Shown here one piece after another: positions 1 to 64,000 of a stretch of DNA of 64,000 nt. A program made the position numbers and the translations under genes. Numbering within the stretch: the first letter of the stretch is position 1; the number at the start of each line of letters is the position of its first letter. A model generated the notes under the pieces. That model did no database searches and was not told the origin of the DNA. It saw nothing but the letters and a program-made list of their open reading frames with translations. The DNA comes from Medicago truncatula (Eukaryota > Streptophyta > Magnoliopsida > Fabales > Fabaceae): the NCBI RefSeq assembly GCF_003473485.1, contig NC_053042.1:11552501-11616500 (forward strand), in the 5' to 3' direction.

Positions 1-152
1 GTTTATGTGATGTATGGTTTCTGATTTGACAATTTTTTCAGCATCTAATACTCACAAGAACTCCTATGGTGAGAAAATAACCAAAATACCAGGTGTTAAA
101 TCTATTACTGCAAAGGAAATACGAGTTCATTGATGAAGTTCACAAGCCTTAC

Positions 153-2516
153 ATGTCCTGCATAATATGCACGTATCTGCAGGTCTTCATCTACTTGCAC
201 AGTCTGCTTCAAATCTACGGCAATAACTGTTTACAGGAATCAAATCAAATTAGAACAAGTATAATCAAGATATAAAATTGAGATGCTAATGTCAGAGGTG
301 TGGTGATTTTGGGTGGGAAACTGATGTGTTCAAAAGTTTAAAACACACACCAAACTACTGATTGAGCATAGCAGAATCTTCTTTAAAATTCACACAAAAA
401 TGTAAACCGTGTAATCCTAGTTTCTCTCTCCCGACATAAACAATTACGAAGAAGAAAAAAAACTGAAATGACATTTATAGACCAGAAAAATAATATTTAT
501 CCTACATTAAAATCCTTGTGCACAGTAGCTACATAGAATTCTAACTTAAACATGGTCATAAGCAACTATGCCAGCCACAGTATACATCATGTATCTTGCA
601 TTCCTAGGTAACATGTCTTATCTAACTCAAACCAACATATAGATACTGCAAAGGAAAAGAGAATCCTATTTTACCTTTCTTCATGCACTCAGCAATATGA
701 TCAGAAGTGAATTGTTCTTCCTCACCCCGACGATCAACCATCACTTTTCGATAATCTTCCAACATCAGAGGAGACAAAGCTTTTGTTGGGTACTGCTTAA
801 AATCAAATACAAGTCAAGCTAAATTTATTATCGTGGAATCACAGCCAAAGAGACAGTGCTTAGACATTCAAAGCACCATAAGCAATGACTGGAACGGCGT
901 CCATCAAGCAAAAATTATAACATGATTATATGCATATGTAGTTGAAATCATCCAACAAATGTTAAAGTACAACAACAACCACAATTAACCACCAACGTTT
1001 TTCTGCCCGTTATTTCCTTCCTTGGATAAGTTTGAAATTTAATCAAGAATACCCTTCTCTACGAGATACTTTCCTATTTAATTAATTTAAGGGTTTCTTT
1101 AACCTGTTAAACTTAGCATTACTTTTTACTTTTTTCGATCCAAAGCCGCACGTTCAGGAAACATTGCATAAAGGTTTCGCATTCTTTTCTCATGCCAAAA
1201 ATGTCCAACAAAGGCTACATTTAGTTTATTTTCTGTTTTCATTTCCATTATATTTGATTTTACTAATACAAATAATTACAAGACACTAATAAGGGATTAT
1301 TTTGTTAATTTTAACATCTCCTTTCACACAATCATCAAAACATACAAAGAACAAAGTCTTACTTTCATGACAATTAGTAAACAACAATATTATTTACAAA
1401 AAAAATAAAAATAAAAAAATAAGTAATTAGCAACTAACTTGAAATCAAAAACAAAGATTGCATAACAGTACATGCATTCCACCAAGGGCATGCCTGGATT
1501 AGCTTATTTGAGTTTATCCACAACAAAAGCACTGCTGTGATTATTTTATTTGATAGAGCTTATGGAAACAACTTATGACATATCCATAAACTATTTTCCT
1601 AAGCTCTACATGATAGCTTGAAACCAATTTGTAGTTTATATAAAAACAATTTGATTTGATTTTATCTTTTGCTATAAAAATAGCTTATACCTAAACACTT
1701 AAATGATTAATTAAGTTGTTTATCCAAACATGGCCCAAGTTGAGTAACATCTAAGAACTTTTAGTACAAAAAAGCATTTTACTTATCAAAAACATATCAA
1801 CCAAAAATAATAATAAAAATAAATCAACAACACATCATATAGTGTCAAACGAGAAGTGTCGGGAACACTCTCTTTCCAACGCTCACTATTTTATCAGGTG
1901 AAATCAATGTGGGTCTCACACTTAAGACATGGGAGCCGCATAAAATGGTGGGTCTTATATTGATTTCATCGAATAAAAGAGAGTATTAGAGCAAGCATTG
2001 AAAAGAGAGTGTTCATAGCATTACATTGAGTTAGACATTTCATCAAACAGGTAATAGGCGACCCACCGTCATATAAACCGGTCCACTATACCCACAAACT
2101 TCAGTGAAGTAAGCCAATGCTCCAACATGATCCAAGTGACTGCACCAACATCAATAACAACAACGTCAAAAAATAATTAAAAAAAACTATACATTAAAAA
2201 AAATAAATGAACAAATGAATGATGAATTTACAAATGAGTGATGATAATGCAGTCAAGAGCATCATTGAAATTTCCAGAATCTGAAATCTTTTTGAAATCC
2301 GGATAACGACTGTGATCAGTGTGACGCATATGCATGCCACAATCGAACATGATTCTCTTTCCATTGATTTTAACTATTACACAGCTTTTTCCAACTTCTT
2401 GACCAGCACCTGCACACGTTAGTTGAAACTGATAACTGTAAAATGATTCGATTGTAGCATATAGAATGAAGCAAGGAAGGAAAATATATACCTAAAACTA
2501 GAACTTCGATTGTCAT
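153..2516 (-). CDS. CPSF73-II: CPSF73-II (cleavage/polyadenylation factor, metallo-beta-lactamase type), 5' part
   Basis: Five exons are readable on the minus strand: 2492-2516, 2232-2409, 2067-2139, 675-792 and 153-226, each with GT-AG borders and continuous frame. The gene then leaves the window on the left. The protein starts [18 protein letters not shown], continues with MFDCGMHM, and carries the metallo-beta-lactamase metal site HFHLDH across the exon 2/3 junction. It then reads [29 protein letters not shown] and VDLKQTVQV. These strings fit plant CPSF73-II, the Integrator-11-like paralogue, rather than CPSF73-I, whose start and DCGIHP motif differ. The family consists of zinc-dependent RNA endonucleases that act in nuclear mRNA 3'-end processing; that function is family knowledge. 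The start ATG at 2516 gives the family's usual N-terminus. The ~1.27-kb third intron carries two MITEs. Only about the first 155 residues are present. Confidence 0.9.
1487..1736. mobile_element. MITE in intron 3 of CPSF73-II
   Basis: AT-rich element with inverted ends: the left end reads gggcatgcctggattagctta, and the right end, reverse-complemented, reads gggccatgtttggataaac. Internal segments resemble 'agcttat..ataaactatttt' blocks seen again near 26000, 49300 and 53400. No coding capacity. The exact target duplication was not resolved. Confidence 0.5.
1852..2026. mobile_element. Foldback MITE in intron 3 of CPSF73-II
   Basis: The two halves are imperfect reverse complements. The left half contains aacactctctttccaa followed by gtgaaatcaatgtgggtc; the right half contains gggtcttatattgatttca and ttgaaaagagagtgttca. 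Together they would form a ~75-bp stem. Non-coding. Confidence 0.6.
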
Positions 2517-2582
2517 TGATGATGTAATGGTTGCACAGCACTTGCAGGAGAAGAAGTAGTGCAGTGAGCTATATGCACTCTC

Positions 2583-3460
2583 TTCAAAAAGTATTCAACC
2601 TCCAAACCTGCGTTTTCTTCTCTAAACGTGAGTCTCGTTTTTGCTGTGATATTTTGGATAGAAGAAAACGTGAATCTACACAAACATATTTCTTCTTAAA
2701 ACAAAGACTCATGTAAATTAATATTATTTTAAAATAAATTTGTGAAGCAATAAAAATCCAATTATGATTTTAGATAAGTTTAAATAATTATCTAAAATAA
2801 GAAAGAGATATTTAGTTTTATATATAATAAAAAGGATAATTTGAGTCAAACTATCCAAATTAAATGAACTCATAAGAATCACTTTTAAAATAGTATATTC
2901 AAATATAAATCAATTCACATTCAACTCACTTTTAACCAAAATTAATTCTTTCAAACTCAATTTTTATGGACACTATACCAATAAGTACGTGTTTGGTTCC
3001 ACGTTCCGATGGACTAAACGTACGTTTACAGTGGTTTAAAGTGCTTTTGATGGTTAAAGTAATGTTTGGTTACCCATATCTAAAATCGATTCTCCATCCT
3101 AAAATCGATTCTAAGAAAAGCTACTCCTTGTAGCTTCTGGCTTCTGGCCACAATTGATTCTCTAATATAAAGAAAAGATCAAGCATGGTTTGTCTTAATT
3201 TCTCACTTTACTCTTTCAAACCCAGTTCAAACTTTGAAAGTTAAAATTCAAAGAAGAGGAGAAAGAAAATTAAAATGTATACTAAAAACCATTGAAAATT
3301 TATATAATATAAAAGCAAAGATTTGATTTTTCTACTTGGCTGTGCTAGTGCTCCACTGTCGATGGTGTTTCAGCGCATACCCTTCTCAAGGTTAGGGAAG
3401 ACGGAAATTTGGAATATATTCTTAGTTTAGATATAATAATAGTCAGGAGACATAGGACAA
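2583..3460. other. 5' flank of CPSF73-II, no gene
   Basis: AT-rich non-coding DNA upstream of the CPSF73-II start. Around 3000-3200 there is a transposon-like patch (repeated 'aaaatcgattct' and a short 'tagcttctgg' inverted motif). No ORF here resembles a known protein. Confidence 0.5.
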
Positions 3461-3880
3461 TTTTTTTTTTTTTTGATAACGCTAGAAATTCAAATAAAAG
3501 TCAGGAGAAGCCTGAACCGCATACAAACCAATTCAAACAAAACAAAAAACAATCTCAGAACTCAGAAACAAACAGAAAATCTCAGGTCACATCTAATCTA
3601 GTGTAAGGTAATCCAAGCCTATCTCTTAACAGAAGGTGGGATATGAAAGGAGGTGGAGAAGGCCACAACTGTGTGTAGTAGTATAGAGAAAGTCCTTGTC
3701 CATGCTTAGCAAGTGCATCAGCCACCATGTTTCCCTCCCTAAGGATATGAACACAGAACAAGAAATGTTATGACAAAAATCCCAGCAATTTTGCCACCTA
3801 GCTCGCATCTGCCAAGGGACTCCAAAACCTTTATTGAAAGCATTGACAACTTTGAGGGAATCAGTCTCCAAACACAATAT
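3461..3880 (-). mobile_element. 5'-truncated LINE: RNase H-like end with poly-A, frameshifted
   Basis: Read on the minus strand, this begins CLETDSLKVVNAFNKG, then QMRARWQNC and HNISCSVF. That is the RNase H-like domain found at the 3' end of plant non-LTR retrotransposon and RVT_3 proteins. After SCSVF one base appears to be missing near 3752. The expected continuation (REGNMVADALAKHG) is in another frame, so the single-frame ORF is scrambled. The true frame runs on to a stop at 3582-3584. A poly-T run at about 3463-3476 is the poly-A tail of this minus-strand insert. The missing 5' part and the A tail fit a truncated target-primed insertion. Confidence 0.7.
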
Positions 3881-4008
3881 GTTTAAAAGTTTAATTAACT
3901 TAAAGCAGAAAAGTAATTTTGTTAGTTTTTTTTCTTTTTTTAAAGTTATTTGTTAGCTAATATAATATATAACTTCTTTTTTTTTTTTTTAAGGAATAAT
4001 ATATAACT

Positions 4009-4213
4009 TAATTACACAGCTTTTTCCAACTTCTTGGCCAGCGCCTGCATATTTGGTTGAAATTGATAACCGTAAAAGAGATTCGATTGTAGCATAAAAT
4101 GAACGACGGAAAATATATACCTAAAACTAGAGTTTTGATTTTCATTGATGATGTAATGGTTGCACAACACTTGCAGAAGAAGTAGTGCAATGAGTGAGCT
4201 ATATTACATGCAC
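4009..4213 (-). pseudogene. Partial DNA copy of CPSF73-II promoter edge, exon 1, intron 1 and start of exon 2
   Basis: This stretch matches 2380-2582 almost base for base in places: the sequence before the ATG, exon 1 (MKIKTLVLG against MTIEVLVLG), the whole short first intron including aaaatatatacctaaaacta, and the first residues of exon 2 ([11 protein letters not shown]). It then stops abruptly in AT-rich DNA near 4009. Because the intron is kept, this is a DNA-level duplication and not a processed copy. Nothing downstream continues the gene, so it cannot encode the nuclease. Confidence 0.85.
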
Positions 4214-4959
4214 TTACTTCTTTTTCCTTAACTCGTTCAAAAGTTGCGTTCAAGGGGACCATTCAAATAGGCGTTTAGTTGCAATTGTGATTTACTGTAG
4301 TCACAAAGTCAATGAAAAGATAGTCATCCGATCAAATCAATGGTGAAGATACACGGTTTGAAAAGTGAAAACTCAACACTGCATCTCAGGCTACCTCAGT
4401 CGCGGCACAACACACAACCACCTTTACCAATGTCAATCTTTGTTGAATATTGCATTCACGAAACAATTAGCCTAGAATTCATTTGAATCAGAGACAAGTG
4501 AATCGATTATTGAGAGGGAGAAGAGAGGACTGAAAAGCCGAAAGATTAATTGTCGGAACGGGGATTGAACCATAGTGGAAACCAACAGGTCTGAGAGAGG
4601 CGATTTCTAACCGGAATTTGCTGAGTTTGACAACAACGACGTTGCCGTCGGAACTTACCTCAAACAACAATAAAAAATCCTTTAAAAATTTATGTGATGC
4701 GGTGTATATAGTGTGAATGCATCGTCGTCAGAGAGGTGGACACAAGGAGAAAGAAAGTATGTTTGAAGATTCCATCGCAGGTGTTTTGACGATATGTGGG
4801 TTTTCACTTTTTAGTATCCAGTGTGTTGTTGATTTAGGGTGGAAAAGTTACCAACATAGTTAAGCTCACGAGCACATTAATCAACTAGTAAATGACCCGT
4901 GCGAATGCGATAATTATACGAAAAATAATTAGATTGTGAATATTGTAGAATGTTTATAG
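4214..4959. other. Intergenic, nothing recognised
   Basis: Mostly non-coding. A 60-codon ORF on the minus strand (4488-4670) has no recognisable motif, and I do not support it as a gene. Confidence 0.5.
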
Positions 4960-5735
4960 ATATTAAAAGAAAATCATAGGTATTGATGTAATGTTTCTTT
5001 TAAATATTTTTTCTTATATATACAAAAATTTGTTAAATAGTTGAGTCACACCAATTATGAATTTTATTTGCTTATATATACAAAAAAACAATTTTTTATG
5101 TAAATATATGAAAAAGTTTACATGATAAAATTTTGAAAAACTCATTACTATTTTCAAAATCAAAATTAATGCAGTGTTTCTATTAAATAACTTTTTATTT
5201 ATATGCAAAAGATTATTCAATATTTGCATCGCACCCGTTGCAGATTTTTTGTACTTATATATGCATAAACAAAGTTTTATATACACATATAAGAAAGTCA
5301 ATTTGATAAGACTTTGGAAACTTATCACTATTTTCAAAATATCAATATTAATGTAGTGTATTTATTAAGAAAATATATATTTTATATTTAAAACACCATT
5401 AAATATTGAAAAACACCGTTAATATTTAAATTGCACTCGTTGAAGATTTTATATACTTATTTATGCACAAGAAAAAATTTATGTATCGATATGTAATAGT
5501 TGATATGATAAAATTTTGAAAACAAGTGACTATTTTCAAAATATCAACATTAATGCAATGTTTCTATTAATTAAATTTCTACTTTAAATGAAAAACACCG
5601 TTCAATGTATAAACCGCTCTCTTTGCAGATTTTAAATGTTTATATCTGCATAAACAAATTTTATATACATATATGAAAAAGTGTATATGATAAAATATTG
5701 AAAACTTATGATTATTTTCAATATATAAAGAGATA
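4960..5735. repeat. Degenerate ~180-bp tandem repeat, about four copies
   Basis: The phrase ttttcaaaat(at) followed by 'caa(a/t)attaatgcagtgtttctatta' recurs with ends at about 5160, 5340, 5542 and 5723, giving spacings of 180, 202 and 181 bp. Each unit also carries a 'cgttgcagatttt' block, a 'tatatgcataaacaa' block and an 'atgataaaattttgaaaac' block. Copies are diverged, the third with a ~20-bp insertion. Short ORFs here are by-products of the repeat. Confidence 0.8.
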
Positions 5736-5769
5736 CATTGAAAAAATAAAGAGATACATAGAGTATTGT

Positions 5770-6255
5770 GTGCTCAAAAGCTTCTACAAGAGATGTATGC
5801 TACTCGTCCTTGTCCCCTAATGTCAACACTTATAATTCTTTTGTGAATCATTTGTTTAAACATAAGCATATTCAGGATGTTAAGACATTGATAAGAACAA
5901 TGGAGGGCTCATGCAGATGTATTCACACAAAATATCCTAATTAATGGGCTTCTTAAGATTGATAAGTTGAAAGATACGCAATCAGTTCTTGATGATATTT
6001 TGATGAGAGAAGGTTTTATGGATGTCATCACCTATAATATAATGATTAATGGCATGTGCAAACTGAATATGTGTGAGGAGGCAATAAATTTGTTCACTAA
6101 AATGGAAATAAGGGTTGCAAGACGAATCTTATTACGTTCGAGATACTCATCCATGCTCTATGTGAGAAAAATGAAAACAAAAATGCAACATAACTTCTTT
6201 TTTAAATGCGCGCAAGAGGGCAATTGTGCAACTGCATCAGCTCACCCTTGAATTT
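5770..6255 (+). pseudogene. Pentatricopeptide-repeat (PPR) gene fragment with frameshifts and stops
   Basis: Joining frames by eye gives consecutive PPR motifs: NVNTYNSFVNHLF, then ADVFTQNILINGLLK, DVITYNIMINGMCK and TNLITFEILIHALCEK. These fit P-type PPR repeats (35-residue helical pairs that bind organelle RNA). The frame changes near 5815, near 5910 and near 6112. Stops follow NENKNAT and LLF, and there is no start or targeting peptide. The 94-codon ORF at 5967-6251 is only the intact middle. This is a dead fragment beside the tandem array. Confidence 0.8.
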
Positions 6256-6640
6256 AAAGTAGGAATTTCGTTTTGAAAAATGTTTAATCAAAATTTATAG
6301 TGGAAAACAAAGTTGTGGGCTTATGAAAATTGCCTGAAGTCTTTATCACTAGTCACGTATATTTTGTTTCATTTATTTCTACTTGAAATCTCCATCTTTT
6401 CTCTATGACTTTGGATACAATGATGTTGTTTAGTAAGTTGTAGTTTGTTTGTCTTATTAAAAAAAAATTGCACATCATAGTATGCAACATGGTGTCATGA
6501 TGATTTTGTTTGTTAGGTGGACTCAATCAGTAAAGGTTTTGACAAAAGGGTGACAAAAAAACATTCTCATGCAATATACCTAGCTTTGTCATGATCTTTT
6601 ATTTCCCTTTTTTTTCTCGTATGTTGTTAAGTGAAAATTA
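6256..6640. other. Intergenic, nothing recognised
   Basis: AT-rich spacer between the PPR remnant and the first copy of the segmental duplication. No coding signal seen. Confidence 0.5.
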
Positions 6641-8080
6641 TGATCTACGAGTAAAAAAATATTTAAATGTAAATATAGTTAATGTAAATAATGTTTTTTT
6701 AAGAAAATATTAATATTGTTATGGTTTAAATCAAAAGATTGATTTGTCTATTCTAGCTTTTCGAAAATAAATATTTCAGGTATTAATTTCAGTCTCGACA
6801 GGATTAAAGTTTTTATACGTTTTCCATCTTTTAAATAAATATTTATTTTACCACGAACAAGTTGTCTCTTTGACTTGAATATTCAACATACTCAGTAAGC
6901 GTTGTTCGGCATAAAATACACACCAATTCTTCGTCATATACTGACATTATCTCGAGTATATACAAAGCAACTTTACAAAATCGAAAAATCATGTCATGAT
7001 TATCGTCAACATATGATTTCCCAAAACAGAAAGTTGTATAAGCGCTGCATAGGAATAAAATAGTTTTAACAATCTATATTGTTCAAAAGAAATTATTTGT
7101 ACTTAAACCTGGACTTCACTTCCTTCGTCAAATGAAGCATTCTTCTCCAATCTTCCAATTTCTCATAAGAAATTGCAACAACACACGATATTCCTGTTGT
7201 AACATTTTTTACAACCAAATTGAAAAATTTATCAACATATATCTCACTCATTTCAATTATAAACATTTTCTTCTTTCTGTAAGGTTTTTCAAAAGCTTTA
7301 ATGTCTCGTCATTTAAACTTTATAATATAGAATACGTAAGGTTTTTAGTACACTAGATATCACTTCAATACAACCAATACACACCATGTAAGTTTTAATT
7401 AAATCCGTGGTTAAACCTTCAAGCTTATGATCGATAACTTCGAGCCACTTTGTAATAGTTGTTATTGTTCCATATAAGAAGTTCACAGATTTATTTGTTC
7501 ATAATCAAATTGAGATTGGGTAGGTGTTGAAGGAGGAATATTTTATTTATGATAGCGGAATGAGGTGGTTGTAAACTAAAGAATGTATATTTAGCTTTGT
7601 AAGAGTTGATATTGCTTCATCTAAGAAGTTTATAAACTTCCTTGCTAATGGTCGATTTGAAACTGGGTAGGTGTATGAAGAGGAATGTTTTATGTCTGAT
7701 AGCGAAATAGGTGGTTGTAAACTAGAGAATATATACTTAGCGAATCAGAGTTTGCAATTCATTGCAATGTTGAAGGAAAGAAACATATGTTATTTGAATA
7801 ATACTGTTTGTAAACTATAGTTTACTTCTACCATGTATGAGGTGTATATTTTTTGTTTAGGGTTAAGTTTCTGTTTTTGCGTCTGTTTTTCACTCATTTA
7901 ATTTTATGATAAGCACTCAATCCTTCCAACCTAGCATATCACACAAATTTCTCAAATGAGACTTATTAATCAACTATCAATAACTTTATATCATTACATT
8001 TCATTTTTTTAATATAAAAAGTGGGTCCCATTTAAGATTGGGGTCTTAAGTGAGACATGAGTCTTATAAGACTCCAAATT
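6640..8080. repeat. Segmental duplication, copy A
   Basis: About 1.4 kb that aligns collinearly with 9725-11125 at roughly 3.1-kb spacing. Shared landmarks are the 'attaaagtttttatacgttttccatct' block (6804 and 9938), the coding-like minus-strand blocks described separately, 'gtttacttctaccatgtatgaggtgtat', and 'agtgggtc(c/t)catttaagattggg' at the right end. Confidence 0.85.
7080..7470 (-). pseudogene. Unrecognised coding remnant, copy A
   Basis: Read on the minus strand there are two protein-like blocks: TKWLEVIDHKLEGLTTDLIKTYM with CIEVISSVLKT, then ISYEKLEDWRRMLHLTKEV. The same two blocks, in the same order, occur in copy B at about 10240-10660 with mostly conservative differences. That suggests a once-translated ancestor. 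Copy A has a stop after ILYYKV and no start. I do not recognise the family. Confidence 0.4.
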
Positions 8081-8239
8081 AATTAAATTGTTTAGCATAT
8101 GATATGTTTGTTATTATTAGTTTTATGGGTACAATTTTGTACAAGTAACAACAGTCCATCATCCTTCACAGATAAACACATCATATGCAAACATCAACAC
8201 TTAAAAAGCCTAAGTTCAATCTTAAACACGTGTATCCAA

Positions 8240-8560
8240 GATTCAAAGTTATTACCTTTGAGCGAAGAATGTTCGAAATTGTGTCCATATCTACAGGCTG
8301 CTTAGACGCTGTGATGCGGTAAATCGGATTGGGAAAAAAATACATTAGCTATAACAAAACAAAGATGTTATTTAAATAAGCGGCAATATTTACCTAATAG
8401 GTTTTTCAAGATCGTAATCGTGGATGTTTGTGACTGCCAAACCAGCAATGTTATTTCCTACATCCATTGCAAGGAAATTAGCTCGAACCCCGCTGAAGTT
8501 TTGTCTTATGTATTGAGTGATCTCCGGCTTGGTAAGCAATTGCCTCATGCTTAAATCCCA
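8240..8560 (-). pseudogene. YqgF/RNase H-fold nuclease-like fragment
   Basis: An ORF on the minus strand (8390-8617) contains NFLAMDVGNNIAGLAVTN. This fits the first active-site motif of the YqgF family (pre-16S rRNA nuclease / resolvase-like; plant homologues read LGLDVGDKYVGLA). It ends at a good donor (ATTAG/GTAAAT at about 8400). A second exon-like block at 8242-8310 reads VDMDTISNILRSK and ends at its own GT donor, and that spacing also suits the family. However, no acceptor I can find joins the two in frame, and the rest of the domain is absent. I treat it as a broken or partial gene. The family call rests on one motif. Confidence 0.4.
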
Positions 8561-8619
8561 AAAAACTAAGAAAAAAAAATCAAAATTTAGATATATAGTT
8601 TTTTCCTGAAACATCAAAC

Positions 8620-9224
8620 TTACAACATGAATCTATCTTTTCTAATCAGTTCATATTCTATAAATTATTTGGCAAACAATTTTATTTCAATTTTTTTTCT
8701 TTCGTTTCTTTTTTGTTTTTTTCATTTTAAATCATTCTAAACATGAAAAACAGTTAAAGGGACCAAACGAAACTGAAATCAAATGCATTTACTCTCTAAA
8801 GTCATTTCACCCCACTAACTTCCTTTTCGTTATGCCTTATAGATAAAGAGTTTGTTTTAATAACATGGAACAAAAAAAAATAGGTTTACAAACATAGGCA
8901 CAAGAGAAGAGAACACAAAAAGTGATAAACACAAAAAGGTGTTCGTATTAGATCATTTTTCTTAAATCTCTAAAAAGAATTCCAGATTCTAATAATATAA
9001 AGTTTATTGTAGTTGAAACAGATCCACCCTAAAAGTGATAAACATAAAGCTGAAATCTCAAAATACAAAGAAATCATGATCTTATTATCAAAAAGCCAAA
9101 AAAATAAAAAATAAAACAAGTTTAAACATAGGGCACAAGAGAAGAGAACACAAAAAGTAAAAATTTGACGAAACACAAGCAGAAAGTTCACAACATGAAG
9201 ATGCATGCAAAAACAACAACAACA
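8620..9224. other. Intergenic with short local duplication
   Basis: The phrase gcacaagagaagagaacaca followed by 'aaaaagt' occurs at about 8900 and again at about 9132, so ~60 bp is duplicated within this AT-rich spacer. No gene seen. Confidence 0.5.
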
Positions 9225-9500
9225 TGAACACAGGAGGAGGAATATTTTATTTATAATAAAAGGAGGTGGTTGTAAACTAAATAATGTATATTTAGCAAAT
9301 CGGAGTTTGCAATTATTTGAATAATGGAACCATCCATAGCACTGTTAAAGGAAAGAAACACAAATTATTTAAATACTAGTGTTTTTGTAAACTATAGTTT
9401 ACTTCTACCGCATATGGTGTGTGTGTCTTTTTGTTTTAGGTTATGTTTCTGTTTTTGCATCTGTTTTTCCCGTCTTCTCCATTTTTTATTTTATTTTATT
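9225..9500. repeat. Segmental duplication, partial copy C
   Basis: Matches about 7535-7900 of copy A and the corresponding part of copy B: 'gaggaggaatattttattta', 'gtggttgtaaacta', 'aaactatagtttacttctacc' and 'tttctgtttttgc(a/g)tctgttttt'. It is shorter and more diverged than A and B. Confidence 0.7.
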
Positions 9501-9724
9501 TCTTCAATTTTTCTCTCCAACTCGTATTCTTCAAATAATAACTAACACATATATTTTGCTTTTTGTTTATGATTTTACAGGTACCATTGTTGTTCTTGAA
9601 CAAAGCACATCTTTATGGTATGTATGATTTTCTTCATATTTTCAGGTCGTTTGTTTTCCTTTGTGGAATATGATGTTGTGAAAATGATAATGTTTGTGTG
9701 TTTTGAAGTTGTTTGATTCATGAT

Positions 9725-11125
9725 TTAGTACAAAAAATTAATGTATTGTGAGTAAAAAAATGTGTGAATGTGTATATAGTTAAACCAAAAATCTGATTTA
9801 TGTTTTAAGTGAGTACAATCCATTCAAACATTCGGTTAAAATATTTTTTTGATCAAACACACTGTGCGAAAATAAATATTTCAGGTTTTAATATAGGTCT
9901 CTATAAGATTAAAGTTTTTATTGTACAAAAAAAAGATTAAAGTTTTTATACGTTTTCCATCTCTTAAATAAATATTTATTTTATCGTGAACAAGTTTTCT
10001 CTTTGAATTGAATATTCAGCATACTCCGTAAGTGTTGTTTGGCAAAAAGTGCACATCACATCTTCATCATATATTGACATTTTCTCGAATAAATACAAAG
10101 CAACTTTACTTAATCGAAAAACAATGACATGATTAACGTCAACATTTGATCTCCTGAAATAGTAAGCTGTATCAGCGTGTCATAGACATGGAATAACTTC
10201 AACAGTGTATAGCGATCAAAAGGAATAATTTTTACATAAACCAGAGCTTCACTTCTTTAATCAAATGAATCATTCTTCTGCTGTCTTCTAATTTCTCACA
10301 AGAAATTGCAGCAACACACGATATTAGTGTCACAACAATTCTTACAACAAAACTAGGAAATTTATATATATATATATTTCGGGGAGAAACACTTTCTTCT
10401 TTCCTGGAAGGCTCTCCAAAAGCTTTAATGTCTTGTCTTTGGCCAGCTAGAATCGATCACAATCCTCAAAGGACTCGTGCCATTTGAACTTTGTAATATA
10501 GAATATGTGAGGTTTTTAGTACACAAGAGATCACTTCAACACAATCAATACACACCATGTAGGTTTTAATCAAATCGGTGATTAAACCTCCAAGCTTATG
10601 ATCGATAACTTCGAGCCGCTTTGTAAGAGTTGGTATTGCTTCATCTAAGAAGTTCATAAACTTCCTTGCTAATGGTCGAATTGAGATTGGGTAGGTGTAT
10701 GAAGAGGAATGTTTTATTTCTGATAGCGAAATAGGTGGTTGTAAACTAGATAATATATACTTAGCGAATCAGAGTTGGCAATTCATTGCAATGTTGAAGG
10801 AAAGAAGCATATGTTATTTGAATAATACTGTTTGTAAACTATAATTTACTTCTACCATGTATGAGGTGTATATTTTTTGTTTGGGGTTAAGTTTCTGTTT
10901 TTGCGTCTGTTTTTCACTCATTTAATTTTTTAAATAATAGTACATGATAAGCATCCAATCTTTCCAACCTAGCATATCACACAAATTTCTCAAATGAGAC
11001 TTATTAATCAACTATCAATAACTTTATATCATTACATTTCAATTTTTTAATATAAAAAGTGGGTCTCATTTAAGATTGGGGGTCTTAAGTAAGACACGAG
11101 TCTTATAAGACTCCAAAAAAGTTTC
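9725..11125. repeat. Segmental duplication, copy B
   Basis: Second long copy of the ~3.1-kb-spaced duplication (see 6640-8080). The last ~250 bp (10860-11117) are close to identical with 7840-8078. Near 9905-9945 the phrase attaaagttttta is itself duplicated. Confidence 0.85.
10240..10660 (-). pseudogene. Unrecognised coding remnant, copy B
   Basis: The longest open stretch, 10466-10657, reads NFLDEAIPTLTKRLEVIDHK then LGGLITDLIKTYM and VEVISCVLKT. A second block downstream on the same strand reads VAAISCEKLEDSRRMIHL. In another frame the linker reads HESFEDCDRF, a stop, then LAKDKTLKLLESLPGKKK. The pattern is that of a former coding sequence with frameshifts, also present in copy A. Family unknown to me. 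Confidence 0.4.
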
Positions 11126-12075
11126 TCCCCAATAAAAGTTTAAGATTATCTCATTAGAAATGATCTTATATACTTAAGACTAAACTTTAATAATAGTTAT
11201 TAAGTAACAACCTAAAAGTGTCAACAACTATTACAGTTGTGATTACGGTTGTGGAATTGAATAAGAGTAGTGATATATGTACAACTCTTTCGTACAACTT
11301 TCATGACAACTTTTGTCTTCTCTCTTTTGATTGGTCAAAAATAATAGAGAGAAAAATGAAGTATTTCTTATAAGTATTTATAAGCACATACAATCTGTAA
11401 CAGATGCAAATAGTTTAATAAATTTATGCATTTGTAATATTTCTAACATATTTTAATTATTGTTACTTATTACATGTGGCTATATAAAATTTATTTGCAA
11501 CAAAATAATTTTTATTTGATATCTTTAAAATTTTCACAATATTACCAATGTAATCGTGTAGCAATGTTTGTCCACTACGAACTCACAAACCAATAAATCC
11601 TCACTTTCAAATCACAGCGTGCGCGCACTACACCTCCAGCTTATCTTAGCCTCAAACCCATTACACAAGATCAGCTTATACAATTTAGTCATCAAAGGAG
11701 TTTACTATGCAGTATATCGCACACTTCACTCTCCCAAACAAGTCACAATCACTCAGTAGTCACTATTTCAGCTTAAATCAACATTTCAGCTTAATCAACA
11801 ATAAAAAAATCATCATCATAAACCTCTTCAATACACAAAGCGCTTAAACACTTCAACTTATTTTATTCATTCAATCAATTCCTTAATCTAGAGAGAGAAA
11901 ACAAACAAACAAACATTTCAATTTCAAAGAAAATAGAAACAAACAAAACGAAGAAGAAAGAGAGTCACATTCTATTTTGTTCTTTCTCTGCACGCGTGCG
12001 TCATTTCAAATCTCAATATCTCGTCTCGCGAGAATTTGAATGCGCGAGTGAGGGTTTCGGTTCAGATCGACGGCG
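11126..12075. promoter_or_regulatory. Upstream region and 5' leader of MAP70
   Basis: AT-rich upstream DNA. From about 11880 it becomes purine-rich (agagagagaaaacaaacaaa, gaagaagaaagagag), typical of a plant 5' leader just ahead of the ATG at 12076. No TATA box could be assigned with confidence, and no other gene is seen. Confidence 0.45.
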
Positions 12076-15000
12076 ATGGAGGAGATTTACGGCGACGGAG
12101 GAGCGGTGGCGACGCCGGCACCATTTTCTGGATCGTTTAGAGAAGGTAGAACTTCTTCGAGGAGACGCGGTTCTGCTAGACAGCAGAGTATGGATGCTGA
12201 TGAGTTCATGAATTTGTTGCACGGTTCGGATCCAGTGAAAGTGGAGCTTAATCGGCTTGAGAATGAAGTTCGAGGTGTGAAAATGTTGCTCGATCCGAAG
12301 AGTTTTTCAGCTGAATTTTACTTAATTTTTTTTTTTGGATTTTTTTTTTTGAATTTGTGTTTGTTTTTGTGTAGATAAGGATAGAGAATTATCGGAAGCA
12401 CAAGCTGAGATTAAAGCGTTGAGGCATTCTGAACGGTTGAGAGAAAAAGCTGTTGAAGAGGTTACTTTTGATTTCTTAATTGTTTTTATTTTTGGTGTTA
12501 TTGTTGTTTTTATTGTTTGATTCAAGTTTGTTACTATCTATGAAGCACTAATACATATATGGACACAGGACACGACACTCACATGTAAACACATGTAAAC
12601 AAGGATAATAATTTGAGAAAATGACATAATTCAATGTAATCGCACTGTCGGACGGACATCAGACATATTGTCGATTAGAAATGTTTATGCTAGAAACTTA
12701 TCCATTTGTTTATTATGTTATGTTTTTTGGGGGAGTATATTTTGTTAAATTAATTACTAGTAATTGCTAACTTATGTCTGTACGACTTGGTTGACTTAGT
12801 TCAACTGGCAAAGCTGAGATTTGTTAGGTTGGATATTTTTCGTGGTTACCCAAGTTCGAACCGGGATCTCCCCTTTGTGTGTGTGAGTTTTTAGGTGGTG
12901 CTTGTCACTTTGTCTTTAGACAAAAAAAAGTAATCGCTAATTTACATGTTGGTCTTGTTTTGTGAGGAATTGAGCTTGTAGATATGGTACTATTATTTTG
13001 TTTCCTGGTGGGATCATATTATTGGTGTGGTTACCATGTTTGAACTTTGAAGTTGCAGCTGAAAAATGGGGTGAATATTTTCCATTTATTTGTCTTTAAG
13101 TGAGGGAGGGGCGATGCATAGGAGAAGAAACCCCTTTTGACATTTGCATCGATACTGTCTTTTACTACTTTTCACATTTTTGTGCAATTTTTCTATCAGT
13201 TTCTTTTTTGACTTTCAAAGAAACTGTCTCATATAAATGTGGAACTAACTGAAGTCATTGTGAATTCTGATAAAAGTTTATGTTGTGTTGACTTGACCAT
13301 ATAAGGAAAGTTTCTCAGTAGTAATTTTTTTTAAAGTAAAGTCATTGTCCGATATTTGATATGCTAAAAGACGAGATGTTGTAAAGCAAAAACATTATGA
13401 AAGTAATTTATTTTTCCTAGTGGGATAAGGCTTGGTTGTTGTTGTTGTTGTATTTGATGCTTTATATTTTTAATTAGTGCTCTTTGGAAAAACATTTACT
13501 TTATTACTCCCTTATTTTCTTTTAATATTTTTTTTCTGATTTAGTTTACTCGCCAACCAAATCCAATGAAGCATTAATTAGACTTTTCCAATGGTACGGT
13601 TTACATTATCAAGTGAAAGAGAACTTTAATCGTGTTATTCTTATTAAAGGGATCTTTTATTCCTTTATCCTCCCTTGGTTTACATGGCATTGCATTCACT
13701 CTTAGTTCTAGGTTTTTGTTGACTTGATACTATCGGTTTTGCTTTTGATGTTTTTGTCATCGCCCATAAATCAAGTCTTGAGATTCAACTGTTTTATTGT
13801 TAGAGGATTATTGTATATTTGATTATTTGAAGTCATTATGTAATTTGTTATGTGTCATATGTTTTTGTGCATCAATTTTATGTTGTGCTTGTTTAGAGAA
13901 AAGGTCACTACTAGTGTAAGAACAGAAGGTGGTGGTACAAAAAACATTTCCCAATAATAGGCTTGCAACACAGGTCTACTTTGAGCCATCATCTTTTTGC
14001 ATTGGTTCTCGGTGTTCTAATTGTTCCTATCTAAGAGGCAATGACACAATGAATGCTTTTGTGGATGATATAGTCTTAGAGAGCACGGAGAAGAAAAAAA
14101 ATGGAAAGTTAGAACATGGAGATGAGGTTTGGGAGCACATTACTTTTGTGCAAAGAAAATTAAAAGAAAGCGTATGGAATGCAAGTTTAGCAAGAGACGC
14201 ACAAATCCTAGTTTAGAGGTGAAATTTGAAGAGCATATCATACCACATGTCTCTTAATCTTTTGCCCACTATACATAATGATAGAGACAGAATGAGATGT
14301 AAACTAGAAGATACAAGCAAGGTTGAAAAATGAAGAAATGAAAAGCTTTGAGGCAGAAAAAGTACTACTCCAGCTTAGCAGAAAAATTTACTGCCCTACT
14401 ATAATACAACCCAAATATTAAATGTTGCTGAATGTTGAGCAACGAAGAGCTAGCAAGAGATTAATGTTAATGCTATTGAGATGAGAGTGTTATGATGGAT
14501 GAATGAATCATTGAAGTGAAAATTGGGATAACATATATACTCTAAAAAAGATGAGAGTTTTGTATTGGGTCTTATTTGGTTTGGGCATGTGTAGTGGAGA
14601 CTCGTAAAAGCACTAGCAAGGAGGCTAGATCATATTGAGGATAGTTCAAAAAATAAGAGTAGGGTAAAAACATAAAAAACCACAGACCAAATAATTAGGA
14701 GAGATTAGATTTAAATGTTCTATCATTGAATTTGATTCATGGCAAGACATTATGGTGTTGTTTGATCTGAGTAGTTGACTTCATCTTGTTCGAGAAGACT
14801 TAGCTTTTGTATTTTTCCTTACTAATTTGCTTGTTTCCTTAGTCTTTGAGTAGATGAGAATGTTTTCGAGAAGACTTAAATGGTCTATTGTTAGTTTTCG
14901 AGAAGATAGTAAGGTTAAACCCTAACCCTATGTATAGGGATATAAGACTCCTAATCCTAAATAAATAGGGAAATCAGGAAACAAATCAAAATAGTATCTA

Positions 15001-18000
15001 AGTAATATGTAAGCTAATCCTAAGAAATAATCTAAAATATTTCAAGATTATAAAATGATCTTAGAAAATAAACTAAGACACTGACATAATATCAAATATA
15101 TTATGAGATATTTCATATATTCTTACAAATCATTCTTTGCATTATTTTGTATCCGTTTATTTGACATTGACCTTTTGCCTCTATCATGCGCAAACTTTTT
15201 TTTTCTTATGTCAATTTTTGCAATATCTTTTTGTTGAATGCTTTATGTCAACATGAAATGTAACTTATCTTGGTTCTTTTTGTTTGTATTTTAGCTGTCT
15301 GAAGAGCTGTCAAAGGTTGATGGGAAGCTAAAATTAACGGAATCTCTATTAGAAACCAAAGTATTGCTTTGAGCCCTAATTCAAGTAATTATTTGTGTTC
15401 TTAGGTGGCATGATTTTTAACTAAATTGAAAATTTCTGACAGAATCTTGAAATAAAGAAAATCAATGATGAGAAGAAAGCATCAATGGCAGCTCAGTTTG
15501 CAGCAGAAGCTACTCTTCGGAGGGTCCATGCTGCTCAGAAGGATGATGACATGCCTCCGATCGAAGCAATTCTTGCTCCTTTGGAGGCTGAACTAAAGCT
15601 TGCTCGGCAAGAGGTATTTCCTTGTTCTTTTGAGTTTATATTGCAATACCTGGCGAGAAAGAATTGATGGAGGGACTGAATCTGGCATATGACTAATGAT
15701 TTTTTTCTTTATTTTCTTCTGTATATTCCCTACAGATTGCTAAACTACAAGATGACAACAGAGCTTTAGATCGTCTTACCAAATCCAAAGAAGCTGCACT
15801 ACTTGAAGCTGAAAAGACTGTTCAGTTTGCCTTGGCCAAGGCCTCCATGGTGGATGATCTCCAAAACAAAAATCAAGAGCTGATGAAACAGATTGAGATT
15901 TGCCAGGTATCGCAATCTTGGACAATTTATCTTTTATCACTAGAACTGTAATCATGCAACTTTTAACGGAGGTTTCATCATCACTTCTTTCAGGAAGAAA
16001 ACAAAATCTTGGACAGAATGCATAGACAAAAGGTGGCAGAGGTTGAAAAGCTCACCCAAACTGTGAGGGAGCTAGAAGAGTCAGTCCTTGCAGGTGGTGC
16101 AGCAGCAAATGCAGTTAGAGATTATCAACGGAAAGTTCAAGAAATGAATGTAATGTGTTTAAGTCATCAGCTAGTTTAGTCTCCCAGTTGCTTTATTGAT
16201 TATAACATTAATTTTACATGGTTTGTTTCACATTCTTTAGGAAGAAAGAAAAACACTTAATAGAGAGTTGGGCCGTGCCAAGGTAACAGCAAACAGGGTA
16301 GCTGTTGTGGTTGCAAATGAATGGAAAGATGCTAATGATAAAGTCATGCCTGTCAAACAATGGCTTGAAGAACGACGATTCTTGCAGGTAATGTTATTTT
16401 GTTTTACTTTGCTTGTGTCCTCCTTATTTATTTTTTGATATAAAGTTTTCCTTTCTTTGTCTTGACCTAAATACTGCTTTCACTCATTATTGAACTGCAT
16501 TCTTATAGGGGGAAATGCAGCAACTTCGTGATAAGCTTGCTATAGTTGAGCGCACTGCAAAGTCTGAAGCACAATTGAAAGTAATGATCTGGTTCCCTAT
16601 CTGTTAACCTCGAAAACTAGTTCTTAAATTATTTAAGGTAATATTTATTTTTTATTTTTTCAGGAAAAATATCAATTGCGGCTCAAAGTGCTGGAGGAGA
16701 GTTTGAGGGGAAATTCTAGCGGCAGTAGTCGCAGCACCGCAGAGGGAAGAAGTATGAACAATGGTTCTTCTCGTCGCCAATCACTAGGTGGAGTTGATAA
16801 TATCTCAAAATTAACCTCTAATGGATTCTTGCCTAAGAGAACACCATCCCCTCAACTCAGGTCATCCCTATCATCTAGCTCAATATTGAGGAGTGCTAAA
16901 GGAACATCTAAATCTTTTGATGGTGGCTCAAGGACACTGGAAAGAAGTAAAACACTGCTGAGGGGAGCACCTCAAAGTTACTCATTCAACCAATCTCTCG
17001 AAGAAACCAAAGAGAGAGAGGCAGATGATAACTGGAAAGGAAATTCAGGTGATAAGCCAAATGACTTCCCACCGGCAGATACAGAGGATAGTATTCCAAG
17101 TGTTTTATATGACCTCTTGCAGAAAGAGGTCGTTGCCTTAAGGAAAGCTGGTCATGAAAAAGATCAAAGCCTAAAAGATAAAGATGATGCCATTGAGGTT
17201 AGTGTTTAGTTTATTAATTGTTTTTTTGGATATTATTCCTTGACATCTTATTGATAATTGCTAACTGTTTGCAATGATCATTATCTGTCAGATGTTAGCA
17301 AGGAAGGTAGATACATTGACCAAAGCCATGGAAGTTGAGGCAAAGAAGATGAGAAGGGAAGTAGCTTCCATGGAAAAGGAGGTAGCTGCTATGCGTGTCG
17401 ACAAGGTACAAGAGAACAGAGCAAAGCGGTTCAGCAATATAAAGGGCCCTGTAAACAGTGCTCAGAACCAGCTAATTTCTGGAAGGTAAATATTATTGTT
17501 GTACTGCTGTTATTATTTTTATTTTGTGTCTCCTTGCTTTCATACGAAGTTATTGGCATATATCATATTATTCATTTTACTTGGTTTTTACTACAACTGG
17601 TTTTAGGTTGGGGATTTTAACCTTCTTTTGTCTTATTCTATTCTTTGCTTTACTACTGCTACTTTTCAAGGGTATTTCATAATGGATTCAGTCCCACTTT
17701 TAATAGATATAGACCATTTCATTTTGCTGGATATTAGGCCCGCCCATGATGTACTTTTATTTTTTGTCACCACCAACCGACTACCCGATAGACAATGTTC
17801 TATACATTTTTTTCAACCTGGACTTCATTTTGTGGTGATTGAAGTTAAACAGAAAAATGCAACCAAGTTTGTGTGTTATGCAGTTTGCATTGACTTTAAA
17901 ATTGTGTGCAAATCCACTTGGTCTTGTCTAGTTAGTCCACACTCCCCATATCAGTTCCAAGTAGGCAGCTCAATTGGTGAGCTAAGAGACACAAGTTATA

Positions 18001-18460
18001 AGCAGCAGTAGGTAAACCCTGAAAATTGACATAACCATTAACTTACTAACATTTGTTTATAAAAAACGCCTATCACATAATAAGGATAGAAAAACTGATC
18101 AATTTTATGCTTGCAACGCCGAGTCCTCTCAGGTCAATCATCTTCCCTGTTTTCATCTTTAAATTGTCTACATTTTGGCATTCACAAATACTTGGCAGCA
18201 TGTTGGTCATTTTAGTGAATCTGATTAGTGAGATGAGAATTTCTTTATCATTGAGTAATCTTGGTTTTATTGACTCATGACTAGTTAAATTTGAATCTAT
18301 TTCAACAGAGAAAATAACTCAACAACAATCTAAAACATTTTGCTTTCTTTCGTCTTTTTCCCTTTACATTTTTCTGATTTCCCCCCACATAATTGAGTCT
18401 TTCATTTATATTTGGAACAGAAATGTGACACAAAGAGGATTAACACGCAGCACCCAATAA
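12076..18460 (+). CDS. MAP70: MAP70-family microtubule-associated protein
   Basis: Eleven coding exons: 12076-12274, 12375-12460, 15295-15360, 15443-15613, 15736-15906, 15994-16149, 16241-16387, 16509-16580, 16664-17197, 17292-17485 and 18421-18460. All are GT-AG and in phase, giving 611 aa, close to the 620-630 of Arabidopsis MAP70-1 and -2. The N-terminus has SSRRRGSARQQSMDADEF, followed by long coiled coil (RLENEVRDKDRELSEAQAE; EERKTLNRELGRAKVTANR). A serine-rich basic linker (residues ~365-450, SSLSSSSILRSAKG) precedes a last coiled coil (ARKVDTLTKAMEVEAKKMRR). The tail is RNVTQRGLTRSTQ, encoded by a 40-bp last exon. The family binds cortical and phragmoplast microtubules and shapes secondary walls. 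Intron 2 (2.8 kb) and intron 10 (0.9 kb) are unusually long, and intron 2 is full of retroelement debris. Confidence 0.93.
12545..12680. repeat. Dispersed 'ggacacgacac' repeat in MAP70 intron 2
   Basis: Contains ggacacaggacacgacac, 'ataataatttgagaaaatgacataattcaatgtaatc' and 'gtcggacggacatcagacat'. A related copy in the opposite sense lies at 47522-47650. MITE-like and non-coding. Confidence 0.5.
12778..12928 (+). mobile_element. tRNA-derived SINE in MAP70 intron 2
   Basis: A pol III box A-like segment (acttagttcaactggcaaag) lies ~60 bp before a box B (agttcgaaccggga). The body ends near a short A run. Imperfect target duplications flank it: agtaattgctaacttatgt at 12759-12777 and agtaatcgctaatttacatgt at 12929-12949. 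The mismatches indicate an old insertion. Confidence 0.8.
13415..13460 (+). mobile_element. LINE 3'-end scrap with TTG tail
   Basis: Reads cctagtgggataaggcttgg followed by four to five TTG units. The same terminal phrase with a TTG tail occurs at about 25748-25785 at the end of a longer LINE remnant, so this looks like a 3' stub of that LINE family. Confidence 0.55.
13930..14830 (+). mobile_element. Decayed LINE reverse-transcriptase remnant in MAP70 intron 2
   Basis: The ORF at 13929-14216 contains AFVDDIVLESTEKKKNGKLE, which fits the RT active-site region (consensus FADDIVL) of plant LINEs, with V in place of A. After a frameshift the text continues RMECKFSKRRTNPSLEVKFE with EEHIIPHVS, as expected for the segment after the active site. 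Further on, fragments of 'EMRVLRWMNG' and 'RWFGHV' type occur near 14480 and 14570. Stops and frameshifts are many, so it is inactive. It lies in sense orientation within the intron. Confidence 0.7.
14900..15130. mobile_element. LTR-like remnant
   Basis: The block 'ccctatgtatagggatataagactcctaatcctaaa' has an opposite-sense counterpart at 31420-31470 ('gaattaggagtcttgtatccctataaatatggg'). The pair suggests one LTR family inserted in both orientations. No coding part. Confidence 0.4.
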
Positions 18461-19468
18461 CAATGAGTTTATTATGGAGGCACTTGGGAGTATATTATGT
18501 AAACTATAAGAGACATCATTCCTCTGCCCTTCTCTGTTTTTATCTGGCACCCGGAGTACCAGTTTCTTATGTTGTCCATGGATCAGGGACAAGAAAACAA
18601 TTTTAGGAATTGATATGCATCTGACCTAGACTTTTGCATCCTCTGCTTAGAGAGATCGGCTAAGAAGGAAGACAATGGAAGACCATTAACTGGGGTTAGC
18701 CTTTCAGCTTTTCTTTTGAGTGGTGTGTGTTTGTATAGGTACCTTTCTCCCTTAACTCCTTTTTGCAGTTTATATATTTGCAATACGCAGATATTGTGAT
18801 TGCGCTGATTCAGGTTTCTTAATATCTTTGTAATTAGATTGAGATCTAAGCATATTTGGTTGTGTTATAACTTACAAGTTCATAATTTCAAATTGATCGC
18901 AAATCTATATTTGATTAAAGCAGCAACCCGCTCATTGAGAACCTGTAAATTATCACCAAAGTCAAAGCAAAAGTAAATTTTTCATTGAAGATTCACTGCA
19001 AGTTCATTACTTAACCGAGGTGTATAACTCTTAACTCCTAAAAAAAAACTATAACTCTCCAAATCTTCATAAAACACTTGCAAGATCAGAAAGTGTGCAC
19101 TTGTGTTTAGATCTAAAAGTGTTTCAGCGTTAGCCGAATAATGGTCGAAGTATTCTTGCCGAATTAAGACAAGCCGAGTCCGAGTCGAGCTCCCTAACTA
19201 AACCAAACTTCAGATAAGGGATTTTGCCGTTGGACACAACAGATTTCGGCTCAAGAGACTAATGATTCTGCAGAGCAGTTCATATTTGTTTATTTATTTA
19301 TTGCTGAGTAAGAGGCCAATAAAACAACTTATTAGATTGAATAATGTTTCATAAAGTTCTGATTGCCTTGAAATATCAAATTTAAGCAGTGACTCTTGAT
19401 AAAAGAATTGCAAAAACAAAGTTTACGATGAATATTATTCAAATTAAGGAGAGTTTTATTCAAATGCA
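18461..19468. other. 3' untranslated and downstream region of MAP70
   Basis: Follows the TAA at 18458-18460. No clear poly-A signal was assigned. The ORF at 18583-18783 (minus) shows no protein family resemblance. A 'gccgagtccgagtcgagctc' patch at about 19170 belongs to repeat-like DNA. Confidence 0.5.
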
Positions 19469-20243
19469 AGGTTTTGCAACTCGAGAGTTTACCTCAACTC
19501 GTTTTACCTAGGTAAACTCGAATCGTAAACTCGTACGAGTTTACCTAAAATTGAAATTTTATACAATTTATTATATGCATACATATGGAAGCTAATATAA
19601 TGCTGGAAAAAGATCAATAGTGAAAAATATAGACTTACTTATAAATGCAAAGTATACCAAACCACCATAAAAAAGTGGTATGCTTAACTTAGTATCAAAA
19701 TAGAAAAATTAACACACAAAAGCATAGGTTTCATAAGTCTCTAAAGTCTACCCATCCCAAAAAGAAAGTTTCATAAGTTTATAAACTTGAGAATAAAACT
19801 ATCCAAAAAACAAACTAGGTAATTTCTTCGAAAGGTCAATCTTCTAAAGTTCCATAACACCATTCTCATCTATATCTTCATCTTCGGAAACATAATGTTT
19901 CATTCGCTCCCCTGTTCTTGAAAACTCAAAGAAAATGATATGAAATGTTTCACTTCAGTAAGCTGAAACGTGTTGTAAAGCTAGAAAGTAAATATGTTTT
20001 CATTTGGGCTTGAAAAAAATGGGCAAAAAAAAATGGGCCATTTTTGAAGAAAAAAAAATACAGGAGTAAACTCGCAAAAACGGTGAACTCGCCCGATTTC
20101 ACACGAGTTTACTGAGTGTTAACTCGGTCAAACTCGTCAAACTTTCCGATTTTACCAGAAATCAAATTTACCTCCGAGTTAACACGTTTTTAGCACCTAA
20201 ACACGTAAACTCGCCGAGTTGACATGCGATTTGTGGAACATTG
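19469..20243. mobile_element. DNA transposon with CGAGTTTAC subterminal repeats
   Basis: Flanked by a perfect 10-bp direct repeat, ttcaaatgca (19459-19468 and 20244-20253), which reads as a target duplication. Both ends carry related inverted text: caactcgagagtttacc at the left, and cgtaaactcgccgagttgac at the right. Multiple 'acgagtttac' and 'gtaaactcg' copies cluster at 19480-19550 and 20065-20220. Inside, the minus strand at about 19840-19930 reads RTGERMKHYVSEDEDIDENG then a stop, which may be the end of a former transposase. Superfamily uncertain: the 9-10-bp duplication suggests MULE, while an 8-bp reading would suit hAT. Confidence 0.6.
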
Positions 20244-20376
20244 TTCAAATGCACCGGTGAAAGAGGCAATGCCACTTTGGACAACATTCAAAATGACGAT
20301 TTAAGTAACATTAAAATAACAATAGATATGGTTTTAAATAAAAATAACAATTGATCAATCAAGTGCTACAATTTTA

Positions 20377-20631
20377 TTATATATCATACTTCTTCAGTTC
20401 CTTCTCAATCAGCTTATTGAAGCACTCTCTCAATACTTCAGCTATCAGGTCGTCTGGTAGATTTTTTTCCTTCAAGCTCTCAGTCAACTTGTTAGATCTC
20501 TCCAGATCCGGCAAGACCTCTGTTTGAGAACTGGGGCCGGAAATCACAAGAGAGGACAACATATCACAAAGCTCATTTGCGATATTATTCTTTCTTTGCC
20601 TAAAAGCTAGTTTCACCTTCTTCGTAGTCAT
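20377..20631 (-). CDS. MADS-box-like small protein, internally deleted
   Basis: 84 codons on the minus strand starting MTTKKVKLAFRQRKNNIANE. The start MTxKKVKLAF is the hallmark of plant type I (M-gamma, AGL80-like) MADS domains. In those, an IxNDSARKxxF-like segment stands between KLAF and KRKKG; here it is missing and RQRKNN follows at once. The rest (MLSSLVISGPSSQTEVLPD, then ERSNKLTESLKEK and CFNKLIEKELKKYDI) keeps the spacing of the later MADS domain but little of its sequence. Without the deleted helix, DNA binding is doubtful. It could be a decayed gene that happens to stay open, or a small diverged one. Confidence 0.45.
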   Translation of the reverse strand: MTTKKVKLAFRQRKNNIANELCDMLSSLVISGPSSQTEVLPDLERSNKLTESLKEKNLPDDLIAEVLRECFNKLIEKELKKYDI

Positions 20632-20819
20632 GTTCGCAACACAACTACAAAGAACATAATAAGAATCAGAATTTTTGTGTGCGTTATTTGCCTAGTGGCG
20701 TTTGGATTTTATAGCGCAATTTTCGCCAACCCTGTTTGATTCACAATCGAAAAGATATTCAATAGTATACTTTTACCATATTTTAGAATGTCAAGTTAGC
20801 GTATTATATTAAATTTTTT

Positions 20820-21068
20820 TAATGGAAAGACGAGTGTTAAAAAGGTCCATTATTATGCTAACAATCGAAATTACGTATCAAGATTCATGAACCACATTCA
20901 AACTTATCAAATTTTTTTACGTGCATGCATAAAAAAAAGAAGTTAATGGAAATGTGCGTGTTAAAAAGGCGCGTGCCATTATTATGCTAACAATGGAAAT
21001 TACGTGTCAAGGTTCATGAATCATATTCGAACTTATCAAATTTTTTTACGTACATGTATAAAAAAAAT
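20820..21068. repeat. Two-copy ~122-bp tandem repeat
   Basis: The unit runs 'aatggaaa(gac/tgt)g(a/c)gtgttaaaaagg...attattatgctaacaat(c/g)gaaattacgt(a/g)tcaag(a/g)ttcatgaa...cttatcaaatttttttacgt'. It starts near 20820 and again near 20945. The copies differ by point changes and a few indels. Confidence 0.8.
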
Positions 21069-21109
21069 TCACGTATAATTGCAGAGACAACTTCATCGAG
21101 TTATATAAG

Positions 21110-21236
21110 AAAGATTAAAAATTATAACAAAGGATAAAATATCGCAGAGTTGTGAGATCACTCTCCTTTGTGCTGCCATTCTTTCTTTGCTTATACGCAA
21201 GTTTCATATTATTTGTTTCACATTCTTCCTAGCCAT
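21110..21236 (-). pseudogene. MADS-box-like remnant, second copy
   Basis: From ATG at 21236 the minus strand reads MARKNVKQII then a stop. One frame over it reads MKLAYKQRKNGSTKESDLTT followed by L, which resembles a type I MADS domain (KLAY...KRKKG...KVSELTTLC). As in the neighbour at 20377-20631, KLAY is joined directly to xQRKN, with the intervening MADS residues absent. Upstream text (gcaacacaa...acaagaa(a)tca(t/g)aatttttgtgtg) is shared by the two copies, so they are a tandem pair. A frameshift and early stop make this one dead. Confidence 0.55.
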
Positions 21237-21454
21237 GGTGGCAACACAATTGTAAAGAAAGTAACAAGAAATCATAATTTTTGTGTGTGTATATTTGAAT
21301 ATTCAATATCAATTAATGTATAACAAAGAAAAGTTTTTTTTTCCTCAATTTTTTTTTTTGACATAGAAAAGTTTTTATTTTGACAAGAGCAACAAAGAAA
21401 AGTTGTTACAAATTATTTTATTTTTATGAATTATTTAAAATTATTAGATTTTAG

Positions 21455-23240
21455 GCCAAATACCTCCCGCGTTCCTTTAAGTTATATGTTTATAATAGAT
21501 TAGTCCTTTAAAATTTTTTTCGCTACCAATTGGTCCTTTAAGTTGCTTTTTATTACAAATTGATCCTTTAAGTAATAAAATATTTACAATATATTCCATC
21601 TTTTCAGCCAAATTCGTTAAAAAGTGCTCATGAACCATTTAACATTAAGATGGTAGGTTCAAAAGTGCTTATGACATCCAACATGATTAATTATACACAT
21701 CTTCTTCTTCTTCTTCTTCTTCTTCTTCTTCTTCTTCTTCTTCTTCTTCTTCTTCTTCTTCTTCTTCTTCTTCTTCTTCTTCTTCTTCTTCTTCTTCTTC
21801 TTCTTCTTCTTCTTCTTCTTCTTCTCTTCTTCTTCTTCTTCTTCTTCTTCTTCTTCTTCTTCTTCTTCTTTCTTCTTCTTCTTCTTCTTCTTCTTCTTCT
21901 TTCTTCTTCTTCTTCTTCTTCTTCTTCTTCTTCTTCTTCTTCTTCTTCTCTTCTTCTTCTTCTTCTTCTTCTTCTTCTTCTTCTTCTCTTCTTCTTCTTC
22001 TTCTTCTTCTTCTTCTTCTTCTTCTTCTTCTTCTTCTCTTCTTCTTCTTCTTCTTCTTCTTCTTTCTTCTTCTTCTTCTTCTTCTTCTTCTTCTTCTTCT
22101 TCTTCTTCTTCTTCTTCTTCTTCTTCTTCTTCTTCTTCTTTCTTCTTCTTCTTCTTCTTCTTCTTCTTCTTCTTCTTCTTCTCTTCTTCTTCTTCTTCTT
22201 CTTCTTCTTCTTCTTCTTCTTCTTCTTCTTCTTCTTCTTCTTCTTCTTCTTCTTCTTCTTCTTCTCTTCTTCTTCTTCTTCTTCTTCTTCTTCTTCTTCT
22301 CTTCTTCTTCTTCTTCTTCTTCTTCTTCTTCTTCTTCTTCTTCTTCTTCTTCTTCTTCTTCTTCTTCTTCTCTTCTTCTTCTTCTTCTTCTTCTTCTTCT
22401 TCTTCTTCTTCTTCTTCTTCTTCTTCTTCTTCTTCTTCTTCTTCTTCTTCTTCTTCTTCTCTTCTTCTTCTTCTTCTTCTTCTTCTTCTTCTTCTTCTTC
22501 TTCTTCTTCTTCTTCTTCTTCTTCTTCTTCTTCTTCTTCTTCTTCTTCTTCTTCTTCTTCTTCTCTTCTTCTTCTTCTTCTTCTTCTTCTTCTTCTTCTT
22601 CTTCTTCTTCTTCTTCTTCTTCTTCTTCTTCTTCTTCTTCTTCTTCTTCTTCTTCTTCTTCTTCTTCTTCTTCTTCTTCTTCTTCTTCTTCTTCTTCTTC
22701 TTCTTCTTCTTCTTCTTCTTCTTCTTCTTCTTCTTCTTCTTCTTCTTCTTCTTTCTTCTTCTTCTTCTTCTTCTTCTTCTTCTTCTTCTTCTTCTTCTTT
22801 CTTCTTCTTCTTCTTCTTTCTTCTTCTTCTTCTTCTTCTTCTTCTTCTTCTTCTTCTTCTTCTTCTTCTTCTTCTTCTTCTTCTTCTTCTTCTTCTTCTT
22901 CTTCTTTCTTCTTCTTCTTCTTCTTCTTCTTCTTCTTCTTCTTCTTCTTCTTCTTCTTCTTCTTTCTTCTTCTTCTTCTTCTTCTTCTTCTTCTTCTTCT
23001 TCTTCTTCTTCTTCTTCTTCTTTTTTTTAGACCGAATAACACACATATGAGCTATAGTTTTGAGAGCAATGAATTTGGACAAACCAACTTAACACATTAA
23101 GCATCCACATAAATACTTTTTGATTAAGTTTGATGAAATTAGGATAATGATGCAAATATTTTATGACTTAAAGGAACCAATTTATAACAAAAAAAACTTA
23201 CAAGACTAACTTGTTATAATCATGTAACTTTAAGGACGGA
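21455..23240. mobile_element. Foldback element hosting the TTC tract
   Basis: The outer arms are imperfect reverse complements. The left arm (about 21470-21640) has 'cctttaagttatatgtttataatagattagtcctttaa' and 'aaattgatcctttaagtaataaaatatttac'. The right arm (about 23090-23235), reverse-complemented, gives 'ccttaaagttacatgattataacaagttagtcttgtaa' and 'aaattggttcctttaagtcataaaatatttgc'. Arms of ~150 bp without coding capacity suggest a MITE or MULE-type element. The microsatellite fills its centre. The target duplication was not resolved. Confidence 0.65.
21701..23022. repeat. Giant (TTC)n / (GAA)n microsatellite, about 1.32 kb
   Basis: Roughly 440 CTT units with no purine anywhere on the plus strand. 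The only irregularities are about 19 single-base slips, either a lost T (ttctcttc) or an added T (ttctttcttc), which shift the phase without breaking the pyrimidine tract. The longest uninterrupted run is ~60 units (about 22564-22751). The three ORFs of 450-466 codons crossing it (poly-Leu/Phe/Ser on plus, poly-Arg/Lys/Glu on minus) are by-products of the repeat and not genes. Confidence 0.97.
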
Positions 23241-23254
23241 AAATGGTTATTGGA

Positions 23255-23345
23255 AAAAACTCAAATCCCACATCGGATAGATAAGACTCTTGATGAAAAT
23301 ATATAAAGAGGAGGCAATCATCACCTTACAAGCTGGTTTAGTGAA
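23255..23345 (+). mobile_element. TRIM-type LTR fragment
   Basis: Contains 'cccacatcggatagataagactcttgatg' and 'ataaagaggaggcaatcatcaccttacaagctggttt', matching the LTR of the TRIM at 31913-32326. Truncated at both ends. Confidence 0.7.
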
Positions 23346-23593
23346 GATACAAAAAAAATTGACGTGGTTAATAAATTAATTACCCACCATTCTTCAAAGA
23401 TAATCTAAAAAAAGCTTGAAACAATCATCAACCAAACTTTACTTACTTTTAAGAATATTTTTGTTTTTTTGTTTTTTACAAAAAAATATTATTCTCGCAT
23501 GTTGCCATAGTGGTGCCAACCTAAGGTTGAGGATTCATGTTTTATGGTTGGAAAAATATTTATTATTTCCTAAAATAATATGTAAATGGTTAA

Positions 23594-24840
23594 GGTACCG
23601 TTTGACCCGACTTTTTTTTGAGCTTTTCTAAGTTTTTAAGGAGAAGCTAGGCCAAACACAATATCAATAAAATACCTTCGAAAAAAAGTACTTTTTTTAG
23701 AATGCATAAAATTGAATGGAATGAGCTTTAACCAAAAGTTGTTGAATGCTACTTCAAAAAACTATTTCTCCTCAATTTATTTCACAAGCACCTCTCTTCA
23801 ACTCCCGCCGGCAACCTTTTGTTTTATTTTTTCAATATGCTTTTTTCTTTCATTTTATTATTATTTTTTTTTTAACCGGTTCATTTAATTTTTTAATGAG
23901 GTTCCATTTAAGTTTATTATCTATTTTTTTAAGGAATTTTATTATCTTTTTATCACTTATATATTAATTTCAATATCTTTTGATCATCACAACCTCGCAA
24001 ATATTTGTATTCACGCTGTCAATGAATGACACCGAATATTTTTATTCCCTTTCTTCAACCACGGAAATACACACACACGTTAGCGTTTAGAGTAATACTT
24101 TATGTTCTTCTTTCTGTTTTTTTTTGTTATGCTAATGCTTATAATTTTTGTTAGTGTTGTGTAATGCGTATAATTATTTTTATAAAATTTTGATTTTAAT
24201 TAAAAGTACAAGTGTAGTTGCCTAAAAAAATTATACTTATATATAATTTACACATATGTATTGTAAGAAACTATGCATATCTTTTTCTTATTAAAAAAAC
24301 TAAACATATCTTTTTCAGTGACACCAACAATGTAACAAATATAATATTATATAATATAAATTCTTATCTTTTTGACCAACACTAAAAATATGGCATTCTT
24401 ATAACAAAATTTGTTATAGAGTATAATTGGAAAAGATACTGTACAAATTTGTATTCATGTTACACAAAATAAACGTCATTGAGTAAATATAGTATTGGTA
24501 AAAATATATCTTTTATATTTTAAACATTTTTTCCCTCCAAAAAATATTTTAGACATTTTTTTATTTATTATGTTAATTCATAATGAATTCAAAGTTTTTT
24601 TATTTATAGACAATGCATAAATATATGCAAGGTCCCGGGTTCGAACCCCAGACACCACCAAAAAATAATAAATTCAAAGTTTTGTACAATATTTTGCCAA
24701 ACAGCTTTTAACTCAAAAATAACTTTAGAACTAAAAAAAATAAAGAAACCAAACAGCTTTGGCCTTTTTCTTAAAGAGCTTTATTTTAATTTGTTTTAAA
24801 GTAGCTTTTAGACCGAAAAAAAGCCTGGCCAAACGGTACC
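23594..24840. mobile_element. PIF/Harbinger-like non-autonomous element, copy 1
   Basis: Terminal inverted repeats ggtaccgtttgacccgac and, at the right, gcctggccaaacggtacc, flanked by the 3-bp duplication taa (23591-23593 and 24841-24843). TWA duplications and GG..GTTTG ends fit the PIF/Harbinger (Tourist) group. It is 1247 bp including a nested SINE. No transposase is visible. A second copy in the opposite orientation lies at 47976-49257, and a solo end at 45225-45397. The right end sits only 190 bp before the DRP1C-like start codon. Confidence 0.85.
24598..24665 (+). mobile_element. Short SINE nested in the PIF/Harbinger-like element
   Basis: 68 bp with the pol III box B phrase ggtcccgggttcgaacccc and an A-rich end, flanked by near-perfect duplications taatgaattcaaagttt (24581-24597) and taataaattcaaagttt (24666-24682). 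The uninterrupted target is seen in the inverted sister element at 48141-48166, which confirms the insertion. Confidence 0.8.
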
Positions 24841-25031
24841 TAAAATAAGAGAGAGACGTGAAAGTGAAAGTGAAAATTCCATTTCAGCAATAACTGCAAA
24901 AACCGTTTTTCAGTTATCTCTTCCCTTTGAATGCACATTCTTCTTCATTCTCATTTTTTCTAATTTTTGATCCATAAACGGTTATACATTCTTCACTCTT
25001 TTTCATTCATTCATCTTAATCTGATTCAAAA
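24841..25031 (+). promoter_or_regulatory. Proximal upstream region of the DRP1C-like gene
   Basis: The only single-copy DNA between the transposon end and the ATG. It carries a purine-rich patch (acgtgaaagtgaaagtgaaa) and then a pyrimidine-rich leader before 25032. No certain TATA box. Confidence 0.4.
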
Positions 25032-28000
25032 ATGGCGACTATGACGAGTTTGATCGGTCTGATCAACAAGATCCAACGTGCATGCACTGTCTTAGGTGAT
25101 CATGGAGGTGAGGGTTTGTCACTCTGGGAGGCTCTTCCTTCCGTCGCCGTCGTTGGTGGACAGGTCTCACTTTTTTCATTTTGATAATTATATATCTTTT
25201 GTGTCTAGAACATTTACTTGTATATTGTGTTATTCATTTTTGGTAATGTATGTGGAAAATGAATACCAGAGTTCAGGGAAATCGTCAGTGTTAGAGAGTG
25301 TTGTTGGAAGGGATTTTCTACCACGTGGATCTGGTATGTAATTAATTTGTTTTAATTTTTTTGATTATTATCTGTTTATCAAAATCTAAATCATAGTAGT
25401 TATTTATTGATGTCCTTGATACCAAGTGTGAGTAATGGAATTGGATGTGGTATTTGATTAAGATCATTGAGTGCATTTAGATCAACAACTTAATTAAATG
25501 TCTATTATATATGTTAAGAACCAACACGAGAATAAAATAATCGTAGCAGAGATGAGGATGTTGCGTAGATGTGGAAAATAAGCTTAGGTGGTTTGGGCAT
25601 GTGAAGAAAAGACTTGTAGTTTCTACAATAAGGAGAGTAGATATGATGGAGGATAGTTAGATCACATGAGGCTAGAGATTAATGAATTGGACCCAAATAT
25701 GGTCTATGATAAAACATTATGGTATAATTTGATCCATCTAACCGACTCCACTTAGTGGGATAAGACTTGATTGTTGTTGTTGTATAAATGTTAAAAAGTC
25801 CCACAATAGATGAGATATGGCCTGACCATGTTCTCACCTTTCAAATCGATTTTGTTAGGCTGAGTTAGGTCCAACCCAAATTCTAATATGGTATCAGAGT
25901 CTACCCAAGATCTTTTTGGGCTACTGCTGTCAGGTCACCACTATCAGGCTTATATATTAACTATATCTATAATCAAAGGCATAATTTGGTTAAATTGTTT
26001 CATATAAATTACATTGGAGAGCTTATTAAAATATGCTTAAAGCAGTTTATGAACATGTCATAAATTATTTTCATAAGCTCTTCCAAACTCTTACACATTT
26101 CTTTATTGCATAAGATAAACTTAAATAACATGTAAGTTCTTCCAAACACACTCTTAGTAGATGCCTTTATGATATGGTGGTCATGATGTTTTTTCTTTAT
26201 ATTTGAAGATAAATATCATTTCATTGATGTGTGGAGAGTGTGTTTTTTTTATTTATTTTTATTAACTATTTGCAAGGTATTGTCACACGGAGGCCGTTAG
26301 TGTTGCAACTACACAAGACAGATGATGGACAACAAGATTATGCCGAGTTTCTTCATGCACCTAGAAAGAGATACACTGATTTTGGTAATAAAGTTTCTCA
26401 GAACATTTCTTTTAATATTTCAGTAATGATAAGCTTCCGACATCAGGTAGCGAATGCCAATTTTTTAGTCTTCGATTGATGATGGTCGGTTTAACCATCT
26501 GCTGCAAATTTGCTGCTTAATATGATACAAAAACCCACCCTATTTGCTATAATTTGCGACATAGTTAGTTTTCTTCAGAACCAACGATAAAATAGAAAAG
26601 TCTAACATGGACAACAGAAACATTAAGATAAGGTATCTTTCCACAAAGGAGCCAAAGATACCTGAATATAAATATTTTGGATTGGGTGAATTTCATAAAA
26701 TATGATAGCTGTAGGAGATAAGGGAAATGCCTCCATCGAAGAAATGTTTCCCACAGTTTCCATATCTTTGTTAGATGCATATCTTTCTTTGATTTGCAGT
26801 TTCCAAAATTTACTAGACTGATGAAGGCCCTTCATTCTTCTACACACTTCCACAAGAAAGTCGCCTTTATTTATACATTTTATATCCCTTTCATTTTTAA
26901 ATTCAATTGTTTTTTGACAAATGAAAATGGTGGAATTTATGAAAATGATATTGACATTAAAGATTGTTATGTATATAATATGAAAACCATCCATGCATGT
27001 TCACTTAACAACTTAAACTGTTAGATAATTGGTTTATGACAGTGTCTCAGACCTTCTTGACCAAGTGGTGTTCAGTTTAATCATTGATTTCCCCATTCTT
27101 CTAATAAAAAGTTGAGTTTTAGTAAAATAGGTGAGCTTGTGCTTTATTCTTTTTCCAATTTCAATGTGCTGATGCGAGGAGGATTATTATCGATATAATA
27201 CAAAACCATTTACGTAATATGGGATAGTTAGTTCACGAAAAAGTTATTAATTGTAGATAGTAGCTGATCTTTTTGTCCAAAAAAAAAGATACGATTTTCT
27301 ATTTTATCCCATGCAGCTGCTGTAAGGCAGGAAATTTCAGATGAAACAGATCGTATAACTGGGAAGTCAAAGGCAATTTCAAACATTCCAATTCAACTCA
27401 GCATACATTCTCCAAATGGTATTTATTTACATTACCTCTTCATATCATGATAGACGAAAACAATTCTATTTATGTTTTATAACCATTTTTACTTAGCAAT
27501 TAGTGGCAGAATGTGTTGAAAAGTAAGGCTAATCATAGTAGATTAGTTGAAATAATGTTCTCTACTAAATATTGAAGGACTTTTTGTCAGATATGAGGAA
27601 GGCACATATTTGAATAACTAAGTTTTGACTGGTTGATCCAGTGTGAAAGGAGAGCCGTGGGGTTTCTCTTTTTCAGTTTTTCTTAATTAGCATTCTTTGG
27701 TCTTTTAAAAATAAACATTATAACTTAATGGGTTAATAGTGTTTTTCGCCCCTGTAATATATGTCATTTTCGGTTTTCGCCCCTATAAAATTTTCGGTTT
27801 GATTTGCACCCTTGTAAAATTTTTATTTTCCGGAAAACACCCTTAATAGGCCATTCAAAAACCAAAATTTCTTGAAAAAAAATTCTGAAAATGGCCTATA
27901 AGGGGTGTTTTCTGGAAAATAAAAATTTTACGATGGTGCAAACCAAACCGAAAATTTTATAGGGGCGAAAACCGGAAATGACATATATTACAGGGGTGAA

Positions 28001-31000
28001 AAACACTATTAACCCTAACTTAATTTGTAAGAAGCTACTCTATGGCGAACTTTAAGGATGAAAGAGATGAGAAAAGCTCATTGATATGTTCGAATAGATA
28101 AACGTTGAACAGATTGATCGCTGAGATAGATCACAATTGGGGGAGTTCCTGGTGGTGGCCACTTGCAGATACTTTGACAATCAAGTCAGTCAAGTGTGGG
28201 AGATGGATGTATAGATTGGGAATGAAAATGTCAATTTATATAGGAGCCTTTGGGGAACGTAAGCTAGAGTCCGTTGGTAGAATATATGGAAAGTATCGTA
28301 TAATGTCATGATATTCTCTTCTCAGAGTTTTAGTTTCTTATGTTCTAACAATAAAAGGATATTTTTGCAATCTTATCGGGGACGAGGACCTCGCAGGAGG
28401 AAGAGTATGGTCCTCGTCCCTAAAATGCCTTTGCGGGAGATTTTCTTCACCGTCTTCTTGGGGAAATTATTCACTTGTGCACCCCAAATGAGGCAGTCTG
28501 AATTTTCTTATTTCTTGTGAAACATAAAATGACAGTATCTTCTTTCATAGATAATGTCCTATTTTTGTAGAACTTTAATTTGAGTTGCATGATTATTTTG
28601 CATGGTTTTGTTGGCAGTTGTGAACTTAACCCTCATAGATCTTCCTGGATTGACAAAGGTTGCTGTAGGTAACACTTTCACACATTTTTTTTAACAATTT
28701 CAGACAAATTTGTTGTTATTTTGAGAGGAATCATCATAATAATGTTTGAATAACAGAATTTATGCTTCGTACACAGAGGGACAGTCAGAAAGTATTGTTC
28801 AAGATATTGAAAACATGGTCCGTTCATACATTGAGAAGGTAATTGTTGTCTTGATTTAAGATTAAGTAGATACGATGGAAATTTTTAATAAACAAGCATG
28901 CTTCAATACATGAACTAAATCAAAGCTATTAAAGGAGGAAAGTTAGTTCTATTTAATATAAACTCCCTCTAAAGAAGACACCCTATTCAAGTAACCAACC
29001 TTTTATGTTTTCATTAACAAGTACAAAAGTTCCATCTTGTTTTCACAGTTTTCTATACAAATTTTTAAAAGAGAAAAATATTATAACACAATCACATTTT
29101 GTGACGAGTAGTGAAAACAAAATGTGATCTGATTGAATCTTATGTTTGTGCAGCCTAACTGCATTATATTGGCCATCTCTCCTGCAAACCAAGATATTGC
29201 CACTTCAGATGCAATCAAAATTGCAAAAGAAGTTGATCCCTCAGGTCTGTCATTTTATGCCCGATCAAATTTCAAGTTTAGATACTGTTTCCTTTGATCA
29301 ATATCTCTCTTTTGCCTTTCTGTTTTAGCCAAGATTCTTTTTGGAAAACAGTAGTTATTTTATTCTTGTTTCAGGTGAAAGAACATTTGGAGTGTTGACA
29401 AAACTTGATCTTATGGATAAAGGAACAAATGCCGTTGATGTATAATTTCTCAAACAAAGTCATGGTTATCTATTGTTTTGATTTTCGACACCAAATTAAG
29501 TCATGTTATTATGTGATTCTTAAAGGTTCTGGAAGGAAAGCATTACAGGCTGCAGCATCCATGGGTTGGAATTGTTAACCGTTCACAAGCTGATATTAAT
29601 AAAAATGTTGACATGATTATTGCTCGCAAAAAGGAGCGTGAATATTTTGAGACGAGCCCCGAATATGGACATCTGGCACATAAAATGGGTGCTGAATATC
29701 TTGCCAAACTTCTATCGGAGGTATTCTCATCAAAATTATTTCACATGATTTCCCTTTAGTTCTTTTTTGGCTGTAATTCATCAAATGACTGGTGATTTTC
29801 CTTCCTTTCCTTTACCGACATTGATCACTTCAGCATCTGGAGGTTGTTATTAGGCAGCGGATTCCTAGTATCATTGCCTTAATAAATAAAACCATTGACG
29901 AGCTTAATGCAGAGTTGGACCGTATTGGCAGGCCTATAGCTGTGGATTCAGGGGTCAGAACTTAGACCATTGTTGAAATCAATCTTCTAAGATTTGAAAC
30001 TACTTGATTTCTGAAGTCTAAGTAGCGTCATTTTTTTTTCTTAGGCCCAACTATACACTATTTTAGAGATGTGTCGAGCATTCGACAAAGTATTTAAGGA
30101 ACACATCGATGGAGGGTAAGTGCATTTCTTGAGTTTCAGAATTAGCTGCTAACTGTAGTTGACAAATTTTATATAGCTTCCCTTTTATTTAACGCCAATT
30201 CCCATGTGATAGAGTAACATAGAATATGCTATCTAGCTATGATAACCCATGTTTCTTGATAATCTGGTTCATATGCATATATGCAATCTTCAACTGGAAT
30301 TTCTCTCATACATTCTGCTGGTATATTGTTTTTTTGTGTGCTTTCTTAAACTCTTTTCTATTGGATGCCTTTTTTAAAGTTTTACTTGCAGTCTCGTAGT
30401 AATTCCCCTTTTTACTATTAGTATTATTTTTCAACGAAGTGTTTGCATTCATTTTTTTTTCGAGAAAAAGAAAAGAAAAAAAGAGTAAGTTTGGACAAAG
30501 GTTTCTGATATCATTCCATGGGTCGGTAACTGCTGGAAATTGGATTAAACCAGTAACGTTTTTCAAACAAACAAAATCTTAGCTTTGACTTAGTAATGGT
30601 CATTCCAAACCAATTACCAGTGGACTGTCACTTTATTGTCAAATAATGTTATGCAATTAATTTTCCTCAACGTGCTATTCTTATCGGGAGCTAACATATT
30701 TGATCAAGTAACTGACGGCTATATTTCAGACGTCCAGGTGGGGACAAAATTTATGGTGTTTTTGACAATCAATTACCGGCTGCTTTGAAAAAGCTCCCCT
30801 TTGATCGTCATCTTTCCATAAAAAATGTCCAGAGAGTCGTTACAGAAGCCGATGGTTATCAGCCCCATCTGATTGCTCCAGAGCAAGGGTACAGAAGACT
30901 TATTGAAGGATGTTTAGGCTATTTCAAAGGCCCAGCTGATGCCTCTGTGGATGCTGTAATCCTCTTAACTCTATGTTTTGTTTAAATATTTGTTATATGT

Positions 31001-33604
31001 GGGAAACTCTAATAATTTTATTCTTCGATCAATTTGGTCTAATATGGATGTATTGCTGACAATGTACATCTACTTGGTGCCGGTGCACTCATATATCCGG
31101 AGTTGTAACCATTAGATTAGCTAATGACTTGATTGTTTGGAATTTCTGCAAATATTGCCTCCTCCTTGGATTTCTCTTATCCTTTTTTCTCCACTTAGAA
31201 ATTGTTTATTGTCATCTGCTTTCAGGTCCACCTGGTTTTAAAGGAACTCGTGCGGAAGGCAGTTGCAGCAACTGAGGTTAGCAATGCTTTAAGATGTGCT
31301 AAAATACAAGTAAAACATTATAATATCTTGAAATTATCTTGAACTATTTCATTGGATTAGTTTCTTGTTTTAGATCATCTTTTAAGAATAGTTTTCGTAT
31401 TTACTTAGTTATTACCAGATTTGATTCCCTATCCGTTTAGAATTAGGAGTCTTGTATCCCTATAAATATGGGTTAGCACTTAGTATTTTTTTTATCTAGT
31501 CAATCATCAATCATTTTACCGCATAATTATGTTTTAATAATATTTATTCTTTCTCTTCTCCGTATATCTAAGACCCATAACTTCAACAAGTTGATATAAC
31601 TCTTTAAGATAATGCATGCTTCAATTCTGTTTTGCTGGAAGAAAAAAAAAAAATCTGTCTTCCAGTAGAATCTATAACAAAAGTCTAACTCTCACATTGC
31701 TTGAATTTTATAATTTGTAGTCAGGAAAACCAAGCATAGCTTTTCCACTAGGAAGTTTGAAAGAATAGCCAAGAAACGATTAATCTTTTGTCTTGTTAAC
31801 TTGCTTTTCATAAAATGTGGCTTTACATGAATGGAAATTTAACATTACCTTTTTTTTTCTTTCTTTATAGGCAAATGTTAGCAATTAGTGGTTATGTTAG
31901 TGATGTTAATATTATTAGGAGAAACCCGAGTCCCACATCGGATAGACAAGACTCTTGAGAAGAGTTTATAAAGAGGAGGCAATCCTCACCTCACAAGCCG
32001 GTTTTGTGATGATGAGTTAGGCTACAATTTCAACATGGTATCAGAGCTTGTCGAATTCAAGGGCCGCCTACCTATTCACGCACCAAGCCCCAAAGAGTGC
32101 TGGGCGTGAGGGGGGTGTATTAGGAGAAGAGTTTATAAAGAGGAGGCAATCCTCACCTCACAAGCCGGTTTTGTGATGATGAGTTAGGCTCCAATTTCAA
32201 CATGGTATCAGAACTTGTCGAATTCAAGGGCCGCCTACCTATTCACGCACCAAACCCCAAAGAGTGCTGGGCGTGAGGGGGGTACAAGCCGGTTTTGTGA
32301 TGATGAGTTAGGCTCCAATTTCAACAAATATTACCTAGAATGACCCCCTAATTCACTCAAGATTCAGGAAGTCCGAGGTAAAATGAATAATATACTGTTA
32401 TAACTTAATGGCATGCAGGAATTGAAGAGGTTTCCAACACTTAAAAATGAAATAGCCACAGCTGCAAACGATTCTTTAGAAAGATTCCGAGATGAAAGTA
32501 GGAAGACAGTCACCCGGCTAGTTGATATGGAGTCGAGCTATCTAACAGTAGAATTTTTTCGGAAGATTAATCTTGAACAAGATCAACCGAACCAGAACCC
32601 AAATCGGAATACTCCTAATCCCAATATGGAAAACTTCACAGATAATCACCTCAGGAAAATTGGTAAGTAACTTTATAAATCCCTCCTCAGTCCTCACTAC
32701 ATGAAAGACACAATCATTGATAATTCATTTATTTTGAGTTTAAATGTTGTGGCACGGATGTTTGAAATGCTGTTAAAAGTTATTATAATAAGCTACTAGG
32801 GTTTTAGTCTTGAGTGTACGAGCTCGTCTCACCTTTGTTTCTTGTGTACTACTCTCTTATCTATAGATGTGGTCCATGACCTGATATTATGTTGTTCTTC
32901 CTACCTAGTGGTTGTTACTAATACTATTCCTACTTGTTTTGGATTTTAACTCTACAATATTTACAATCTGTAAAAATCGGAAATTCATGATTCTGAGATT
33001 TTCCTTTTTAAAATCTCATTTTTCATTCTTGGTTGTTAAAACATTTTATGATTCTTATTTCAGGATCAAATGTTAATGCCTATATCAACATGATTTGTGA
33101 CACACTTAAAAATTCTATACCAAAGGCTGTTGTTCATTGTCAAGTCAGAGAGGCAAAGAGATCATTGCTTAATCGCTTTTATGTTCAAGTTGGGAGAAAA
33201 GAGGTATGAGTCTGTATCTTTTTATTTAAATATTTTCAATTATATCGATCCAACTTCAACCTTTTGAAATGTGTTCTTGTCATGTGATTTACACTTAAAT
33301 TTAGTGGGATCTGTATATATTTCAACGGAAGATAGTATGTTAAAAGAAAATTAGTGTGTGTGGTTGGAATTTCTCTTATGTGCCTTTAGTATTTACTTTT
33401 ACGCTTTGCGTTTATGAGACTCTCATGCAAATGAGATCTTGGTGGTAAGGTTAAAACAAAAATGTGTGGTGAATGCAGAAAGAGCAACTCGGAAATATGT
33501 TGGATGAAGATCCTGCACTTATGGAAAAGAGATTACAATTAGCTAAAAGGCTTGAATTGTACAAGCAAGCTAGGGATGACATTGATTCAGTGGCTTGGAA
33601 ATAA
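25032..33604 (+). CDS. DRP1C: Dynamin-related protein, DRP1C-like (phragmoplastin family)
   Basis: Sixteen exons in continuous frame: 25032-25163, 25270-25333, 26277-26384, 27317-27418, 28618-28668, 28777-28838, 29154-29244, 29375-29439, 29526-29720, 29834-29953, 30045-30115, 30730-30955, 31226-31276, 32419-32662, 33064-33203 and 33479-33604. The product is 615 aa; DRP1 proteins are about 610-624. GTPase motifs are intact: P-loop GGQSSGKS (42-49), DLPG (143-146), TKLD (212-215). The middle domain and C-terminal GED follow ([31 protein letters not shown] at the end), and there is no PH or proline-rich domain, as expected for DRP1. The start [20 protein letters not shown] and the ending VAWK resemble DRP1C more than DRP1A or DRP1E. 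The family pinches and tubulates membrane at the cell plate and in clathrin-mediated uptake. Introns 2, 4 and 13 host transposons. Confidence 0.95.
25555..25787 (+). mobile_element. LINE 3'-end remnant with TTG tail, DRP1C intron 2
   Basis: One frame reads [10 protein letters not shown] then RRVDMMEDS, and later '[12 protein letters not shown]'. This is the well-known 3' end of plant LINE ORFs. It closes with agtgggataagacttgattg and TTG units ending at about 25785. A stop after EDS and frameshifts make it inactive. Same family as 13415-13460 and 13930-14830. Confidence 0.7.
25789..25985 (+). mobile_element. TRIM/LTR fragment with primer-binding site, DRP1C intron 2
   Basis: An LTR-like segment starts tgttaaaaagtcccaca and ends before tggtatcagagt at 25889. 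That phrase complements the 3' end of initiator tRNA-Met and is the usual plant primer-binding site. It starts immediately after the LINE tail. A second LTR was not found, so it is truncated. Confidence 0.6.
27730..28015. mobile_element. Mutator-type MITE, intron 4 of DRP1C-like gene
   Basis: A 286-bp element that is nearly one long inverted repeat: left gggttaatagtgtttttcgc, right 'ggtgaaaaacactattaaccc'. The arms pair for more than 120 bp. It is flanked by a perfect 9-bp duplication, taacttaat (27721-27729 and 28016-28024). Nine-base duplications are typical of Mutator-like elements. Confidence 0.9.
31395..31600. mobile_element. LTR-like remnant, intron 13 of DRP1C-like gene
   Basis: Carries 'gaattaggagtcttgtatccctataaatatggg', the opposite-sense counterpart of a block at about 14920-14960. 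No coding part. Boundaries approximate. Confidence 0.4.
31913..32326 (+). mobile_element. TRIM retroelement with three LTRs, intron 13 of DRP1C-like gene
   Basis: LTR 1 (31913-32035) is followed by the primer-binding site tggtatcagagc (32036-32047), an ~70-bp spacer and the polypurine tract gtgagggggg. LTR 2 (32116-32202, lacking the first-third segment with catcggatag) comes next, then a second primer site (tggtatcagaac, 32203), a second spacer and polypurine tract, and a stub of LTR 3 ending tttcaaca at 32326. The whole is flanked by the 5-bp duplication aatat (31908-31912 and 32327-32331). There are no genes inside, so it must rely on enzymes from another retroelement. Confidence 0.88.
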
Positions 33605-34580
33605 TATGTTGCAAGTTGCAACAAAGATTGAGTTCAATTTTGTCGATCGAACTGGAAAAATAAAATATAAAGGATTGTTTTACTATGTCTTGTTTTACTA
33701 TTTTTGAATACTGTATATTCCAAAACAAAACTATTTAGTAATGTTAATTTACAGACAATGCTATAGGGAAGAAAACAAACTTGTTTTGATAAATTTACAG
33801 ACCATCTTGGTGGTCAACGGGCATCGAGCGAGCAACAACAGCGATGGAAGATGCCGGGTTACAATAGTGATAGTGAAAGGTAGATGAAGTGACAATAGTA
33901 ATGATACAAACCAACAATAATGAAGAGTGTTTACTAGCGATGATGGTGGTGGAGCATCATAGGAGTCAAAACATATCCATTACGCCGAGTATTTTGGTTG
34001 CATGAGGTGTCCCTCAGATACAAGGTAGAGACTAATTGTCCGAGGTACGGAGATTCACCCAAGAGAACACATCTTTTAACAGGGGTTCTTCCTTAGACAC
34101 TTGCTAACGATCGAATCTTTGACCATATGCTTAAGGGCACAATTTTCTATCAACCATGCCACAATATGATGATCCATTACATCAAGTTTGGTTCAACTTT
34201 TATGTTGCTAAATGACAAGGTCCTAAAATCTCATTGGCTAAATAAAAAGGATTACTAACTATATATGGGAACCTAAATAGTAAATAACATTCCCATTGAA
34301 GGATTTCTTATCAATTATTATAGCTATCAAAATGAAATGAACCACAAAGAAAAGAGTTTGATTTTGACAAATTTTCAATGTCAGAATTTTCTTAGTCAAT
34401 CAATCAGAAATCAGCATAGATGCGATATTTAAAGTTGTTATAATTAAAGTCGAACATTTTTAATGATCTCAAGGTTATATTTGTTTGACAATATAAAATT
34501 TGTTACGGCGACAAAGTATACAAATTAAATCACAGAGAAAAAATTATTGAAAAAAATTTAAGAAGCTAACTACACTGTCT
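33605..34580. other. Intergenic between convergent genes
   Basis: Holds the 3' ends of the DRP1C-like gene (plus) and the small conserved gene (minus). A repeat-like block at about 33960-34160 ('gttgcatgaggtgtccctcagatacaagg', 'catatgcttaagggcac') has a weaker relative near 55970-56030. No gene seen. Confidence 0.5.
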
Positions 34581-35340
34581 TTAGCTAGAAAGAAGATTTG
34601 TCTTGAATTCTTCCCATGGCACATCCTTCTGCAGATACTCTATATTGGCAGGGTCAAAAGGCCCTTTGATTCTATCTATAGACTTTATCACTGCCCTGGC
34701 TGGAAGAATGCTTCTTGTTGGGTCAGGGGAAGTACCATAGCTCAAGGATGAAGAAAACCCCTGTAATAAAATGGTTTGTTACTAAATTTCTTTCAAGAAA
34801 TTTCTTTCTACATCAATTAGCCTACCATTATTTGTAAAACAAAAATTTGGTAAAATCACAAGAATTTTTAATGTACTTCTTGCCTTTTTCTAATCAGAAA
34901 AAAAGTAGATTCATATATTTATAAATAATTTGTTTGTTTTATTGGTTATTGGATAGCAAGACTCTTAAAATCAATTATTGACATATAGATTTCAAACTTA
35001 CCTTGAAGATAAGCACTTCTACTTCATTTTGGTCCACAAGTGCATGAACAATGAGTGCTTCTCCTCTTGCTGATTGACTATAGAATTCCAACTTTGAAAT
35101 TTCCTCATTGTGTCCAGACTCATCATCTCTTTCTTCATCCTCGTCTTGGTATCTAATTTGCCTCCTTGCTCCACACAAAAGGCTTATACCTCTTTGGTTG
35201 CTCAAATCTAAGTCTTTAAAGTCAAAACACAAGCTTACATTGTGAGTTGGAAATTTGACAATTGATAATGGTATAGGTAGCCTAGGCCATGGCATCATTG
35301 TCCATTTGGCCATACCCTTGGGAAGTATAGTAGGATGCAT
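34581..35340 (-). CDS. Conserved plant protein of unknown function, probably plastid-targeted
   Basis: Two exons on the minus strand: 35002-35340 and 34581-34760, joined through a GTAAGT donor and a TTACAG acceptor, 172 aa. The core reads YSQSARGEALIVHALVDQ, then EVEVLIFKGFSSSLSYGT, SPDPTRSILPARAVIKSIDR, IKGPFDPANIEYL and WEEFKTNLLS. I recall this core from plants and cyanobacteria under a domain-of-unknown-function name (possibly DUF7734, from memory). An acidic linker (DEDEERDDESGHNEE) precedes it. The start chosen, ATG at 35340, gives no transit peptide. The frame stays open upstream (QELPYLVPNN), so a further 5' exon is likely (see findings). It is divergent with the response regulator gene. 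Confidence 0.75.
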
Positions 35341-35506
35341 ATTGTTTGGTACTAAATATGGTAGCTCTTGTGTTTTGTCAAATTATTATTACCTTATTTG
35401 CTTAAACAACCAAAGATGGGTGGAATTTGGAAATGTCTTGAAGATAAGGTTGGGATGGTGCTTTGGCAATTATACAAAGGTTGAAGAATGACACTTTTGG
35501 GCTCAT

Positions 35507-36331
35507 AAACAAACTACTTTTTCCATCCCACAATTACAATGAAATTTAACTATTTCATATAAATTTGATAAATTAAAAAGAGAATGGTGATTTTATTATA
35601 TTTATTTATTAATTAAATAATTACTTTAAGTGATGCACATAATATTAACTAGATGATAGATTTAAAAATAATCTATTAAAGCTACATTGAAAATTAAACA
35701 TGACACATTTTTTATTAAAAAAATCAAAGGACTAACGTGACATTAATTCTCTTAAGACACTTTTTTAGTATGAGTAAATATATAATACGAAAAAACATTT
35801 ATCGATTGTTTTCATTCCCCTCACCTTAAAGCGTCCACAATGGAATGGAAGTTGTTTTACTTAAGGAAATATATAGACACACAATATGTTGGTTGATAAT
35901 TGATGTTTTTAAAAAAATTAAGAAAGTTATTTTAAAATAATCTATTTTATTTTATAAAAAAAACTCCATAGAATCTACTTATTTGTACGGCTTGAAGATG
36001 AAGTATGTTTAGTTTCCGTACGATAACCACCAACGAAGAATTAAAAACCTTCACAAAACACACAAGCCGTTAGATCTTAATTGAACGAATGAGATTAAAC
36101 TCTCGAGATTCCCTCATTATCATATCCATTTTGGAATATTTCTTTTCGCACCTTTCTTTTCCTTTTTTGTACTCCCCTTCTCGCTTTAATTCAGATCTTT
36201 CTACTTTCTCCTTCCAAGTTCAAATCAAACTCTCTTTGATTTAATAGCTTCATATTTTCTCCACAGTTTCTTCTTCAGCTACCTCTCTCACTCTCTCATA
36301 TTACATAATTGCCCCTACGGAAGAAGCAGCT
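35507..36331. promoter_or_regulatory. Shared upstream region between divergent genes, and response-regulator 5' leader
   Basis: About 0.8 kb of AT-rich DNA. The part from about 36150 to 36330 is pyrimidine-rich (ctttcttttccttttttg, cttcttcagctacctctctc), as plant 5' leaders often are, and leads into the ATG at 36332. No confident TATA box. Confidence 0.4.
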
Positions 36332-39300
36332 ATGCCTGCGTCGTTGCAGAGCTCCGGTGAGTTTCCGGCTGGGTTAAGGGTTCTTGTTGTTGATGATGAC
36401 GTCACTACGTTGAAGATAATTGAACAAATGTCTCTTCGCTGTCATTATCAAGGTTAGTTTTTTCATTTCTCCAAATAATTTCGCTGAGTTAGTATTGTTA
36501 AGTCAAATATGTGTTCTTTTTACACAAATAATTTACATGGTTAATTCAATTCAACAGATGGTTAATGAATATACCAAAGTGTTGCAACTCATTGATCATT
36601 CATTGCACATAAATAATTAACCATGATTTTAAACTTCATTTACCACCACTTTGGTGTTCAAATGTAGATGATATTCATTATCCAATGATTCAGTTCAAAA
36701 AAACTTTAAAATTGTGGTTAATTGTATTTAGTGAATGATTAATGAGTTGCGACACATTTAATATTCATTAGTCATCTATATTGTTGTCAAATTGTTGGAA
36801 ATTCTACCTTTATTGCGGTCCATCTTCATTGCAGCATCCAACACCTTATTGTGTTGGCTTTAGTCTCACATCGGATAGATAGGAGTCTTGATAAAAGTTT
36901 ATAAAGACGAGACACGCCTCACCTTAAAAGCAGTTTTCTAAGGATGAGTTATGCTCAACTCAAATTTCAAGACGAATTTTTATGGCAAATTGGGTCAAAA
37001 TATCATTTCTCTTTCAAATAGAGCTATGTTGCCGAAGCATTTATACCCGTGGTTGTCAAATTCACGAGTCAACTGTAAACTAGGAGGCCAAAACGAGTTG
37101 AGTCGGTCATACTAAGATAGACTGTTCATTTTGTTGCTGTTTGTATGAATGCTCTGTTTTTGTTTCACTCTTTTTTTTTTTTTTGTCTAAGGCGAGTGCT
37201 TAATGTTTCTGTTATCTCTATTCTCCAAAACTAGCATTGTTTTTAATGTTTTTTTTATTGCTCGTGTCCCTTGTGTGTCTCAAAAAAATGTCCCTTTGTA
37301 TTGTTACAGTTTGAAATTGAAAATTTTATATTAATTGGTGTCCTAATATATATGTGTCATTTTAAAGTCATTTTTTATTTTCCATGGACTCTTACAATCT
37401 GCGAGTGGAGTCTACGAACCCTACACGACTCTATGTAGACTTGCCAGTTTGACAACCTTATCTATGTCGATGAAGACTAGACGGTGAATTAACTTTTACC
37501 GTGAAAGTTTATTTATGAAGTTGAAACTTGAAACATTACACTAATAAAAGGAAACATCGGCATTAAGTGCTAATAGGAAAGAAGGAAAAGCTATATCAAC
37601 ATGAGTACATATAAAGAAACAAGCGAAGTTTTACATGAAGCTGGTGAGGAAGAATGTGAAAGTGTCAACGATAGTGTTGATTCGCTTAGTGAAATGGGCT
37701 ATGTTGAAGTCAAAGTTCACTTTTGGATTGATGTCTTGGGAATTTTTTAGTTACTATAGTATAGTTGTTGACATGCACGTTGAAGGCAAGGACAACTGCC
37801 ATATATGTGACATGATGACAGATAGGTAGTTACAATGTAACGGCATCTATAAATAAGAGTTTTTATGGTGAAGAACAAGTTAATAACTTGAAATCTGAAG
37901 TCTAACTCCGAAACTGGAAATGGATTAGTGCTCTTAGAGATCAAGTACACCATCATTTGTCGACTTCCTGTATTTTTGCTTTAAATCAAGTTAAATATTC
38001 AAAGTCCTTTTATCATCTTTATTTGTTCTGATTGTTTTATGCTATTGCCTTTACCGCTGCTTTCCATTGCCACTTTCTCATTTGCATCATTCAATTTTTT
38101 CTTTCAAATTATTACTAAACCTTACTTGGCGCAACGGTAAAGTGGCTGTCATGTGACTGAAATGTCACGGGTTCAAGTCCTAGAAACAACCTCTTGTGTA
38201 AAAACAGGGTAAGGCTGCGTATAATACACCAAATGGTGGGACCCCTTCCTGGACCCTGCGTATGCGGGAGCTTTGTGAACAGGGCTTCCCTTTTTTATTA
38301 CTAAACCTTACTTCAAACGTGCATTCTTAAATATATTTACTTACTCAACCATCCCAATTCAAGTGCCATTTGCTTTTATGTCTTTAGTTTCCTTGCAATT
38401 ATCTTCTTTTCCATTTACATTTCATTCAACTTATCTTTCTGCAATTTAAAATCTTTCCTTTACTCTTGGTGTCATTTAACAGTTTTCACTCTCATTTAAA
38501 GTCTTTTCTTTTCTTTTTATGAATTTTCCTTCATTCTTTTGTTCTATGTTCTGTGCATGTTTACACATTGGTCTTTACTCTTAACAACTGTTTGCGTTTT
38601 TTGAATTCGATGTTTAATATCTATGTCCTCAACAGAATATCAATCAATTAAGAATGGTGTTCAAATTGTTTTTTAAATCCATCATTTATGAATTAGATTT
38701 ACCTTATAACTCGTTAAACTTCACCATTTACTGATTAAATAATTATTTGTTGTTGGATTTGGTATGTGTCTCATTAAACCGAAATAACGGTACACAACTC
38801 AATGCTTGTTTTTGAAGATAACCATACTTGACTTAGGAGGAGGGTTAAAAGGAGGGTTTTTATTTCAAGTAAGTTTATAAATTCTACTTTTTATGACAAA
38901 GGAAAAAAAAATTAATTTGTAGGAAGTTTAATGTTTATTCATTTATTTATTTGAAGGGTTAAATATTTTTTTCTTTGCCTTTATACATTGTGGTAAATTT
39001 CTATTTTGGTTCCTATTAAAATTTAGGGTTCCTTAGGTGGACACGATATGACATCGATAAATCGAATAAGAGAGTTGAATAACAGGAGGATCAAATATGA
39101 ACACAATATATGTAATATGCACAACATAATCCACCAAATAGTATATGTTACCCAATCTTATGTTAGAGGCAGATTAGATAATGACATGATGTAAATTATA
39201 ATTATACAATAAAATCACCCTTATGTTAAGTATTGGTAGGGCGTGATCAGTTGTGGAGGTTTTAGATTTTTGAGAAATGATATCTGTACAACCAATTTGT

Positions 39301-42300
39301 GACAACTTTCTCTGCCATACTCACATTATGTTTTTACTTTCTCTCTCTATTGTTTTGGTTTTCGTGCTAATATCTACTTTTCTTTGTAAATCTATGGTTG
39401 TCCCATAAGTTGTCAAGCAAATGGATGTTCAAATAACACACCTCTAGATTTTTATATTTAGCCCAACTCATCCTTACAAAACCGGCTTGTAAGGTGAAGG
39501 ATGCCCCCCTAGATTATTTCAGTCATTATCTCTATTCTATGCGAGACTTGAGCTTTTCCAATAGGTGTTGACAGCTACAAACTGTGTGGGGTGGTAGAAG
39601 TAATGTTTGGAAATGTCAAGTTTGCAATGGAGGTTGATTTTGAATATCTGTGGTGGCGGAGGGTCCTAAGTGGCAATTAGAATGGTGGAGGGTGCAGAGC
39701 AGCAGTTGCAAAGGATGCTAGGTGGTGATGACAATTATAGAGGGTATTGAGCAATGATAGTGGAAGGTGTCAGGCGGAGGTGATCTGAGAGGGTGATAGG
39801 TGGCATATGTCGTCGTGGGGGGAGGGAGGGTAAAGGAAGAAAGCGTGGGTCATAGGTAAGGGTGAAAAAGGGAAAAACTCTACACTATTATGTTTATTTC
39901 TAATTTAATTTAATGGCATTAAATTTGCAATTGACTTCCATAGATATGGTAGACCTAGTTCGTGTACGGGATGGGTTCCTGTAAATTCGAATAATATATT
40001 TTCTTCTTAATTTGTAATATATTTTTATTTTCATTTATCCTGCAGTCACTACATGCTCTGAGGCTACTGTTGCTTTGAAAATTCTGCGGGAAAGGAAAGG
40101 CTGTTTTGATGTTGTGCTGAGTGATGTTCATATGCCAGACATGGATGGCTATAAACTCCTTGAACATGTTGGGTTGGAAATGGACCTTCCTGTTATTAGT
40201 AAGAACTGGTTTCCTGTTCTTGTTCGTTGAATTAATTTAGTGTACTTGTAATACTTAATACTGAAAACTGGTTATGTTCTGCACGGTGCAGTGATGTCTG
40301 TTGATGATAGGACAAGTACTGTCATGAAGGGAATTAGACACGGGGCTTGTGATTTTTTTATTAAGCCTGTACGGATGGAAGAACTAAGGAATATATGGCA
40401 GCATGTTGCTAGGAAAATTTTGAATGAAAATAAGGAACATGATAATTCTGGCAGCATAGAAGATAATGATCGCAATACACAGGGGAATGATGATAATGAC
40501 AACACTTCTTCTGTTGCTGGTGCAACAAAAGGAATAGTAAAAGAACAAAAAAAGAGGAGCAATTTAAAAGATGAAGATGTTGAGTTGGAGAATGATGATC
40601 CATCTGCATCTAAGAAGCCTCGTGTAGTGTGGTCAGTAGAACTGCATCAACAATTTGTCAGTGCTGTAAATCAACTAGGACTTGACAGTAAGATTTCCAA
40701 CTTTTTTTTCTTTCTATTTCTTTTGCTTTTGCATTCAACGACGAAGACTTCTTTGGATTTAATAATCATAAAGCGTTTTAAGCATTTATTGCTTATCATT
40801 TATTTGTTATCCTTGTATTTCAGAGGCCGTGCCAAAGAGAATACTTGAAATGATGAATGTCCCTGGTCTGACAAGAGAAAATGTTGCAAGTCATTTACAG
40901 GTATTAGTCCAATTTGTGAAGTCATTGCTTACAATCTTCCTTGAGAACCATTTGCATTATTTGATGTACAATAGTTGAACATGTAACTGACCTAAAGTTT
41001 ATGCTATTAGTCTCTTTTTTCTTCTTCAATTTTCATATCTTATTATGTGCTATATTTCATGTTTGGCCTTCAGGCTACCTTTCTTTTATGAAATGCTAGA
41101 TGTACGGATTTCTACTGCCTTGATGGGAATTTCATACGTTGTCTTGACTTTTTTGTTGCAATTGTTGAATCTTCTGGGTATAAATGAACACTGCATAGAC
41201 TTGGGCCTGATTTGACTGGTAGAAATCACATCAATCTGTTGTTAGGCTAGTTTTTGTATCTGTTTATATCCTATCATACATGCTACCACCTTAGTAGCTC
41301 TTGTAAAGAGCCTGTGTCAAAACTATCAGTACAACATGGAGTTGCTGTGTTTTGTCACTCCTTGATAGGATATTCACCAAAAAGAATCTATTTGCATGAT
41401 TAGTCGTTCGTAATATTGATGTGTCAACAAGAGTATATTATCTATGAATGTTTTGTATGTCACAGAGAGGGTCTACAAGCTCAAAGTTGTTATGATAAAA
41501 GGCAATGAGCATTGATGAAAATGAAGAAGTTTAATTGTATCTTTTTATTATTCCCATTTTGGAGGGGGAGGTTAAAACTAATGCTGTTGGGGTTTCACAG
41601 TGGTGTTGTTTTGGGTTTTAAATATTAGGAAGAAATAATATGTTGAAAATTGATTCCAGTTGAGATGAGAATCTCTATTGGGTCATGCGGAAGGACAGCC
41701 TAAAAAATCATTACAGAACGTTAATACTATCATTGATTTGACTCAAGTTGTCCTATACTAATTTAAATACTATGTTATAAATATACGACATTGGTAAAGG
41801 TAATAATATCCTGGAATGAGACTAGTGATGTATGAGAAAGGTTAGGTTGATCAAGAATAATGACATGAACCCAAGTGATAGAATGAACTACTTTCTTATT
41901 AAAAATAATTAGATGTTAAGATTAAAAGAACAAAGATATGTGGTAATGAATATAGTCTGTTATTTAGTGATATATGCCGTTATATATGTATGTTTTCGAA
42001 CGGGTGAGAAATATTATCTGCTCATATTTAAGTTTTTGATATTTTTGCAAACCGAGTCACTAGATTGTAGATAAATGAACTTGTGTTTTGCAGTGCTTTA
42101 CTGTGGTTAACATTACCATTTTGAATTGGCAGAAATTTAGGCTTTATTTGAAGAGGTTAAGTGTAGTGGCACATCAACAGAATGGGATGTTAAACACAGT
42201 TCATGGGACTATAGAATCCAAGCTGGCTGCTACTGGAAGATATGACATACAGGCTTTGGCTGGTTCTGGCCATGTTTCCCCTGAAACACTTGCAGCTCTT

Positions 42301-43266
42301 CAGGCGGAGCTCTTAGGTCACCCGGCAACTAACATAATGCCTACAGTGGACCGGACTGCACTAATGCATGCATCTGTACAGGGGACAAAACATTCTCTTG
42401 CTGATGATCATGCTGTAGCATGTGGTCAGCCTCTTGTAAAATATCCTTCCAACATTGTCAATAATTTCCCTCAATCCATCTTAAAAGTAGATGATTCATC
42501 ATCAATATATGGAGCATGGCCGCCATCTAGTACACTCGGGTCAGTCTCAAGTGGAAGGTTAGGCGTTCAGAATAATAACACGCTGGTTGATATATTGCAG
42601 CACCAACAACAGCACCAGCATCAGCAAAAACAACAGCAGTCTCAGATACATGATCAAAATCGATCAATCAATGTTCAACCATCTTGCTTGGTGGTTCCTG
42701 CTCAATCTTCTAATACCTTCCAGGCAGTAAATAGTGTTGCTTCTGTCAACAAGGATTGCAGTTTTAGCAGAAATGCCATTATTGATTATAGTCAATCATC
42801 ACAAAAATCAAGTAATTCATCGAGTTCATCTCAATATCCTGGCGGAGAAACCAGAGCTACCTCCATTTCTCCTCAAATATCCTCTTTTTCAGTAGGATCC
42901 AGAAATAACAATATTCAGCAGATTCAAAACTCAACTTTAACATTTGGTGCTGCTAGACCTTTGCCTGGCCTTCTCCCCTTGACACTTAGACAAGTTCCAT
43001 ATGATATTAAATCCAGCGATTCACTTGATGAAGTATGTCTTAGGAATCTAGGATTTGTTGGAAAAGGCACCTGCATACCAAGTTTTGAAAATAAAATCCA
43101 ATCATCTGCAAATGATTTTAGTCAAATGAAAGTATTCATGGCTAGCAATGGTAACACAGTGAAGGAGGAATTAGAGGAGGAACCAAGTCTTATCAGATAT
43201 CCAAATGCGAGCCAGCCAGTTCTTCAGAATTATCCATCTCATGATCATTCAAGTGCATTCACTTAA
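36332..43266 (+). CDS. Type-B response regulator (ARR1/ARR10/ARR12-like transcription factor)
   Basis: Exons 36332-36452, 40046-40198, 40292-40687, 40824-40900 and 42133-43266 give 626 aa. The receiver domain has the acidic pocket VLVVDDD (17-23), phosphoacceptor Asp67 in [11 protein letters not shown], and conserved Lys116 in [15 protein letters not shown]. An acidic linker and a basic stretch (KEQKKRS) precede the GARP/Myb DNA-binding domain, residues 199-257 ([15 protein letters not shown] to [16 protein letters not shown]). The long C-terminal half is Gln/Ser/Asn-rich ([15 protein letters not shown]) and fits a transactivation domain. In this family, His-to-Asp phosphorelay from cytokinin receptors activates binding to cytokinin-response promoters in the nucleus. 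Intron 1 is 3.6 kb and splits the receiver after LRCHYQ; it carries a SINE and LTR fragments. Confidence 0.95.
36850..36980 (+). mobile_element. Solo TRIM-type LTR, response-regulator intron 1
   Basis: Begins tgttggctttagtctcaca, then 'catcggatagataggagtcttgataaaagtttataaag' and 'ggatgagttatgctcaa', ending ...aatttca. A diverged relative of the LTR at 31913-32035. No internal domain attached. Confidence 0.65.
38128..38294 (+). mobile_element. Au SINE, response-regulator intron 1
   Basis: The tRNA-like head carries a box B (acgggttcaagtcctaga). The body has the typical Au SINE phrases acagggtaaggctgcgtata, 'ccccttcctggaccctgcgtatgcgggagctt' and gtgaacagggcttccc, ending in a T run. A perfect 19-bp target duplication, ttattactaaaccttactt, flanks it (38109-38127 and 38295-38313). 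Au SINE membership is from memory of the family consensus. Confidence 0.92.
39455..39570 (-). mobile_element. TRIM-type LTR fragment, reverse orientation
   Basis: 'agcccaactcatccttacaaaaccggcttgtaaggtgaagga' is the reverse complement of the 'cctcacctcacaagccggttttgt...gatgagttaggc' part of the TRIM LTR at 31913-32035. Within response-regulator intron 1. Confidence 0.65.
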
Positions 43267-44214
43267 TAGGTAACTTCAACAATTTCTTCTACCATTATTT
43301 TTTATTTATGATGATGAATATGCGTTATACTATTTGATCAGTGAATGGGCACTTTATATTAGTTGGGCATAATGTGAATGTAACAATGGCTTTATTTTTG
43401 TTTCATAATCTCTAGAATAACAATGAAGGGGCTATTTAACTACTTTGATCTTAACCGTTAACTGTTTATCTTATTTCTCTGCATAGGCTGTCTAAACATT
43501 AATAATTTAAACTTCTAGACCACCTACCCGTCAAACACTATCTTATATGAAAATGTTTTCAGGTTGAAATGGAGAGAGAAGACCTTACCTCCAAAGGTAC
43601 ATATTGTTTCCTCTTTAGTTGTTTAGAAAAATAGTTGTTATAGTTCTATGCAGTATTGTTAGCTGCATTCTAGAGCCCAATGGTGACTCTAATTCTGTAT
43701 AAAGGTTAGTATATATGAATGTTGGTTTAATCCTCAATAGCTGCACATGTAACTTGGATTGGTTTATAATTTATAAACTAGTCTGTAGGAAAAGAAAGTT
43801 CATCAGATTTCAACTGATTGAACTAATGGCTTCTTGCTGGAAAATTGGTATTTATAGGGCTTCTTTGTTTATAATGTATAATGGTTTGTATTTCAGATTA
43901 ACTATCAACTTCTTCGAACTGTTGGTTACAACTTTTAGTATTTTGGATAGATTACATTATTTTGTGCATAGCTTGTCCTTTTTTTACCTTTCAAAGTTTA
44001 TCGTATTTTCCATTCCAATTTATTGAGTGCATTTTCCCGATCTATTTACTTTTGAAGATAATTCTGAACTACAATAGTCAAGATGAAGACTCTGAGTATG
44101 GAATCCTCCCAGGGAATGGTTTGCTGTTTAAGCCTTTAACCACTTCTAAATTGTCTAGAAGGTTTTCTTATCTAACCCAAGTTAATGGACTGCCACTAAC
44201 CAAGTACTAAAAAC
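43267..44214. other. 3' region of the response-regulator gene and downstream
   Basis: The first few hundred bases are presumably the 3' untranslated region. At 44060-44208 the plus strand reads NSQDEDSEYGILPGNGLL then FKPLTTSKLSRRFSYLTQ and a stop. It looks protein-like but has no start or partner exon, and I do not recognise it. Confidence 0.4.
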
Positions 44215-44705
44215 GCTTAATCAAGTTTTTGGTCCCTTATATTTATTTTAAATTTCAATTTGGTCCCTTGTGTTACAAATTTCTTTTCCCTCCAAAATGG
44301 TAAATGTCTTTTCCCTCCAAAAAGGTAGAGGATACTTGTCTGTAGATTTGCCAGAGACAAAAAGCAAAGATCCTTGAACGATTCCACTTGCTGCAGTAAC
44401 AGATGGATCAACTGCCATAAGTTCCGAGCATTCCAAACAACTTTTGTATAATCACAAGTTAATAATATCTCCTACAAATTTTTGAAGACATGAAAACAAC
44501 GAAGGCAAAAGAGGGGACATTGAAAACCATAATGCCTTGGTTTGTCTCTAGTCGGAACACAATCTGTACAACTCCAAAAAAAAGGTTTCACTCTTGGAGG
44601 AACCTCCATCTTCCATATACATTTCCAATTTCCTTCTTCATGCAAACAAGATGTGTTAATGAATTCTAACTCAGCAAACCTGTCTGAAACAGATCGATAG
44701 GATTT
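44215..44705 (-). mobile_element. LINE fragment with zf-RVT domain, frameshifted
   Basis: The minus strand from 44705 reads YRSVSDRFAELEFINTSC, then GNWKCIWKMEVPPRVKPFFW, CVPTRDKPRHYGFQCPLFC and LRC. This fits the zinc-binding reverse-transcriptase-associated domain (IW...PPRVKxFxW...CLPTR...CPxxC) of plant non-LTR elements. A stop follows, and later coding text (WNARNLWQLIHLLLQQ) is in another frame. Truncated and inactive. Confidence 0.75.
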
Positions 44706-46495
44706 GGACCATAATGTGTTTCTCTTTGTTCAATATTAGTATTGCTCTTTTAGGATTTGACCTTGTTAAAAAGGCAAAAACAACACATCAATGTACTCTA
44801 GAGGCATTTAATAATGATTATGATTTTAAGAATAGCTTCTTGCAGCTCCATAGGGGAGGAAAAATATTTAGTTGAATAAATTAGAGCATGTTGTTTTACA
44901 TTATAAAATGATGAAACAATTATTTCATGATTGCAGCAAATTATTGTCTTTCCGACCTTGATTGTCCAAACAATGTGTGTGACCCTCCTAAAGTTTTAAA
45001 ATGCGGTTGGTATTATTTATTGTTCTTGTGCTAATGAATAACAGTTAAGTTTAAAAGAAATTCTTTATTACATAGACGTTTTTAATTGTTAGTAATTTGC
45101 AAATACATCTTAGAGGTCTTTTCTTAGTAATTTTATAAATTAAATTGATCAACAAAAAACACATTAAATGACAAAATTGACTAAAAATCGCATCTGAAGA
45201 CCAAAATAAATAAAGATCATGAGGTTTTTGAAGTAGCGTTCAACAACTTTTGGTCAAAGGTCATTTCATTCAATTTTATACATTCTAACAAAAGTACTTT
45301 TTTTAAAAGGTACTTTATTGGTATTGTGTTTGGCCTAGCTTCTCCTTAAAAATGGTAGATAAGTTGAAAAAAAAAGTCGGACCAAACAGTATCTTATAGA
45401 CGTATTTGCAATTTTGATACATTTAAAAACAAGTGACAACGATTTCACACTTTTAGAGACTAAAATGTTTGTTTACCATTAAGTTTATACTTATGTCGTA
45501 ATATTGGAATTAATATACATTTATTTAGACTTCAATTTATATTTCTCTAACATTTTAAATTTTTGACAAGTTTGTATATCATGTTGGTGTTGTTAACCCA
45601 TGTTCTATTTTAGAATACATAGAAAACAAGAGCCTCACAACATAATTACGATTAATTACTTTAAGTGCAATATGATTAAGTAAAGTTGATCCGAAATGGA
45701 AGAACGATGACAGATGGTTGTGAAAATATGTAATCAATTGGATGAGTGGTGCTAAACATTTGTGGCTTAACTTTGTACGGGCATTAAAATCAAATTAAAA
45801 AGAAAAGGTATTGACATTTGGTTTGATTCTGCAGTGTTTAAATGTGAAGCTCTAGTTGAGTACCATATAGATTAATAGATTTGTACAATACTCTTTTTTA
45901 AACACTAGTACTAGGTGAAAATAAAAATGCATTGAAAAGGAGAACTCAATTTAAATATTAGAATTCTGAATTTGATAAAGGTTTGCTTCGTGAAAAAATG
46001 TTACTTTATTGGTTCTTGCTGGTTAATAGTACTCCTTCCATCTCATTTTAACCATCGCTTTTACATTTTGCGATTCTTAAAGAAATGATTAGTTGTGTCA
46101 ATTTTAATAGTATAATTTATTAAAATATTTATATTAATTATAGTTAGTGGAGTAGTTAAATGAAGTAAAATTCACTAAATATGGATATATGAGTAAGAGA
46201 AAAATAAAAAATGTTGTATTCATATTCTAAATGATAATTATTGTGAGACAAAAAAAATGCAAAAGCGATAATTGAAATAAGACAGTAAGAGTATATCGTA
46301 TCTTACGAGAGAGCAATTATGGTGTGGACACATTATTTAATCACACTCATAAAAATGCACATCTTGTTGCACAAAAATAATGCCGATCTTATAATTATTT
46401 AAAAAAAAATGTTAAATATATTTTTGAGTCGTATAAATATACCAATTTTTAGTTTTAGTATCTCTAAAATTTTCCTTTAACTGTCGATAGAATCG
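44706..46495. other. Intergenic, mostly repeat-like, no gene
   Basis: AT-rich. Apart from the solo transposon end at 45225-45397, there are only short legume-type non-coding repeats (for example the 'gttaaatatatttttgagtcgtataaata' patch near 46410). No ORF of interest. Confidence 0.5.
45225..45397. mobile_element. Solo right end of the PIF/Harbinger-like family
   Basis: Matches the last ~170 bp of 47976-49257: 'ttcaa(c/t)aacttttggtcaaagg', 'ggtactttattggtattgtgtttgg' and cttctccttaaaaatggtag, ending near 'ggaccaaacagtatc', a decayed terminal repeat. The rest of the element is missing. Confidence 0.7.
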
Positions 46496-46568
46496 GAGGT
46501 AGTTAACTACCGATCGAACCGACATTAGTTAACTACCGATCGAACCGACATTAGTTAACTACCAATGG
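46496..46568. repeat. 26-bp tandem repeat, about 2.7 copies
   Basis: The unit reads agttaactaccgatcgaacc plus gacatt and is repeated from 46501, 46527 and 46553; the last copy is partial. Each unit contains the palindromes gttaac and cgatcg. Confidence 0.8.
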
Positions 46569-46572
46569 GGTT

Positions 46573-47975
46573 AAAATGGTTATTTCGTGATGTTTCTTAG
46601 CATTCTTTGAAGTCTAAACATCAATTTTCAGGATGCATTGATTCCATATTTTTTGGCCCAACCCAATTTTTGATAGTTGCGATCTTTTAAATGATAGTTC
46701 TCTGTTAGAGATATGATTTCAGATCAGCAAGTCAAGATCCGCACATGAAGGGTTACTTGTTGAATAAGATATCTTAGGTTTGGGAAGATTAGCTCCAAAT
46801 CAGCTAGGATATAGCATTAATTATCAAAGATAAATCACAAGAGGGGAACCACACCACTTGTCATGCCAAAATATGATAATGGAGCTAACTTTTGTTTCAA
46901 GCGAGGAACTCCTTTTGGCGAAATAATTCTTTAATTCCTTATCCTATTTTTGACACAAGGTTAGGGGGGGAGTTGTGCAAAGGATTGCTTTGGTTTCTGG
47001 GTAAGGAATTGTGAAGGCTTGCACATTGAATCGGAAGTGAAAATTGGTGGCGGTGGGTGGTTGTTAAGCTTACCTCAAAGAGAAGAAAGGTGAGAAATGT
47101 TGGTGGTGAACAATGTCATTTTCACTAGAGCAACTTTTTTTTGCAATCGAATAATTGTCAATGTGTTATATACTTTAAAAATGGGAGAAAAGATTGAATA
47201 TTTTATTAAAATATATTAAAAATGATACGAGTTTTTATTTGGACTATTTTTTTTAGGTTCATATTAAACTTACTCTTAAATATTAGAATTTTTGTTATTA
47301 GAAATATTTTCTCATCAAAAAGCATGTTTAGAACAAATGTTACCTTTTGTACCTCATGAAACCCCACAATCAAAAACATTTTCGCGAGTGTACAAGTCCT
47401 TTGCACACCATCCAGACCATGGGAAAGTTGAGTTGTTGAATTCCATTGGATCCTCAACACTCATTCAGTCATTTGTTTCGGCTTCCTCAACTGCGTAACT
47501 ACGAGGCACATACACTTTATAGATTAGGTGTGTTCCGGTGTCAGACATGTATCATATCTGATACCAACACATGTAATTTCACTGAATTATATGATTTTTT
47601 CAAATTATTAGCGATGTCGATGTTTAAGTGTCTGTATCCATACTTCATTGCGTACATATTATGCTTGAATGAGATTATCGAAAATGATAAACTGAAAGAT
47701 GAAGGAAAATTGGTAGGTTGTGTGGAAATTAGTGGTACCTTCTAAAGTGTGTAATTGTGTTTGGTGAACAATTTGGAATTGCTTACCAACTTGAGCTAGA
47801 TTGATCGATATGATGTTAATGTTGACATCCATTGTCTGTGGTGTAGTAGTAGTAGTCCAGAGACAACTGATAACTTGTTGTACAAGAAATGCAAGTTAGA
47901 TTTTCGGCTGTCTTCTACAACTTAATAAAATGACATCATCTTTTATCATTCTTTGATTTTTAATAAAATGACTTA
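46573..47975. other. Intergenic with one coding-like stretch
   Basis: No recognised gene. The plus-strand ORF 47292-47498 (LEQMLPFVPHETPQSKTFSR, then HHPDHGKVELLNSIGSS) has balanced composition in an AT-rich setting but no family I know. At 47522-47650 there is an opposite-sense relative of the repeat at 12545-12680 ('tgttccggtgtcagacatgt'). Confidence 0.4.
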
Positions 47976-49257
47976 GGTACCGTTTGGTCAGGTTTTTTTT
48001 ACGATCTTAAAGCTACTTTAAAATAAAGTTAAAATAAATGTCTTTAAGAAATAAGTTAAAGTTGTTTGGTTTCTTTATTTTTTATTTTTTAGTTTTAAAG
48101 CTATTTCTAAATTAAAAGTTGTTTGGCAAAATATTGTACAAAACTTTAAATTTATTATGAATTAACATAATAAATAAAAAAATGTTTCAAATATTTTTTG
48201 AAGGAAAAAATGTTTAGAATATAAAATATTTTTTTTTTACAAATACTATATTTACTCAATGACGTTTATTATGTGTAAAAGGAATACACATTTGTATCTT
48301 CATATAAAGGATTTGTTAAATATGTGAATATGAGAAATAATTTAAAGAGGCTCAAATAATAACATAAATAATATCAAAATAGTTTGAAAAATTAAAAACA
48401 TAAATCATCTTATTTAATAAAACATAAATCATCACAAATTTTGTTATAAGAATACCATATTTTTTGTGTCATTCAAAAAGATAAGAATTTATATTATATG
48501 ATATTATATTTGTTACATTGTTGGTATCATTGAAAATGATATGTTTAGTTTTTTTAATAAGAAAAAGATATGCATAGTTTGTTACAATATAAATGTGCAA
48601 AATATATATATATATATAAGTATAATTTTTTTAGACATCTATACTTGTACTTGTGCTTTTAATTAAAATCAAAATTTTATAAAAATAATTATACGGATTA
48701 TGCAACACTAAAAAAAAATTATACGCATTAGCGTAACAAAAAAAAAAACAGACAGCGGACATAAAGTATTACCCTAAACTCCAATGTGTGTGTGTATTTG
48801 CGAGGTTGAAGAAGGGGAATAAAAATATTCGGTGTCATTCAATGAGAGCGTGAATAAAAATATTTGCGAGGTTCTGATAGTTAAACGATATTGAAATTAA
48901 ATATATAAGTGATAAAAAAAAGATAATAAAATTCCTTCAAAAATAGATAATAAAATTAAATGGACCCTCCTTCAAAAAAATAAATTAAATGGACCGGTTA
49001 AAAAAAAAATTGAAGAAAAAAGCATATTGAAATATAATATTAAAAAATAAAATAAAAGGTTGTCAGCGTAAGTTAAAGATAGGTGTTTCTGAAATAAATT
49101 GCGGACAAGTAATTTTTTGAAGTAACATTCAATAACTTTTGGTCAAAGCTCATTTCATTAAGTATTTTTTTTAGTAGATACTTTATTGATATTTTGTTTG
49201 ATCTAACTTCTCCTTAAAAATATAGAGAAATTGAAAAAAAATCGGATCAAACGTACC
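47976..49257. mobile_element. PIF/Harbinger-like non-autonomous element, copy 2 (inverted)
   Basis: 1282 bp with ends ggtaccgtttggtcaggttt and ggatcaaacgtacc, and target duplication tta (47973-47975 and 49258-49260). It is the reverse complement of the element at 23594-24840 over its length, for example 'aaatatagtattggtaaa' there against 'acaaatactatatttactcaatgacgt' here. There is no SINE in this copy and no transposase. It ends ~535 bp before the Sec14-like start codon. Confidence 0.87.
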
Positions 49258-49792
49258 TTAGTCAGGTTTTAGACGGTCTTCTAAGTTAGGGAACCGTATA
49301 GATAAACAACTTATATGTAAGCTTACATAAGCTATTTTTACAACAAATAATAAAAGATTAAATTGTTTTTCATATTATAAGTTGTTTTCATAACCTATTT
49401 TAGTGAACTTATGAAAATAAATATAATTTTTTTATAAAAAATATATCATAAACTATATTTAAATGTTCCCATACAGTCTCGCAAAATTTATATCAAATAA
49501 GTTCCTTAAAAAAAAAAAGTGATTTACAAATAAGTTGCTCAAAATAAAAAATAAAAAATCATGAAAAAGTCAATCCCATATAGATAGATTATTTTTCAAT
49601 GCATATATTTTTCCTGGCAGTCTAATATTCAGCTCAGTTCCGTTATGTCAACGTAATTGTTGCTTTACTGGCTTCTCTAACCTCCACGTTCTTCTTATTC
49701 ACCTCTCTTCAACACATGTTCTTGCCGCCACTCTCAAATAGTGAAACCCAATCATTTTTCCTCTGTCAAATACTCTTTTCTTCTGCCCCCAA
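49258..49792 (+). promoter_or_regulatory. Upstream region of the Sec14-like gene
   Basis: Contains another small MITE-like AT-rich patch at 49300-49480 ('aacaacttatatgtaagcttacataagct'). From about 49650 a pyrimidine-rich stretch (cctctcttcaacacatgttc, caaatactcttttcttctgc) looks like the 5' leader. Confidence 0.4.
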
Positions 49793-52700
49793 ATGGCTGA
49801 TGCAACAACAGACTTTGCACTCACCAAGCTCAAAAAGTCTGTTGAAAACCTTGGTTCTTCTACACAGGTAAACCTTGGTTCTTCAAGATTTTAAATTGTA
49901 GTAACTTTGTTTGAATTTGGATTCCCCACGGTCAGGAATCTCATCTCATCAGTCACAGTGAAATATGACAGATTTCAGTCAAATAGGACTGATGTGATTT
50001 TTTATAATATCACTGACGTAAATCATGGTAGCATATTATTTTTTTATATTAACTTGCAGGGTTATGGGGACCCTACACTGATGAGGTTTTTGATTGCTCG
50101 ATCAATGGATTCAGATAAAGCAGCAAAGATGTTTGTCCAATGGCAGAAATGGAGGGCTACTATGGTGCCTAATGATGGGTTCATTTCAGATTCTGAAGTT
50201 CCTGATGAATTGGAAACTAGAAAGATCTTTTTGCAGGGTTTGTCTAAGGATAAATATCCTGTGATGATTGTCCAAGCAAGTAGACATTTCCCTTCCAAGG
50301 ATCAGATTCAATTCAAGAGTAATTTCTTACTTTAACTTTATTAATTTACAAAACACTTTATGTTTTTATTTTATTTTTCATGGATTTAATTAGTATACAC
50401 TGTCAGGTGCATCCTACCACGGCTCAATATGAAGATGTTTCCGAATATATTTTAGGAACTAACATACCAAAGTGTAATTATAGTGTGATTTGATTGGATC
50501 TATGTGTTAAAATGTTTTACACCGTTAATGCGTAGAAGAAACTGATTTAATTTTTTATATATAAAAGTAAAACTTCCATGGCTAATAGTAGCATTTTGTT
50601 ATTTGACTTTTGAAAATTTGATGCTAATACAATTCGTTCAAAGATGCCAAATTGGTGTATTTTCTCCAAGTGGGGACCATTGGGAAAAGATTAGTCTAGA
50701 GAGAGGTACAGTTTAATTTATTATGTGACCAGTTAGAAACCCCATGCTTCACTTTCATTGTCCTTTTCCTTTGCCATGTGGAATTTATTGAGATACAGTT
50801 TAATTTATTGAGGTACAGTTTAAGTGATTTTGTTGTTTCCTCAAAATCAATTTTTTTTAGATAAGTCACTTATCAAGGTTACTTTCAATGTTCTTCTACA
50901 TTGTGTTTGGTTGGAGGAAACTAGAGGAGAGAGTATAAATTATTTTATATTTAGTTGTTTGATTCAAAATCAATTTTTGTCACCTCAGAAGATCAACTCA
51001 ATTGCAACTCTATTGTGATCCATTATTCATATCTGACTCTTTATTTCTCCACTTTTAACATGATCAAATTATTTTTTACTTAAATAGAATAAAGTGCTGG
51101 GCTTATCCAGATACTTGCACTAGAATTTGGTGGTTGAAGATTAGAATAAAACTGCAGTTATTGCCTCTAATATTGAACATCTTCCATTTGTCTTCTAGTA
51201 TTTGTCACCCTTTACTTTCAAATGATATGGTTCATGAATTATTTTCTTTTATTTATTATCAAGAGATACCTTTAAAGTATTATAGCTGGTGCAACTCTCC
51301 AATAATTTCATATTCATGGTTAGTCACCACACATTGAGTTACTCTGTAGTTATGTTCTATTAGGTCCTCATGTCACACACTCGTGTGTACAACTTTTATA
51401 TGAAATATTAGTATGAGTTGTGTTTGTGACCTTTTGGTTTTCTTGATCATGGTTGTTGAGAGTCTCATATTGGTTGAGATATGATCTGAAAATGTGTTTA
51501 TAAGTGGGAGATATCATTGCCTCAAAAGCCAGTTTTGCAAGGTTGAGTTAGGCCTAACCTAAATTTTAAGAATGGTTGTTTAAGGGACTAATGCCATTTG
51601 TTCAGAGTGTATCCAATCCTCGGTCTGTTTGTACATTTTATCATTTCTGTATATCAAATTCTCTCCTCCTACTATGATAAAAAAGGAAAAGAAAGATGTT
51701 TTTAATGTTTGATATAGTGAGGTATTGCAGAAGATTCTGGTTAATAACTTGAAGGATTTTTATTCAGCTACACCAAAAACTAGTTGAAGTCATTAATGGG
51801 ACACCTTAGTGATGGAGCATGGGGTACTCATCTTGATGGTGCAAGGTTAAGACAATTGGGGTTAGGTGGGGTGCGTGGGATAGGTGGAAAGGATACTTTC
51901 AAGCACATGTCTAAGATTGGATATCTAAAGTTTGACTTGTTTGAGTTTAATAGACTGTGGCCCAACAAATCTTCGATAAACTCTACTATAATATTAGGTT
52001 TTTATATTGGGCCCAACTCATCCTTACAAAGTTAACGAGCTTATAAGATGAGAGATGTCTTTCACTTTTAAACATATTTTCAGGTCATATCTTATTCAAT
52101 GTGGAACTCTCATAACACCTCATTTTGCGTAGCCTCCATGGCTAATGGAAATTTGTTATCTGGTTTTTGAAAATTTGATGCTAGTACAGTTTGTTCAAAG
52201 ATGACTTTTGATGATTTTTTCCAAGAGGGGACCATTAGGCAAATATCATTGTAGAGACTAGTCCAATTTGAATTTATGTGACCATATGAGTTCCCCCTTG
52301 GTTCACATTCTGTCTTTTTCTTTTGCTATGTGGAATTAAAGGATTTTGTTGTTTCCCCAAAATCCAATTTTTTAGATAAGTCACTTATCAAGTTTATTTT
52401 GACTGTTCTTTTTGATGGTGTTTGGTTGGAGTGAAATAGAGCAGATGACAGAAAATGGATTATTTTAAATTTTAATTGTTTAGTTCAATTTTTTTTTGCA
52501 AGGGATGAGATACAAAAGTGTCTTAATTAATGTTAAATCCCCTCCATTATAGGGAGATTTGAAAGGGAGATAAAATGTGTTAATAAATTTTTTAATTGAT
52601 AGACAAAGTTGTGATCAGCTATTCATGTCTAACTCTCTGTTTTGACATGATCTAATTTTACTTGTTGTTATATGAGAAGTTAGGAAATGAAACTATCAAA

Positions 52701-55268
52701 TAGAATGAAGTGTTGGGCTTATCCAGATACTTGCAGTAGAATTTTGTGGTTGCAGATTAAGTAAAACTGCAATAATTGAGACCTGAAGATTGTTTAGTTA
52801 TCTCAAATATTTAACATGTTCCATTTGTCTTCTTTTATTTGTTATCTTTTGCTTTCAAATTTATTGTTCATGTTTTTTTATTTTATTTGTCATCAAGACA
52901 TACATTCAGAAGATAATCTGGTATGCTTGAAGAAGATAATAACTTTTTCCTATCAATCAAATGAAAGAGTGAATAGGTAGCAGAGTAGAGAATAGAGATA
53001 TGATATTGAAAAAATTGAAATGCTCTGACTTGGTATTCGTATATTTCATAACGACGACAACTATATAGCTGATTACTCTGCTTTGTTTATTGTTTCAGAA
53101 TTTATTGTACATTTACTGGACAAGACAATTGCGAGGTACTGTCTAGTTTTACTACTACTTTGATGCTTTCTTATCTTATCTATTGTTCAAAGGAACTTGG
53201 GTCATGTGTGGCAAAAAAATAGCAGATAAACTAGTTGATAGTGGATAGTTGATATGCCATCTGATTGAATTTGAAGTGTTTGGTAAAATTAGCGGTTGAA
53301 CTGGATAAAATGACATAGAATATACTTTTTATGGATATTTGAACTTTTAAATTAAGGACGAGGATAAAAAATGAGAGAAAAAATGACACGCTACTTGAAG
53401 TAGCTCTGGAAAAATACTATAAGCTCATGAAAGAACATTATAAACTCATGAGAGAATAAACGTTACCAAACAGTTATACAAGCTTATACGCTATAATATA
53501 TCCGCTACAAACTAGCAATTTGGCCTCGACAAATATAGCATACCATTCGACAAAAGCATTGAAATTTACGTACTGTTATATTTCATGGGAACATACTTCA
53601 GCACCACTTTCCTTCCTTTGCATTCATTTTTGACAGAAATGGCTTTTGAGAGGAAAACCTATGCAAACAGTGTCTTTTTTGGGCATTGAAACACCTTAGA
53701 GTGATTAATTAGGAATGAATTGTTGGTAATAATGGCGTTATTGTTAAAGAGTAATTTTCATGTGTTCCAACTTCTACTCTCCTTTATCATCAGAAACTGA
53801 GAAACTAATTGTTAACTTTTTATTTTATTTTCAGTGCTTTCAAGGGAAGGGAGGTAGGAAATGAAAAGTTGATTGGGGTTCTGGATCTGCAGGGTATTTC
53901 GTATAAGAATGTTGACGCACGTGGTTTAATTACAGGATTTCAATTTTTACAGGTGACAATCTTCTCTTTTTTCTTGAAATTTTCACGTATAACATAAATG
54001 AAAATATATAAAATCATGCTTCTCTGTTTTCTTTTTCAATTTTTTTCACAATCACACTATTTCATAGCTTCTAAATTTGAGTGATTATTGCTTGAATTGC
54101 AGTCTTACTACCCTGAATGTTTAGCGAAGTGCTATATTTTACATATGCCATGGTTTTTTGTGAGTGTTTGGAGATTTGTTTCCGGCTTCCTAGACAAGGC
54201 AACACAAGAAAAGGTACTTTTTCCAATCTTAAGCTGAAAATTAGTGCACTGTGTGTTGTACTGATTCACATTGGCTATATATATGCATCACATATTTTTC
54301 AATGGCCCGTCTCTCAGTAACATGTTAGAGGGTATGTTACTAGCACTGGTCATTGACCAGATTGTATTAGTATCCCATCAAAGCAGACAAAATGTGATGC
54401 AAAATATACTAGGAATGCTCATGATTTTCAATCTGTTAGTTTCCATATGCGATGTCCTTAGTTAATATCATTATTCGATAGTATACAGTAATATACTAAT
54501 ATGGATAGAAATACAAGTAATTTGTATGTGTTTCAATGTTTACTTTTAATGTCAAGCATATCATTTTTCTTATTCTTAAATATCTAAAGCATCAGAATAT
54601 AATATTATGATTGAAAAATAGTGTTGTCAAATAGCGATACTCTATTGTCCCACGAACGGTGTAGTGAAATTTGAACAAATCCCTATTGTCCCACGATACC
54701 TTTTCTAGTACAAAGTGTTGTCCAATAGCGGTGCAGTAACACTGTACCGTAGTGGAATTTGAACAAACTTCTATCTTTCGTGGTCCACGTTTGACAACAC
54801 TGTTGGAAAACTTCTTCTTTTAAGGTTTTTTGAATATATAGGTAACTAGAAAACCATAAAAGTTTCTTTTGCGGTGCTATAGAAATACTCATATGATACC
54901 ATAGCCGTTTGTAGAGGTTGAGACCTTTGGCAAAATATAGAGACCTAATATAAAGTAAAGTATCAATCTTCATATGCTATTCTTTTAACTTTTTCAATTG
55001 CAAAATCATTTACTTTTAACTTTTTCAATTGCAGAATCATATATTGAAGTTTATAATCAAGTAATTTTAACCATTAATGCATGCATCCCATTTTCACGAC
55101 TTTGGTTGATGAATGCAGATTGTAATTATAAGCAACGAGGAAGAGAAAAAGTTGTTCGTAAGTGAAGTTGGCGAAGACATTCTCCCAGAAGAGTATGGTG
55201 GAAGAGCAAAGCTTGTACCTATCCAAGAGGTTGAAGTGAAACCCCCGGAAAACGGAAGAACGACTTGA
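49793..55268 (+). CDS. Sec14/CRAL-TRIO-domain lipid-transfer protein
   Basis: Six exons in frame: 49793-49867, 50060-50318, 53099-53135, 53835-53952, 54103-54213 and 55119-55268, 249 aa. The N-terminal helical part (GYGDPTLMRFLIARSMDSDK, AAKMFVQWQKWR) is the CRAL-TRIO N-domain. The lipid-binding domain follows (GVLDLQGISYKNVDARGLIT; SYYPECLAKCYILHMPWFF; EYGGRAKLVPIQE near the end). This is the compact single-domain form, without GOLD or nodulin tails. The family exchanges phosphatidylinositol and other lipids between membranes. Intron 2 is 2.8 kb and contains an internal duplication; the third exon is only 37 bp. The exact ligand cannot be read from sequence. Confidence 0.9.
50581..52910. repeat. 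~1.55-kb-spaced duplication inside Sec14-like intron 2
   Basis: The block at about 50590-51250 aligns with about 52140-52880. Shared phrases are 'ttttgaaaatttgatgcta(a/g)taca', 'ggggaccatt(g/a)gg', 'ttttgttgtttcc(t/c)caaaatc', 'agataagtcacttatcaag', 'tgttgggcttatccagatacttgca' and 'catttgtcttct'. The spacer holds TRIM-like LTR pieces: about 51430-51585 in sense, and about 51990-52130 in reverse ('gggcccaactcatccttacaaag'). Confidence 0.75.
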
Positions 55269-56370
55269 ATATAGTGTCTTCTTGGCAATCAAACAATCAT
55301 TTGAGTCTAAGTAGGGGGCATCTGATGCTTGTAGTCCTAACCCCATTATCATCTAATAAAATTTCAACTATAGAGGACAGGTGGATATGATATATAGAAG
55401 TTTCATATTCTATTCTACTGGAAAACCAAATATGAATAGAGATATGATAAGATAATTTATCCTATTTTGTCTATTTTAATGTCTTGCTTTACTTAGGTAA
55501 TGACTCCTAACTGCACAAAAGGAAGAAAGATTATCTTATCTTATTTTGGTACTTTTCGTAGGTACAATAGGACGTTAAGAAAAGAATGAGCTTCCTCTTT
55601 TTATGCTATACTTAGCTACGCATAGAAGAAAAAGCAAGGCACATATACTTAGCCAATTGCACAAAAATATGGAGAAGAAAGAATATGAATAAGAAAATCA
55701 AAAAGTTAAAGGAAAACAAAATTGTAGATAAAATATGAAATATATAAACTAACATAAGAACTCTGACAGGAGATTTGAAAATAAAGTAAATATCAAATAA
55801 AGTTGTAGAAGAAAATTTAAAATATAGACGAGGAGAGAAAATATTATGTTATTGATACGAAATTTCCGATGTCGTTTAATAGTGACAAATCTTCGTATGG
55901 GAATCTGTGAGACACATAAAGTGGGTTCTCCACTTTCAACTGAATTTTTTTTTCCATATGCATGAGTCGTAGACCAAACCTCTAATCATTTGCTTAAGGG
56001 GTCCAAGTCTTTTACCATTTGAACTAATTCGTTGGTAATGAAAATTATTATATTATTACAAAATATAATCTCACAATCATATAAAAGTGACCGTGGCATA
56101 ATTTGGTGTAAAGAGACACTCTTTAGTAATTTCTTTGGTTCCTTTTGGAATGTGCTTTGGTTTCTCAAACTGCATTTGGTTATAGAGATTAACTTCAAAT
56201 TTCATGTGAGTCTTTTATCCTCCTTGCATGTTGATGAATCACATTTATAGGTTCTTCACTTTCTTTTAATTTCTTTGAAGCTTTTAATTTCTTTGAATCA
56301 CATTTACTCACGTTTTCTAGGAATCCTGTGTTTAGTTTTCATTTATCTATAAATTTCAGATAAACTAGCT
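55269..56370. other. Intergenic between Sec14-like gene and RDR1
   Basis: AT-rich. The phrase cttttaatttctttgaa is repeated at about 56262-56300. An acceptor-like aatttcag at 56352-56359, 11 bp before the RDR1 ATG, suggests a 5'-UTR intron. A repeat-like block near 55970-56030 resembles 34120-34150. No gene seen. Confidence 0.45.
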
Positions 56371-59300
56371 ATGTGTAAGACAATTCAAATACATGGATTC
56401 CCATCTAATGTTTCTGCTGAAGAGGTAATGAAATTTTTGGAGCAACATGCTGGATTCCAAACTGTTCTAGCTGTAGAGATTAAGCATCATAAAGATGGAG
56501 ATTCTATGACACATGTTAATGTTCAATTCACAGACAAAAAAAGTGTTGAAACAATCTTAAACTTAGTTGCTAAACACCTATCTTACAGTGGAAATGTTCT
56601 AAATGCTACATTAATAAAACCTGACATTTTGTCAAAGCCAAGGATCTTTGCTTACAACGTGGATGGCGTTGGAATACACTTTGGATGTCAAACATCCAAG
56701 AGAAAACTTAGTGTACTTTGGGAACATTCAAATGCTTCTGTTAAATTCGGAGCCAGATTAAGAAAAATGTATATATTTTTCTGCTATTTGTCTAAGGATT
56801 ATAAGATGCAGATCAATTCCGAGAGCATATCGCGAATTGAGATGCATCGCTCACATTGTCGTACCAAGAAACTTCTCCTTTTTCAGGTTAGTTGCTTTAG
56901 TTTCAGGGTTAAATATGTTTTTAATCCCTGTAAAATATTCCTTTTTTGAATGTAGTCCCTATAAAGTTTTAGTCATTTTTAGTCCCTATCTTAATTGTCA
57001 GTTACGCAGTGCTCCTCGGATCTACGAAAAAGATGTTTCTGAAATCAAGTACTTTAAGGAAGCTTATGACAACCATTGGTTTAGAAGTGTTGATTTCACC
57101 CCATCATGCTGCATTGGCCAATCATCATCTTTATGTTTTGAGCTTCCACAAAATACCGAGGTTCCGAATTTTTGTCAGTATTATAGAAATTTTTATAAAG
57201 TTGATAACACCTTTGATCTTGAGAAACAACTTGGTTTCTCATCAAATTTGAATTTTGTCCCCATGGTGATTCCGCCAGAAGGATTCAACTTGCCATACAA
57301 AATTCTGTTCAAAATCAACTCACTAGTTCAACATAGTTGCCTTCCTTTGCAAGCAATTGACACTAATCTTTTTCATATGGTTGATCCACAAAGAATAAAA
57401 TTTGAATATGTAGAAAGTGCTTTGAATAAGTTATATCAGATGAAAGAATGTTGCTATGATCCTGTTCAATGGTTGGAGAAACAATATCAAAGATACTCAA
57501 CAAATAGTTCAATTCCTATATCTAGTTCCATTTCTTTAGATGATGGATTGGTGTATGTTCATAGAGTAAAAGTAACTCCCTCCAAAATATATTTCTGTGG
57601 TCCTGAAGTGAATCTTTCGAATCGAGTTTTGCGCAACTATCCTGAAGACACCGATAACTTCCTCCGCGTTTCTTTTGTTGATGAGAACATGGATAAACTC
57701 CGTTCATCTGATTTGTTGTCAGGTTCCTCTCGTATAGATGTGGACGGAGAATCAAAGGTTCATCAAAGGGTACTGTCTACACTAACGAACGGCATAGAAA
57801 TCGGTGACAAGAAGTTCGAGTTTCTTGCTTTCTCGTCAAGTCAATTGCGCGATAACTCAGCGTGGATGTTTGCACCGAGAACTGGACTAACTACGGGTGA
57901 TATAAGAAAATGGATGGGAGATTTTCATGAAATCAAGAACGTGGCAAAATACGCGGCAAGGCTTGGTCAATCATTCAGTTCTTCAAGGGAAACAGTGAGT
58001 GTTGGAAGACACGAAATCGAAATCATTCCTGATATAGAATTGAAACGAGGCAAAATCAAATACTGTTTCTCTGATGGAATAGGGAAAATATCGTATGAAT
58101 TGGCTCAAGAAGTTGCTGAAAAATGTGGTTGCAAGGATCATATAATTCCATCTGCATTTCAAATCAGATATGGTGGATACAAAGGTGTTGTTGCTGTTGA
58201 TCCTAACTCATCAACTAAACTTTCCTTGAGAAATAGCATGTGCAAGTTTAAGTCAGAAAACACGAAACTAGATGTATTGTCATGGAGCAAAAACAAACCG
58301 TGCTTTCTTAACCGTCAAGTAATTGTTCTGTTGTCCACACTCGGTGTCAAGGATCGAATCTTTAAAAGGAAGCAAAGGGAGATTGTTAATAAACTCAAAA
58401 TGATATCAAGAAAACCATTCAATGCACTAGACATGATGTCACAAGGAACAATTACAGACATGTTAAGGGAAATGATTATTTGTGGATTCAATCCGACAAA
58501 TGAACCTTTTCTTTCCATGATGTTGAGAACAATATGTGCAACAAAGTTACAAGAGTTGCAGCTCAAAACTAGGATTTTTGTTCGGAAAGGAAGATCAATG
58601 TTAGGATGCTTGGATGAAACAAGGACATTAAAATATGGTGAGGTATTTGTGCAGATATCTCTTCCAAGAAAAAATGTTATGTCCTCAATTTCTTCTAAGG
58701 ACATTGGAGCAAAAAAAGGAAAATATATTGTTAAGGGGAAGGTAGTTGTAGCCAAGAATCCATGTCTTCATCCAGGAGATGTAAGGATTTTGAGAGCGAT
58801 CGATGTACCCTCCTTACATCATATGGTAGATTGTGTTGTTTTCCCACAGAAGGGGAGAAGGTAAGATTTTATTTAAGATTCCATAAATTTCTTATCCATT
58901 CAACATTTGTTTCAAAAACAACATAACTTAATGTAACTATATTTTGCAGTTGATAATATAGCTAGGTATGAGTAAAATAGTATAGGTTTAATATATTTCC
59001 TATCCATTCAATCATTTGTTACAAAATCGTCCATGCAAATATACCACTTTAGAAGATTGATAGCGAAGATTATATTCATTATGCGTATGATGATGTTTTC
59101 TGACTTCAAAGTGATTTCTTGTGTAGACCACATCCTAATGAATGTTCAGGAAGTGATTTGGATGGAGATATCTACTTTGTCTGTTGGGACCCTGCCCTTA
59201 TTCCTCCTCATCAGGAAAATCCAATGGATCATTCACCACCTAAAGTCATGCATGTTGATCATGATGTCACATTACAGGTATTGATCTAAAAAAATTAGAA

Positions 59301-60347
59301 TTACAAGTTTTGATAAAAGGACTAGTTTGACATGAAAAAAAGATAAAGATCTATTTGAAACTCTAAATTAAGTTAAAGAGCCTCAATGTGAGAGCTTTCT
59401 CATGTGTTACATTTTGTTGGCTATAACATATTACTACTACTTGGCTACAGGATGTAGAGGAGCATTTCACTCACTACATTGTCAAAGACACCTTAGGAGT
59501 TATTGCAACTGCACACACTGTGTTTGCTGATAAGGAACCTGAAAAGGCAATGAGCCATTCATGCATAGAGCTTGCGAAACTACACTCGATCGCCGTCGAT
59601 TTTGCAAAATCCGGCGTGCCGGCTGAAGTACCACAACATCTGCATGTAAAACAGTATCCAGATTTCATGGAAAAGCAAGACAAACCAACTTATCAATCAA
59701 ACAGCATAATCGGAAAGCTTTACCGCGAGGTGAAGAATGTTGCACAACAAAAAAGCCTAAAAAAATCATTCACTAAAAAAGCTGCAAACAAGTTCTATGA
59801 TCATGACATGAAAATTGATGGTTTTGAGAAATACACAAAAATTGCTTGTGAATACAAACAAATGTATGATACCAAGTTGATGAATTTAATGGATTACTAT
59901 GGTATAGAAACAGAAGCAGAAATAATTAGTGGCAATATTTTGAAGATGTCAAAATCTTTCAATGATAGAAAGGATAAAGAAGGAATAAATCATGCAGTGA
60001 TGTCACTAAGGAATGAAGCTAGAAGTTGGTTTAGTGAGATGATAAGAAAATCAAATTCTCAAGGTGGTGGTGGTGATGATGATTCTTATGCTATTGCTTC
60101 TGCTTGGTATCATGTAACATATCATCCTAGTTATTGGGGATGCTACAATGAGGGACTAAATAAGGATCATTTCCTAAGTTTTCCATGGTGTGTTCATGAT
60201 ACTCTTATTCAGATAAAGAAGGATAAAACCAATAGTAGAATCTATGGAATGAAAGTTTGGAGAATGCTGAAAATGTTTTTCATCACATTAATGTTTTGCA
60301 TTTTATTGTGGATAGTAGTGCATTATCATATGAATTTGTATAGCTAA
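56371..60347 (+). CDS. RDR1: RNA-dependent RNA polymerase 1
   Basis: Four coding exons: 56371-56886, 57002-58860, 59127-59277 and 59451-60347, in frame, 1140 aa (RDR1 proteins are usually about 1110-1130). The N-terminal RRM-like part is MCKTIQIHGFPSNVSAEEVM. The catalytic DLDGD lies at residues 802-806 within ECSGSDLDGDIYFVCWD, and flanking RDR text is intact (CFSDGIGKISYELAQEVAEK; SAFQIRYGGYKGVVAVDPNS; RIFVRKGRSMLGCLDE). The family copies single-stranded RNA into double-stranded RNA that feeds small-RNA silencing, and it is salicylate-inducible in antiviral defence; that is family knowledge. All catalytic text is present, so it should be active. Odd points are a C-terminal hydrophobic tail (1117-1132) and a 115-bp first intron built largely of a dispersed repeat. 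Confidence 0.95.
56905..56996. repeat. MITE-end-like sequence forming most of RDR1 intron 1
   Basis: 'gggttaaatatgtttttaatccctgtaaaat' followed by 'tagtccctataaagttttagtcatttttagtccctatc' is a dispersed legume motif ('gggttaaatatgtttttggtccct' type). It fills ~90 of the 115 bp between exons 1 and 2. Confidence 0.6.
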
Positions 60348-60586
60348 ATGTTGCTAATTCAAATTACTTGTTGTACAATTTATTACATGCGTAGTAATAT
60401 ACATTATCTATTTGTGATTGCCCTTTGTATTTTCATAATTATATTTCAAGGTTTACCTCATTTAGGTTTGTATAACATGAAGCTAACTAAGTCAAATTGT
60501 TGTTTCAGTCAACCACGTAACAACTTTCTTAACCCTCTTGTGTTGTTGAGATGGGACTTTGGAGTGTGACTAAGGAGAGGATGATC

Positions 60587-60730
60587 ACTCTTCTCACTAT
60601 CACTTTTGCTCAGAAGCACCTTGCAAATACTAAAATACTTTGACGGTAGTTAACCGCTGCTGGTTAATGCTGTCGGAAGTATTTTGATATTTTCATGGTG
60701 CTAGTTAGAAAAATGAAAGTGAGAAGAACA
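60587..60730. mobile_element. Foldback MITE downstream of RDR1
   Basis: Left arm 'ctcttctcactatcacttttgctcagaagcacc...aaatactaaaatact'; right arm 'agtattttgatatttt...ggtgctagttagaaaaatgaaagtgagaag'. The arms are reverse complements with few mismatches around a short centre (gtagttaaccgctgctggtt). It lies ~240 bp after the RDR1 stop, perhaps inside its 3' UTR. Confidence 0.7.
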
Positions 60731-60782
60731 ATTTTCTAAAAGGAGTAATTTACTTAAAAAAAAAGGGAAATGCTAAAGAATA

Positions 60783-61092
60783 AGGGTGGAAAAAAAACTA
60801 AAAATTTGAACTAAACTGCTGAACTGAACCGAACCAAACAAAAAAAACTGAACCATTATTAACAATTTTGGAACTGAACTGAAATAGTTCGGTTTAGTTT
60901 AAAACAATTTAGTTCGTTTCGAAACCGTTTGGTTTAGTTTTAAAAACTTTTAAAATTCAATTTTGTTTTGTTTTTTATATTTTTTTCAACGGTACCAATA
61001 ATAACAGTTCGGTTCGGAACACTTCAGTTCGGTTAAGTTATTTTAAATTTAACAAACAATCTAGTTCCATACCAAACCATGTCCACCCCAGA
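60783..61092. mobile_element. hAT-like MITE with GGTTCGGTTT motifs
   Basis: The ends 'agggtggaaaaaaaac' and 'catgtccacccc' are inverted. Inside, 'gaactgaaccgaacc' and 'gttcggtttagttt' blocks alternate in both senses. A clean 8-bp duplication could not be fixed ('agaata' occurs at both edges). Confidence 0.5.
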
Positions 61093-61209
61093 ATAGCACT
61101 TGAGTGACATTGGGTTGCCAATGTCATGCGACATTGGCAAACCACAATGTCACTAAAGTGCTACTCGTCCACCCCCTACTAACGAGTGTCTTGGGACGAT
61201 TGTTAACAG

Positions 61210-61490
61210 TATAGGTGTTTGCGGTGCGGTTTGGATCAGTTTTGAGGCAGAATGTCATCCGATCCAAAATAAAAATCACATGTGGTTCGGTTTGGACGAC
61301 TATTTTAAAAAAAATTGAACCGATTCAATCCAAATATATACGGTTTAATTTGGATTGGTAAAATAATGGATTTGATGCAAAATATATTAAAAAAATTAAA
61401 ACTAGAGTATGAAAATTATTGATTAATTTTTTAAACATATGAAGTAATAATAATATAGATTAAATTAATGCAATATATAAGATTAAAAAC
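61210..61490. mobile_element. hAT-like end, 'taggtgtttgcggtgcggtttgg' type
   Basis: Starts ataggtgtttgcggtgcggt and contains repeated 'ggttcggtttgga' and 'ccgattcaatccaaat' motifs in both senses. Only one clear end is seen, so it is probably truncated. Confidence 0.45.
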
Positions 61491-61556
61491 CATCAAGCAA
61501 CATAATAATTTAATATATATATATATATATATAATCCTAATAAAAGAATAAATAAG

Positions 61557-62420
61557 TAGGGGTGTAAGTGGTTCGGACAAAACCAACGAAACCGAAAACC
61601 AAAAAAATATCCGATCTTGTTTGGTTCAGTTTGAAACCGATCCAAACTAATCGAAACCGATCTAGTTTGGTTTGGTTCATGGTTTTTCATTTTGAGATCT
61701 GTGAAACCGATGAACCAATCCGATGATACTCACACTACTTATTTTACTAATATTATCCTACCTCACAAACTTATGGTTAAACCCAAAATTAAACATGAAA
61801 TACTTTTTAATCAATTCACTTTCTCCCATCTTCATCTCATCTCATCAGTTACACTCTTTCATTCCTACTAAAAAAGAAACCCTAGCCGTTAACCACACCA
61901 AACCCATTGTTCATCGCCACCGGTCACCGCTGAGATCGTTCATTTCTTGGTTAGTTTTACATGTTTATGCCATTGATTTATAGTCATTCATCTGGCATGG
62001 ATTTATTATTTTGACTATGTTTTAATTTTAGGATGTTCTTTTTGAAATTTTTGTATTTGTTGATGAATGATGCATGGATGGGTCATGAATGATTAAAATA
62101 TTTGAGTTTGATGAAGTTGTTTTTGAAGAATATGAAATATTGAGTAAGATTAGTTATAAAAAGTAGTTTGAAAAATAGAGAACATGAAAATGAAAAAACA
62201 AAATATTATACAAAGTTCTATTAAATTTTGTGAGAATATGAATTTGTTTAATTGTATTTTTAAATAAACTGATCAACCGACCGATCCAAACCGATTAATT
62301 TGGTTCGGTTTATTTTTTAAAAAACAGTGAAAACCGAACCAATCCAAACCAACGAAGGTTTCATCAGTTCGGACATTTTTTTGACTGAAACTCAATCCAA
62401 ACTGAACCGTTACAAACCTA
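61557..62420. mobile_element. hAT-superfamily non-autonomous element
   Basis: 864 bp with inverted ends taggggtgtaagtggttcgg and 'gaaccgttacaaaccta', flanked by a perfect 8-bp duplication taaataag (61549-61556 and 62421-62428), the hAT signature. Subterminal 'aaaccgaaccaatccaaacc' motifs occur at both ends. The ORF at 61723-61983 inside resembles a leader region (ccctagccgttaaccacacc) and not a transposase. Confidence 0.88.
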
Positions 62421-62669
62421 TAAATAAGTATTAATACTTTTGTGATTCGATTCGATTTTGAAAAAGTGATCCAAAATCCGATCCAATACAAAACAACATC
62501 TAAATACATTAAAAAATATTTAGTTTTTTTCGATCTTCGATTTTGTAGTTTTATTTTGGATGGATTTAAATTTGAACATAACACATGGCAAAGAAAGTTA
62601 AAAAAAGCTAAGGAGAGGACAGGTGTTAGGATATAGTTTGGACAGTGGCTCGTGGAAGACACAAGCTGA

Positions 62670-63965
62670 ATGCGCGTGCTTGCCTTTCTTCCCTTCCCAC
62701 TCAAAATAAACAACAACACTTCAATTGTGAACCACTTTACCGGAATGCAACACATGATCAATCAATGGAAACCACCGCCGCCGCCGCTAAACACCTCCAA
62801 AACTCCATCCCTTACGGCGGAAGATTCACCTCCTCTGCCCATCACCAATCGTAGGTATAAAAGATCGTTATTGCGGTTAGTTTTTTATTTTATTTTTTAT
62901 GTTTAAGTGAGTAATGAATAGAGTGTGTTGTTGTTTCTGTAGAGAGAGGAGTGAGATGGTGGAAGTTGGAGATCCGACTGTTGTTGCTAGAAAAGTTCAG
63001 AAGGCTGACCGTGAGAAAATCAGGAGAGATCGCTTGAATGATCATTTTCATCAATTGGGTACCGTCATAGGTACGTTATTTAATCATGTGATTTTAGGAG
63101 TTAATTGTGTTTTTTTTAATGAATTCAAGATTTTTTCCATGGTTTAAATTGTGGTACTTGTAGTATTCCTTTGTTTATCTGTGGGAAAGACCTGTGGAAG
63201 CTCCCCAAAGGAGGGTAGATATTAGAATTCTCACATGAGCCGCCGGCCCAACAGACTAGATTAGATAAGCGGGCCAACGTTTTCCACTGGGCTACAAATA
63301 CTATGGGTTGTGCGGGCTAACCGGCCTGCTCTGCACGCAGTCATAAGTCCAGAATAAGATAAGATATCATCTATTGGATGAAGAGTAGATTACTACATAT
63401 CAAAATACATAGAAAATCTGAATTTTGAAATTTTTTGGTCAAGTTGCTTATAAAAATTTAGATTTAGAGTAAATATCCAAATTAGTCATGACAAAATACA
63501 TAGAGACCTATTTAGTTCCTAAGAAATGAAAAATATTAATTCGATCCTAAAGAATTAGAAACGTAGGTCAAATTAGTCATTTTTAGGATAATTTTCAGAG
63601 ACATTTGTCCCACATTGAAGAATCTCTAGGGTCATATTGTATTTTTCATTTCTTAGATTTGCTATAATATGTTATGGCATTGCTGTTTGATCCACATAGT
63701 TGACTGCATTGGGGGAAAATGCATTTGTTGATTGTTGTATTTTAACAAGCCAATTTATAAATTATTCATGCATTGCCGATTTGAAATCGGTGGTTGTTAT
63801 GCAGTTGAGATGTTTATGTTCTGTTTAAATGATGCAGATCCTGATAGACCACGGAATGACAAGGCAACCATCATCACTGAGACAATCCAAGTGCTAAAGG
63901 ACATAACATCTGAAGTTGATAGACTGAAAACAGAGCACAAATCCCTTTCTGAAGAGTCACGTGAA
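62670..63965 (+). CDS. bHLH transcription factor, subgroup IVb-like (bHLH11/bHLH121 type), 5' part
   Basis: Exons 62670-62854, 62943-63070 and 63838-63965 are in frame, and the gene continues past the window. A short proline-rich N-terminus (WKPPPPPLNTSKTPSLTAED) leads to the basic region and helix 1 KVQKADREKIRRDRLNDHFH, loop DPDRPRNDKATI, helix 2 and the start of a leucine-zipper-like helix (SEVDRLKTEHKSLSEESRE). This arrangement, with KADREKxRRDxL and DPxRPxxDKA, fits plant bHLH11/bHLH121 factors of iron homeostasis; which of the two cannot be settled here. The start is uncertain: ATG 62670 is the first in frame, and ATG 62745 (MQHMINQW) is also possible. The third intron-exon border ends at SRE/GTAAGG. 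Confidence 0.85.
63071..63837. other. Intron 2 of the bHLH gene, repeat-bearing
   Basis: At 63180-63350 there is a GC-richer patch (ccgccggcccaacagactag; gcgggctaaccggcctgctc) unlike the rest of the window. At 63465-63650 there is a MITE-like stretch ('aaattagtcatgacaaaat', 'caaattagtcatttttagga'). No coding content. Confidence 0.45.
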
Positions 63966-64000
63966 GTAAGGTTCTTATTATTTGTTCAATTTGTCTTTAA

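Follow-up and report, generated by a model that had tools for sequence, protein, structure and literature searches.

The GAA/TTC repeat of the human FXN gene, the Friedreich ataxia locus, was seeded in an Alu element and is both intronic and pathogenic. Its alleles are ordinary below 34 units, premutations at 34-60 units and expanded mostly above 100 units, and at this one locus the sizes form a continuum through the premutation range, according to the available portion of the source (PMC13248553). In plants, the IIL1 repeat of Arabidopsis Bur-0 exceeds 200 GAA/TTC units against 0-36 in ordinary alleles, as given in excerpts of its description (PMC5006647); it is likewise intronic and is accompanied by a temperature-dependent growth defect. 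Two groups of transposons have in addition been connected with microsatellites. MuTAnT of Medicago truncatula is, by description, a foldback, Mutator-like element with 9-bp duplications outside microsatellites that mostly inserts into TA microsatellites (PMC4486113, in the part available), while the SaTars (satellite-targeted MULEs) are MULE-type elements for which the microsatellite is the flanking target, in the accessible sections of their report (PMC5907723).

The locus considered here lies in a 64-kb window of the M. truncatula genome, the window being the whole stretch of DNA analysed, and shares with FXN and IIL1 the GAA/TTC repeat and with IIL1 also the plant host. It differs from both in being intergenic, and its seed sits in a transposon. 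While FXN interruptions, in the sources at hand, include GGA and GAG substitutions, the window tract has neither, and while FXN shows a continuum of alleles at one locus, the Medicago genome shows a gap between loci. The family of the carrier element has the foldback structure and 9-bp duplications described for MuTAnT; its copies are flanked by AT-rich sequence, and the microsatellite is internal; unlike the flanking target of SaTars, this microsatellite appears to have grown inside the element.

The tract and its foldback element

The plus strand of the window runs from 21700 to 23028, i.e., for 1329 bp, without a single purine (GAA on the minus strand), and this maximal pyrimidine run resolves into 421 CTT units, 10 CT, 9 CTTT and a terminal CT8, that is, about 440 units with 19 single-T slips and a closing T8. 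Tandem Repeats Finder (TRF) reports 441.3 copies at 21700-23022 with 97% matches and 2% indels, and the longest unbroken CTT stretch has 62-63 units. The earlier note had described a purine-free tract of about 440 units, which these counts bear out; the extent it gave, 21701 to 23022, located the tract itself but not its bounds, the start being one base earlier and the end six bases later. The window is free of N, contains no second pyrimidine or purine run of at least 35 bp in its 64 kb, and has no Rfam family at the gathering score. Hundreds of pure GAA/TTC units thus stand at one locus, and in size and purity the tract belongs with the known GAA/TTC hyperexpansions, its position being intergenic and not intronic. 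It brings two further features: its seed is borne by a transposon that has many unexpanded sisters, and the same genome holds three companion giants.

The tract lies in the middle of a foldback transposon that measures about 560 bp. The left arm (21454-21699, plus strand) opens with the perfect terminus GGCCAAATACC at 21454, and the inverted right arm (23029-23256, minus strand) ends in a degenerate terminus that agrees at 8 of 11 positions. The two arms are imperfect inverted repeats with 77% identity across 219 aligned bases, and their score of 129 is above the maximum for 500 shuffles (96) and for up to 500 random pairs from the window (88). When the assembly from which the window comes (430 Mb in 42 contigs) was searched with the left arm, at least 53 matches were obtained, 40 of 284 candidates being scored, and 30 family loci were fetched, namely the window copy and 29 sister copies, 27 of which had both ends projected. 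Twenty-two of these 27 span 545-592 bp and the remaining five 483, 516, 528, 797 and 1258 bp, with family termini close to GGYCAAATAYC. An exact 9-bp target duplication borders five sisters (L026, L030, L038, L045, L050), another five match at 8/9 (L027, L029, L032, L044, L047) and 17 fall below 8/9; over the 20 well-ended sisters the mean duplication match was 0.71 at 9 bp vs. 0.39-0.50 at 7, 8, 10 and 11 bp. Long inverted arms with common termini recur across many copies, and judged by structure the family is of Mutator-type foldback kind. The placement of the tract in a foldback element, proposed before, therefore stands, its inverted flanks being one copy of a repeated family. The TA microsatellites into which MuTAnT mostly inserts are not a feature of this family, whose short flanks are AT-rich with a (TA)n beside one right-end projection only (L046).

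No target duplication is recognisable around the window copy, with 3/9 bases matching. Its right arm is adjoined by a repeat fragment (23247-23348, plus strand) that is 83% identical to 31912-32013 and presumably copia-LTR-like, and the fragment may have deleted the right target duplication. Elsewhere in the window, a 167-bp unit is tandemly duplicated at 31957-32283; we take it to resemble a copia LTR with its primer-binding site.

The start of the tract coincides exactly with a site (21692-21710, plus strand) at which the sisters carry TATACACA or a variant of it, followed by TTTTCTTCTTCTTG or a variant. All 28 of the 29 fetched sisters that are readable at this seed site (the 29th, L049, ends before it) have one to three TTC units, eleven sisters having a longest TTC run of 9 bp, nine one of 6 bp and eight one of 3 bp. 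The gap between left and right arm is 74-136 bp in 25 of the 27 sisters with a right-arm match, 382 and 784 bp in the other two, and 1330 bp in the window copy, where the tract comes after TATACACA and the loop has lost some 90-100 bp, as far as AGACCGAATAACACAC. A genome-wide search for the element end joined to at least five TTC units, a pattern that could miss sisters with a diverged end, returned one match, the window itself, and no copy examined other than the window copy bears a long tract at this position. Because the sisters hold one to three units at the site and the pattern of five or more matches the window alone, the CTT tract appears, from sequence comparison, to have grown within the element from such a seed, and the element does not appear to have inserted into an existing repeat.

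Size classes of CTT arrays in the genome

Across the 430 Mb, (CTT)40 has 80 matches and all 80 lie within four loci: the window tract (1329 bp, plus strand), L021 at C3:43.22 Mb (1115 bp), L022 at C3:46.12 Mb (600 bp) and L023 at C5:14.12 Mb (about 1324 bp, beside an AGG array). These four giants range from about 190 to 440 units. Outside them, no array with 40 or more pure CTT units was found genome-wide and only 10 pure 32-unit windows occur, and the longest of 28 other CTT arrays fetched (25 with at least 20 units and one of two endings, and three from the top of the ten-unit matches) has 32 units. Ordinary and expanded sizes are hence separated between loci of a single genome and not between alleles, and the split between the four giants and the ordinary arrays loosely resembles the expansions of IIL1 and FXN. 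In a limited search of the published literature, and so as a weak negative, no Medicago GAA/TTC giant was found.

The true tract could in principle have only tens of units, inflated by the assembly to its present length. This we consider very unlikely, as the four giants have differing flanks and no array reaches 40 pure units below them; assemblers, moreover, collapse such long arrays more often than they inflate them. The differences in the retrieved flanks hold for all four giants, the other three having no match to the flanks of the window tract.

Several neighbouring features of these arrays were also recorded. In L023 a pure (AGG)28.7 array at 2760-2845, itself without slips, is joined directly to the 444-unit AGA giant, and two 53-bp minisatellites (L021:1692-1883 and 2410-2550) adjoin the giant at C3:43.22 Mb. 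Among the 28 other CTT arrays sampled, 21 (within L055-L080) have a homologous right flank and 14 fit a pattern like TATTTCTCTTATTTTGAATC; the homologous flanks imply that most of the sampled 20-30-unit arrays belong to one other repeat family, and that it is common, in this sample, for CTT arrays to be carried by repeats.

Single-T slips in the giant arrays

Interruptions were compared genome-wide by counting slips and substitutions that were well flanked, i.e., bordered by five perfect CTT units on both sides. Every well-flanked slip lies in the four giants (20/20 CT and 34/34 CTTT, 54/54 in total). Pure ten-unit windows number 2560 genome-wide, 837 of them in the giants and 1723 elsewhere, and in the latter no well-flanked slip was seen vs. 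about 111 expected at the density of the giants. Well-flanked substitutions, counted as 11 + 1 + 7 over the three unit positions, were found exclusively outside the giants (19/19), where they sit in 18 arrays of 33-105 bp each. The Fisher values for location in the giants vs. elsewhere, 2e-26 for slips and 6e-18 for substitutions, are nominal, because windows overlap and slips within one array are possibly non-independent. The two spectra are therefore fully separate, substitutions in arrays of up to about 100 bp and slips in arrays of 600 bp or more, and this size divide coincides with the reach of short reads, which can span arrays of about 100 bp and cannot span those of 600 bp or more. A control with viral contigs, on which we do not rely, gave 12 contigs with (CTT)20, the pyrimidine run being 63-104 bp in 11 and at least 255 bp in the twelfth.

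Nine pairs of diverged repeats in the window provided a measure of ordinary mutation, with 315 substitutions vs. 28 single-base indels (288 vs. 28 when one self-compared palindrome, whose 27 substitutions may be doubled, is excluded). Given this excess of substitutions, 19 indels without any substitution in the tract are unlike ordinary mutation. Longer interruptions of the form CTTTT were also present, once in L021 and four times in L023.

The earlier note had regarded the slips as marks of the expansion of blocks, and this part of it was not supported: neither the window array nor those of L021 and L022 repeat an adjacent pair of spacings, as higher-order blocks would, and the well-flanked slips are confined to the four giants. 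A significant block score in L023 was discarded, since it arises from the neighbouring AGG array. The slips could nonetheless be real, CT and CTTT being scars of out-of-register template switching at expansion junctions that record blocks, and their restriction to the giant arrays would fit such an origin. Same-sign slips cluster weakly in the window tract (p 0.03), slip spacings there are more regular than expected by chance (p 0.014), sign ratios vary among the four giants (p 0.023) and L021 has a surplus of equal spacings (p 0.03), all values being uncorrected for multiple tests; these four patterns are hints of real inherited structure. Real single-base interruptions are also reported for human tracts, with A or G indels and (GAAAGAA)2 in a 112-repeat FXN tract, in the available part of PMC8307455. 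The same location is, however, predicted by an error process limited to arrays beyond the span of short reads, and together with the lack of a recurring spacing pair this leaves real slips a tentative reading, doubtful but not negligible.

Nanopore studies of FXN, as far as their accessible text goes, report scattered A and GA interruptions or 1-8% indels and ascribe them partly to artefact (PMC12154355, PMC10053634). Read on the opposite strand, A and GA interruptions are CTTT and CT. Since the two spectra split at the span of a short read and the nanopore FXN papers report a similar spectrum, consensus errors at sites that short reads cannot polish are the best account of the slip distribution. 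The assembly was presumably built from long reads. A broader alternative would join the scars to the size classes, so that GAA/TTC arrays in this genome either stay below 40 pure units or reach about 190-440, the latter being dynamic, and the slips are template-switch scars recording the expansion. It would imply a genome-wide switch like that of FXN, and the history of each giant array could then be read from the array itself; we judge it unlikely.

Proposed course of the expansion and the neighbouring genes

We place at roughly two chances in three the reading that a foldback copy with a one-to-three-unit TTC seed landed at this site and hyperexpanded to about 440 units, with most or all slips being long-read consensus errors. 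One Mutator-type foldback copy would have landed between MAP70 and DRP1, bearing, like its sisters, the short TTC seed beside the left arm. Slippage would first have lengthened the seed to a few tens of units, after which the array may have passed a threshold of instability and been carried to hundreds of units by large expansions during replication or repair, as for GAA/TTC in FXN and IIL1; no intermediate step was seen among the copies examined. The length of the tract would be roughly right, and most or all of its 19 single-T slips would be uncorrected long-read consensus errors, which short reads could not have removed from an array longer than themselves. A tract of this kind would tend to change its length, and polymerases may stall on it.

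Not one substitution occurs in the 1329 bp of the tract (upper bound 0.0023 per site), whereas none of the near-full-length relatives among the matches listed exceeds 88% identity to the left arm, with one 39-bp piece at 92%. On this comparison the expansion would be young or continually homogenised. If substitutions arise at about 7e-9 per site per generation, this bound corresponds to roughly 0.3 million generations.

A telomeric origin of the signal was also weighed, (CCCTAA)n being miscalled as (CTTCTT)n in nanopore data in the available part of PMC9414165. The site is, however, internal (11.57 Mb along a 56.7-Mb contig), the tract is part of a transposon with a TTC seed at the same position in its sister copies, and the run structure of the tract has no seven-base period, and on these three grounds a miscall of telomeric repeats, being hardly credible, was rejected.

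A dynamin-related protein 1 gene has its first coding exon at 25032-25163 on the plus strand (DRP1A chain 3t34_A, E 1.4e-11), and we assume the gene to be of the C subtype (DRP1C). Its start codon at 25032 is about 2.0 kb beyond the tract end, and MAP70 (Pfam MAP70, E 2.5e-54) is on the opposite, left side, in agreement with the earlier placement between MAP70 and a DRP1-type gene some 2.0 kb from the start of the latter. The tract is accordingly intergenic, not intronic, the 3' end of MAP70 being only approximate. Between tract and DRP1 stands a separate element of 1247 bp (23594-24840, plus strand) with inverted ends GGTACCGTTTG and TAA at both flanks, presumably PIF/Harbinger-like; pieces related to it occur at 47973-49260 with 83-90% identity. 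With 2 kb and another element in between, the effect of the tract on DRP1 is probably little.

At IIL1 the expansion yields 24-nt siRNAs and H3K27me3, in the accessible part of PMC12177298, and by analogy the tract could be a cis-silencer that brings small RNAs and repressive chromatin to DRP1, the more so as it is longer than the 200 units of expanded IIL1 alleles in the excerpts available (PMC5006647). The IIL1 and FXN repeats are, however, intronic, while the window tract is intergenic and about 2 kb upstream, and the 1.25-kb element separates it from the gene, so that IIL1-type silencing of DRP1 is possible, not favoured, and in our estimate quite improbable. The same window also has an RNA-dependent RNA polymerase gene at 57500-58864 (Pfam RdRP, E 3.7e-143). 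On the other side of the tract, a minus-strand open reading frame at 20380-20634 has no Pfam match and is, we assume, like a degenerate type I MADS protein, and 21178-21297 is a 72% duplicate of 20587-20690.

Slips in a long assembled repeat can be checked cheaply by setting its interruption spectrum against the one found in short arrays of that unit within the assembly. The transposon family in turn constitutes a natural experiment, with many similar seeds of one to three units, one of them hyperexpanded, and three further giants elsewhere in the genome; with so many unexpanded sisters beside the giants, what tips a repeat over the threshold therefore becomes testable.
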